NCBI RefSeq assembly: GCF_026210795.1
Contig: NC_089453.1
Coordinates: 312,501 to 376,500, forward strand
Direction: 5' to 3'
Source of the DNA: Rhizophagus irregularis
Lineage: Eukaryota > Glomeromycota > Glomeromycetes > Glomerales > Glomeraceae
DNA: 64,000 nt
The notes beneath the pieces were generated by a model that worked only from the letters and a program-made list of their open reading frames with translations, searched no databases and was not told the DNA's origin. The position numbers and the translations under genes were made by a program. This document shows, in pieces, positions 1 to 64,000 of the stretch (its first letter is position 1; every line of letters starts with the position of its first letter).

Positions 1-742
1 TTGGATTCTAAATTTTCATCTTTATTTACATTTGGATATTTTTTTGAATATCTTCTAGGTGTTCAGATTGTTTAGAACACATAAAAAAATCAATTAATCT
101 TTTTACTTGCAAAATTAATAGTTCTGCTAGGATTAGCCCTTTTCCAATTATTAATTGTAAAGTATGCATTTTATATACTTGCCATTTGATTGAATTCATA
201 TTTGAAATAGTTTTTTTCATATTGGCAGTATATAAGGTTGCTTGCCGAAACCTGTTTGGCCTAATGCCGAAAGGTGAAACCTCTTATATAGTGCCGAAAC
301 GCCGAAACGCCGAAACTGCGAAACCTGTCAAAATTGCGAAACTGCCGAAACATGCCGAAACCTCTATAATAGGTTTCTCCGTAGCTTTCGGCATAGTCGA
401 TCATAAGATTTGCATATAGTTACGCCAAGTTACACCAATTAATAATATAATTTAGATGATCAAATAATCTACAGATAAAAGATTAAACTTCAATATTTTA
501 CCGTCGTCTTAGTTCTTTTAAGCTTTATCTAGTGTTAGAATTTTCATTTCTAACTCCCATATTAATATTATGATATTACACGTTTTTACAGTTTTTTTTT
601 AAGGGGCTTATATTCATTAAAGGAAAATGCGTAACATGCATTTAATAAACCCAATTCCGTCATCTCCTTTAACACCTGAACTAAAGTTTCTTTTACTTTC
701 TTCCGTTTTCTTAATAATAATATTAATAATAAACTGTTTCAA

Positions 743-3047
743 ATGACTGATCACATAGAAGATTCACCCATTAAAATGAAAAATAGAGGAGGTCGGCCAC
801 CTAATAGCATTTGGGAAGATATTAATAAAGGAGAAGCTGTTGGTTCTGGCAAATTTGCCGCCTCCTGCAAGTACTGTAAGAATACATGGTCACGCGGTGA
901 AGTTTCAAAGCTCGAAGAGCATCTTTCAAACCATTGTCCAGATGCGCCAGCAGCAGTTGTTAGAAGGTATATGACTAAAGTAATGGAACGGCAAGATGAT
1001 CCGAAGTCAGTCGTAAAAAAAGAAAATACTCTGAAGGTCAAAGTAACATGGATGATTACCGATGATTCAACAGAGCTTAACGAACAAAGATGTACACGAA
1101 TTAATCGTGCATTAGTTAAATTTTTTATTGCGTGCGGAATTGCGTTTAGAGTAGTGGAACATCCCTTTTTCATCAATTTTATAAAAGCAAGTCTTAATGC
1201 CGGGTACAATACACCAACAAGGGAAGTATTAGTAAATCAACTACTTGAACGTGAATTAGCTCAAGTGAACTTCAAAGTTAATTCTGAGCTTGAAAAGGAA
1301 ACGAATTTAACGTTAGGTTTGTTAAATTAAATAGGCTATCATACGTCATTTTTATTTAATCTTACTTACTATATAATATTAATTTATAATTTAGCCTTTG
1401 ATGGTTGGACGTCTGGTACACATCGTTCAATTTGGAACTTCATTGTAATGACTCCGTCGCGTAAAGAATATCTTTATCAACTTTCTGATTTGTCTGAAAA
1501 TTCGCACACTGCAGAATATCTAGTTACGGTAATTGAAAAGGTTATAGAAGGTATTGGAGAAGATCGAATATGTGCTGTAGTTTCCGATAATGCGGCCAAT
1601 GTTCGTAATGCACGAAAAATTATACATGAGAATCATCCAAAGATTGAGAATGTGCGATGCGTTGCACATTCTATCAATTTAATTGCATGCGACATCGTCA
1701 AGGAGAAGTTTGGGGAACGTTTATTAAAACGTGTTAATATTTTGACAACCTTTTTTAGAAGTTCTCATCAGGCTAATGCAAAACTTGCTCAAATAATTAA
1801 AGAAAAAGGAATTAGTGGAGGAGGATTAAAATTATATTGCAAGACACGCTGGACTACTGCTAGTGAATCCGTAAATTCAGTAATAAATTTGGAATCAGCA
1901 CTAGAAGAAATGGCCAGCGATCACGATAAAGTGCTAACAAATGATAAAATAAAACCGATTATTCAATCGAGAAATTTTTTTTCAAATTTACGAGTTCTTG
2001 GGTTTGTTCTGGATCCTCTAAGAAAAGCGGTACTTTCATTAGAATCGAGAAGAGCTACACTTGCAGATTGTTTCCTGAGCGGCGAAGACTTGCAGCTACA
2101 TTAAAAAAGTTACCCAAATCATTAAATCCTGCATTCCGAAGTCATTGTATCAAAGTAATAAATGAAAGATTTGATGAATTCGATGATGATAAGTATATTA
2201 CTTGTTTTTTTATGGATCCCAGATTTAGAAACGCGCCACTTAAAAAATGCGCCCTCATGAGAATTATCAAATGTGCAGCTTCAATCGGGAAAAATTTAGG
2301 TTTCGACCGTTACGAAGCTGAAACTTTATGTGATCAAATACAGAAATATATTAATGAGCAAGAGCCATTTGACCTAGATATCGGTTTTGCTAAAGATAAT
2401 CCCGTGAATTGGTGGAAATATATTAATACCGAACCAGAACCAGATGTCCTGCCAAGAATTGCAAGTTATCTATTTGCAATATGTCCTAACTCAGCAACTT
2501 GCGAACGTGGATTTTCGACTTTAGGATGGCTATTTCATAAACGTCGCTTAAATCTTAATGTGGATAAACTAGAATCCATGTGCAAATTAATTTTGTATTG
2601 GAAATCCAATTCAAAAACTGAACTTGGATTTTATGGAATTGATCAAAAAAAGAATACTGTCTTAGTGATGATGAGATCAATATACGTATTGCGGAAGCTT
2701 TTGCAGAAGATGACGATGAGGAATATAATGAGGAGCAAGCTTCTACTCAGAGATTAACTACAAGCGGCGAAACAATACCCGAAGACAATTGCCGTGTAGT
2801 AATCGAAAGTCTATGGATTGATCAATTTGTTAATTTATCGCATGATTCAATTACTAGTGAAATCGGCGATATTCCAAGAGATATATTGGATGATTCAGAT
2901 GAAAATAATGCGGAAGATGATGAAGTTGATGATAGTGGTAATAACAAGAGACCCGGAGAAGGTGACTATGATTATGATATAGATGATGTATTAGGTATGG
3001 ATGACGGTGATAATAATGACGATAATTATGATGATAATGAGGAATAA
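743..3047 (+). pseudogene. hAT transposase with BED zinc finger, two apparent frameshifts
   Basis: Exon 1 is 743-1316 and a 78-bp GT-AG intron spans 1317-1394. The splice joins phase-1 ends and restores the hAT signature LAFDGWTS, which carries the first catalytic Asp. An N-terminal BED-type zinc finger (CKYC ... EEHLSNHC) lies near residues 35-65. The second Asp is in SDNAANV (about 1585). The C-terminal hAT dimerisation region (about 2400-2620) includes CERGFS with the catalytic Glu. Reading must shift by one base near 2078-2085, between ADCFL and LAATLKKLP, and again in the A-run at 2645-2652. After the second shift an acidic Asp/Glu/Asn-rich tail runs to the stop at 3045-3047. The intact product would be about 740 residues. 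It would bind the element ends and catalyse cut-and-paste transposition in the nucleus. Both shifts could be mutations or assembly indels; the second is in a homopolymer. Confidence 0.9.
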
Positions 3048-3221
3048 TAATAATGAGAAATAATTACAATAGTTAATCCAATGAGAATTAATTCTAATAT
3101 CATGTGATTTAAATAATGATACTATTTAGGAAATAAATGATGTAATTATGCAGGGCAAAATATTCGCGATCAAAGTCCAGTTAACATATAATTATGCAGG
3201 CAATGCAGGCAATTGTAATTT

Positions 3222-3378
3222 TATATTATATTTTAAAACATTGCAATTTAATTAAGGAATAAGGATAAGCATATTATATTTTAAAAATAGTGCAATTTAA
3301 TTAAGGAATAAGGATAAGCATATTATATTTTAAAAATAGTGCAATTTAATTAAGGAATAAGGATAAGCATATTATATT
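3222..3378. repeat. 49-bp tandem repeat, about three copies
   Basis: A 49-bp unit containing gcaatttaattaaggaata and ending aaggataagc is repeated with boundaries near 3222, 3271 and 3320. It lies between the two transposon genes. Immediately downstream (about 3400-3500) a second, looser duplication of attaaatttattacattag occurs. No coding potential is seen. Confidence 0.85.
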
Positions 3379-3715
3379 AGAATCAATAAGTTTTAAGGAC
3401 TTCGTTAATTAAATTTATTACATTAGATCAATAAATTTTAAGAACTGCGTTACAAAAAAAATTTAGAACTGCGTTAATTAAATTTATTACATTAGAATCA
3501 AAACTGTGTTTATTTTGTTACAAATACTTTAATTATGTAGAATGTTATTATGTTCATCAGTTCATGTTTTAAACATTATAACGAATTTTAAAATTATTAT
3601 AAATATTATGAAATTTGAATTTTTTTTTCGCAATTCAAAACCAAATTGTATTTTAATTTTCAAATTGTATTTAATTTTCAAATTTCAAGTTACGAAAAAA
3701 TCATAAAAATAAAAA

Positions 3716-4388
3716 ATGGCAGCATTAGTACCTTTTGTCCCACCGCCACCACCAGTATTCCAATGGACGATTAACGCAGCTAGGCAATTAATCGCGGAGC
3801 GGAAACTTACATCGGCAATTCGAAAGAATTGCAAACCGTCATCATGTAAATGCATGGACAATAATAGCAAATAGGGTGTTCGTTGCAACGGGATTTGCAG
3901 CGACACCCAGGCAATGCCAAACAAAATGGAATGCCCTCAAACGAGGTTATGAAAACCTCAGTAGGATAATAAATAATAATGATGACGACATTCCTATTAT
4001 AAGCCCAAATAGTTTCGATAGAGCGTGTTTTGCTGATATGAACGATGAATTCTGGTTACAAACCGGTAATTATTATTAATTATTATTTTAAATTAATTTT
4101 ATTTAGGCAATTCATTCAATTCATTAATATTTTTATTGGATTTTAGATCTGTTTAGACGAGAGTATCGACGGCAGCATGCTGCGCATGATCGACGTCGAT
4201 ATGAATATAGATTGCGAAGGGAAAGAAGAAGGTCGCGATCTAGGTCTCGATCAAGAAGTAGATCAAGAAGTAGAGATAGAAGACGAGATAGAAGTAGAGA
4301 TAGAAGACGAGATAGAAGTAGAGATAGAAGACGGGACAGAAGTAGAGATAGAAGAAGAGGTAGAAGCAGGTCCCCACATAGAAGATAA
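3716..4388 (+). pseudogene. Transposon accessory protein: Myb/SANT-like domain plus RS-rich tail
   Basis: The ATG at 3716 opens MAALVPFVPPPPPVFQW, followed by a Trp-containing helix and an AERKL segment. A one-base shift near 3800-3830 is needed to continue into the frame with FERIANRHHVNAWTIIANRV and TPRQCQTKWNALKRGYENL. This W-(~x)-W spacing with QC..KW is typical of Myb/SANT-like DNA-binding domains. An intron at 4066-4146 (gtaatt...ttttag) joins FWLQT to DLFRREYRR. The second exon (4147-4388) encodes about 50 residues of alternating Arg-Ser and Arg-Asp dipeptides, like an SR-protein RS domain, ending at the stop 4386-4388. The product would be about 200 residues, nuclear and DNA-binding. 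Accessory Myb/SANT proteins are standard in PIF/Harbinger elements but not in hAT elements, so its place here is notable. The frameshift makes this copy doubtful as a functional gene. Confidence 0.75.
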
Positions 4389-4723
4389 AGATATTATTAA
4401 ATTTTAATTTTTATTATATTTTTAATCGTGTATTTTATTAGTTTAATATTAAATATTATAAAATAAATATTTACATACAAAAAATCATATTGTCTTTAAT
4501 CTTTATTCTTATAAATTGTTTAAATGCCGAAACTCTAATTAAATCATATAGAAAGTATTGCCGAAACGCCGAAACAGTTTCGGCAAGTTACGGCAGTTTC
4601 GCGATTTTGATAGGTTTCGCAGTTTCGGCATTTCTTGATGATTTCGCGAAACTAGTTTCGGCAGTTTCGCGTACGCCATTCTGCCGAAACCCTCTAGTTT
4701 CGGCAAGCAACCTTAGCAGTATA

Positions 4724-5120
4724 GCAGATATCTTTACTTTATTACAATTTTATTGATCATTTATCAATCATTTATTCAATTTTATCACTTCGCTATAATT
4801 ACTTCAGTTGAAAATCCTACATAATAATAATTTACAATCAGCTTAACATTCATTTAAATTTACTGCATATTAAATTTTATCAAAAAAAATTCTTTATTTA
4901 ACTCATAAAGTTTTACCAAATTTTGTCTATATGTGTATTTTAATAATATTCATAAACATTTGCTCAATGATAACTTTTTGATTACCAAAAATTCTATATG
5001 ATTATTTTGGCCATTTATTCTTGAATACCTAAATAATATATTTTGAAAATTTTAGGTTTCGCCCATAAATCTGTGGCTTTGCCCAAAGCTTCAAAGCCAA
5101 ATTAGCAGATGATCGGCAAA
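4724..5120. other. AT-rich intergenic DNA
   Basis: Nothing codes here. The stretch separates the hAT element from the next MITE and contains only AT-rich sequence and a short degenerate repeat around 5055-5100 (tttgcccaaagcttcaaag). Confidence 0.6.
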
Positions 5121-5122
5121 TA

Positions 5123-6082
5123 CAGTCAACTCTCTTTATAGTCACACATTTGGGACAGTCCATATTTGGTGATTATAAAGAGATGTGACTATATAAAAAA
5201 TTTCTTATATTAGTATATCATAATTCCGGCCAAAATTAACATAATTTTGGCCAAAATTATACTCAAAACTTTATTGTATCGTAACTCTGCCAATATTAAT
5301 TGTAGAGAGATGATCTTACCGTCATTCGATTCGTCTTGATGAGGCGGTTCTAATGGTATAAAATACATCGAAATCCAATCACTAGATTAATTTCTGAAAT
5401 TAAAAAAATATTAATGGTTTTTGTGTAATATCTCGGCCAATATTGATCCTAGAAAGACGATCTTACTACCATTCGATTCGTCTTGATGCGACGAATCTAA
5501 TGGTATAAAATACATCGAAATCCAATCACTAGATCAATTTCCGAAATTAAAAAATATCAAATGGTTTTTAAGTAGTAACTCCGTCAATATTGATCACAGA
5601 GAGATGAGCTTACCACCATTAGATTCGTCTTGATGAGACGATTCCAACGAGCTATTAATCGTCTTTTTACAATCACTAGGTACCGAGAAATTTAGCAAAA
5701 TGTTAAATGGCGCAGTAAACGTAAATCCAGAAATATAATAATGCCGATACTTAACATTTTGTTGAATAACTCATCAGCCAGTGATCGTAAAGGGATAAAA
5801 ATACCACCATTTGATTCGTCTCAGTGAGACGATTCTAACAAGCTATGGTGCATCTTTGTACGATTATTAGATGCCAAGTTATTTAATATATTCTTTATAT
5901 AACTGTGATTATAAACGGTTCTTTTTAATATAAGATTTTTGAGGATAGGTGTGATAGTGACTATAGATAGATTGTGACTATATAGGATAGATTTTAATAA
6001 TAAAGTGTTTTGAACATTCAACTGGTGTGACTATATAGTAGAATGTGACTATAACGGGAGTGACTATAGAGGGAGTTGACTG
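5123..6082. mobile_element. pogo/Tigger-like MITE, 960 bp
   Basis: The left end cagtcaactctctttatag and the right end ctatagagggagttgactg are inverted repeats of about 24 bp with two mismatches. They are flanked by TA at 5121-5122 and 6083-6084, the target duplication of Tc1/mariner-pogo elements. No transposase is present. The interior holds about four copies of a palindromic module (around 5281-5400, 5430-5555, 5576-5690 and 5766-5881) with the core attcgattcgtcttgatgag and a flank resembling aatcactagat. The same module type recurs in other elements of this window. Confidence 0.85.
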
Positions 6083-6084
6083 TA

Positions 6085-7251
6085 TTAGTAAATATCTAAT
6101 TATTGAAAATTTTAGTTTAAAGCTAACTTTGACAATATAATTTTTTTATTTTCATAAATTATAATGCTAAAAAAACATTTAGTATAGTTTGCCCAAGCAT
6201 TTTATGGCTTTAACTGTAGTTTCAAAATTAATGTGGCATGATATATTATATGATCGACAAATGATCAGCAAAGTGATAAATGCATGTCTACTATGCTCAT
6301 ATTGGCAGCATTATTAGTGGTGAACTGGTGATTACAAAGACTTTTTCTTGTAATTTTCACTCTTCTAATATTTCTTTTAAACTTTCTGCAATATGCTAAA
6401 CTGTGTGAGGAGGACCCCACTTACTTATAAGATAGGTCACTCTCAGGTTTAAGGTAAAAATCATATATAAAATTCTTTGCAGATCTTACTATAAAAGGAA
6501 ATGTGTGTTACATTATTATGATTTTTTTCCTTTTTAGCTAATTAACCAATAGAATTTAAGAAAAAAGTAAGATAAAAACTATTAGTAAAGGGCTAATTTT
6601 TTATGATGACCTTTATTATAAGTAAGCGGGGTTTTGTGTGAGGATAATAAATATAATACTATTAAAGTAATTTTATTAAGTATAAAGTTGAAATTAATAT
6701 ACAGTCAACTCAGGATCCCAGACATTATATATACAACTCAGTGGTAACTTTTTTGCAGATTGACCTAAATTTTACATTTAGTAGTCCAATTTGTACGAAT
6801 ATTTTTTTGTTTTGTAGCTCTCATTAAGCTCTACAAAATAAAAAAAATCTGCATGAATCAGCAAATCACTGAATACTGAGATAATTGCAAAAAATGAAAA
6901 ATAAAAAAAGAGCAAATTATATCGGCTGATTGAAAAAATTGTGCCTGATTTGCGCATCCTATATTTTGTTATGTATTACATAGATCATATACTTTTAGTG
7001 GCTTAGAGTTTTTGCAGATCTCTAAACGTCTCCTCTAAATTTATTAATACCCTGAATAAAATATTTTAAATATGTAACAAACTGAACAACTGATTAAAAA
7101 AAAAGAGAACTGATTAAAAAATTTCAAGTAAGAAATAGATAAATTTAATTGTAGTTTGCTCTTTATTTTAAAAAAACATGTCTAATATTATATAAAATAT
7201 GGCATTTTGTCTAAAAAAACTTTATTTATAAATAATTACTGGGTTGTACAT
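6085..7251. other. Non-coding, AT-rich; one palindromic module
   Basis: No gene is visible. At about 6750-6890 there is an imperfect palindrome (agtagtccaatttgtacga ... atcactgaatactgagata with tagctctcattaagctcta at its centre). It resembles the modules inside MITEs at 21405-21699 and 23262-23530. A lone end-like tacagtcaactc occurs near 6700 without a recognisable partner. Confidence 0.5.
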
Positions 7252-7383
7252 ATGTCCTTATTGTCAAATAATACGTTATGTAAGAAGTTTGAGTGTGAAA
7301 TATGTGGAAAAATCTATCAAAGACATTCTGGTTTAGAAAATCATATTGTTAAAGTAGAAATGTGGTACAGTAATTTTATGTAG
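7252..7383 (+). pseudogene. C2H2 zinc-finger fragment, 43 codons
   Basis: A short ORF reads FECEICGKIYQRHSGLENHI, which is one classical C2H2 finger (C-x2-C, Phe/Leu spacing, first His) with the second His position degraded. It stops at 7381-7383 and is followed by extremely AT-rich sequence whose translated ORF is only FD/FI/LF low complexity. It is probably a remnant of a multi-finger or transposon-encoded protein. Confidence 0.4.
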
Positions 7384-7987
7384 ATCAATTTTGTAGATCA
7401 TTTTATAGATCCCTTGATTTTTTTGATTTTTTTTGATTTTTTTGATTTATCTGATAAATTTGATAAATTTGATATATTTGATTTATTTATTTTATTAGTT
7501 TTATTTAATTTATTTGTTATATTTTATTTATTTGATATATTTATTTTATTTAATTTATTTATTATATTTATTTTAATTAATTTATTTGTTTTATCAAATA
7601 TTTTTAACTTTTATTTTATTATAAATAGTGTTAGGATTTTATTAAGTTGAGAGGATCAGTTTGTTAGTTAGTTAATTCACAGTATTGTAGCATTCGAGTT
7701 ATACAAAAAGAGTATTATTTCCAGTAGTATAATTCAAGATAGTTATTAATTTCACAACTAAGAGATTATTTATATTTTTTGTTGTATCTAAAATCTTACA
7801 TTATTTTAATAAAAACCTATTTTCTTTAACTGAACATTCAATGTTATTTCACGTGATTATTTGTAATCAACTTAAGACTCTCCTATTAAGTTAAATTCCA
7901 GTTAACCTGTTAAAACGTTAAAGTTTTTCAGTTGGCTTTAATCGTTAATAGGATAACAATATATTAAAAGTTAAAGAAGTTAATACT

Positions 7988-8575
7988 ATGAGACTGACCC
8001 TTTATGATTTGCCCGAGAAAGCTATTGAAAAAATACGACAGGCTTTAGTTTATCATATAAAAGAAAAACTAAAAAAAAATTTAAGACATGTTGGAGGTGT
8101 TTGTATTATGATTATTTGTATAGAAAGTCAATTTTTTGGTATTTTTAAAGAATATATACATGATTATTATCCAAAAATGGGAAATTATAAGTGTATTTTT
8201 AAAGGTATTAGTTCTTACCATACACTATTAAATGTATTGGAAGATGATAATTGGAGTATTAAATATTTTTCACAGCAACAACAAACATTTGTTTTATCAT
8301 ATTAACAATCACCAAATCTGAATGATCCTGATCCTCTCCAAGAACCTGATTCTTTTCAAGAACACAATCCTCTTCAAGAACTTTTACAAGATCAAAATAA
8401 GACATCAATGCATATAGCTAAAAAATGACGAATATATAAACCTAAACCCATACAAATCGTAATTTGCTGGAAGAGAAAAACAAAATTAAATGTGCGTAGT
8501 ATTGTATATTCATCAGGGTTTATTTTTATAAATTTTACAATTTCACGTACAAGAGTTATAGAAAATTTTTATTAA
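7988..8575 (+). pseudogene. Repeat-family ORF with two in-frame stops
   Basis: The open part (7988-8305) encodes 105 residues starting MRLTLYDLPEKAIEKIRQ. The same frame continues past a TAA at 8303-8305 with a coding-like segment rich in DPDPLQEPDS repeats, then past a TGA near 8426 into KPKPIQIVICWKRK and VRSIVYSSGF, and ends at 8573-8575. Continuity of a biased frame through two stops indicates a recently decayed gene of about 195 codons. I do not recognise a domain. The Pro-Asp-Pro-Leu-Gln repeats look like a disordered linker. Its position facing the transposase-like pseudogene at 8870-11108 suggests both could belong to one element. Confidence 0.55.
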
Positions 8576-8869
8576 AGAATAGACGAAAAATAAAGACATT
8601 AACGCACAGAAAGAAGGATAGGGGTTTTAAAAAAAATGTGTATTTAAAAGCATATACAGAATTAAAAATAAAACTAAAATCATAGAAATTCATTTGTATA
8701 AAAATTAGTCTATGTAACGAAAACTATTTTATTGGTTTAATTATTAATTGATAATGAAGTAAATGAAATATTTCGTAAAATAAGAATCTGTAAAACAAAA
8801 TTTTAAACTAATATTTTAAACAAATATTACTTAACACGTAAACATTTTGGCAATTACATTAAGTCAATT

Positions 8870-11108
8870 TCATTATATTCTTTAAAATATAAAAGTCTAT
8901 TTTCATATTCAAGGATATTAATAATTGCAGACTTTCATTCTTTTCCAGTACCACCATCCTTTGTTGTTCTTTTAAAAAAGTGAGAAACTTGTTGGTAGTT
9001 TTTTTTTTCCACTGCTGAGCAAAAAAATACTGCTAACCCAAAATTATAATGAATACGCATCATTTCTGAAATATGGTACACTAATATATGCATGTAAGGT
9101 ATGATATCACTTGCCTGATATAAGTAATTAAAATCTAAGAATTGATACAGCCATGCACAAGCATCATTAGAAAATTGCGTTGCATCAGTTTTAGAATCTT
9201 TTATTGCTTTATGAAGTAAATAAAATTTATCCCATAAACTTTAAATTTGAACTGCTTGTGAATATGGAAAAAGTTTAGACAAATCAAAATGTTTATCTTG
9301 TCATATTAAAGAAGTATATTACCAGTTAATTGATTCTACCTCAAGCCAAAAATAAAATTTAACATCAATTCGTTTCATTTCTTCAATTATTACATTTCTT
9401 GCTTTTTCTTTCCAAGTATTTCTAGATCTGAGTTTATCAAATACTAATCGCCAAAGAATATCTGTAATACCTAATACGTAACATAATATGCAATTTATCT
9501 GGCACCCAGTGTTGTAAAGGAATCATATTAAAAATTGCTGGTCGAATATGTCCCTTATAAAATGTAATAAAATGTATAATCTTTACGTATTTGATCCATG
9601 GTTTTACTGATTGTCTATTTATATAAAAAATCATCCTATTGTTCTTTTGATACTTCACACCAAAGACAAAAATACCTACTATTTGCTGCATTTAATCCTA
9701 AACACATTGCAAGAAATTTCCAATCTGAAGAGAAATAAAGTTCAACCTTCCACTTTATATTCTGATTATCTTTAAACCCTTCTTCTTTTAATTTTCTTAA
9801 TTTCATAGCTAGTGATTTTAAAATATTATTTAAAGTTTCATATTTTTTAACACCAGGATAGAGGACTATAGTATAATGATTTTCAGGCTGATACAGATTA
9901 TCAATATCATCAAGAATTGAGCAAGTAATCATAACCTGTTTAACCTTCTGTCTAACATTTCTCCCATCATCAGAGATTCGTAAATGTATTTTTGGATTTA
10001 TTACATCTAAAATTTTCCTTTCAATAAGACCAGATATTAGATATTTTTAAATATCAACAACATTTCGTTGTTCACCTTTTCCAATTAATTGTTGCATATT
10101 ATAAACAATTTCAGCATCATTGATATTATTTCTGAATTTACAAAATCATCAGATCCTAACAATATATTTATCAGTGAAATTGGTATAATTTCATTCATTT
10201 CATGTGTAATATCTCTTTTTTTTCTACAGAAACTTTCCATTCACGTGATAAATCTTGACTAATTGAAGCTAAAATTCGATATCCTTCGCATGATACTTGA
10301 CCTTTATCACATGCTTGAACGGCAGCTTTTGCTTTATACTTTATTTCTTTAATATTTTCCTTATTAACACTAAGGTAAAAAAAATTATTTCTAATATCAA
10401 ATTCAATAGATTTTAAACTAAGATTATCATCTGAATGACAATCTTTTACCTTTACTTGATCAAATATTGTAGATATAGACTTTGCAATTTTTTTAGCTCG
10501 ATTATTCTATCCAGTTGAAGTTAAATTGTCAAATGATTTTAAGACTGTTGCTCGTTGATGAATATCTCTTGCTTGCTAAAGTATTTCTAAATGAAAACCA
10601 AAAAAATGTGATCCTAAATAGCGTGTTTTAATTTCTGGATTTAAGACCTATTATAAAATTTTATATTTTACATTAATAAAATTTTTAGAATAATTCTTTT
10701 AATATTAATTTCTGTTTATTATAATTACATACTTTAGTATATAAACATGCTGCATTTAAGCTTAATTTTTCTGACTTTATATGATATTGAAATTTATCTC
10801 TATAATATATCCAATAAACTGTATTTTTTTCCATATATTTAATTATACATCAAACTACTTGTCTTGTCTTAACTTACTTTAATTTCATAATTATCTGGAA
10901 TTCAAAAACCTTTTTGACCTTTTATATATTTGAGATAAGTAGTATGTGTATAGTTTTCTTTTTTAATAATATCATAGTAAATATAACTTTGCTTACTATC
11001 AGAATATTGAATAATGAATTCTTTAGGATAATTATGAATTTCAACAGGTTTCTTTTTCTTTACTTGTTGATCTGTTTGAAGTGGTAAAGAAATTTCATTA
11101 GCTTCCAT
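8870..11108 (-). pseudogene. Decayed transposase-like repeat-family gene
   Basis: Read on the minus strand, coding-like sequence starts at MEANEISLPLQTDQQ (11108) and runs to about 8870, with many stops and frameshifts. A TGA replaces the expected Trp codon in GF*IPDNYEIK. The next GT (gtaagttaag) looks like a real donor. Downstream pieces include EGYRILASISQDLSREWKV, LNAANSRYFCLWCEVSKEQ, FNMIPLQHWVPDKLHIMLR and GLAVFFCSAVEKKNYQQVS. The order LNAANS..FC.WC, then MIPL.HW.PD.LH.MLR, then a VEKKN..QVS tail matches a protein family I associate with multicopy, transposon-like genes of Glomeromycotina and some animals; that link is from memory and unverified. No intact reading frame remains. The C2H2 finger at 7252 may or may not be related. 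Confidence 0.6.
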
Positions 11109-11409
11109 TTTTTTTTAAAAAAAAAATTTTAAAAAAAATTTACACACGTATTAATATGTAATGATTAGCAGTTATACCGAATTAAAATTTGTTGATAATC
11201 TTTATTTTCATTAATGGTTGAGCAAAGACTTCGAAAAATGTAATACAAAAAAACTGCCAATTAAAAAATGTATGCTATTTATAGCAAAATACCAGATTAT
11301 AATTTTGCAATTTTTCACCTCAAAAAAATTAGTTGACTTTTTTGATCAGCTGATATATTGGGTTTTTTTTGGCAAAAAGTCAGTTGTGAGTTTTATAAGA
11401 GATGTCCAG

Positions 11410-11690
11410 GGTCCTGTCCTGATAATAAATGATTAATTGCATTACTAGTTGAACTATTATTAATATGAATAGCTTCACATTTTTTTTATCTACACTTAAA
11501 ATTTTACACCTCTTAAGTGATTTTTCTTTATCACTTATTTGTTTATTACTAATATCTATTTTTTTAAAATATTTCCACATCCAACTTGATTTTTTTTAAC
11601 TACTTTTTACTTTCTTTGATTGTGACATTTCTTCAAAACTTGAAGGATGAGAATGATCTTGTCTTATATCAGTAATATTACTCATAATTA
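11410..11690 (-). pseudogene. BED zinc-finger fragment of a hAT-type transposase
   Basis: On the minus strand a start near 11682 gives SNITDIRQDHSHPSSFEEM, a stop, then SSWMWKYFKKIDISNKQ, a cysteine region, and after a one-base shift KCEAIHINNSSTSNAI. The W..YF ... C ... STSN order is that of a BED finger, but the second zinc ligand pair is lost at the downstream end. The sequence breaks off next to ccagggtcctgtcctg (about 11409). Confidence 0.4.
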
Positions 11691-11699
11691 TAAAGAATT

Positions 11700-13394
11700 A
11701 ATGATGTATATAATATAAATATAAAATGTAATATAAAAAAAATTAAAAAAAAATATTGTCAATTTTTTTTGACATTTTTTTTTATTTGATTTATATTATA
11801 ATATAAAATGTATAAAGATAAAAAAAAAATAAAAAAAACAATATTGTTAATTTTTTTTGATAATTTTTTTTTATTTAATAATTCTGATGATTTAATGATT
11901 CTAATCTATCAGGTTATAAACAATAACATATTACAATGATTACATATTCACATGAAAATTCTTTAATCCATATAGCTAACCTGTTTAAACTATTAATCTG
12001 ATAATCCGTTACAAAACTGATATCTGATATCATTTAGGAGTTAAACTAATTGTACCCGATAATCAATTTTTAAACCTGAGTTGAACCTGTTAGTTAAAAT
12101 TTAAAACTGCCAATCTGATATTAACAAATATCTGTTATAACCCATTAATAACAGATTATAACTAATCAGTATTAGTATTGTTAATTACTAAAACTAATCA
12201 GTTTTAGTAATCATTAATATTAAAACTGACTGAATTACTAAATTCATTATTGGTTCAGTTTTTAATATTTTTGCAATATTTTTTGTTAAAATAATTAAAA
12301 ATATTGCAAAGCATTATTTTTTTATTAAATTATTTAATGAAAAATGGTTTGTAATATTTTTTGTTAAAATAATTAAAAATATTACAAAGCATTGTTTTCT
12401 TATTAAATTATTTGATGAAAAATATTTTGCAATGTTTTTTGTTAAAATAATTAAAAATAATTGTAAAAAAACATTTTTTTATAAATAATTAATTCTTAGG
12501 GAAAGTATGGAAGATTCACTAAAGCTGAAAAATATTTTTACAGCATTTTCTACTAAAATAATTAAAAAATGTTGCAAAATATTTTTTACTTGCTAAATTT
12601 ATTAAAAAAAAGGTTGTAAATACTTTTTTAAAATAAATATAACATTTTTATTAAATTATCAAAAAAAATGTTGCAAAATGTTTTTTTAAATAAATTAACT
12701 AATAAAAATGTTGTGAAATATTTTTTAAATCAAATTAACTAATAAGAAATGTTTTGCAATATTTTCTCAAAAAAAATATTGCAATACATTTTTTTAAATA
12801 AATTAATTAAAATATATTTCATGCCATTTTTAATTAATTATCAAAAAAATATTATGAAATATTTGGCAAATCAGTTTAATAAATTTACAACAATGATCAG
12901 TAAAATTTACCAAAACTGATTGGTAAAATTTATCAAAATAATCAGTAAAATTTACTAAAACTGATACTGAAAATATCAGTTTAGTAAATCAGTTCAATAA
13001 ATCATAAAGTAAACCCAGATTTTTTTTTTAATTAAAAGATTTCTTTGTTATTTTTAACCAAATTCTGAGATTTTTTAACTTAATTGAAAGTATATAATAA
13101 ATTTTTTTTATTATATTCTAGGTATATAGTAAATTAATAATAATTTATAATTTGTATTTAAAACTGAATAACTTTTATATTAATATAACTATACTTAGTA
13201 GTATTTATTTATTTTATAGTATTAATTAAAATATGTATATTTTTTTTTATTATTAACAAATTATATTTAAAATTAGTATACTCTTATCACTTTCTTATCT
13301 TTTTATTCTAAGCTTATTTTGAAAAGGTTAAATATTATTATTTGAAATATTGCATTTATGATTAAATCTCTTATTAAATATACTATTACTAAAA
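11700..13394. other. AT-rich non-coding DNA with short palindromes
   Basis: No gene is visible. The region contains a 78-bp tandem repeat (listed separately), dispersed gcaatattttt / aaaaatattgc inverted pairs between 12260 and 12850, and short palindromes such as ctaaaactaatcagttttag near 12190. It serves as the 3' side of CWH43. Confidence 0.6.
12273..12465. repeat. 78-bp tandem repeat, 2.5 copies
   Basis: Copies begin at 12273, 12351 and 12429. Each starts gcaatattttttgttaaaat (or a one-base variant) and contains the inverted pair around aattaaaaatattgc. The third copy decays after about 40 bases. Confidence 0.85.
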
Positions 13395-16300
13395 TTATAT
13401 ATAATATCGAGGTTCATCAAATACATGATATTTATGACCACGAACTCCTTCGCCTTTAAATTGTTTGGGAAATCTCAATCTCTCATTAACTTCACTTTCT
13501 TGAATTTGATTATCACTTGCTTTCCAGGTTTCAGGATTATAATTTTCAACGATTTGGAATTTACCTAGTTGAATTTCTGTGTCCGTTATGCGTCCATGAC
13601 TTACTCTAGCATATCCTATTCGTTTAACTCCTCTATATGCTATATATTCGCACCACCTATCATAATCTGTTTTATCTATGTCATGAACATTTCCGTCATT
13701 TATAAGCATAGAATAAATTTTTTCCCCTGGGACAGTTACAACATATCCTAAAAATACAAAAGGATTTTTACTTTCTCTCATAATACGTGCTAATTCTGTT
13801 GTTTGTAGTTTACGATCAAGTTCATCTTCTTCTTGTCCATTATGACTGACGATTACATCAATTTCCTGACCATAAACATCAAGAGTTGCGTGAATTGCAC
13901 AAGCAAGTTCTCCCACAGGTGATGGAAGAAGATGATGTTTTGATCTTAGTATAGGAAATTTTGAAAGTAAAGCACATCCCCAAGTATGTTTTGAAGGACC
14001 TGGTCCGTAATCTGAATACATATTAAGATCCTCGGCAATGAATTGTGTAAAATCACGATTACCCATTATTATACGTTCAGTATCTGATTCCAATAATCCT
14101 TTTTTTTTAAAAAAAAAATATATATATATATATTTATAAAATATTTTAGACCCATGTTATGAATAAATATGCAAAAATTTCAATTACCTATAACATCGAT
14201 TTCTAATTCTTTAATAGCATCTCTCATTCTGATTTCACTTGCCCACATATCATTATCAAGTGCAAAATGAATTGTCCAAATACCAGCTGTAAATGCTTTT
14301 TGGTCTGGATGGTAAGGTACAGGTTTTTCTGATGGAGTACGAGAAAATGCTACTAAAAATCCTAAAACAATCGTTATTGCTAATCCACCTCTTGTTAAAG
14401 AACGATTTAAATGCAATGCATTTAATTGTAAATGTTTAAATGTGTAATTAGTAGAAGCATTTCTAACACCAAGTCCAATAAGTGCCATCATAGCAAATAA
14501 TACATAATCGGTATGTTCTCTCATGTATTCACCAGCGGGAACAAAAGCATAGGCAACAACCCACACATGTGCAAGACAAAAGATATTATATGTCATCATC
14601 GCTGCAAAAAAAGTTCTTCCAGGAGGATGTTGAGAAACGACTCCAATAAATGTGGGCACCAAGGACATTAAATAGATAGTAAGCAAAAGCCCACCATAAT
14701 ATCCATTCCATGCAGGATAATAATACATGCATGCACAAGATACACATCCAACTACATACCAAGGTTTGCCAGTTACTATCTTTCTATAAGATGAAAGAAC
14801 TAATCCAAGAGACATTGCGACAATAGTTACTGCACCCCAAGGGACAGGTTGTGGACCAGTATTTGGATATCCATCATAAACCCAACGAATAATTGTGGAA
14901 GTATCAGTTAGTAGAGAATGAAGCGCAAAAAGAAGTGATCCAAATCCAGCAGCCGCTATAAACCAAGATCCAGAAGATATTGTTCTTTGCTCGGGATAAT
15001 TTCTTCGTATTTTCTCTCCATTTTTACGAAACATGACCTCTAATGAGGCAAGAATCCCAAGAAAAAGCCCAACTTGATTCCATCCACCATTTTCCTTGTG
15101 CATAATCGGCCATATTGGATTATTAGTCCACCAGGCCATTTTTATTACATTACTTAAAATCAATCCCAAACCCCAAGTAAGAGCATGTCGTTCTATTTTA
15201 CAAGTACTATCGCTATTCTCGACCCATATGGATGTCCAAGTCAATGTTGAAATAGCAACACCGATTGAAACAACAGTAAGACGTTGAGCTGGGTCAATTA
15301 ATAAATATGCCGCTATACTAACAAGTGATAAAAGATGAAATACACCATGATTCAAATTGACTAATTTCCGTATAAATCCAATTCCAAGCAATGATGGTGC
15401 AGTGGTTACAAGTAAGAATGCCTCATAACCGGATATGCCCATATGCCAGAGGGGGAAATACCAAATTGTCAATGCAAGTGACGTTAGCATCGACCAATAC
15501 ACAAATGCTGAATTTTTTTCAAGAAAAAAAAAAATTATTAACATTAAATATGAAATATAATAAATTGAAAAAAATGTATTGAATATACCAAGATAAGTAT
15601 CAACCACAAATCCTCTTAAATTATTCCAAAAACTATATTTGAACATAGACTCGATATTTCTAGAATATTTTCTATAATAAATATTAATTAAATATAGAAT
15701 TAAGCTTTATCCAAATGAAAACAATTTAATGCTTACTTGGACTTTTCAGGCTTTTCTGTGCTAGCATTTATAATCCTGTATTGAATATTGAAATTAATAT
15801 AAAAGCGTGATATAATAATAATCAATTATATTTTATTAATACCCTTCTCTCGATTTAATATCAACAATTCTTAATTCAATGTTGCTAAAGTCAAATAAAC
15901 TGAAAGCATCAAAAATAACATCGTATACAATCAAAGACCATTCGAAAAACGCGTATGTAGTGTAAGCTAACAAAGTAATTTACAAGTTTTAATTAATATA
16001 ATACACAAAAGTTGCTACAAATAAAAAAAAAGATTGTCACTTACCACCAGCAACACGATGAGATTTATGTTGAATAAAAAAGTAAATCATAGGAATCATA
16101 GTTCCGAAAAATGCAAAGGTAGTTAACTTTCGCCATTTTAACGCTTTTTTATTATCGGGGCCTATAGCCAAGGTGCCCAACATCCAAGGTAAATTTGCCA
16201 CCAAATACAAAATCATTGCAATGTCATGAACATAATGATCATCTGACGAAGTTATATAAACCCATCCACCACAAGAAATAGTACGTATTACACCAACAAT

Positions 16301-16914
16301 AGCATGAATTTTGGGGTAAATACTGTTTGGTCTATCGGTTATGAGGTAAAATAAATATATTAGCAGAAAGCGAGGCCCTAAAACGAATGTACATATAGTA
16401 AATAATTAAAAATTTCAATTTTTTTTAAAAAAAATGTAAAAAATAATTTTACCTGACGCAATCGCTATAAAGATTTGAAAAATCGAACGAGCCGGGTACC
16501 AATCTCCAGTGGCTGCACTAACACTTGGAAACCATTCCTATGTGATAAACAACATTAGGCATTACTGATTATTTATAACTTCAAAAGTTATTTACCTCTG
16601 GATATCCCCAATATTCATTCTTTACAATTTGGTAATAATGTGTCCAGCAACCAATAGCCAATGCCGAAAAAAATGCAGCTTAAAAGATATTTGTCAATTA
16701 GCTGACTGATAAAAGATCAGAAATAGGAGAGTTTTAATGCCTTACCATAAGCAAGAAGAGTATGTGAATAAGATATCCACTGGGCGTTAAACTAATAATT
16801 ATAAAAGTAAGAATAACACGTATTTAATTTTGTATATATTAATGCTAAGGAGATAAAGTATCTTACCTTTGCGACAATAACGCCGTCGGGTGAATCGTCT
16901 TTAAACGTTGGCAT
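13395..16914 (-). CDS. CWH43: Cwh43 GPI-anchor lipid remodelling protein (977 aa, 9 exons)
   Basis: Exons, in transcription order, are 16914-16867, 16791-16746, 16678-16596, 16537-16453, 16377-16045, 15966-15843, 15775-15737, 15659-14188 and 14098-13395. All junctions are GT-AG with matching phases, giving 2934 nt and 977 residues, close to the 953 of yeast Cwh43. The N-terminal part (exons 1-7) is a Frag1/DRAM/Sfk1 (PGAP2-like) multi-span domain, with [20 protein letters not shown] after the first membrane segment. Exon 8 is the PGAP2IP-like polytopic membrane part, and exon 9 ([15 protein letters not shown] ... [17 protein letters not shown]) is an exo-endonuclease-phosphatase fold. In yeast, Cwh43 replaces diacylglycerol by ceramide in GPI anchors in the ER/Golgi. 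In animals the two halves are separate proteins, so the fusion fits a fungus. The exon 7-8 splice uses tctag at 15661-15660, chosen because the nearer tatag breaks the frame. Confidence 0.95.
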
Positions 16915-18772
16915 TTCAACAGAAACTTTTTTACTCTAATAATAAGACAACCAGTTTATATAATGTCGTATGACATCATTTCCGAATATGGGTGATATTT
17001 TCCCGAACATAGGCATAACAATTTCGGCATGAATAAATCATTTATTCGTGTGTAACCTTGCTTAGAAATATAAGTATAATGGTAATGAATAATCTCTATA
17101 ATAGACTGGAGCGTGATATATTTCCTTTTTCAGTCAAAGCGAATATCACGAGGTATCACTTGTGTCGATCGTATTTTTAAGTTGTACAGGTTTACACAAA
17201 GATAATCTCTTGAATCTTGATAAGATAAGATATATTTAAAATATATTGATTTTTAAAATATTATTATCAATAGCTATTTTTGTTAACCACAGTACATTTA
17301 CAAATTAACTAAATAACTATTCTAATATTATTAATTTATAAATCACTTATCATTTCTTTATGAAATCCCATATGTATACTGTTGAGTGGTAATTAGTAAG
17401 TGGAGTATATAGGAAATGTGAAATATGCCATTTTAGCATATGTTCTAATGTCTTCACTTAATAGACCATGAGATTAGTGCTTCTAACAGATTGATCTGAT
17501 CAGATTGGTAATATAATACTACTTAAATTAATCATAAAAAATATTTTTTTACAAATATTTCATGATCTAGCAGTCCAATTTTAATAAACTTTTTTTATTT
17601 TGATCCAAAAAAAGATAGTGACATTTATCAAGTAAATAAATATAAATTGGTTATTATTATTTCTTTATATTATTTATATTCACTTTTAATTAATTAATTA
17701 CTTGACGTGGTCAGAAAGCTTGCTTATGAAATATTTTATGAGCAAGTAACTGAAGAATAAATAAATATATATTAAAGAAAAATTGGATGCTGATGAACAA
17801 TATGTTAGTATTCTTCAGAAATCTGAAGTAAAGAGTTTGACATTTGACAAGTTGTGAAAAAAAAAATTAAAGCTACTGTAAGTAATATTTCAATTTGTAT
17901 CATATGATTATATTAATTAATAAAGATGTACTAATTTAGTAAACCAATTAACTGCTTGGTGCAATCTGTTCAAAAAAAGGATACTAGGTTAAAACGTATT
18001 AAAAATGGTTTATGGTTTACATTTGGTATAAACTGAATTAAACCATTTAAAAATAACTTTACGAAATACTAGATAAAAGAATGGAAACAGCATCTAAATA
18101 TGCAAAAAGTTTATAAGGATCTTTATAAATCAAGTGATGCTATGAATGAAAATGTAGATATATATTTAACATTCATTATTAAATCCATTTTTACATTTGA
18201 AAAAAAACATACAGCTTCAAATGAAATGTGAGTTCAATTAATTCTTGTTTATCTTTATATTCAGAATTCGAATAATGACAATGCTAACAAATTCACAAAA
18301 TATTTGCCGTCTATATTGTCTAATAATTGGATGTCATTACTAGATAACATCACTTTACCTTTAGATGAAGACAAATAACCTTTAATTTTAACATTAATGA
18401 TTTATTCCAATTAAATAATTTTAGTATTACTTAATTTAATTAGTAAATAAATGTGTTTTTCAACTAATTATGCGTATTTGTTAAACTATTTATGTGTTTT
18501 TCAATAATTAAATTAATGTTATTAAATGCATTTTTTTACTATTGATGGCTACCATTGTATGTGTTACTCTACACTTAAATTTGTATTGTTTTATATATTT
18601 TTAAATAGCATCAGTTTACAAATTATAAAGGATTTGTTACTCAATACCAAAAAGTGTTAAGCAATACATGGCATTATACATCCACCCAAAACTTTCTGAT
18701 GCAAGTTGACTTATACAGAGCCACTTGATTTTAATATCATAAATAGTTGCTAAAAATGAAAAGTTAAATATA
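16915..18772. other. CWH43 upstream region and a decayed ORF (about 17750-18378)
   Basis: The first few hundred bases are presumably the CWH43 promoter; no clear TATA or factor site stands out. From about 17750 coding-like fragments appear on the plus strand: KLDADEQYVSILQKSEVKSL (about 17780-17840), DLYKSSDAMNENVDIYLTF (about 18118-18175), and after a plausible intron (gtgagttc...attcag) SNNDNANKFTKYLPSILSN, ending at a TAA near 18376. Intervening stops show decay. I do not recognise the protein. Half of the palindromic module found in MITEs (gatctagcagtccaatttt) occurs at about 17567. Confidence 0.4.
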
Positions 18773-18947
18773 CAGTCAAACCTTGATATAATAAACCCTT
18801 AATATAGTGAATTTTTCAGACAATTATAATAAATTTCCCCTTACTATAACAAATTATTAACCAATCAAATCTTTTAAAATCTTCACTATAGTCTTATAGT
18901 GAAGTTGAGATCTGGACTCTAAGGTTCGTTATAACAAGGGTTAACTG
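18773..18947. mobile_element. pogo/Tigger-like MITE, 175 bp
   Basis: The left end cagtcaaaccttgatataa and right end ttataacaagggttaactg are imperfect inverted repeats flanked by TA at 18771-18772 and 18948-18949. Internal sequence also pairs (tcttcactatagtc ... tatagtgaag). No coding capacity. Confidence 0.8.
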
Positions 18948-19018
18948 TATATATAAAATTATGAGCAATTTAATTTTACTAGTAATTTATTATATATTAA
19001 TAAAAATCTATAGTAATG

Positions 19019-19198
19019 ATTAGAGCAATGATATATATTAGCTAATATTTTAGGGGGTGTGGGAGTAAAAGAAAATCTTAGGTTACATATAATATAAACC
19101 ATGTGAAATGGTTGTGATTAGTCATAAAATCTTACCTGGGGGTGGGGAGTAAACATTACTATTAAAATAATATTAGCTAATATATGTCACTGCCCTTA
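19019..19198. mobile_element. Mutator-like MITE with 11-bp target duplication, 180 bp
   Basis: An 11-bp direct repeat ctatagtaatg lies at 19008-19018 and 19199-19209. The enclosed element has imperfect inverted ends, ttagagcaatgatatatat against tatatgtcactgccctta, continuing into attagctaatatt on both sides. A long duplication of this size points to a MULE-type element rather than hAT or mariner. The middle has G-runs (agggggtgtggg and ctgggggtgggg) on the same strand. Confidence 0.65.
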
Positions 19199-19693
19199 CT
19201 ATAGTAATGCATTATATTTGTAAATTAACCGATATCATGATTTTAAATAGAAAAATTTAAATCTAAAATTCTTTTTTAAATAATTTAAATCCAAGATTTT
19301 AAAATATTAATAAATTATAAAATGATCAATAGATAATTGATATAAAATCCTTAATAAGAATGTTTACTATAATAGTTGCACTATATTTGTAATTAGACTG
19401 ATATTGCATACCCTAAAGTAGGATGCTAATAAACATATAGTATATGATTAGTGTTTCTCACGAGTTGAGTTGAGAATCAATTTTTTATATGATAAAATTT
19501 GTCCTACACTAATTTTTATAATACTTTAACTATATTATTTATATTATGTGAGTCTATATATAATACGAGTCATTTTGAGTCACATATGTGAAACACTATA
19601 TATGATTTTATCTTAATTTATTTTGATTATTTTTAATGCCTGTTATTAAAAAATATAGTGTATTGAATAAGTTATCAATAGAAATGTTAAAAC

Positions 19694-19928
19694 TAAGGTT
19701 GCCTGCCTAAACCTCTCCAAAATTCTACAATTAGTTTCTCTAAGATTTTACTATAGTTTTATTATAGTTTTGGCAAGGTTTTGGCAGTTTCAGCATTTAT
19801 AATAAGTTTCATCAGATTTCGCTTTTCTCCAGAGTTATTAATAAGACTTTCATATAGTTTCAGCAAAGTTTCACCATTTCGCCATTTCGCCAACTTGCCA
19901 AAACCTCCTAGTTTCTCCAGCAACCTTA
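19694..19928. mobile_element. hAT MITE related to the element at 233-4715, 235 bp
   Basis: The ends taaggttgcctgcctaaac and gtttctccagcaacctta resemble the 233-4715 hAT ends at most positions. An exact 8-bp duplication gttaaaac flanks it at 19686-19693 and 19929-19936. The interior carries degenerate gtttcgcc/gtttcagc motifs like the autonomous element's subterminal repeats, so the 233-4715 transposase family may have mobilised it. Confidence 0.9.
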
Positions 19929-20893
19929 GTTAAAACCTCTGATTCCCTCATAATAGTTGTCATGTCAAATCAGATTTCAAAAGTAAGAGTTAGTATTAAA
20001 TGATGTTAGTAATACAAAACATGTGATTAAACAAAATGAAATTCAAATTCAAAATAAATCATGACTCAAAGGAATTCACTCTCTATTTATAAGAATTAAA
20101 GTTATACAAATATTCATTTTAAGAACTATCATATAATAAATGACATCATATACCCAGTTTATACTCATATGATAGGAGTTGATCTGCATTACTATCTATC
20201 TATCTAATATCTATTATTTCTGTTATCTAGATTTTTACTCTATTTATGACTTTTATTTAATTTATTTATGCTTGGTATCTAATAGTTATAACGTATAAAA
20301 TATTCTACAGTTTGGGACACAACAATTCATCAAATAAAATTGTCCAAATTAGAAATTTAATAAAATATTTTGGATACATATATTTAAAATAACTCAACAT
20401 AGTTTAATTGTTACTAACTTAAACTACAAAATGACGTTGAAATTATCCTGATTGGTGATCTAGATCAAAAATTATTAGCCTGCAAAGTTCGGTATTTTCT
20501 TAATAAACGGTAGGATTTGAAACATTTAATTCTGGCCAGAATTTAACAAAATTCTATAATTTAGGCCAGAACTATGACTGGCTGAGAGGTAATGTAGATC
20601 ATAGAATTTTTTCCCATGGCACGACTAAAGAAACGAGCACAACACTATCAAAAAATAGCTAAAAAAAGAAAAAAAGCTGTTCCAGATTTTATTTTTGATA
20701 AAACATTTCCCGATATGGTTTGATTTTTAACCAATTGCAAATTAGTATTATACATATCACGTGATTTTTTTAAAATCTCAATTTGAAACAACTTGATGAT
20801 TTGTTGTGTCTCCAACTATACAAATCATATATTAAAATTCTATATTGGTTATCAATAGAAAAGATATAATGAGATAATTGGTAAATACTATTA

Positions 20894-21074
20894 CAGTCTA
20901 CCCTTGATATAACAAAGAAGCCGTTCTGTACCTCAAATTCGTTATAGCACCTTAACAAAGAATTTGAAGAATTTGATTGGTTACTTCGGTATAGCGAGGA
21001 AAAATTATCATATTTTATTGGCTAAGCATCACGTAATTCGTTATATCAAATTTTGCTATAGGAAAAGTAAACTG
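20894..21074. mobile_element. pogo/Tigger-like MITE in an intron, 181 bp
   Basis: The element begins cagtctacccttgatataa and ends gctataggaaaagtaaactg, flanked by TA at 20892-20893 and 21075-21076. It shares the cagt..accctt-gatataac type of end with the MITE at 18773-18947. It lies inside the intron between exons A and B of the pseudogene at 20616-22323. Confidence 0.75.
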
Positions 21075-21404
21075 TAGTTAAATTTAATATGACTGAAATT
21101 AATTTTTTTGAAATATATATAAATATAAATTTAATTATAAATTCTAAAATTTTTTATAGGTAAAACATAAAGAATTGATATTTTCTACTAAAAAAGTTAT
21201 TTATCATAAAACTGAAGGATTTGGAAAAGTACTTTGGGAACTAACATTAGATAATATCAATTAAAAAATAAAATTGTTGAAAAAATCTGAAAATTTATTA
21301 CATTCAAATTTTATTGAAAGATTATTGCAATTAATTTCAACTTTAGATATCTTTCTAAACACATTTTTGCAGGAGTCCAAAAATGACAAATTTTACATTA
21401 AAAT

Positions 21405-21699
21405 AGGACCCCGGATATTTAATATAAAGGTCATAATGAATTTTTGGCCAAAAATACTCTTTTTGCTAAAACTCAAAAAATCGGTTTTGTAAATATCTCA
21501 GCATCCAGTGATTTAATTTTAATGAACTTTTTTTATTTTATAGCCCTCATTTAGCTCTACAATTTAAAAAAAAGTTCATCAAAATTGGACCTCTGGATGC
21601 TGAGATATTTACAAAAAACGATTTTTTTGAACCCCTGAAAAATGTGCCAATCTGCCGAAAGTGTGACTTATGACCTATTTTGAAGATATCCGGGGTCCT
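21405..21699. mobile_element. MITE with AGGACCCC ends, 295 bp, in an exon
   Basis: The ends aggaccccggatattt and aagatatccggggtcct are inverted and flanked by an exact 8-bp duplication attaaaat (21397-21404 and 21700-21707). The interior contains a palindromic module (about 21484-21615): atctcagcatccagtgatt at one side, ctggatgctgagatattt at the other, tagccctcatttagctcta in the middle. The insertion breaks exon B of the pseudogene at 20616-22323. Confidence 0.88.
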
Positions 21700-21731
21700 A
21701 TTAAAATTTATGATTCAGTATACCTGGAAGA

Positions 21732-22280
21732 TAAAGATGCTGCCCGAAACTTAGTAGTTTCCGAAACTGTCAAAACCGAAACTTGGTAAAACTATTTCTG
21801 AAATTTTCTTATTTTCCAAAACTGGTAAAACTGGTAAAACTAATCCGAAACTGGTAAAACTAACCCGAAACTGGTAAAACTAATCTGAAACTGGTAAAAT
21901 TAATCCAAAATTTATAATGCCAAAATTATTACTGAAAGTTCAAAATTTGGCCGAAATTATTGATATAATCCTGGCCATTTTTAGGACGTAATTCTGGCCA
22001 AGAAAATGATCGACATTAAAATATCCTTTTTTGGAATTTTGTGTAACCATTGTGTAACTAATTTTCCAATTTTACTGGGAAACATAATTTCCTTTTTAGG
22101 AAATTGGTGTAACGTCACGTGATATAATGTCATAATTTCGGCCAAAATTTAATTTTGGCCAAAATTAGGGAGTTTCGGGCTAGTTTCGGTAGTTTCGGGA
22201 GTTTCGGAATAGTTTCGGGTTTAGTTTCGGTTTTGGTTCCGGTTTCGGAAACTGAAAAATAGTTTCGGGCAGCATCTTTA
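21732..22280. mobile_element. hAT MITE, 549 bp, in an exon
   Basis: The terminal inverted repeat is perfect over 20 bp (taaagatgctgcccgaaac plus one base, and its reverse complement ending at 22280). An exact 8-bp duplication ctggaaga flanks it (21724-21731 and 22281-22288). Subterminal DNA is full of gaaactggtaaaactaatc units on the left and agtttcggg units on the right. Its ends resemble the 233-4715 element in plan (taa-rich start, gccgaaac-type motifs). It inserted 32 bp from the element at 21405-21699. Confidence 0.93.
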
Positions 22281-23063
22281 CTGGAAGATAGACATATTTT
22301 AAGAATAATAGGAGAATTTCAAGGTAAAGAATAGTTCAGTAATATTGCAGTAACCCTTACAAAAGCAATACAATTTAGATGAAAAAGTTTGGTATGAAAA
22401 AGTAAGTGAATAATTAAGATTGATAAAATGCAATTGGTCGCTTGTATGTTATTAATCAATATTTTTTGTAAGGTGTTATTATTATTTAAATACTTCTGAA
22501 GTTCTTTCAAAGAATTATATGAACTTGCTCTAATTTACTAGTTTGATATTATTACAAATAAACTTGAACTGTATAGATGTCTGCAATTATATTACATCAA
22601 AGAATACAACACAATATCAATCAGTTCAATTAACCAAAAAGTTCATATAGTTCTAAGGTTTGGCAAAATAAATCATTATTTGTTAAATAAATAGAATTTA
22701 TTTGGATTTCACCGCTGGTAAATTTTTAATTTTTATCACCATTGGTGAATTTAATAGTTTTAAATTTTAATTTCACCATCGGTGATTTTTATAATTTTAA
22801 ATTTAATTCACCCCTGGTGATTTTTGATTTTGATCACCACCGGTGATTTTTATTATTTTTAAATTCTAATTCATCGCAGGTGATTTTCACCTCAACTTGT
22901 ATTACATAATTTTTTACACAAACATGCGGGAAACTTTTTCTTATGGTATTTGTCACGCCTATGCATATAATAAAAAATTTTTTCGTTAACATGTATTTAA
23001 TAAAGACGTGCCAGTTAATGCGGTGTTATTTTACAAATTCTCTTGGCAAAAAAGCGTTATATA

Positions 23064-23570
23064 ATGGAAGTAGATTGGGAATCATATATAAACTTTCCAG
23101 AAGATATTATACTGATAAATTTTTTTAGTGAAAGTGTTGAAGGTACTGAGTTAGAAAACATTATACCACCTAATAACTTTTTGGAAGAACCTATAGAACC
23201 ACCTATAAACTCACCTATAGAACCATTTATAGAATCACTTATAGAACCACTTACAGAACTAGTGTTCCGCACGAATCAATTCGTGATATGGTGTGACCCT
23301 GATTGCTCCCGAATAAGAAAAACGTATTTTGCGAATATCTTTTGATCTAGCAGTCCGATTTCAACGATCTTTTTTTTATTTTGATCAGGGCAACGAGGCC
23401 TATTGATTAAAAAAATCATCGAAATTGGATCACTGGATCCTGAGATAATAATTTTTGGGGTCGAATCGAGTCTGAATCGAGTCCGAATCGAATCAAATTT
23501 CAGAGGAGAAATTTGATTCGTGCGGAATACTATACAGAACCACAATCACCTTGTACTGATAATTTAACTT
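23064..23570 (+). pseudogene. Small acidic protein with EPIEP-type repeats, split by a MITE
   Basis: From ATG 23064 (a second in-frame ATG lies at 23043) the frame reads MEVDWESYINFPEDI and then a short degenerate repeat of Glu-Pro-Ile/Leu-Glu (EEPIEPPINSPIEPFIESL). A 269-bp MITE at 23262-23530 interrupts it. Beyond the MITE the repeat resumes as YTEPQSPCTDNLT and ends at TAG (about 23570), though not in frame with the left part if only TA is counted as duplicated. I do not recognise the protein. Confidence 0.35.
23262..23530. mobile_element. MITE with TA target site, 269 bp
   Basis: The ends gtgttccgcacgaatcaa and ttgattcgtgcggaatac are inverted with one mismatch, flanked by TA at 23260-23261 and 23531-23532. 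The centre (about 23338-23445) is another version of the palindromic module: gatctagcagtccgatttc on one side and gaaattggatcactggatc plus ctgagata on the other. A short gtcgaatcgagtc/gaatcgagtccgaatcg tandem lies near the right end. Confidence 0.75.
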
Positions 23571-23599
23571 AGGCATTTTTAATGTTTTTATTATTAAGT

Positions 23600-25869
23600 A
23601 TTCATTAGAAAAGACATAAAACACTGCATATTAAGTTTCAATTTTATTTGCATTTATTTATACAGTACATTTATTATACATAAAAAAAAATAATAATAAA
23701 TAATTTCATTTTAACGAATTTGTCGGCAAATCATATAATTTCGTAAATCACGTGATCCGGTGATTTTCACCTCCGGTGAGCATTAAATTTACCCAAATAA
23801 ATATATATTTTAAAAATTACTGAAAAACTTTAATGAAAGTAAAATCAGAAAGTTTAAAAATTAAAATTTGTAAATTTATTGAAAAACTTTAACAAAAGTA
23901 TTAAAAAAAAGCTATTAAAAAATTTTAGCGAAAATAAATCAAAGTTTAATTGTCAACAGAAATAATTAGAAAGCTTAATTAATTGAAATTGAAAAGTTTA
24001 ATTAGTTAGTTACTTAAAGTTTAAATGCAATTATAAACTTGCAATTTTGAGTTCAGTTAAAAAATTTTACAGAATTTCATAAATAAAAAGATAATAAGCA
24101 AAAATCTGCTATTTCACAGAACTTCGCAAAACTGGTTTATTTTAAATTTTCAGTTAAATAAAATTCTGTAAAATTGCAAAATTTTGTTGATTTTATAAAT
24201 AAAAATATTCAATTATTTGTGAAGTTGTAAAACTCTGCAGTTCTGCATCCCAAAAAACTTTTCTGATATTTTTAATTAATAATTTATCAAAATTTGTGAC
24301 ACAGCTAATACATCTGTATTACATCACTGAATATTTTTAGTTTTTACTTTACTGCAATAACAATATAATAAAATAGTAAAATCTTCAATGAACAAATTTA
24401 TAACTATCAAAAAATTTTATTATTTGTAATCATTATTTCAGTAAGAATAACATTTTTTTACATTTATTTTTTGATAGTTAATAAATTCTTAGAGAAACCT
24501 TAAAATGATGTTTGATCACTAATTCAAATATAAACTAGTAAATTTTAATGATAAAAAAAAATTAAAAATAAAAAGATGTTAAATAAATATTATCATTAAT
24601 AATAAATGCCAATAATTTATTATCTGAAATTTAAATGTATCATTGCTGCTGTAAATCCTAATCTGTTCCTTTTTTAAGCTCATTAATTTCTACATATTCA
24701 TTATCATTCATATTTTGTATATCATCTATATCCTTTGTATATTTATCATCTTCTGTATTATACATATCATCTTCTATATTACGCATAAATGCGTCATTAT
24801 CTACATTCTGCCCTTTGTTCATTTTAATATCTGATATACTATCTTCATTATTATTGCTATACTCTTCATTTGAAATATTATACCAACTATTATCCACTAT
24901 AGGAAAAATTTTATTAAACATAGTAGTATATATATAACATATAACTTATATATTTGCAAAAATATATACTATATATTTTTTAATTTTTATTTGCATAAGA
25001 TCTTCTTTTATTTTTATATTCTTTCTTTTGTGGTCTAATATATGTTCAACTAATGTTAACGTAAAGCCACTTGGATTTTATATCTTTTATCTCTATTTAA
25101 ACTGAATACTTTTTCAAATATTTATTTCATATAACTATTATGCAAAATTAGAAGTTTTTTATAATATTTGCATACTTTACTTAAGACTTTCTATTTTGCA
25201 ATATCTGCAGGTGAGTTATTTGTGTTTATAGATAGTAGCTGATCGCTATTAAATATAGCAAACACTGCTTTTTTAATATGTATAGTAAAGGTACCTCTAA
25301 AGAAGTGGAGTTTATTCAACAACTAAAAATTAAAATATATTTGTTAAAGTTAATTTGTTTTTCGATGCCTACTTTATATTTGTCATTAGAATTTCCAAAT
25401 ACTTATACCATAAAGTATATTTTTTTTTGCAATATAAAGTCCAATGCTTTCTTGATACATGTTTATAAAAATCGGGCTTGTTTTCTGATAAATACATTTC
25501 AGTTTGCTAAAGGAATTGAGTTTGAATAGGATATATAGCAATTTTCATCAAATTCTCTACTATATTTTTTACAGCTTCCCAACAAATATAAGTATGAAAT
25601 TAAAATTAAGCATTAAATAATTAAATGATTAACACAATAAAAATAATTATTTGCTGCTATAACATTTTTATCATTGGGTTTACTTTTTAAGTAACCTTCT
25701 ATTTTTTGAACTTGTTCTTTTATATCAGATAATTTCAGATCTGTTTTGTTTATTTTAATTTTGATAATATGCACTGGACTGTCATATGATCAATAATGAT
25801 ATGTGATGCTATAATATAATAACATATAATTAGAAATATATATTATAAAATTATTCAAATTTTTAATTA
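23600..25869. other. AT-rich DNA; weak ORF remnants
   Basis: No supportable gene. A minus-strand ORF at 24658-24921 encodes 87 residues rich in Asn, Asp and Glu (NIEDDMYNTEDDKYTKDID); its low complexity makes it unreliable. Minus-strand fragments around 25430-25520 (YLSENKPDFYKHVSRKHWT) look coding-like but are isolated. Confidence 0.4.
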
Positions 25870-25938
25870 CCTTCAACTAAAGATGTGATCCGGATGAAAT
25901 TTTACAATCCGTGATCTGCCTGGATCAATCTGGATTAT

Positions 25939-27075
25939 CAGTCACTGGACATTTCCAGCGCAGCGCCAATCACTAATTAAAAATTTTGTACTACATAAAT
26001 TAGCCTATTTTCATTTAGTTCGAACAGAACAAAGATTTAACAAAATATAACTTTTTTTACAATACATTAAAAGTATCATATATGAACTTTCAAATGACAC
26101 TAATTTTATCAAAATACCTCACTTCCTTAAATATTTCACTATATAAGGTTTTTCTATGACTTTTTGACCTTTAAACTGAGATTCTTCCGCCAATATTAGT
26201 TCTTTCAAAAAGATTTTTACGTGACGAACTAACTATTAGTATAGTTTTATTGTTGTAAAATTTGGTTGGAAGTTTATATATGCGTTGTTGATAAATAGCT
26301 GAGAAGGTAAATTTCTCATTATACAGTAAGCGTCAAAACCAAAAAATGTTTAGTTTACAGACACTTCTAAACTTCACATTCAACTTTTTTATATAATTTT
26401 ATCAAAAAAATATCAATAATTTAAATAAATTTCTAATTACATGTTTCAGAATAATATTCACTTTTTTCTATTATCCATTTTTCACATCAGATTTATACAG
26501 TTCACTCTCACTATAGTGAATCCTATGGGCTGGAGATTAAAATTCATTATAGTGAGAAATTCACTATACTGAGGGTCAATTTATTATATATAAAAAAAAT
26601 CTGTACCTGAACTTTTTTTTTATTTACTATATAAAAATTCACTATGGAGAGAATGAACTATATGACGGCCATCAATTAAAATAATATTAGTTTCGTTTAA
26701 AAATGAGATCTTAAATAGAAGTAGTATAATTTTGAAGGCTAAATTGGCTTTTATAGTTTGAAAAATATTCTATATATTTGTAACTTTGTAGTATTTTAAC
26801 GAAAAAATAGCCAACTTCAAGTAGAGATTCTTCTAACTTGTTATTAATAAACAACCCTTGGAAAATTATATCAACGTGTCAGTTAGAACTTAGAGAGTAA
26901 GAAAAAAATTTTTTTACGCATATTTATTGGATAAAAATTAAAGTTCACATGTGACGAAAAAACCAGAATTTTGAATATTTACTAATAAATCATAGTAAAA
27001 AAAGTGATTGACAATCTGCATATTTAATTAGTAAATCCATTTGACACCCCTGTTTCCGGAAATGTCCAGTGACTG
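25939..27075. mobile_element. Inner element with TTAT flanks, 1137 bp
   Basis: A perfect 18-bp terminal inverted repeat (cagtcactggacatttcc and its reverse complement) bounds it. TTAT occurs on both flanks (25935-25938 and 27076-27079). It sits entirely inside the MITE 25878-27352 and itself contains the MITE 26498-26660. No transposase was found; long AT-rich interior with no good ORF. The 4-bp duplication could also be read as a shorter TA-type site, so the superfamily is open. Confidence 0.8.
26498..26660. mobile_element. pogo-like MITE nested in the inner element
   Basis: The left end cagttcactctcactatagt and right end actatggagagaatgaact are inverted and approximately flanked by TA (26496-26497; the right TA is 26659-26660 or 26661-26662). 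Internal pairs such as attcattatagtgag and ttcactatactgagg add further hairpins. Confidence 0.65.
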
Positions 27076-27939
27076 TTATCATAGGATTAAATCCGAATAA
27101 TCCAGATTAACTTCAAATTTTTGGGTATACCGATACTCGATGATCGTATAGAGATGCGCGATAGGCTCATTCGAAGAATCGTCTGCAATTCTGACGATTC
27201 GAATGAGAAATGTATGCATCTGCAATATGATCATTAGATGCTGTTTCGGATTAAAACAGATATCCTTAATCCATTTGGATGCATTCATTATCCGTTCAGA
27301 TCAGATAGATTGGCGGATAATCTGAATTTTCAGATTTCGGATCGCATCTCCACCTTCAACATTTGTTATAAGATCCTGCAATCTATCTTCTTACTAACAA
27401 ACTCTTTTATTAGAATTATTACTTAAATTTCTGCTTTTATTAGTATGTTTTGAATTTGAAGAACTCATTTTATCAACCTAGAAAAACAAGAGCAAAAGAA
27501 AAATCTATTAAAATTTCTAAAAATTGGTTTAAGGAGCAAAAAATATTTTATTGAAATTTTTAAATTAGTTTAATGAAAAAAAATGAAAAAGTATAAATAT
27601 GAGTCTATAAATTAAAATTTTTTTTTTTTAGCAAAAAATATTTTTTGTAATTTTGTATTATACATGAATAAATCCTTTTGATATCTACGCTATGTTATCG
27701 TTCTGGTGTTTTGATAAGTACATTAAAACAATTTTTAAAATCTGGACATTTGCATTAAGATGGAATAGAAAAAATTATAATAAAGCATTATTGGCTTTTT
27801 TATTCAATATATTTTATTGAAAAGAAATTGAATATTCTATGAAAGAAGCAATAGTGATGTAATAACATAGTATCTATATAATTAAAAACAAACTAACTAA
27901 AAAAAATTTGCCAATGCTAAAAAAAAATTTTTACATAAA

Positions 27940-28385
27940 TAGTGCTTCGAAACGAGTCAAGTTAAATTGGTAAAGTTGAGTTGAGTTGAATCAGATTGAA
28001 TTGAAAGTCAAGTTAATAATAATTAATAAAATCGAGTCAAATCGAATCAAGTCAAATTAATTTATAATTCTGGTCAAAATTATGGAATTTCCTTTTTTGA
28101 AAATTATATTACACAAAATTTTGAGAAGAAAAATTTTTGAAATTTACAAAAATGGAATTTTGTGAAATACTATTGCTAAAAAAGGAAATGATTAGTATAG
28201 CCGAAAGTAAATCACATGATTTAACTTGATTCAACTTAATTCAACTCAACTCATATTAAATTGAGTCAAATTGAGTCAAGTTTATATTTTTAATAATTTT
28301 AACTTGACTTGACTTGATTCGATTTAACACGAATTGAGTCAAATTTACATATAACTTGGCTCAATTTGACTCATTCAGAGCACTA
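27940..28385. mobile_element. hAT-like MITE rich in gagtcaa motifs, 446 bp
   Basis: The ends tagtgcttcgaaacgagtcaa (left, first 20 bases) and ttgactcattcagagcacta are inverted with mismatches. Near-identical 8-bp flanks tacataaa (27932-27939) and tacatgaa (28386-28393) look like an aged duplication. The interior holds about twenty degenerate gagtcaa/ttgactc and gttgagttgag motifs in both orientations, typical of subterminal binding repeats. Confidence 0.75.
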
Positions 28386-28892
28386 TACATGAATTTATTA
28401 ATCAGAAATAATATCATTAATTAAAATTTTGTGCTGATCATTAGAACTTTTAAGACTTTTATCTGTTCTGATATGACTTGTTTTAACATTTTTCCACAAA
28501 ATTTATACTTCAATGTTCATTTTCAGTTTAACTAAACGCTTGCCTACCAGCGGTAGTTGTATCTCAAATACATTTAAATCTAGTCATGTTGCTCATTATA
28601 TAACACAAGTTATTAATGAAAAGACCTTTTTCAATCGAAAACGAGAACTTGCAGAGTTTGAAAAAGCATTTAATGGTGATCCAGAGATTCATGTCGTTCT
28701 AGGTCCTCCTAGTTCTGGAAAAACTACCCTGATTCATGAGGTAACGACTAAAGGAAATTTTAAACCTCTTTTTCTGGATGGCCGTTTAGGACAGTTTGAT
28801 TCTCCGACAGATGTATATAATTCTATTTCCATGCAATTCAAAACATTCTTCAAAAGTCAAAGAAAACTACTGAAAGAAATCAATGCTACAAT

Positions 28893-30020
28893 AGGACCCC
28901 GAATAATACTGATATAACTCACAAACGGGTTTGCGTAGAGTTTATATGAAATTACTTTTTAAACCCATAAATTGAGTTTTCGTAGATCGGTCAATTTTGG
29001 AATAACTCACATATCACGTTTGCGTAGAGTTTATAAATATATTGCATTATATGTTGCGCAACACCATTAAGGATGGGTCCGTAATATATTTCTGAAATTT
29101 GCAATATTACGGATATGGTAATTAATTATATATAGTAACAAAAAGTAATGCATTTCGCATTATTTTAATATTTTTTTAATAGAAAAAAAGTGCGAAATGC
29201 GCTAGTTTAACAAAAAAATGGTGGATTTCGCACCATTTTATTAACATTTTAATAGAAAAAAGTGCGAAACGCACCATTTTAATAAATAATTGGTGAGTTT
29301 CGCACCATTTAATTAATATTTTGATATAAAAAAGTGCGAAACGCACCATTTAATTAATATTTTGATATAAAAAAGTGCGAAACGCACCATTTTAACAAAA
29401 AATGGTGAGTTTCGCACCATTTTATTAATATTTTAGTATAAAAAAGTGCGAAATGCACCATTTTAACAAAAAATGGTGAGTTTCGCACCATTTTATTAAT
29501 ATTTTAGTATAAAAAAGTGCGAAATGCAACATTTTAATAAAAAAATGGCGAGTTTCGCACCATTTTATTAATATTTTAATAGGAAAAGTGCGAAATGCAC
29601 CATTTTAACAAAAAAATGGAGAGTTTCGCACCATTTTATTAATATTTTAGTATAAAAAAGTGCGAAACGCACCATTTAACAAAAAAAATGGAGAGTTTCG
29701 CACCATTTTATTAATATTTTAATAGAAAAAAGTGCGAAACGCACCATTTAAACAAATAAATGGAGAGTTTCGCACCATTTTATTAATATTTTAATAGAAA
29801 AAAGTGCGAAACGCACTATTTTACAAAAAAATGGAGAGTTTCACATGATTTTATTAATATCTTAATAGAAAAAATGTGAAACGAATTATATTAGTAACAA
29901 AAATTTTTTTGAACTAAGATTTGGATTTGCGTAGCGTTACTATGAAAAAAAAGTTGCGTAGAGTTAATAGTAAATGCATGCCGATCATTTGTGAGTTATA
30001 TTAGTATTATTCAGGGTCCT
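28893..30020. mobile_element. AGGACCC-end element, 1128 bp, inserted in an ATPase exon
   Basis: The ends aggaccccgaataatactg and its near-inverse cagtattattcagggtcct-type right end match over about 33 bp with two mismatches, and are flanked by an exact 8-bp duplication gctacaat (28885-28892 and 30021-30028). Subterminal motifs aactcacaaacgggtttgcg and ttgcgtagagtt recur near both ends. The centre is an array of inverted units (listed separately). The first bases are shared with the MITE at 21405-21699, which also has 8-bp duplications, so the two likely belong to one family. Confidence 0.92.
29180..29890. repeat. Inverted-unit tandem array, about ten units
   Basis: The repeating unit of roughly 75 bp alternates gtgcgaaacgcaccatttt with aaatggtgagtttcgcacc, joined by attaatattttaatagaaa. 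Each unit can fold on itself and units can pair with each other. There is no unique spacer, so it is not a CRISPR array. Confidence 0.9.
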
Positions 30021-31255
30021 GCTACAATGCCCTATTTTTTCAAGTTAGACCTTAAGCTATTTGATAAGGAAGAAAGAGAAATTACTTCTAATAGTGTCAT
30101 TGATTTATTTAATAAAATTGCTTGTGCTCTTCCGAATCAGAATTTATGGAAAAGTTACAATATTCCTCCACCCATTTTGGTTATTGATGAAGCAAACTTG
30201 CTTAACCGACTTAGTTACAATTCGGTGGAAGGAACAATCCTTCTAAAAACATTTCTTGATTGGCTCGTATTAAATACAAAACAAACAAGTCACTTCCATG
30301 TTGTGCTTACCTCTTCTGATTCATTCTTTTTTAATTGGATCGTAGATTGTAAGTCCATTTTTATTATAATCATAATTGATAGCAATGTAAAGACTTATGA
30401 TTCTCTAATCCACATTTATTGCATAGATTTGAATGTCCTACATGCATCTTCATATATTGTTGGAGATTTAAGTAAGAAAGAAGCTGAAGAATATTTTGAA
30501 AAGCATGTTCTTCCTCGATATGGTATGTCTTTACTAAACTCATCTATTTATATGTAGAAGACTTACATAACAGTATCTGTTATTTAAAAAAGGATGCAAA
30601 GAACTTGAAGGCAAATTTGACCATGTTCGCAAAATAACAGGTACACGCATGCTAATTATTGATAAGTATGTTAAAGAATACAAAAATTCTGATGGAAAGC
30701 TTACATGCACATATCAGATTTTTTTTTTTTTTAAAGGATATGTATTTTTATTAATTTTAAAAAATTTAATGCATAATGAATTGTTTTATAGATAGTAAAT
30801 TTTCAGTTTTTGAATCAGAATGTTTGAAGTTGATACATGGTCTTTATCCTAGAAATGTGAAATATGCGGATAAGTCCAATAAACCACTTTGGACAAATAA
30901 TGATTTTATCAAAACCATGGAAGTATTAGTGAAGGCGGAGAATCAGGGATACATTTTAGAAGATGATTTAATCAATGTTATTGAATCTAATCAAGTTAAT
31001 TCGCTTGTAGATTATAATTTTTTGTATTGTAGACAAAACTCAAATTTTGCTTATGATATCATTAATCCATCAGATAAAATAATTCTGACTGCGATGAACC
31101 AGCCATCATTACGCGCAATGGAGCACTATATTTTAAATTACATCTAATAAAAAATAACTACCAAGTATAATTTTACCATTTCATAATTTTTAATATATAT
31201 TTTTACTATGAAAAATGCTTAAAATAAATTTTCATTTTTCATGAATGTAATAATG

Positions 31256-31432
31256 TTGTGCCTCAGATTGATTCTTGCCTCAGATTAAAACTACCAATAG
31301 GATGTGACGAATTATGTATATACACATGATAATCTACATAGTAAAATTACCATATATGTAATGCACATGATCTGGTGTTGATCTCACACAGTGTAAGTTT
31401 TAATCTGAAGTAAGAATCAACCTGAGGCACAA
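31256..31432. mobile_element. MITE, 177 bp, just downstream of the ATPase
   Basis: The ends ttgtgcctcagattgattc and gaatcaacctgaggcacaa are inverted and extend to about 37 bp with few mismatches (continuing to attaaaact/agttttaat). Flanks taataatg (31248-31255) and taataata (31433-31440) are a probable 8-bp duplication with one change. Confidence 0.82.
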
Positions 31433-31440
31433 TAATAATA

Positions 31441-32289
31441 AGCTGTAAAATCAAAACAAATTTGCCAAATGCTACAATGTGAAACCTCTATACTCACAAA
31501 TTAGATATATTGGTGAATAGTGAATTTGTCTATCTGGGATTAATGAATTTATTTTCAAAATAAATCGTACTCAAAAAATTATGCTATAGCACAGAAAACT
31601 AGTTGATGATTATCATAAAAAATTTTTATGTCTCAAAACTAAAATAATTAGATAAAACATAGTCGCTTAAAATCTATTTATTTTATAAAAAACTCATTTC
31701 TCACTCTTTGCTTAGTCAGTTTAACAATTTTTTTTTAAAATAAACTAGTTGTAACCCTGTTGCTTCGCACCAGAATTGTAATGCTGGCTAGAATTATATA
31801 ATCGTCAGTTCATCATATAAAATTCACTTTTTTAACGTTATGTAATAAACTGGGCAAGGTTGCACAATTTAGAATTTATTTATACAGGTAATCTAAACAT
31901 TACAAATTTTTTTAATTATATATATAGATTGACATAACTTAAATATATAAATTTATATTTATTATACTTTGCATGCATATTTATTCTGAGATTATGAAAA
32001 TATGCTTCAAATTTTAGAACAAATGCAATTGGAAGTATATTATCAAAAAACTTGATCTTCAGATAAATAAGTTGAAAAGAAAACAATAACTTAGAAATAC
32101 AAAGAACAAATAGTTTGAAGTAATATTTATCTATACTGGCATTCCATTGTCATTCTTACTTAATTTAATTAGACAATGTGAATAAGATGGTTAACAATGA
32201 CTATATGAAGGTTCAATTTAATGCCATCATGCATTATTATAAATACTTTAATATCACTAATTAAAAAATCAAAAAATACTTTACTTATT
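31441..32289. other. AT-rich DNA, nothing recognised
   Basis: No coding, RNA or repeat feature could be supported here. Confidence 0.5.
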
Positions 32290-32990
32290 CCAACCTTTGA
32301 TATCAACCTGACTTGATATAGGTATATACTTTACAGAAACCTTAAATTTTTAAACAATACCGAATTGATATAGTAATGATGTTAAATATATATCGTAATA
32401 ATATCAATTTGCAAATGATATCATTATGATATCGTAATGATATCATTTCGATATTAATTCAATATATCAAAATGATATCGTAAAGATATTTGCTTGAAGA
32501 GATATCAGATTGATATCATCTCGATATTGTTATAACAACAATAATTTTTTTGAAAAATAGGAAATAAATACAATATTAATAAGATATCATTTCAATATTA
32601 ATTCAATATCAATATGACATCGTAAAGATATTACTTTATAATTATCTAATCGACATCATATCGACATTAACAAAATAATGAATTGACGCCATTTTGATAT
32701 TGTTAAAATAATAATAAATTTTTAATAAATGCAATATTGATATAATATTATTTTAATATTAATTCAGTATCAAAACAATATCGTAAAGATATCACTTTAT
32801 AATTATTTAATCGATATCTTATCGATATTGACAAAATAACGAATCAACATCATTTTGATATTGTTAAAATAATAAATTTTTAAAAATGTAGTATAAATTT
32901 TATATATTGATATAATATCGTTTCAATATTAATTTAGTATCAAAAAGATATCATAAAGATATTATTACTTTTAAAATATTAATATTGTTA
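32290..32990. repeat. gatatc-rich degenerate tandem repeat, period about 163 bp
   Basis: Dense gatatc/gatatt palindromes occur throughout. A longer period is visible: gacatcgtaaagatattac (about 32620) matches atcgtaaagatatcacttt (about 32780), each followed by ttataattat-taatcgatatc and ccattttgatattgttaaaa. About four degenerate copies are present. No coding capacity. Confidence 0.75.
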
Positions 32991-34934
32991 AATTCAATTT
33001 TATAATATTTTAATAATATGTAACCTAATTTAAAAGTTAATTTAAATAGATCAAAGTTATTATTATTTATTACAATAATAATTTTAATTAGATACAAATA
33101 AAGTATGTATTAGTTCAAACTGAATGTTATATAACAGATCAATAATTCTATAATAAATTAATTCAATAAATTAGAAGCATGAGTTAAATACAATAGGAAT
33201 CTAAAAAATTAATGATTGTAAGTCAAAACATTATGCTTTTAATACTCAAGAATCATAATTCATTAACCCAAAGTTGAGGATTAACCAGGTACCTTGCTTT
33301 AGATTCAGCGACACTGCCCAAGTTGGATGTGATGTCACAAGTACGCTTTAAGAAGACTCATTATGACTCTCTTGTAAAAAAGATAAGTATATTCGAAAAT
33401 ACCAAACATGAATTCACCTTAGAAGTTTAGCGGGAAACCTCTATAAACAACTGCAGTTTCATCATTACCAAAATCATTGAACTTAGGGATACAATGAAAA
33501 GTTCGTGAGAATGACGGCTTTAAAAAAAAATACAAATATATTCTCAACTTTGACAATGCACCTTATTCTTTGGCCTGGAATTCTCATATGACTAAATCAT
33601 TGTTGTTTGTAATTTGATCCATTGAATCCACCATAAATTACTAGGTAAAGCGAACTTTTATTAGACAACCATAGCTTCATCAACAAACATTGCAATGTGT
33701 TTGGACGAATGACAACCTGTTTAATAAGTTTTAAATGGGCAAACGTGGTTCTAAAACCCATTACAAGGTAGGCTGCAAGAAGTGCAAAGCAACCTACCTA
33801 ACTCACGAATGGGTCTAAGGGTTAGGGAATCAATTATACACCAAACACACATAAGTTGGTATGGAGTTAAAGTCTTACAAACTAAAAATTATTTTTGCCA
33901 CTTAATTCTCCAATAATCAATGTTATAAAAAAGTTACTTACGACTTAAGCCTACTTAATTATATATAAAATGACACTTCGAACAGACAGAGCTCATGATA
34001 TATGAGAATATCCCATCATGTCTATTTTAACCTTTGATTAAAGGATTTTCATTGCATTATCAAACTGATTATATAAGTTTTACGCCTATATAACATAAGC
34101 TTATACTTATATAATCAATCAAACAAGTCTGCCTTTTTCTATAACACACTATGTACGACGGCAAATAGTATAGAAGGTAGACTCTACTTTTCAGAAAGAA
34201 AGTTTTTTTTTTAAAAAAAAAAAATGTACAAAATAAATAGTCTTAAATAAAATAATGGTTAAATTGACTTTTTAGAAATTAATAGGCCTTATAGCCTTTA
34301 TAATATACGCGATTATTTAATATACGTGATTATTTAATCAGACAATTTATTAAATTTGGTATTACACGAACTTGATCAACCTGGTCTCTTTATAGGTGTA
34401 TATTTCTTAAATTATCACCTGAACTTTTCAATTTTTTGCAGAATCGAAAATGGAAACCGGAAAAGTATTCTGATTCAGAATCTTTTTTTTAAGAAATGTG
34501 TTTGTTATTTTGTAAATTACCAGTCAGAATTGGCTTAAACTTTAAAGTTCTTACTTTACGCAAATATTACGCAAATGTATTTTTTTGATCTGTATAAGAA
34601 CGTCAAATATAATAACCATTCCATTTTTAACAAAATAACAATTACTTTTTAAACTTGAAAATGTTATATTTTAGACAAACATTTTATTCCATTTTATTTT
34701 ATATTATTATCACTTGACATTATGGTATAATGTTTAGAATAATCATAATGTTTCATATTATCATTTACTTGTAAAAATTTACTAAATTTATTCAATGTAA
34801 TATTGTTATAAAATGCATAATTTTATAAAAAAATTAGAGCGTTTGCTAAGATTTATAATTATATATAATTTAATATTATTATTAATAACTATAATTAAAG
34901 GATATGAAGTATCAGTATAAATAAAATAACTTAC
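32991..34934. other. Intergenic DNA, nothing recognised
   Basis: Slightly more GC-rich patches at 33280-33480 and 33720-33850 have no convincing ORF. A 27-codon ORF at 33735-33818 (MGKRGSKTHYKVGCKKCKA) is too short and isolated to call. Confidence 0.5.
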
Positions 34935-35830
34935 CAATAAAGAATCGATGATCTTATTTCCGCTCCTAGAAGGTATCATTAATTCTTTGGTTATATTATC
35001 TAATTCTTTAACGACAGACAAATTTTTTCTGTTTCATAAAACCCTAAAGGTTTCTCTTACAAAATTAACCAAGATATTGAACCTTTTATTTCTTGTTAAT
35101 TCTGAAATATTAACAGCTACAAGCTGTCAGCTTAGAATCTTTTGGACAAATTCTTCATCAACGTAATCTATAAGTTCCTTTTGAGATAAACTTCCAGTAG
35201 ATGCTTTATAATTAAATTAATAATTAATACAAACAGTACTATTTGGTTAGTTACGAAACAATTAAATAAATACCTATTTTTTCGTATTTCTTTAAATTCT
35301 TCTACAGAGGTTAAAATAATTTGATAAACTTGTTTCTGAAATCTATAAAAAATTTTCAGGTTTTTTTGAGGTAGCTTTTAGCTTCGTTTGAATGTATTTT
35401 AATTTTGAAAATTTTTGTTATCAACTCATCAAAAACTTCACCACGTGGACTTCTTGCACGTAAAAAAAGACACTTGACACTTTCGTTCTATAGACGAATT
35501 TTATCCTAAAATATTAAAAATACATTATTTAAAAGATTTAGACATAATAAATATTATCATATTAATTTAATACTTACGTCTGTAATTTTACTAGATGATA
35601 AGATAGCAACATCCGTTTTGTTCATTTCTAGTGCCAATCTTAAAATTTCTGGATGGTCGACAATTTTAACTTATAAGAGAGAAAAAAATTATGTTTAATA
35701 AAAAAAAACTAAAAAAAATGAACATTTCTATATGATTTTACCAATTTAGTACAGTGAGCATTGAAGTTCCAGTCTGAATTCCAAGTTCCTAAGAAAAAAG
35801 TAAAAGGAATATTAGTATGATAATATTCCT
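34935..35830 (-). pseudogene. Decayed intron-containing gene, family unknown
   Basis: Minus-strand blocks look like exons separated by short introns: TWNSDWNFNAHCTKL (about 35800-35745), VKIVDHPEILRLALEMNKTD with SSSKITD and a gtaagt donor (about 35670-35580), CLFLRARSPRGEVFDELIT after an in-frame TAG (about 35510-35400), FYRFQKQVYQIILTSVEEF (about 35345-35285), and STGSLSQKELIDYVDEEFV with stops into VVKELDNITKELMIPSRSG and a gtaagt donor (about 35200-34937). At least three stops fall inside blocks. I could not assign a family. Confidence 0.5.
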
Positions 35831-36202
35831 AAAAAAATTGACTATACTTTTCTTTTAATTCATATTTTTCCAAGATATTGGTATCTAAAATAATAAATTT
35901 TAGATTTAAGAAGTTGCTTTTAAAGAAAAATAATAAAAAGAAATATTAATAACCTTCTAAACCAAATATTTTTTTTTTAATAAAATGGCCTGTTGTTAAA
36001 AAAATATAACAGTAAAGGCCAAAAAAAAATTTTTATTGAATAAACCGGTTTGTTACAAACCAAAAAAAAATATTTTATTTTTTTCTTTCAATAAAACGGT
36101 CTATTAAAAGTCAAAAAATTGAAAAAAAATTATCTATTATCAATCAAATTAGCTGTCAATTACGTATTTTTAAAAATTTATGTATTATACTATGCTTATT
36201 AG

Positions 36203-36286
36203 GGAATTCCAAGGCATTATGCTGTTAATTAGTAGAAAATCGCTGGAATTCCAAGGCGGTATGCTGCTAATTAGTAGAAGACTGCT
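36203..36286. repeat. 42-bp direct duplication
   Basis: Two adjacent copies (36203-36244 and 36245-36286) of ggaattccaaggcattatg...agtagaaaatcgct differ at five positions, followed by the start of a third (ggaatt). Confidence 0.9.
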
Positions 36287-36549
36287 GGAATTATATATAT
36301 ATATATATTTTATTAAAAAATATTGTTGACTATGCAAATTAAAATATATGACATATATAAAAATGATTGTTATTACACAAACTATATATATAACCTTTTA
36401 AAAAATCTTAAAATCTATGCAAATGAAATTTTATGACTTTTGGAAATTTTACTACTAATATGGTTAAGCAAACTTACATGTGACTTTTATATGTATTTTT
36501 CGGGATCCTGGTAATTGTATGCTATTTTTTTTTATATTATTGTTACAAC

Positions 36550-37242
36550 TAAAGTTACCTGCCAAAATTAGGGAGTTTCGGCATGTCGAAATTGTTGAAA
36601 CTATTTCAATATTTCAACATTGGCCCTCTGATTTGTTGAAATGCCAAAATAGTTTTGACATGTCAAAATTGTCAAAATCTAAAAATATTGCGTTTCACTT
36701 AATAACTTGGCATCCAATGATCGTAGAAAGATGCACCATAGCTCGTTGGAATCGCTACATAATGACGAGTCGAATGGTGGTTAGATCGTCTTTCTACGAT
36801 CACTGGATGCCGAGATATTGAGCAAAACGTTAAAAATTAGCATTTTGTATTTTGCGATACTGCGTCATTTGACATTTCGCTCAATATCTCGGCATTCAGT
36901 GATCATAAAAAGATGATCTAACCACCATTCGACTCGTCGTTATGTGATGATTCCAACAAGCTATGGTGCATCTTTTTACAACTATTGGATGCCGAGTTAT
37001 TAAGTTAGCACAGTATCGCAATATACAAAATACTGATTTTTGACATTTCACTTAATATCTCGGCATCCAGTAATCATAGAAAGACGATCTAGCCACTATT
37101 CAACTCATCGTTATATGACGATTCCAGCGAGCTATGGTGCATCTTTCTACGATCATTGGATGCTGAGTTATTAAGCGAAATGTAATATTTTTAGATTTTG
37201 ACATTTCAACAATAGCTTGTAGAGTTTTGGCAGGCAATTTTA
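36550..37242. mobile_element. hAT-like element with three palindromic modules, 693 bp
   Basis: The ends taaagttacctgccaaaa and ttttggcaggcaatttta are inverted with few mismatches. An exact 8-bp duplication gttacaac lies at 36542-36549 and 37243-37250. The ends resemble those at 19694 (taaggttgcctgcc). The interior has three palindromic modules (about 36701-36823, 36885-37010 and 37058-37170), each bounded by ctcggcatccagtgatcgt-type arms with a centre near attcgactcgtcgttatg, the same module seen in the TA-flanked element at 5123-6082. Confidence 0.9.
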
Positions 37243-37250
37243 GTTACAAC

Positions 37251-39546
37251 ACTTTCAAAAAATTAATAATAATTTGCAAACTAATGCTAAGAATTTGTGT
37301 AATGTATTCAGATTGAAAAATTAAATAAGAATACATATACTAAAACTTCCACCATTTGAAATTAATTTATGGGTTACTCCTCATAAAAATAGAAAGAGAT
37401 CATAATAACATGTGGAGTAAAAGCAAGAGAAAACATTAGAATTATATAAAACAAGTAGTTTTAAATGTATAAAATACATGAAAACATAATTTTAAGTATT
37501 CATATTTATTAAAATAATGTAGTATATGACTTGAAATTCTTGCATACATATATATACATACCTGTCAAATTTGATGTTGTCTCAAAGTAAAGTTTAAACA
37601 AATAAATAAATTTCTCAATTTTTTTTTATTTTTTTTATCTTTGATATTTAAGGATTTATCATATGAATTTTGGTACTACAGCATGATGATCTGCAGTTTT
37701 TATAGCTCATAAAATTTAACCAATTTTGGCATTTTTATAATAACTTCGCCCTGAATTTATATAGTAATTTTCTATCGTTTATAAGTGGATTGGCTCTTAA
37801 TAAAAAAATAAATTTAATAATAGTGAGTCTATAGATAGGCATTTAATAAAGAAAATAGTAGTAGTTATAAAAGTGAAAATAAAAATAAAAGCAAAGATAA
37901 AATTAGATATTTGGAATTTTAATTAATTTTTTTATTTTTAATTGAAGAATTTATTTTAAATTTCCTTTTTAAATTTTTTCTTAAATTAGTAAACTTTTTT
38001 ATTTTATTTTCTTTATACAGTTAACTTTTAATAAATACATTTCTTTTAGAGCTATATATATAATTTTATTTAAAAGGACATACAATTATAGAAAGTAAAT
38101 TATTAGAGATTATATAAGTTAAATTCAAAATAAAGGATGCATTTAGAAAGTATATATAATAAATACATTAGTACTTGATTTTATAATTTTATTTTTACTT
38201 TTATTTTTAATTTTATTTTTAATTTTATTTTTATTTTGTTTTATATTTTTATCTTTAATTTTAATTTATTTTTTTTAGTTTTATATATTTATTTTTAGAT
38301 ATGATATTACTAAATTTTGCTACAGATAATTCTTATTATATTAGTATTAGCAAATATTAATAAATAAAATTTTTTAATATTTTTAATTTTGCTTAAAATT
38401 CTATTTTAATTCTAGTAAAATAGTAATTACCAGTAGTAATATTTAACAATACTTTTTATTTCTGGTTTATTTAATTTTATTTAATTTTATTATTAATTTT
38501 TATTTGTTTTAATTTTACATATTTTTATTTTTAATTTTCATTTATTAAATTTTATTTTTGAAATTAATCTTATATATTTCAGTTTCAATTATTTTTAATT
38601 TTAGAAATAATTATTAGAAATATTAAAATTAATATAATGTATTTTTCCATTTACAATAAAAATTTCAATCAATTAAAACTATATGTAAAATTATTTTTAT
38701 ATGTAATTTTTTTAAAAAAGAATTCAATTAAAATTTTTTTATATAAAATTTTTTAAATTTTTAAATTATCTGAGTGAAATCATCCAAGTAATTTTTCATT
38801 TAAAGAAAAAATTGATAATAATCTTCTACTTAATTATTATACTATATTACATTTTTTTATTTAGTAATATAAATAATGTATTATTTATATATAACTGATA
38901 TTTTTATATTTGTTTACTTATAGTATAATTAACTAATAAATATATCAGATATTGTTTGATTATTTATTTTATTATCAAATTTTTAATTATTCCAGTAATA
39001 ATAATAGCTCATTGCTCTCGGTAAATTATCAGTATAATTAGTATAATTAATAATTTTGATTTTATAATCAAATTACCTACATAGTACATAGTATAGTACA
39101 TACTTATTTTATATTGTGTAACTGGTTTTATTTTTGTTGCGTAAAAACCAGTACTATATTCCATGGAATTTTTGTATTTTTGTTATTTAGCCTATGATTA
39201 AGAAAAGTCTATATATTTGTTAAATAATATCAAATAATATTAAATAATGGTTTTAATGGTAAGTTTTGGAAACACATCATATACATTTCATACTTTTAAA
39301 GATTGTTTTATTGAAAAAAAAAAATTAATTAAATGATTTTATTTATAATACTATAATGTAAAAATTTTTTTATTTCATTTTTCAAGATGAATTCATTCAG
39401 ATTTTTGAGCCGGTAATCATATTGATTACTTGATACTTGATCCGTAAAATGAAAAGTTTCCAGACAATGATTTGCGATAGGAAGTACCAATTAAATTTGA
39501 TTATCTCATCTATTTTAAGGGAAAAAAATTTTTTTTAGCAATTAGC
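37251..39546. other. AT-rich desert
   Basis: No gene. Long runs of attttattttta (38170-38300 and 38460-38560) and short palindromic AT sequence only. Confidence 0.6.
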
Positions 39547-40208
39547 ACGCGTAAATTTGGCGTAAAAGAACAAAAAAAAATATGAGTTCTTTATACTCAG
39601 AGTACCAATAATAAAGAATAAATTAGTGCAAAACGAGTGACCTAACTCGTGGTACAGTATTTAATATTTTTAATATTTTTTAATATATGATATATTGAAG
39701 ATCAAAATCGCGTCATACATCATTAAATATCAGATCGAGCTGCTAAGAAAAAAAATTGGGAAACTAGGAGGAGGATACATTTTGACTCTTTTTACGCGCC
39801 AACCTTATTTTTAAGCTTAAAATTCAAAATAACTAAATTTCCTAAATTTGGTATTTCAGAATCGCATTATTTTGATCTCTTTTTTTCGATTTGTTTCGCC
39901 ACGTTTTCGTAAACCATAAATAGTTATAAATCGCGTCGCGTTTATTTTATTTGCTCAAAACACATTTTTTTAAACTCACATGTATATGTATATCGATTTA
40001 AAACTCTGTCATACCGCATAATTTTTAATTTAACTTATTTGGCCTGACGTCAAAACATTCAAAACATTTAACAAGTCCTACCAATCAGTTACGTGACCCT
40101 GCTTACATCATGTGTTCATCATGATAAAGTATAAATGAACGACCTCTTCTTTTATCCGTTCTCAATTTTTTTCCAAAAAATTTCTTCGAAAAAAAAATCA
40201 CGAAAACG
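39547..40208 (+). promoter_or_regulatory. RNR2 promoter with MCB-, E2F- and SCB-like sites
   Basis: ACGCGT, the MluI cell-cycle box bound by MBF in yeasts, is at 39547-39552. Further CG-containing matches in this otherwise AT-rich stretch are tttggcg just after it (about 39557), acgcgcc at 39794-39800, cgcgtcgcg near 39930, and cacgaaaa about 10 bp before the ATG. CCAAT is at 40081-40085 and TATAAA at 40130-40135. Ribonucleotide reductase genes are classical G1/S targets of MBF-type factors, so S-phase regulation is likely; this is inference from motifs. Confidence 0.55.
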
Positions 40209-41617
40209 ATGACTACCAAATTTCATAAGACACAAAATATGATTGTAACTATCGAAGATAAGACTTTGCAAAAAAATCCTCCTAAAGATAGAAGGGGCTC
40301 AGCGAGCAAAAAAGTGTCTATTAGAGATAATAACCCTAATAAAGAAAATGTTACTAAAGAAAATGTTACTAATAAGGGTAATAAAAATAAAAAGGACGAA
40401 AAGAAAGAAGAAGTCGCTATGGTTAATTCGCAAAGACATGTTGTTGATATCGAAGATGAACCTTTATTAAAACCAAATCCTAGAAGATTCGTTTTATTCC
40501 CTATACAGTTTCATGAGGTACGTATTTATTATTTATGAATCAAAATCTTGCTATCTTGCTATTGAGATGAGGTGCGCAAAATTGTAACCGTAATCATCAA
40601 ATATTGTGTAGATCTGGCAAATGTACAAAAAGGCCGAAGCTTCATTTTGGACTGTTGAGGAAGTTGACCTTTCCAAGGATATGAATGATTGGGAGTATAA
40701 ACTTAACGATGAAGAAAAATTCTTTATTTCTCACGTTTTGGCCTTCTTTGCCGCCTCGGATGGTATTGTCAATGAAAATTTAGTGGAACGTTTTAGTAAT
40801 GAAGTCCAAATTCCAGAAGCAAGATGTTTTTATGGATTTCAGATCATGATCGAAAATATCCATTCAGAAATGTACTCCCTCTTGATTGATTCTTATATCA
40901 AGGAGCCATCTCAAAGAGAATACCTATTCGATGCCATTGAGAATAGTAAGTGTTGTTTGTTGAGATTTTTAAAAATTTATAGTTTGTCTGACTAATTATT
41001 CAATCAATCTTTTTTTGTTTATAGTCCCTTGCATTCGAAAAAAAGCGGATTGGGCTCTTCGATGGATTTCCGATAAGGAATCTTCATTTGCTGAACGTCT
41101 TGTAGCGTTTGCCGCTGTTGAAGGAATATTCTTTTCTGGAGCTTTCGCGTCAATCTTTTGGTTAAAGAAAAGAGGAATGATGCCAGGATTAACTTTTTCC
41201 AACGAACTAATTTCTCGAGATGAAGGATTGCATTGTGATTTTGCATGTCTCTTATTCACTCATCTTCGTGCACGACCTCCAACAAAAACTGTAGAAGCTA
41301 TTATAGCGGAAGCGGTTACAATAGAACAAGAATTTTTAACAGAAGCATTACCAGTTAATTTAATTGGTATGAACGCGAATTTAATGAAAAAATATATTGA
41401 ATTTGTAGCTGATAGATTATTAGTGGCACTTGGTGGAGCAAAATTGTATAATTCAGAGAATCCTTTTGATTTTATGGATTTAATTAGTTTACAAGGTAAA
41501 ACAAATTTCTTTGAAAAACGCGTATCAGATTATCAAAAAGCTGGAGTTATGAGTAACAGAGCATCTGTCGGATGTAATCCCGCCGATAATATTTTTACTC
41601 TTGACGCTGATTTCTAG
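40209..41617 (+). CDS. RNR2: Ribonucleotide reductase small subunit R2 (411 aa, 3 exons)
   Basis: Exons are 40209-40517, 40612-40945 and 41025-41617, with GT-AG junctions and matching phases, giving 411 residues. The protein forms the R2 half of class I ribonucleotide reductase, which makes dNTPs in the cytosol. Residues 1-75 are a Lys/Asn-rich variable N-terminus. The core starts at [20 protein letters not shown] and [19 protein letters not shown]. Di-iron ligands by motif are Asp153 ([10 protein letters not shown]), Glu184 and His187 (ENIHSEMY), Glu247 (VEGIFFSG), and Glu281 and His284 (RDEGLHC). The radical tyrosine is Tyr191. The C-terminus NIFTLDADF is the conserved tail that docks on the large subunit. 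Nothing is missing, so it should be an active R2 rather than an Rnr4-like inactive paralogue. Confidence 0.98.
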
Positions 41618-42620
41618 TGATATGGTAAAAAGTCGATAAAAAATTCGATTATCAAGTTTGGTAAGGTGGGATTATTCTTTATTAATTATTACTACTAGTC
41701 TTATGTATTATTATTATTATTATAGGGAAGGGAATTATTATTATGTATGTATGTAAAAAAAAAAAAAAAATGATTCATTAGAATTTTTTAATTAGTAGTT
41801 ATTAGTAATTATTTCTCGAAGTTGTGATTTGTTGTTTTTTTTAATAAATTTGATTCTTGGAGGAAAAAAGAGTATTTTTACGTGTCTTCTTTTTATAACA
41901 ATATATACACGATAGTAGATGACACATATTGACAATGACTATATTAAAAATATAAATAAATAATTTTATTATGGAAAACCATTCTTTTATTTTCTTATCT
42001 TTTTTTTTTTTTTTTTTTTTAACAAAATGACTTTATGCTCATTTACAAAAAAGAAAATATATATGCAAGACCGAAAGAATATGCAAAGAAAAAAATAAAA
42101 AATAGGTGATAATATATAATAAAATATTTATAAAAAAACAAAAAAAAATATATCTAAACAGGAAAAGAAAATTCAAGAAAAAAAGAAACTGTACAAGTGT
42201 TAATAAAAAAAAATAATACGTTATAATCCATTCACACAATTTTTTACAAAGGGAATATTGTTTTTTTTCAAAAAAAAAATATATGTAAAAAAAGAAAAAG
42301 ATAACGCAAACAAGAAAACTATGCACAAATAACAGATACTCTTAAATAACTACATTATGTATAAAAAAATATTATATATATATATAAGCATAAAAGAAAA
42401 AAATTATTATACTAGAGTTTTTTTTCACTGTTTTTTTTTTGTCTCTACATGATTAATTCCCAAAATATTTTTTTTGTAAAGATAATAATTAGTCAATCAT
42501 CGTAAAGTCTACTATATATATATATATAAACAAGAAACTATTTACTGAAATATGTAATTACTAAAAAAGGGTCCAAAAATTAAAAAAAAAATAAAAATAA
42601 ATATTCACAAATCACATCCT
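41618..42620. other. RNR2 3' region and convergent intergenic DNA
   Basis: RNR2 and the minus-strand gene ending at 42621 converge here. An aataaa at about 41842 and poly-A/poly-T tracts (41757-41770, 42001-42020) could serve as 3'-end signals. No ORF is credible; the long Phe/Tyr-rich minus-strand frame at 42039-42326 is translated homopolymer. Confidence 0.5.
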
Positions 42621-45600
42621 TCAATAATATGCTCTTTGAACTGGTGGTGGACCACCTATATGACCTCCCGGGACTCCATTCGGATGATGATGTACACTAC
42701 TTCCATACCCATTTGGCTGAGATTGTTGATCTAAAAATCTCGTTAATGGTTCTCTTAAAATATTACTTGTTGGTGGATTATTATTTATGGGTGGACCAAC
42801 AGGATCTGAAGGTGTTGAATGGTGATGATGGTGGTGATGATGATGTGATGTTGATATTCCTGACATACGATTTGATCCACTTTGTGGTGGTCCTTGATGG
42901 TAATGATTTGCAGGTGGACCTTGTGGAGGTTGCCGTGAAGGATTATTCATCACGGGAGATTGAGGAGGTATCTGTGGTGAAGCTGATTTCCCGGAGTATT
43001 GATGATGTTGGACCAACGGAGGAGCTGACATATATACAGAAGAAGGTTGTGGAGGTTGTGATACTGGATGATAATGATGTGAATGTCCATGATGTGCATG
43101 GTTTTGATGTTCTGACGGATAATGATGATGATGATGTGGTGCATGCGTATTTGAAACATGATGATGATGTGGTGTAGATTGAATTGGAGGTAAAGCTGTT
43201 GGTGCCCTTGAAGTTGAAGGTGGTGTAGTATTTAAACCATTTGATATTGATACATGCTGTCGTGATGGATGTTGATTAGCAGGTAATATATTCGGTAAAG
43301 ACGAATGCTTTTGTGTTGGAGCAGAAGTATTTGGAGGTAATAAATTAGGATTAGGTAAATTGGGTGAACTCATTGAATGACGATGAGATGTATTTGATTG
43401 TGGTTGTAGTAGTTGTTGTTGATGTTCTTCTATTGGCGGTGGTGGACCATTAACATGGGTTGAAGGATAACCATGTGAACCATTACGTGATCCTGCATTA
43501 ACACTTAAATGTGAATGCATGGATGGTTCTGATACTCTACGTGGTGGAACTCCTGAATTTGCAGACTATTCATATATATAATTCAGTAATCTAATATTGA
43601 TTAATTTTTAAAAAAATGTTGATATATAGTATTAAGTATTATTAATATACCTCTGAAGAATGAATATATCCTGTATTTGGTTGTATTGGAGGGTAACCGG
43701 GATGTTGTGGTTCACGAGAATTATACATATTACCATTTACTTGTGGTTGATGATGGGATACCATCGGCGGATTTAACATCCCATGTTCATTCAATGGAGG
43801 AGAACCATTTGGTATGATTTGTCTATTTGGTATGTTCTGTGGAGGTTGTGACTGTAAGGGACCATCTTTACTTTTGGCATTTTCCTGTTAAATTGAATTT
43901 CAAAAAAAAAGATACGGTAAAAAAATATTTTAATAAAAGGTTGTATGTACAAATCCAACGATTATCTCGTCAAATTTTCAAACAAAAAAAAAATAAAAAA
44001 TAAAAAAATAAAAAAAAGAAAAGAAAAGAAAAATAAGAAGAAAAAAAACAATATAATTAATAATAATGAAAAGAAAAAAGATTACGGACGTTCGTATAAA
44101 TCATGTAAGAGATATAAGCGTGCGGGGCATTCCGTTTCATTTTCGGATCATGCTTCTGTTGCAAAAATGAATTGATCGATCACATATCGTTTCAAAGAAT
44201 GAAAAAAAGAAACGACAGATAGGGACAAAAAAAAGGGTAAAAAAAAGTTATAATTAATAAAGTGATACACGTACCATATTATAATATTTCTTACTAAACG
44301 CGCTGTTTTGTCCACGTAATGGTGGCATTTGATGTTGTTGCATCATTGGAGGAGGTTGTTGTGAAGGTTGTGGGGGAACATCCTAATAATTAATCAAGAC
44401 AAATAATAATTAATAAAGACAAGTTTTTTTTTAAAAAAAAAAATCGGCGAATTATTAAAATTATAAAGGAGATGTTACCGTATGGGTTCCTATCATTCCA
44501 CCAACTCCTGCACCATGTCCATGTGAATAACCATTAGGAACGTGGACGGGTGGTCCATTTGGGGGAGAAGGAGCTTTATTTGATTGATAATTTAATTTTT
44601 GTGGGTCACCATGAAATGAGGGTGAACCTCCACTCTTCGGTATTGGTACCGAATGATTGTTCATATAACGATTATTGGAAACTGAAATTTCAGACTGTGG
44701 CGGTGGGACATTGTGCGGTGTTCGATATGATTGTGAATGTTGTGAATGTTGTGTATGTTGTTGTGTACGATTCCAATCCATATGATTTGTACTAACTATT
44801 TAAATTATATAATTTTGTTTAAAACATCATAATAATTAACATTAACTGATAATCATCATTTTTGATAACAAACCTTGCATCGGAGTGGATATTGGGGCTA
44901 TTGGGGTTACAATTGGAGCTATTGGGGTTATTGGAGTTATTATACGATTTGTATTTTTCTCTTCACCTAATTGTTCTCGTAAGTCGTTCAATTTTGGAGC
45001 ACTAGCAAGTGAATATTGACTTGGATGATGTAACTTTGGCCTTGCTGCTATTAAAATCACATGACATTTTTAGTAATAATTATATAATATATAAATATAT
45101 ATTAAAATAAGGAAAAAAAAAAATCATACTGTATTCGTTCGAATCGGAAGGTCTACGTTTCTGAGGGCTTCCTCTCTTTTGTATCATTTTTGGATCCCGC
45201 ATTTTTGGATTAGAATTTGTATTCACAACCAATGGTATTGGACCACTCTATTTTTTAAGAAGTACGCGAGAGAATCACGTGAGTCTCCATATCAAAATGG
45301 ATCAAAAAAAGATTACATTATTTTTTTTATATCTTTTATAACTTACGGATGGTGGTCTTTTTACATGATTATGTTTTCTATAACTTGATGAATTATAAGG
45401 ATTATTATTGTAGTCTACAATTTGTTGATTCTGAACCTGATTATCATGCGCATTTATATCACCATTTCTAATATCTTCTGAATATGTATCATGATGATGA
45501 TGCTGATATTTTTGTTGTGATGTAACCTAAAACAATTAAGATGATTAAGATAAATAAGATGAATAAGATGAATGAGGAATTGAATGAGAATTGAATGAAA

Positions 45601-46642
45601 ATGATTGAAAATGATTGAAATAATTTAAGATAATGAAAATAATTGAAATAATAAAAGATAATGACTATTATTAAAACGCGAAAAGCACAAATATTAATTA
45701 TAGATATTAACCATTGATGATCCGCTTGAAATTGAATGACCAGACTCTGATGAAGTAGATTCGTCACCTAAATTTTGAATTTTATAAATGTGAATTGATC
45801 GAATTAATCGAATTAATCAAAAAATTGAAAAAGGTAATTTTGATCAAAGAAATTCTATATATATATTTATATTTTACTAACCACACATTAATGATTTAAT
45901 TGACATGGAATTACTTTTTGCTCTAGGTCTTTGCTAAAAAAAAAAGTTAAAAGGAATTAAATCAAAATTAATCAAATTAAAAATAACAACAATTCAAATT
46001 ATCAAAAGAACTCACTTCAATTTGTTGTGAATTTGGTTTTATAGTATTATTATTATTATTATGATGATTATTATTATTATTTGATATGCTAGATAATGAA
46101 GAAATTGTTGTAGCAGCTTCTACATCAGACATTTGTTGTTCATTATCTTTTTGGGGATAATGATCCCTATAATGAGAATTTAAAGGAGGAGACTGTGTAG
46201 TATTCTGATTAGGATTAGACAATGATAATAATATTGAACCAGCTTCTAACTGTTCCTGTTGATGATGTTGTTGATGATGATGCTGTTGTTGTTGATTACG
46301 AGAAGGTTGTAGTTGTGGAATATGTGGTTGTTGTTGATATTGATGCGAACGATAATATTCACGGTTCTGTTGTTCATTTGAATAAGAACCACCATAACTT
46401 CCTATATTATTACCACCGTTACCAGAACTTTGGTTATATTGTGGTGGTGGAGGTGGTTGTGAATGTTGAGAAGAAGACGCGTGTTGTTGAGTAAGAACGT
46501 GAGAAGAAGGACCGTCATCAGACAACAAGTTCTTCAGGCTACAAGCACCAGAAGTTGATTGTTGGTGGTGGTGGTCTGAAACGTTCGAGACAGCCGAACT
46601 ATCGTTCATAACGTGTGATATTGAAGTTTTACGAGAGGCCAT
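42621..46642 (-). CDS. 936-aa disordered His/Gln/Pro/Asn-rich protein, 10 exons, function unknown
   Basis: Exons, in order, are 46642-46016, 45933-45882, 45767-45712, 45526-45347, 45247-45130, 45047-44874, 44795-44479, 44382-44275, 43884-43651 and 43565-42621. Every junction is GT-AG and phases agree through all nine introns, which strongly supports a real gene. The product is almost wholly low complexity: Gln/His runs in exons 1, 4 and 10, Asn runs at the end of exon 1, Pro-Pro segments from exon 7 on, a Thr-Pro-Ile repeat in exon 6, and a ten-His run near the C-terminus. Basic patches KRGSPQKRRPSDSNEY and PPRRVSEPS could be nuclear signals or phosphosites. Short hydrophobic motifs recur near the N-terminus: SISHVMND, SLKNLLSDD, SILLSLSN, SIKSLMCG. 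Composition suggests a nuclear regulatory or RNA-granule protein, but no domain is recognised and no function should be assumed. Confidence 0.88.
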
Positions 46643-48035
46643 ATTTATTTTATTTCTTTTTTTTTATTGCGTGTATATATTAAAGTGAAAAATGCGAGAA
46701 AAAATAATAATTTCCTTTTTTTTTAAAAAAAAAAAATATGAATATTTTTTATAAACCTTTTTATTATAAAAAAAAAAATTAACAAGTCAACATTTCAAGA
46801 AAAAATGAAGAAGAAAAGAAGAAAAGAAAAACAAAATTTTTCTTTTTTTTTTTTATATTTCCAAATGTTTAAAATATAAAAAAAACAGTAAGGAAAAGGT
46901 AAAAAAAAAAAAAAAAAGTAAAAAGAAACACAACACACGAAAAGTTCAAGACGATGGTTTTTTTTTTTTTTACAATATAAAAAAAAAGACCAAATTAAAT
47001 ATAAGTTTTATTATAAAATTTTTTTCAAATATAAACTGTATAAAAAAAAAAAATTTTGTTGTGTATATAAATTATTATTATTATTATTGTTATTTTTTTT
47101 AAAAAAAAAATAAATAAATAAATAAATAAATTATAATTATAATAATATAAATAAAAAAAAAAAAATTAAATTTTTTTTTATACGATTTGCTGTAAGATGT
47201 ATAAATAAATCTAATCAAGCATCAAAAAAAAAAAAAAAAAAAAAAATGAAAATGGCGTGGTAAATTACATTATTGTAATTAAAGTAAACAGCATATATAT
47301 ATATTATGGGTTATCTTTTTGAAGCACAAGAATATAAGAAGAAGAAAAAAAAAAAAAAAAGGTTAAAGTATATTCTACATACATAATATGAAGGTAGATC
47401 ATACATGATAACTGACTGCCATTATTTATAGCAATATGATTATATAATTATATATAAATATAAATAAGATGTCATAGGAAAAATTTACCTTCTTGACCCT
47501 TTTGGTATCCAATTCCTTTGAAGGTACTTTTGACCCAACAAAATCCTTATACATGCATTATGACAATCCTATTATATTTATTTATATATATATTATGGTA
47601 AGTAAATATGCTCGACATGATACATAAAAAAAAAAAGTTTGAATTTTTTTTTGATGCAAATGATGCAAATTATGCAAATTATGCAAATGTAAAGTTATGC
47701 AAAATGCAAAATGCAAGGAAAAAAAAAAAAAAAAAAAAAGAATGCAAAACTTTTTAGGCCCCACACATAAGAATATAGCCCATATTAGCCGCCACACACA
47801 AAGGAAAAAAAAAAGTTTAATAGTATGCGCATTTACATTCTTTGCATCTTCTGCATCATGTTTTTTTATAAATAAAATTTGAAATGTAAATGTCAATGTA
47901 CTTCTTGTTGTTGTTACAAAACTGTAAATATATTTATTGTACTTAAAAAAACTTTAGGTTTATTATGTCTGTGTAATAAATAAAGTGAGATATTTTTTGT
48001 AATTTTCTCATTTTAGACTTTAACTTCATAATTCA

Positions 48036-48067
<32 letters not shown>

Positions 48068-51000
48068 TCAAGAAAACAAAAAAAAAATTGTTTTTTTATT
48101 AATATTATTGTAAAAAATTTTTTTTTTTTTTCAAACAATAAAAACAATTACGCATGAAATTGTAAATATTTAAAAGTAAATAATAAACTTATTTTTTTTT
48201 CTCCTGCACAAAACTGTGATACTTGCAATAAGAGGAAGGGCGTCAAAAAAAAAACCTGAAGTTTGAACTTTAAAATATGTTGTGTGTGTTTCCTAAAATC
48301 ATCATGTCCGTTTATATGAAAAAAAAAAATAGATATATATATTTATATAAATATAAATAATATATATTTATTTTTTTTTGTAATGTGATATCACGAGTAT
48401 TACAGCTCCTAAAAGGTTTAGATCGCTCACGGTGTAAAATAGAAAAACAAGCGTATTCTATTAATTTAGAAGTTTTGCCCAACTTTTTTGCCCCGCATAT
48501 TTTATTCAAATGGATTTTCCTGTACGACTTTAAAAAAAAAAGGTAAATTTTCAATTTCAACTGCGCCTAACGAGTGAAACTAGTGAAACCAGTGAACCAA
48601 CTCAAGATTTACTCAATGATTACTCTATGATAAAGGAAATAAAGAAAAAAAAGGAAAAGATTTTTTTTATGAAACACATTTATCCTGATTCGTAAAAGAA
48701 AATGACAATTCAATCAGGAATTTTTTTTTTTTTTTGACATTATCTATTTTAATCAATCTAAATTATCTTAGCGTATTATTTATTATTTAATTATTAATTA
48801 TTATAATCCTTTTCATATTGATAAATAAATAATTATTCATTGACGGGAATTTCTTTTCTCTTTTTGACCTCGAAAAGGGTAAATCTGTAGATCTTTTGTT
48901 GATTTTCCGATTCTTTCTCCGCTTGGTCACACCCACACATCAAAATTATTTCCTACATAAAATAAATTACCGGGCATTTATTTGTAATCCAAAAAAAAAA
49001 AAGTGGTCACATGTTGTGATACTTTAACTCTTACATTTCTTTATTTTGGGAAACTTTTTTTTTGTACCCAGACTTGGTTGTCTATTCAACTATTTTTGTT
49101 AAAAGAAATGAAAGTAAGTTAGATCAAAAAAAAAATTTTTTTTTTTTTAAAAAATAATGTCGCATGAGAAAAAAAAATAATAATATGATGTGACAAATTT
49201 TAATTTAACACATATAGATAAATAAATAAATAAATAAAATGCAGAAACAATATTTTTTTTTGGTTATATTACCAGATTCAGTAAGGTTCGTGATACGATG
49301 AATGCATTGAACCAAAAAAATTTTTTTTTTTTTAAAAGAATATTTTTTTCCTGATCTTCCATTATTTATTTATATGTAGTATGTAATATGTAATGTGTGA
49401 AATGTGTGAAATGTGTGAAATGTGTGTAATGTGTGTAATGTGTGTAATGTGTGTAATGTGTAATGTGTAATGTATAAAATATGCAATTACAAAATTACAA
49501 TATCATACATAATATAATATTATTTATACTGTAGTAAAGCGTATAGTACATACATGATGCATATTTTTCCCTAAAGTTAATTAAAAATTCTTACTGCGGC
49601 GTGGGTTTATCCATATCGCGTGTCAAAATGACATTTTGATTTTAAAAATGATAGTCTCATGTTCTCAAATGAAATTAAAGAAATTCAAATTCCGATATAA
49701 TTGATTTTTTTGCAAATCAGTCTTGAAAAAATAATTAAAAATGTATTGTTATTATTATTTGTATATTGTATTGCTCATATGCTCATTTGCTCTGCATTAC
49801 TTTTTCCTTCCTTCCCAAAAATATAACAATAATAACAAATTCCATGGAACAAATTCCATGGAAGAACACATCACATCATCAAACAATTAATTAGAATAAG
49901 ACTATAATTGGTAATTAAATCAAAAATAAATTTCGAATTTTCAAAAGCAAGCCATGCGCCGCGGTTCAAAAGGATTATGACAAAAATTTTTCCCTCCAAT
50001 CACTCCACACATTCTCCACAACTTTTTTTTTCTCCACAAGAAATAAACTTAAAAAAGTAAATAAAAAAATTTTGAAAATCATTAAAATTAAGATTTCAAG
50101 TTTTATTATAAATATGGTTAATTTTACTCTCACACATTATTTATTATTATTACATTATTTATTTATTTATTTATTTTTTTGTAAATCATTTTTTTTTTTA
50201 AAAAAAAAAATAGATTCTTTTTTTATAAATAATTATAAAAAAATGATTATAAAATTATAATTATAAATTTTATTATTATTATCCCCTTTTTAATAAACAA
50301 TCCACAGGTAGACAATCAAGAATTTAATCTTGAATTTATTTATTATTATTATTATTATTTTTATTTTTTTTTTATTATTTTATTATTATTTATTATAGAT
50401 GAAATTTGATGGATGCGATTATTTCTAGTTTAGTGTTTATTGTAAAAAAAAAAAAAAAAACTTGTTTGTAAAGTTGTAACTTTAAAATTCGCCTTTATTT
50501 CCCCCTGATTTTCACTCTTTTTTTAATCAATTTTACTTACATCATTAAAAAAAAAAATATTCTCAAATAAAAACTTTAAAAAGAAATCCGTTATTTCCGC
50601 CCAAAAAAAAAAAAAAACCTGTTTATTATTATTATTGTAAATAAATATATTCATTTCCAATACAACAATTGACTTTTATTACATAATTTAATTAATACTT
50701 GTCCTTTTTTTAATTTCACCCCACACTTTTTTTTCTTCTTTGAGTAACAGAAAGGAAAATAAAATAAGATAAATAAAATTAAAATAAAAATAAAATCAGA
50801 TTACAAAAAAATAAACTGTAAATGTACGATGATGATGATGATATAAAAAAAAAAATATCCCCACACAAAAAAATTTTTTCTTTTTTGTAACAGGAATTTC
50901 ATGCTGCAAAAAAAGTACGGAGTGGATCATGTTATCATTACGAAAGCCATCAAACAAATCATTTTTATATATCAATATATCCTAATGAGGGAACATTCAT

Positions 51001-51660
51001 AATGATTTGATCACATTATTTATCTTAATAAGCTGATAAAGTTCGTGTCCAAAACCTTAGATTATGAATCATGTGATCATAACCTTTTAATACTTCCAAA
51101 TATTTGTATCATTTACTGCGTTTTAGCCGTTATATCCGAATTGAAAGTAATAATAATAATTATTATAGTAATAATAATAATAATAATATAATATACAACA
51201 TATATAATAAAAAAACGTCAAAAAAAGAAGAAAGGAAAAAAAAAAACTTCTAAACTTCTAAAATCGAAATTCTTAATATTTAATAAATAACAATAAGATC
51301 AAATTTAGAATTTGTGTAAAGCGGATAACACTCCAATCACACTGTAAATATAACAACAAGCATAAACATCACATGTAAATAATAAGTAAATAAAATGTTA
51401 TAAAAAAAAAAAATTTTAATTAATTTAGTTTAAGTTAAAATTATTGTTGATTAAGTTTTATTGGTTTAAAAAATTATTTACGTTTTAGATTTTTAAATTC
51501 TGGGGTAAAAATTATGTAATACATCAAAATATTTGAATCATTACTTATGTAGTTATGTAGTTGTATTAAGTTGTATAGTTGTGTAAGTTGTGTAGTTGTG
51601 TAGCTGTGTAGTTGTGTAAGTTGTGTAGTATTTTTACGTTTAAACTAAAGGGGTGATGAT
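46643..51660. other. AT-rich low-complexity upstream region
   Basis: This lies 5' of the disordered-protein gene and contains its promoter and perhaps 5' non-coding exons, which cannot be located by eye. It is dominated by poly-A/poly-T tracts and tttattta repeats. Four ATGCAAAT octamers at 9-bp spacing lie at 47654-47688. Apparent ORFs here are translated homopolymers. No tRNA or rRNA was recognised. Confidence 0.5.
49380..49475. repeat. aatgtgtgta/aatgtgtgaa short tandem repeat
   Basis: About nine copies of a 10-bp unit (aatgtgtgaa, then aatgtgtgta) follow each other. Simple satellite-like sequence. Confidence 0.9.
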
Positions 51661-52451
51661 ATTTAGATGAACTTGAGTCGACCTTACTTTGAGGCGGCCT
51701 TGAGTGACCTTACCTTGAGTTGACCTTACCTTTGAGTTGACCTTACCTTTGAATTGACCTATGAAAAGGTATATTGATTTCTAAAGAGATATAACATAGA
51801 AGGATAGCGAAGTGCCAATATTCTAATTGGAAAATTATTTCTATAATAATTTAAGAGAGGGAAACAATAGCTCGAAACGTTGATTTTACGAATAATGCTG
51901 CTCAACTTTGTTTTAAAAGATACTGGTTACTTGAAGGTCAATTCTAAAGAAATGCCGCGATAATATTGGTCTTGCAAATATTGGTGCCATCAAAGTAATA
52001 ATGCATTGCGTGTTATTAAATGATTAAATGTTAATCAGTTTCGAGGTGGAGCTCTTCATATAAGGAATACTGTACCGATACTGTACCGGCTAATAATAAT
52101 GCAATTGCCAATCCATTAGTACCAGGACATACTGTTTGGGAAGATTTGGGCTACGTCCTCTGAGAAGTTAGAGTCTGAATATATATGTGTGTGTGTGTGT
52201 GTCAAGTGTTTCCAATCCCATAGTATATTTTTCGTGAATCTCAATAAATGAATAGTATATCATTCTACCAAGCTCGAGTAAATAGCTCACACTACTAAGC
52301 TCTCACACGAATACATTTCCTTCATCAAATCCAATATGACCGACTTAATCGCATCAGTTGGAGAATATAATTACGAGATTTTTTTTATAAGAAATTCTTT
52401 ATAAAGTAATCACTTTTGAATTCAACCTTTACATAACTAGAATGATCTAGA
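51661..52451. other. Less AT-rich patch, possible gene remnant or non-coding RNA
   Basis: A short tandem repeat of ccttacctttgagttga (about 20-bp period, 51665-51765) is followed by 51780-52170, which is less AT-rich than its surroundings. Short coding-like pieces appear in different frames (NNAAQLCFKRYWLLEGQF; RDNIGLANIGAIKVIMHCV) but stops and shifts prevent a gene call. A (gt) microsatellite is at about 52185-52201. Confidence 0.35.
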
Positions 52452-52606
52452 TGTGAAATTACAAACGAGTTGGTAGGCACATACATAACCTAGTTCTAGA
52501 ATTTTTAACTGTGAAATTACAAATGAGGGTAGGCACATACATAACCTAGTCTTAGAATTTTAAATGTGAAATTACAAACGAGGGTAGACACATACATAAC
52601 CCAGTC
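52452..52606. repeat. 55-58-bp tandem repeat, three copies
   Basis: Copies start at 52452, 52510 and 52565. Each has tgtgaaattacaaacgag followed by gtaggcacatacataacc and tagaattttaa. Copies are almost identical, implying a recent expansion. Confidence 0.9.
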
Positions 52607-55600
52607 TAAAAAGAATGATTCATCCGTTACAATTATTATAATTATTTATGGTTGGTCGGCTGGTAATTATTGGCTGTTAATTGTTGGCTGGTTGGTTGCT
52701 AATTGTCAATTTAATTGTTAATTTAACTGTCAATTTAACTGTCAATTTAACTGTCAATTTAACTGTCATAATTTAATTGTTAATTTTAATTGTCAATTTA
52801 ATTGTGTCGATTTATTTGCCCAATTTAATTGCCCAATTGTTAAATTTGCCGCATCTCGTTTATTTACCTGCTAAAATCTCTATAACCAACATTTCATCAT
52901 ATAAGATTTATCGATTTTGACCTTAAAGGTTTAAACCTCTTAATTTTGATAAAAGTGTTTATCCTTTCTCTCACATCATGTACAACATTAATTGATGGAG
53001 ATGATGACATTTTACCTCAAAATGCAACTAATTTAAACCACGTTGTACGAAAAAAATTATATAATAATAAATAATAAATATTTATGTCTTTTTTAAAAAG
53101 AAAAAAAATTCCAAATTAAACCCGATAAATAAATCTTTGGTCTTAAAATTTTTTTTTTTATCATATTTATCATATTTATCATACAAACAAAAAAAAATTA
53201 CAAAATTACTTTAATTAAAAAAAGATTTGTTTTATTGCTAAAAAAATGTGAAAAAAAATGTGAAAAAAATAAAAAGAAAACTTTTTTGGATTTTTTTATT
53301 TTTAATTTATTTTATTTTATTTATCTTATTTTATTTTTATTATTTTTATTATTTTTTTATTATTTTATCTTATTTTATTTTTATAATTTTTATATTATTT
53401 TATATTATTTTATTTATTTTATTTTATAATATTTTTATTTATTTTATTTTATTTTATTTTATTTATAATTATAATATTTTTATTTATTTTTTCTTTTTAT
53501 TTTTTTCTAAACCTAACCTGTCAGAAAACTTAATGCAGTAAAAAAAAAAAAATGCGATAATGCGATGATAATACGATAATACGATAATGATAATGCGATA
53601 AATGCGATAAATGCGACAACATGGTTTTACTGCTTTTACAGCTTTTACTGCTTTTTACTGCTTACAAAAATAAATAAATAAATAAATAAATAATAATAAT
53701 AAAATTTTTTTTTTATAAACCTAACTTGTAAAAAAAAAAAATTTTAATGTAAGTAAATGTAAGTTAAATGTAAGTTATTGTAAGTAAAAAAATGCGATAA
53801 ACACGTTTTTTTACTTGCTTGATTGCTTGTAAAATAGATTTTTTTTTTTTTAAAAAAAATCTTTTTTTGTAAGAAAAACTTAATCCTAATCTAGTATTAT
53901 TATTATTCGTTTATGCATTCGAATACCTTTTTTTCGAATGATTTATTTTTACAACTTTTTTGAAAGTAACATATTGAAGTAACATATTGAAGTAACATAA
54001 ATAAATAAATAAATAAATAAAAAAATTTCACATGTAATAGATGTTGTAAGTTTACTTGTTAAAAAAAAAATCTCACGTAGGAAAAATAATATTCGTTAAT
54101 CTTTTATTTATTTATTTATAAACAAAAAAAAAAAAAAAAAAAAATGTTTTATTTTTTTAGTTTACAAAAAAAGAAAAAATAAAAAGGGGAAATTTTCTTG
54201 ATTCTAAAATAGATCTCATTGAAAATATAAATTTTTCTTTTTTGAATTTTTTTGTTGGTTGTTTAAATATTTAAAAAACAAAATGAATTTTAAATATCGG
54301 CGGAAATTTTGATCTAAAACTTTTTTTTTTTTTTTTTCGCCCATATCAAAAAAAAACCAATAATAGAATATCAAAACATTAACACAAACACACACAAAAA
54401 AAAAAAATAACATTCACACAAAATCATAATAATAAATAATAACACAAGAGTATAACATGAAAAAAAAAGTGGATAAATAAAAATAAATAATAAATAAATA
54501 AAAAAATCATTAAAAAAATCAAAAAAATCAAAAAAAAAAAAAAGTTTTGAAACGAAAAAAGAAACCCCCGAAAATCCGTAAAGATTCGGATTAATCATGT
54601 ATTAACTTTGGTTAATTAGTATTTTGCTTATCAATGTTTATTATTATGTAAGTAACCATAATAAAAATGGTGAAAAAAAAAGAAAATAAAAAATAAAAAA
54701 TAAAAATAAAAATAATAATTAAGCATAATATTAAACAAATTAATTAAACAAGGAAAATATTAATATTCGTTTAAAAAAATTAATTTTAATATAAACATGA
54801 TATCATGAAGCAGTAATAGTATTAAAATATGTAAAATGTAAATTTGACTGACAAGAATTATTTATCAAAAACAGATAAATAATAATAATAATATGCGAGT
54901 CCTTGTCATGTAAATTATTGACTAACAAAAATTATTTAGATAAATAATGCGAGTCGCATCTCTGCACAAGTTATATTAAATAATAAACTTTATCTTGGCA
55001 AACTCAAGTATTCATTAGTCATTAGTAATTTAGTAATTTGGTAATTTGGTTATTTTGTTATTTGGTTATTTTGGTTATTTGGTTATTTGGTTATTTGGTA
55101 ATATTTCAATTTCTCCTACCGGAATAGGAAATTACAAAAGTGGAGATTGTACGGTATTACTAGTGTGTATTTTTCAAAGTTGATTACAAAGATAACAAAG
55201 TAGGTCGTACATATTCTTTTTGTAATGAATTAAAATTCCTTCTGCGTAAAAATTTATTATAAACAATTCAAAACAAAAAATACATTTTTTATTCCTTTAC
55301 TTTTTTGGATTATTTTTATCATACAACATAAAAATACTTATTAAAACATCATGCAGAAAATCAACCAACAAAAAAACTCCTTGTAAACTTTGTAAAACTT
55401 ATCGTCGATCTTAATTTAAAAATTTTGCATAAATATAAAAAAAAATTCACTTTTTAGAGATACAATTATGATAAACAATACATTACGTATATTGTATCCG
55501 AATGATTGTAATATTTCCGGATTTCAATCAAGTTTTTTTTTTTTCATTTATGTCCATTTCATCCTTTTCCATATTTCTATATACCCAATTTCTTATATCA

Positions 55601-58600
55601 AACTGTTTCAATTTTTAGAAAGGTATTTTAGAGTTGTAATCGGAAATATAAATGAATGTAATACAAATATAAAATTACGTTACATTAATTATTATGCGTA
55701 ATGTTTTTTTTTTCAATGCATACTTGATAAGGTTTTATTGAAAATTTATATATATATATATATATTTATTTATTTGCCCCGGGATTTCATATGCACATCT
55801 TTGTATACAGTTGCATTTTTGAATGCAGAAAATATTTAAAGAAATTGATATTCAATGCAAGAAAGAAAAATTAAAAACTTGTATTTTAACTTGATTTAAT
55901 TACAATTTTTCCTGTTATTTTATGTATAAGCATGCTCAATTTGTATCAAACCATCTAGGCTGACTCTTTGTAAAAAAAAATACAAATAGAGGTATATTCA
56001 AAATTTTTCTTTTGTTTTCTCCTCTCTGTTTTAGTAAAAGTATCTATTAGTAAAAAAGTATCCGTTTTAGTAAAAAGTATTATTTTCAAAAAAAAAAATA
56101 CCTTACTTGTTTAATCAATGTTATGTATCACATATAACGTGGCAAAGGAGAGGTAATTGGGAAATTAAAATTATTTTATTAAAATGCAGCCCCATGGTTG
56201 GCCCCTGGCATAAACAGTAATATAATAGATTAAAAAAGAACTAGTATATTTTTAAATAAAATGATTACATACTGTATATTGTATATTAGGTCACAAAAAA
56301 AAAAATACATACACACACACAAACATCAACAATCAATGAGTCAATCAATAAAACCTTCTTACATTCTATCATCATCATCAATAAATAGTAACACAAAATC
56401 GTCGTATCGGTATCTCATTCTCGGATTCGTTACCCGCCTAATTTTTTTATGTTTGATGTTTAACTTGTTTAAGTGTTCATCTACTGCATGCATATTTAAA
56501 ATTTGCATTGACCCAAAATTGGTATTTTGGCAAATCGACATTGTGGAAAAAAGAGGGGAAAAATATAGGCGTTAAAAAATTATTGCGTAGATTTTACTAA
56601 GCTAATTTGTAATGAAAGTTGTATTATTGCATTAGTTGATAAATAGTTAATCAGTGACTACAATCAAATGATTGAGTTTTGATATGCATAAAAGATATGC
56701 GAGATATAAAAGATTTTTTTTTTTTTAATTTTTTTTTTTAATTTTTTTTTTTTTTTTTTTGATAGTCCAATTAACAAAGGTAAAGTCAAAAAAAGAGTTA
56801 AAAAATAGTATAATGACAATTTATTCGGGAATGGTTTTTTTTTTTTTTTTGAATAATGTTCGGAATAAAATTACATTATGATTTCTTTGGATAAGTGGCG
56901 TTAGATGAATTTCCGAGGGGCGTTTTTTTTTTAAGTACAAGTCAAACTTGTTTGACAGATTACATCAATAAATGGTTGGTGCTTTTTTTTCCTTTAAAGA
57001 AAAAAAAAAAAATTTTTTTTTTTCATTTTGAATAATCATGACAAAATGTAAAAGCTACATACAGTTTAGTAATTAAGGGGATGATTTTTTTTCGTAATCA
57101 TAATCATATGTAACTAATCTAATTGTCTTTTGTTTTTTCTTTCTTCCCTTTTTCTTTATCAAAAAGTAAAAATGCAAAACACTTGCATAAATCGAAAAAC
57201 GCTGCGCCGTGATATTAAACCCAAATTAGATTTTTTTTTTTCTGAATGGTTTTTTTTTTGTTGTTGTTTCATCCTTTTTTCAGTTACCATAAAATAATAG
57301 ATGTACGTAAACATGTTATGAATGTTTACTTTTTTGATAAAATTTTTCACGGTAGGGGACGTCCGTAAAAAAAAAATGTGCATGCATGCAATGCACGTAT
57401 GATGCATGCATTCAAAGAAAAATATTTATTATTTATTATATTATTCTTATATTTATTAAATTTTTTTTTTTTTTTTTTTTTACGGGAGCACGGTTTTTTT
57501 ATTTATTTATTACGAATGATAAAAAAAAAAAAAAAAAATGAATTGTATGTTTATGTTTGGTTTATTATTGTGTTGTGCGTGGGGATTTACATTTGATTGA
57601 TTTTTTTTTTAAAAAAAAAAAAAAAATTTTAAGTATTGTACTGGTGTACATTGTACAGGTTGTACATAGATACATAAATACATACATACTATGCATTCTG
57701 TACATATAACTTCATACAGTTCATACAGTTATAATTTTCCATTTTCCCATGTGTTTATTTTAATTTATTTATTTTAATTTATGTTGTATCATTATTAACA
57801 TATAAAAATTTTAAATGAAAAAAAAAAAATTTTTTTTTTTGTTTCGGAAAAAGAATTTTAAAATTAAAAAAAGATCAACTATCAAAAATGTCGAAGAGGA
57901 TGAATAAAAAATAAAAAAAGTATATATACATATATATATATATATATATAATACAATGAATACATTTTTGAATCTTATTTATGTTTCCATTCATTGACGT
58001 TAAAAATTAAATTACGTGATTTACTTTAATATAAACAAAAATTTATTTTTTTATTTTTAATTGAATGATTTGTTTCTGATTAATTTTCGAATATTTCGTA
58101 TTTTTCGTGTGAAAATAACAAGGTAAATGAAAAAAATAATAATGAAAAAAAAGAATAAAATAAATGAGAAAAAAAAATATAATTTAAAATATTGTAATTT
58201 AAAATACTGTAATTTTTAGTAATAAAAAAAATGTAGTTTAGTAAAAAAAAGGTAATATTAAATGCAAGAAAAACGCGTGAATCATGTGAAATTTTAAATT
58301 TTTTTTAAAATATTTTAAAATAAAAATAAAATATTTTAAATAATTTTTTTTAAAGTTTTTGAAAATTTCGAAAAATTTGAAAAATTTGAAATTTTTTTTT
58401 AGGCTAAAAAAAAAATTTATTTATTAAGTTTAGTGAAATTTTTTTTAAAAAATATTTTTCAAATATTTTCAATATTTTCATATGATAACTGTAAATAAAA
58501 AATTTTATTGAAATTATATATAAATTCATAATTAGTTTAGTTTTTTTTTTTAAAATGACTTTTTTTAAATGACTTTTTTTAAATGACTTATTTTAAATGA

Positions 58601-59390
58601 CTTATTTTAAATGACTTTATTTTTTTAAAAAATTTTCATAATTCCAATTAATTTTAGTTCCAATTAATTATAACTCCAATTAATTTTAACTCCAATTAAT
58701 TTTAGTTTCCAGTTAATTTCGATTAGTTCCCAGTTAATTTTAGTTGATTAGTTCCCAATTAGTTCCCAGTAATTTAGTTGATTAGTTCCCAGTTAATACG
58801 GTAATTTAGTTTCAATAGTTTTTAATTTCAACAATTTCATAATTTAGTAATTTAGTAATTTAGGTAAATCCATAAATTTAGTGGTGCACGTATACTGTCG
58901 TATAGTGATACCATAATAAGTAAATTCATAACATTAATTAAATTAATTAAAATTATAAACTAATTATCATAAAGTAAAAATAAATTATCATAATTAGTAG
59001 TTAGTTATATGCAATATGATTTTAATAATATCATTATTTAGATATAAACGTGTTTGTTAGTTATGCAATATGATTGATTTAAATCTATAATAAATAATAT
59101 TATAATTATTAAGTAATTAGGGGTTATGAATTCAAATCTATAATTAAAAACAAATGAACCAATGAAAAATCAAAATAAATAAAAATAACTACGTAAAACA
59201 TTTTGAGGGAAGATTCTTTTTAATCTGTTGTATAAATTAAGCGGTTGAATGATGTAATGGTTATAATTGAAAATAAATTAATTGTAAACAAAATGTTCAA
59301 ATGTTAAATGTTGAAAACATATTAACATATTTACAATCAATTCCATCTATAAGTTCACCGTTATATATTTAAGTTCGTATCACTCATTTT
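52607..59390. other. Gene desert of simple repeats
   Basis: No gene is supported over nearly 7 kb. It holds atttaactgtca repeats (about 52710-52800), homopolymer-rich ORFs at 53235-53541 and 54216-54598, ggttattt repeats (55030-55110), an (at) run at about 57920-57950, aaatgactttttt repeats (58555-58620) and ccaattaattttag/agttcccagttaat repeats (58640-58800). The 104-residue ORF at 56261-56575 has no recognisable feature and is treated as chance. Confidence 0.5.
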
Positions 59391-60170
59391 AAATATACAC
59401 ATTTTTTACATGTTTTGTGATCTGATGGGTGTCTTGTATTTGCAAACCCGAGTGGTTAAGTGATGTAATCCAACGCTTATACGCTTGAAAATTAATGATA
59501 TTTCGTAATCTGTTATGTTGCAAACCCGAATACTTCAGTGATGTTATACGCTTGAAAACTTAGTTCCATGATATTTATTAGTTCATCATGATCTGTTCTG
59601 ATATTTCTTAGTTCTTCATGATCTGTTATGTTGCAAATCCGAATGATTAAGTGATGTAATCCAACGCTTATACGCTTGAAAATTTCTTTACTTCAACGAA
59701 TGGTAATCCAACGCTTACACACTTGAAAATTTCTTTACTTCAACGAATGGTTAAGTGATGTTAATCCAACACTTACACGCTTGAAAATTTAGTTCTTGGT
59801 TCATCATGATCTGTTCTTTACTTAATGATATTTCTTAGTTCATCATGATCTGTTCTTTACTTAATGATATTTCTTAGTTCATCATGATCTGTTCTTTACT
59901 TAATGATATTTCTTAGTTCTTCATGATCTGTTCTTTACTTCAACGAATGGTAATCCAACGCTTACACGCTTGAAAATTTCTTTACTTCAACGAATGGTTA
60001 AGTGATGTTAATCCAACACTTACACGCTTGAAAATTTAGTTCAATGATCTCTTAGTTCATAATGATCTGTTCTTTACTTTATGATATTTCTTAGTTCTTC
60101 ATGATCTGTTCTTTACTTAATGATATTTCTTAGTTCTTCATGATCTGTTCGAATGATTAAATAATACGCT
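59390..60170. repeat. Composite tandem array of two interleaved units
   Basis: Unit 1 is gatctgttctttacttaatg plus atatttcttagttcatcat, an exact 39-bp period at 59799, 59838, 59877 and 59916, recurring less regularly to 60150. Unit 2 is ccaacgcttatacgcttga with aaaatttctttacttcaacg, present about seven times between 59468 and 60030. Blocks of the two alternate, suggesting segmental duplication of a mixed unit. Confidence 0.88.
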
Positions 60171-60390
60171 CGAGTCAAAGATATGCAAGATCATCCTAAC
60201 CTCTTCGATAAAGATGAGTATGTAATCCACCGCCAAAATCTCCAGCACTGCGTCAGTCAAGGTATGGTATTGGTGCGTATACATCAAATTTCATGAAAAG
60301 GATCTTTTTTATATTTATCTTGTTATCTTAATCATGTTGTGATTTATTTCCATTCTTTTCGTCTACTTATAAAAACATGTTGCCTAAATA

Positions 60391-60526
60391 CACACTCTCT
60401 AAACGCACATTTTTCTAATCGCACATTTTCTAATCGCACATTCTCTAATCGCACATTCTCTAATCACACATTTTCTAATCGCATACTCTAATCGCCATTC
60501 TCTAATCGCACATTCTCTAAATATAC
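60391..60526. repeat. tctctaatcgcacat tandem repeat, about eight copies
   Basis: A unit of about 15 bp, tctctaatcgcacat, is repeated with small deletions. It lies downstream of the TACO1 stop codon. Confidence 0.88.
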
Positions 60527-60759
60527 TCCACTTTAAATTACGTAAATTGTAAATTGTGTATATAGTACAAGTTGTCCGTAAAGAATGAAAATAAATTTAA
60601 ATAGTTTTATTCTTGAAAATTATAGTGTACTAAACATTTTGTAATATTCAACACTTATAGACAATATTTTAAATTCATGGACTATCAATTAAATACACAA
60701 GGCAACATTTGCTAATTTTCTAATTAATTTCAAAAAATGATTAAACATTCTAAGAAGTG

Positions 60760-62107
60760 TCATTCGGCATTGTTATGCACTTTTATAACATCCTCATGAT
60801 CATTTAAATTATTCATAAATCTTGTAAACTTTTCCATCAAATCTTTATCATCTTCATTTAATTTAATGGTTGATGTAGGAATGTATCCACTACTCATCCT
60901 AATGACTTCATAATTGTACTTTGTTGTTAATTCTTCATATATCACATTAACAGATGGTGAAGGGCATATGATCTAATAGGGGAGAGTTGATCAGACAAAG
61001 CAGAAAAATTCCTCAAAAATTAAAAATAATCACCTCTAATGAATCATCATCTAATTCTTGAATATCTTCAACTCCATTAATCTCTATTGCATTATCCATC
61101 ATTTTATCAAGAGTATCCTGCGTTGATCCATGATTAAACTGAACACTACCTTTTAAACAAGTAAAATTATTATTGTAAGATAAAATTACACTCCAGATGG
61201 CTTATATCTGGTAAGGTTACCTCTTTTATTAAACATCCAAGATACGGCTGACATTGATCCTCTGAAAAAAAGTTTTTAAAACCAAATTAAATAATTAAGA
61301 ATAATTTTATTTTTTAATCAAATATTCTTCTAATCAAATCAATGGTTTTTCAATTGATTCACCTCGTACCCAGCTTTAGCAAAAAAATGTTTTAAATCTT
61401 TAACGGTCCTATTTTTATTATCTGTTAAGGTTTCTCTATTATAAAAAATTTAAGAAATTAGGTATCAAAAATCCTTCTTCTGTCTAAAATTTAATTTGGA
61501 AAATTTTGTAAATTACATTAAAAATGCTATTCCACCAGGTCCATATCCTTCATAGGTTATGCTCTCGATGCTATCGGCTTTTGTTTGGCCTAATGCCTAT
61601 TAAAATAATTCGGATAACTTGACACAATTTATCATAAAAAGTATGAACTATTTACTTATAAAATATACAAACCCTTTTAATTGAATTGTCTATATTATCC
61701 TTAGGCATATGTGCTTTTTTGGCACTTGCCAATGCGGCAGCTAATCGAACATTTTGTCCGGGATCAGAACCTCCCACTTATCGCGTCGAGTAAAATAATA
61801 ATCAATTGTATTAATGAAGAAAAATACCATTCATGTATGAGGTTATGGTTTGATGTAAAAAAAAATACTCAAAACACCAACGTTTTACCGCAAGTTGAAT
61901 TTCCTTCGAAAGTTTTGTAAACAAAATTCCACGTTCAAGATCTTTTACACCCTTCACATGTCTAATTTTACTCCATTTATTATGTCCTGAAAACCTTTTC
62001 TGTACATTATTAATGTTGCATACATCCATATTTGAAAACGGTAGAAAAGTTTTATTAGAGCCATATTGCAAAGTTCTCGAAAGAAGGATACGAGTTGTAT
62101 GAAACAT
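60760..62107 (-). CDS. TACO1: TACO1/YebC-family mitochondrial translation activator (281 aa, 7 exons)
   Basis: Exons, in order, are 62107-61882, 61776-61673, 61596-61517, 61435-61370, 61261-61221, 61149-61034 and 60972-60760, giving 846 nt. The N-terminus ([19 protein letters not shown]) is basic and Ser/Thr-rich with no acidic residue, as in mitochondrial presequences. The YebC fold begins at [19 protein letters not shown] and continues [47 protein letters not shown] and [16 protein letters not shown]. Two splice sites were chosen to keep the family motif: the exon 1 donor gttggt (giving AVKLGGSDP) and the exon 4 donor gtacga (giving [12 protein letters not shown]). More usual-looking gtaaaa and gtgaat donors nearby would break it. 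The family binds mitochondrial ribosomes or rRNA and, in mammals, promotes COX1 synthesis by relieving stalls at proline tracts. Confidence 0.92.
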
Positions 62108-63211
62108 TGATCCAAAAAGGTTGATTAAATTTTGATTGAATTGATTAAATTGATTAAACTGATTAAACTAGTTTTAAAAAACGAAAAAAAAGCTACAGTA
62201 TATCCTTTTTCATGGGTAGCATCATTTAATTCTGGCTGGCATTATTTAAAAGGAAAAATCAACAATATGTTTATGTAGATCTGCCGTTATCCCTTCACGT
62301 CCTTTTTTTCAGGGGTGGCATCATTTAATTCTGGCTGAAAACTATCTACAATCCACATGTTAGATCTGTGAGCGGGGGCCTGTGCAATCGTTCACGTGGT
62401 TAACTTTGCCATTTCTGATTGCGGTGTTACATATAAATTGTCGATTGTTCAGCGGTTTTTGTTTTTAAGGACTAAAGTTCCTTTTTTTTTGAACTACTAC
62501 TAAGCTTTCAACCCTTTTTTTTATCTGTAATCTAGAAATCTAGTGAAATTTCAGGATTATAGATCTTAGTTAAGCTATTAACGAAAAGCCCTTTAAAAGG
62601 CTGATAAAAAAGTGTAAGGTCTTCAGGAGCTTTCTTTTGTGGTCTCATTTAATCTGGACAGCACACTACTATTTGTTATTGAGAGTTCATCTAACTTGAA
62701 TATTGAGTAAAAAGCAATTGATAAGTCAAAGAATCTGAAACAATACAGGTTAACCAAACTATACAAAAAAGCTAAAGAGTAAACGGTAAGGATAAAAAAA
62801 AGTAGCGCACTTTAAAGGTACGATTCAGAGATCCAGTCAAAGACATGCTCAAACTTTTGAAACTAGTAGCGCGATAACGTTATGTTGAAGCAAATTTTTT
62901 CAAGAAAAAACCGTTTCAATTTTCTTGAAAAAAAAAAATTTTTTGATGTTTATTTTCAATTTTATCGGAGATTTGCACTTTGTTTTGGCATTTTCTTTTC
63001 GATGAGAGTTTATACTTAACATTATATAAGGTGTACAAGTCATCTCGAAATCATTATTCCAAGACGTTTTAAAATTACAAAGTTCTCTGACAAATGATAA
63101 TATTTCCTTCCGGAATTTCAAAATACATATGATACACAGCTTATAGATTTTCTTGAGATTCCATAATCAATTACCTCAATTACCTCGATTGATAAAAAGA
63201 GACGATCAATC
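62108..63211. promoter_or_regulatory. Bidirectional intergenic region of TACO1 and the RNA-binding gene
   Basis: The two flanking genes diverge, so both promoters lie here. A direct repeat ggtagcatcatttaattctg / ggtggcatcatttaattctg occurs at about 62215 and 62314. No coding feature is supported. Confidence 0.45.
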
Positions 63212-63898
63212 ATGCCAAGTGCGGGTGTCAAAGTTTATGTCGGTCACCTACCGGAACGAGCCAGACCAGAGGATATTAAGGAATGTTTTTCCAAGTATGG
63301 CAACGTAGTTAACATGGAACTGAAAGGAAACTACGGATTCATTGTAAGCGTTTCAATGTGGTGATCAGAAATATTTTGACTATCGAATAATAAGCAGATC
63401 TACAGCAGACCCAACATGAGATTCATGCGTCCAAAGGATTTTTTAATAATATATTTACTTAATAATTAATATTAAAAATTATATGTATAAGTATACACGA
63501 AAATGGTGCTTGTTTGCTGTTATTCTCGTCACGTGAAATCCTTTGGACGCATATCTTATGGCGGGAAGGAGGTTGATTCTACTCATTACATTGACAAAGA
63601 ATTGCTACTGACATATAACTGCAACATAAAAAATAAATGAAAAGGAATACGAAGAACGTCGTATATGTGAAGAAGCAATTGATTCTCTTAATGGAACCGA
63701 ATTTCAAGGATCTCAACTTCGTGTAGAATTTGCTCATGGCGAAAGAAACGGAACTTTCAAATATCATAATCATCATCATCATCACCATCACAATAATCAT
63801 CACCATAGCAACAACAACAACAGAGGAGCAGAAACAAAATCTACCGATACATGTTTTAAATGTGGTCTAGTCGGTCATTGGGCACGAGAGTGTACTAG
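63212..63898 (+). CDS. RRM and CCHC zinc-knuckle RNA-binding protein, 3' end beyond window
   Basis: Exon 1 (63212-63343) and exon 2 (63645-63898) are separated by a 301-bp GT-AG intron. Exon 2 ends in phase 2 at a gtaagc donor, so the gene continues outside the window. Residues 6-75 form an RNA-recognition motif: RNP2 is VKVYVGHL and RNP1 is GNYGFIEYEE. Then comes a His/Asn-rich linker with a seven-His run (about residues 85-105), followed by a CCHC knuckle, CFKCGLVGHWARECT, with ligands at Cys114, Cys117, His122 and Cys127. RRM plus one knuckle is the layout of SRSF7/RSZ-type splicing factors and related mRNA-binding proteins; an RS tail would be expected in the missing exons. It probably acts in nuclear pre-mRNA processing. 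Confidence 0.9.
63425..63552. repeat. Inverted repeat in intron 1 of the RNA-binding gene
   Basis: The 16-bp sequence atgcgtccaaaggatt (63425-63440) and its perfect inverse aatcctttggacgcat (63537-63552) enclose about 96 bp of AT-rich DNA. It could be a small MITE or a foldable intronic hairpin; no target duplication was identified. Confidence 0.7.
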
Positions 63899-64000
63899 GT
63901 AAGCAACTTTCGTGGTCAGAAGGAGCTAGCAACTTCTATCAAAGGATCAGGAAAAAAAAAAAAAAAAAGTTTTGGCTACATTAGTGCGTTTATAATTAGC

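Follow-up and report, generated by a model that had tools for sequence, protein, structure and literature searches.

A hAT transposon family of Rhizophagus irregularis with a second gene for a Myb/SANT-like protein bearing an Arg-Ser tail

Introduction

The canonical members of the hAT superfamily (Ac, hobo, Tam3 and Hermes) are one-gene elements, and hAT transposases are usually regarded as self-sufficient. The target duplication of PIF/Harbinger elements is 3 bp. In the excerpted accounts on which we draw, the Harbinger Myb-like protein binds both the transposase and the terminal inverted repeats (TIRs) and allows joint nuclear import (PMC9179366), and Nuwa is a two-gene transposon with a Myb/SANT-like protein and a 3-bp target duplication (PMC12730594). 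The latter excerpt also describes TET+ hAT7 of rust fungi, a fungal hAT whose second gene encodes a TET/JBP dioxygenase, and reports that one kind of accessory gene occurs across several transposon superfamilies (PMC12730594).

Here we describe a hAT lineage of Rhizophagus irregularis whose 8-bp duplications, short TIRs, DUF659 and hAT dimerisation domain are those of the DUF659-type hAT superfamily. Unlike canonical hAT elements, it carries a second, Myb/SANT-RS gene that is conserved between subfamilies; our searches of the open-access literature listed no hAT carrying a Myb/SANT gene. A DNA-binding domain joined to an RS tail is an unusual second gene for this superfamily, and it appears to have been kept working. 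The pairing of a transposase with a Myb/SANT-like protein recalls PIF/Harbinger and Nuwa, but the transposase and the 8-bp duplication are hAT-type, an RS tail is present, and Pfam detects no Harbinger-type transposase domain, its matches being confined to DUF659, the hAT domain and, weakly, BED. The Myb/SANT partner was likely gained separately from that of PIF/Harbinger. TET+ hAT7 is similar in being a fungal hAT with a second gene, yet it differs in its 7-bp duplications and its TET/JBP gene, for which Pfam gives no match in either protein of the R. irregularis element; the excerpt mentions no Myb/SANT gene for hAT7 (PMC12730594).

Results and Discussion

Structure of the element

Positions 233-4715 of the window, the 64,000-nucleotide stretch of DNA analysed here, correspond to a single member of a young hAT family (Table 1). 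Its 19-bp TIRs are perfect and an 8-bp duplication flanks them, just as an earlier note on this DNA had claimed. The exact 19-mer TAAGGTTGCTTGCCGAAAC occurs 667 times in the genome, against 0 occurrences of the control pattern (the same 19-mer read backwards). At the 27 fetched loci where our script located both ends, the 8-bp duplications are identical in 18, carry one mismatch in 1 and do not match in 8.

Table 1. Coordinates of the hAT copy and its features within the window
Feature	Position	Strand	Remarks
Target site duplication, left copy, 8 bp, GCAGTATA	225..232	.	
Left terminal inverted repeat, 19 bp, TAAGGTTGCTTGCCGAAAC	233..251	+	
Left subterminal CGAAAC array	246..361	+	Motif count alone; 8 in first 200 bp, GCCGAAAC in 6 of these
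Transposase exon 1: sub-threshold BED finger, DUF659 start	743..1316	+	Frame broken in window copy
Transposase intron (predicted)	1317..1394	+	GT..AG in 26/26 copies
Transposase exon 2: DUF659, hAT dimerisation domain, acidic C-terminus	1395..3047	+	Frame broken in window copy
Gene 2 exon 1: proline-rich start, Myb/SANT-like (trihelix) domain	3716..4065	+	Frame broken in window copy
Gene 2 intron (predicted)	4066..4146	+	GT..AG in 26/26 copies
Gene 2 exon 2: basic linker, then Arg-Ser / Arg-Asp repeat tail	4147..4388	+	
Right subterminal CGAAAC array, both orientations	4528..4702	.	Motif count alone; last 200 bp: 5 direct, 7 inverted
Right terminal inverted repeat, 19 bp (TAAGGTTGCTTGCCGAAAC inverted)	4697..4715	-	
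Target site duplication, right copy, GCAGTATA	4716..4723	.	

In the transposase of an intact copy, Pfam recognises DUF659 (87.9 bits, cut-off 34.7) and the hAT C-terminal dimerisation domain (PF05699; 23.7 bits, cut-off 21.4), and the BED finger scores under its cut-off (17.8 bits against 20.6); the motifs FDGWTS, SDNAAN and CERGFS hold what we take, by eye, to be the catalytic D-D-E residues. The spliced Myb/SANT-like gene that had been proposed downstream of the transposase is borne out by the conserved borders of its predicted intron (Table 1) and by a Myb_DNA-bind_4 match of 37.7 bits in an intact copy (cut-off 27). This domain family is that of the GT-1-like trihelix factors, GT-1 itself being the nearest solved structure, though a weak match (E 0.05); gene 2 differs from these factors in being transposon-borne and in its spliced Arg-Ser/Arg-Asp tail. 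Were the gene-2 intron retained, the predicted product would be a SANT-only form of 122 aa.

Copies of the family and their integrity

Family size rests on the 33 loci scored of 269 candidates. All 33 were fetched and 26 entered the near-full-length alignment; the 7 left out (L036 and L038-L043) are truncated or interrupted, or have displaced ends. The 740-aa transposase is intact in 7 of the 26 aligned copies, the second gene with its RS tail in 9, and both frames in 3, which answers the earlier note's question of whether other copies keep both genes. Its two-gene reading thus holds for sister copies and fails for the window copy, where frame-breaking indels interrupt both the transposase and gene 2. 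A 2-bp deletion that cuts the RS tail is common to 6 of the 26 copies, which implies that the deletion recurs or that copies lacking the tail are able to spread. A MITE that shares the family's ends (1184 candidate places, 40 of them scored) indicates that gene 2 is dispensable in cis for being mobilised. One further locus, picked as a distant relative for its low score (L067), is really a 97% family copy with a frameshifted gene 2.

Association of gene 2 with one hAT lineage

Among the gene-2 matches listed, gene 2 lies downstream of, and on the same strand as, 39 of 40 transposase fragments, at less than 2 kb in 35 and at 2.5-5 kb in 4; the sole fragment with no gene 2 nearby among those matches is C31:1314648. 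The earlier note had named two contrary outcomes, full-length copies without gene 2 and gene 2 as an unrelated insert, and neither is borne out. The association holds for one hAT lineage and is not shared by the other DUF659 places scored. In a survey of 150 DUF659 places scored out of 434 candidates, gene 2 lies downstream at 50, a SANT gene stands in another position or orientation at 5, and at 95 there is no SANT gene among the matches listed within 8 kb. A family probe (40 scored of 84 candidates) falls beside 34 of the 50 gene-2-bearing places, versus 1 of the 100 others.

Related copies of gene 2 are found beyond the young family. A fossil at C23:2503900-2508600 retains the transposase followed by the SANT gene, on one strand and in the same order, at amino acid identities of 31-36% and 47-53%, respectively. 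A larger repeat present in seven copies also carries gene 2, with exon 1 free of stops in all seven, and tblastn found no transposase in the two members that were read (L045 and L064). L045 aligns to the hAT through its right end, and is therefore a hAT remnant. Related Myb/SANT genes are also carried by L047, which is a large unclassified repeat, and by L062, a near single-copy locus; this makes capture plausible. For distant SANT genes, about 38% identical, a Plavaka element was first guessed from the look of a neighbouring protein and then dropped; because Pfam gave nothing above cut-off on the ORFs searched, and the 123 Plavaka (PF18759) places scored, out of 180 candidates, do not include this locus, the element stays unclassified. 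No relatives outside the genome were confirmed in viral, bacterial and archaeal contig collections, a result with no bearing on other fungi.

The presence of SANT genes in other repeats of this genome is what might be expected if gene 2 belonged to some other, unrelated element that had inserted into the hAT. We regard such an origin as very improbable, since it is at odds with the same-strand downstream position noted above, with the identity of the gene-2-bearing L045 as a hAT remnant, and with the 26 aligned family copies, none of which has an empty site at gene 2.

Selection on the two genes

Nonsynonymous and synonymous changes (N/S) in gene 2 were counted on internal and terminal branches across 42 copies; these exclude L037, which was misaligned, and L063, which was too diverged, and L062, having no DNA match to gene 2, never entered. 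Over the whole coding sequence the counts are 36/44 on internal and 222/80 on terminal branches (p = 3.4e-6), and over the SANT part 19/33 and 107/51 (p = 1.4e-4); as a frame control, the two shifted frames of gene 2 have no comparable internal nonsynonymous deficit. The contrast persists without the five captured copies (coding sequence p = 1.2e-4, SANT p = 8.4e-4) and with CpG transitions masked (p = 2.9e-4 and 6.5e-4, respectively). The SANT part is under purifying selection between subfamilies. The signal is weaker in the RS tail, which by itself gives a marginal p = 0.048 over the 42 copies; this contrast is lost when the captured copies are excluded (p = 0.20) and also when CpG transitions are masked (p = 0.32).

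Within the young family (26 rows) there is no contrast between internal and terminal branches, either in gene 2 (13/8 vs 68/38, p = 1) or in the transposase (33/13 vs 180/88, p = 0.61), and the selection signal therefore rests on the older subfamilies. The conservation of gene 2 that the earlier note had proposed to test is found in the SANT part between subfamilies, is weak in the RS tail and is not seen within the young family. A 30-row whole-element alignment gave a reversed gene-2 contrast (internal 91/16) because of a single row, L040, where identity over the gene-2 columns is 62.9%; with that row removed the reversal disappears (16/10 vs 88/44, p = 0.65).

These counts bear on whether gene 2 is a functionless passenger, captured from the host or from a repeat. 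Its neutral-looking changes inside the young family, and the related Myb/SANT genes of L047 and L062, are compatible with a passenger, but the nonsynonymous deficit on internal branches between subfamilies, the near-constant pairing with transposase fragments among the matches listed, and the fossil that keeps both genes make this reading unlikely.

Possible roles of gene 2

We consider it reasonably probable that the lineage is a two-gene hAT, in which a cut-and-paste transposase is joined by a spliced SANT-RS accessory protein that assists the element, as in PIF/Harbinger. By this analogy, gene 2 would encode an accessory DNA-binding partner. The SANT domain may bind the element at its ends or at the subterminal GCCGAAAC arrays, recognising either the DNA itself or its chromatin; the RS tail could direct the protein, along with the transposase, to RS-domain compartments of the nucleus, or help nuclear import; and gene 2 would then help with synapsis, with excision or with the element's expression, like the PIF/Harbinger Myb-like protein.

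It is possible, if doubtful, that gene 2 instead acts against the host and outside the transposition reaction, relieving silencing or steering the splicing or expression of element transcripts. Selection on gene 2 is compatible with any benefit to the element, and CpG transitions are frequent (244 of 674 changes), suggesting that copies are methylated and that an anti-silencing role would pay. The stop-free exon 1 of the seven-copy repeat, with the transposase absent from L045 and L064, points the same way, but one recent capture, duplicated passively, may account for all seven.

It is likewise possible, if doubtful, that a SANT-RS cassette has spread among unrelated mobile repeats of this fungus (the hAT lineage, the large unclassified element and the transposase-less seven-copy repeat), giving each of them a factor for mobility or against silencing that acts via RS-domain nuclear bodies; it would then be a new kind of accessory protein, gained independently of Harbinger.

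A hAT lineage that retains a Myb/SANT-RS partner parallels the two-protein system of Harbinger, probably independently. It makes it possible to ask whether Myb/SANT partners are a general solution to target recognition, nuclear entry or silencing, and whether transposition can make use of RS domains. The family is recently mobile: two of the three copies with both frames intact (L012 and L027) differ by 0 substitutions and lie in different target duplications, their single length difference being 49 bp positioned between the two genes, and the system is thus recent enough for experiment.

A recently mobile two-gene hAT family

The earlier note had read the element as a hAT with matched ends and a target duplication, and both are found: its perfect 19-bp inverted ends are flanked by the 8-bp duplication GCAGTATA. 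The genome searched was an assembly of 146.7 Mb in 32 contigs, where the window element gave 102 matches and its full length was spanned at 97-100% identity by at least 25 places (33 of 269 candidates scored in each case). For comparison, 33 loci were fetched; both ends were located by script in 27, with identical 8-bp duplications in 18, a single mismatch in one and non-matching sequence in eight, and each of the 18 has its own duplication, none being held in common.

Features of the window element (window positions; gene models from 26 aligned copies)
Feature	Position	Size	Remark
hAT element	233-4715	4483 bp	perfect inverted 19-bp ends
Transposase	exons 743-1316, 1395-3047	740 aa	two exons
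Second gene (gene 2)	exons 3716-4065, 4147-4388	197 aa	two exons

The introns of both genes have GT..AG borders in 26/26 copies. The transposase frame is unbroken in 7/26 and gene 2, tail included, is intact in 9/26, seven of these proteins having 197 aa, one 195 aa (stopping two residues early) and one 188 aa (in-frame losses); the SANT part alone is uninterrupted in 17/26. As for whether other copies keep both genes, three of the 26 do (L012, L018 and L027), and the window copy, in which both are broken, is not itself an intact two-gene element. L012 and L027 lie on separate contigs with distinct target duplications and have no substitutions between them, differing by one 49-bp length change between the two genes. 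L012 is the nearest relative of each of the other 24 copies: the family spread as a star-like burst whose origin was an element with two intact genes. The lineage is a real, recently mobile two-gene hAT.

The family also has a 244-bp MITE with the same ends and 8-bp duplications, nested inside two copies of the parent element (L038:344-587, C13:2511485-2511728, with a matching insert in L039); 1184 candidate places were found in the genome, and the 40 scored match at 98-100% over full length. Among the element copies L011-L037, CpG to TpG or CpA changes account for 244 of the 674 departures from the most frequent base, in an element with just 155 CpG sites, which points to methylated cytosines in these copies.

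Protein domains

In Pfam the transposase matches DUF659 (E 7e-25) and, above the domain cut-off, the hAT dimerisation domain, so these hAT hallmarks stand; the BED finger also claimed falls short of its cut-off. The gene-2 protein bears out its description as Myb/SANT-like with an Arg-Ser tail, matching Myb_DNA-bind_4 at 37.7 bits (cut-off 27) and continuing after the SANT domain with a basic linker, which leads to a tail of Arg-Ser/Arg-Asp repeats. Among relatives with a solved structure, the trihelix factor GT-1 comes closest, though weakly (E 0.05).

Linkage of gene 2 to the hAT lineage

With a 421-bp transposase probe, 40 of 84 candidate places were scored. Gene 2 lies downstream on the same strand within 2 kb at 35 of them and at 2.5-5 kb at four, one place being without a listed gene 2; in total, 39 of 40 have it downstream. 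As a control, we compared DUF659 places (150 scored of 434 candidates) with Myb/SANT places (150 of 246) and further listed gene-2 places. Fifty of the 150 DUF659 places have a same-strand downstream partner within 8 kb (two share one), in every case a listed gene-2 place; 95 have no partner listed, and at five it is placed or oriented differently. Of the 50 partnered places, 34 have a family probe match just downstream; of the 100 others, 1 has, the C31 copy without gene 2. The probe search scored only part of the family's copies, and the 100 may still include family members. On this evidence, therefore, gene 2 marks this hAT lineage, not the hATs of the genome at large.

Selection on gene 2

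Nonsynonymous/synonymous (N/S) changes were counted on a tree whose 42 gene-2 copies belong to several subfamilies; its internal branches represent source lineages and its terminal branches mostly post-insertion decay. In the SANT part they number 19/33 internally versus 107/51 terminally (Fisher p = 1.4e-4). Read in the two shifted frames, these columns have internal counts of 41/9 and 39/11, with no depletion of N. The whole coding sequence gives 36/44 versus 222/80 (p = 3.4e-6), and the tail 17/11 versus 115/29 (p = 0.048). For SANT part, coding sequence and tail respectively, p becomes 8.4e-4, 1.2e-4 and 0.20 with five captured copies excluded, and 6.5e-4, 2.9e-4 and 0.32 with CpG transitions masked. 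Between subfamilies, constraint acts on the SANT part; for the tail, the signal is only suggestive.

In a set of 26 rows, comprising the young family and one older copy, there is no contrast, either for gene 2 (13/8 internal versus 68/38 terminal, p = 1) or for the transposase (33/13 versus 180/88, p = 0.61), and we therefore restrict the claim of selection to differences between subfamilies. Such a result is expected from a young burst of decaying copies and is by itself no sign of selection. A contrary gene-2 signal in a 30-row set (internal 91/16) proved an artefact of L040, misaligned there at 62.9% identity; on its removal the counts are 16/10 versus 88/44 (p = 0.65). Between the older copy L046 and L027, pairwise pN/pS is 0.29 for gene 2 and 0.49 for the transposase. 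Overall, that the accessory gene is a functional part of the element is well supported.

Age of the pairing and other carriers

The locus C23:2503900-2508600 contains the remains of a transposase (31-36% identity over 57 and 85 aa; E 3e-6, 2e-9) and, downstream on the same strand, those of a SANT gene (53% over 86 aa, E 4e-29; 47% over 32 aa). Chance alone would put a correctly oriented DUF659 place in the 2.5 kb upstream at about 0.4% of loci (434 candidates/146.7 Mb; true density may be higher). This one fossil supports, without proving, an old transposase-SANT pairing.

Gene 2 is also held by another repeat of >5.3 kb, at seven places including L045, L050-L053 and L064 (e.g. C17:3086564-3091900, C6:1408643-1413592), with exon 1 stop-free at every one. 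In six cases the alignment reaches the hAT right end and in the seventh it ends short; that end was not found in L064, nor a transposase match in L045 or L064, the two copies read. The repeat has taken up gene 2 with the right-hand portion of the hAT. It is possible that the SANT-RS gene moves as a cassette, in the way described for TET/JBP genes in DNA transposons elsewhere in the fungi (PMC12730594).

Among the matches listed, distant SANT genes with about 38% identity to gene 2 are numerous in the genome. One, probably spliced, sits in a large multi-copy unclassified element represented by L047 and L065 (C31:1223600-1233500), parts of which match window 33336-34381 and 34861-35654 at 92% and 69%. 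No Pfam-recognised transposase was found in the ORFs searched of the L047 repeat (>6.4 kb), and its assignment to Plavaka was rejected, the locus lying outside the Plavaka places listed.

A possible role for the gene-2 protein

The two-gene unit, the intact pairs and, between subfamilies, selection on the SANT part are observed. In the mechanism proposed, the gene-2 protein would bind DNA at the element ends or at subterminal GCCGAAAC arrays and assist the transposase, and its tail would have a nuclear role. The two terminal 200-bp stretches hold ten direct and four inverted GCCGAAAC motifs, the interior none. It may just as well be the transposase that binds these arrays; in Ac, the transposase itself binds terminal repeat arrays. 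As for a DNA-binding, assisting gene-2 protein, the Myb-like protein of Harbinger is described as interacting with its transposase, enabling joint nuclear import and binding the terminal inverted repeats (PMC9179366). Among the papers listed in searches of open-access PubMed Central, we recognised none that describes a hAT with a Myb/SANT gene, and a paper on R. irregularis transposable elements names hAT families in a main text where the words Myb and SANT are absent (PMC11075540).

Variation of the tail and tails of relatives

Six of the 26 copies (L014, L022, L023, L028, L029, L033) have an identical 2-bp tail deletion, five of them with a common change at 4247, and where the SANT part is unbroken, in four of the six, the protein stops at 147-154 aa. 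Four other copies have a 24-bp in-frame loss in common. The tail therefore varies, and tail-less copies may spread, perhaps aided in trans. Relatives nevertheless carry tails of a similar kind. Downstream of the SANT frame, past a likely intron, the fossil L063 and L062 (C13:1701850-1702700) have an Arg-rich linker and then an Arg-Ser or Arg-Ser-Pro-rich stretch; the tail of L047 is too ambiguous to call. L062, a near single-copy SANT gene with a tail rich in Arg-Ser-Pro-His, is 35% identical to gene 2 over 98 aa of the SANT part. It may be a host gene, and is a candidate for the origin of the SANT-RS cassette. Elsewhere, window 40621-41617 has ORFs that we take to resemble a ribonucleotide reductase small subunit.
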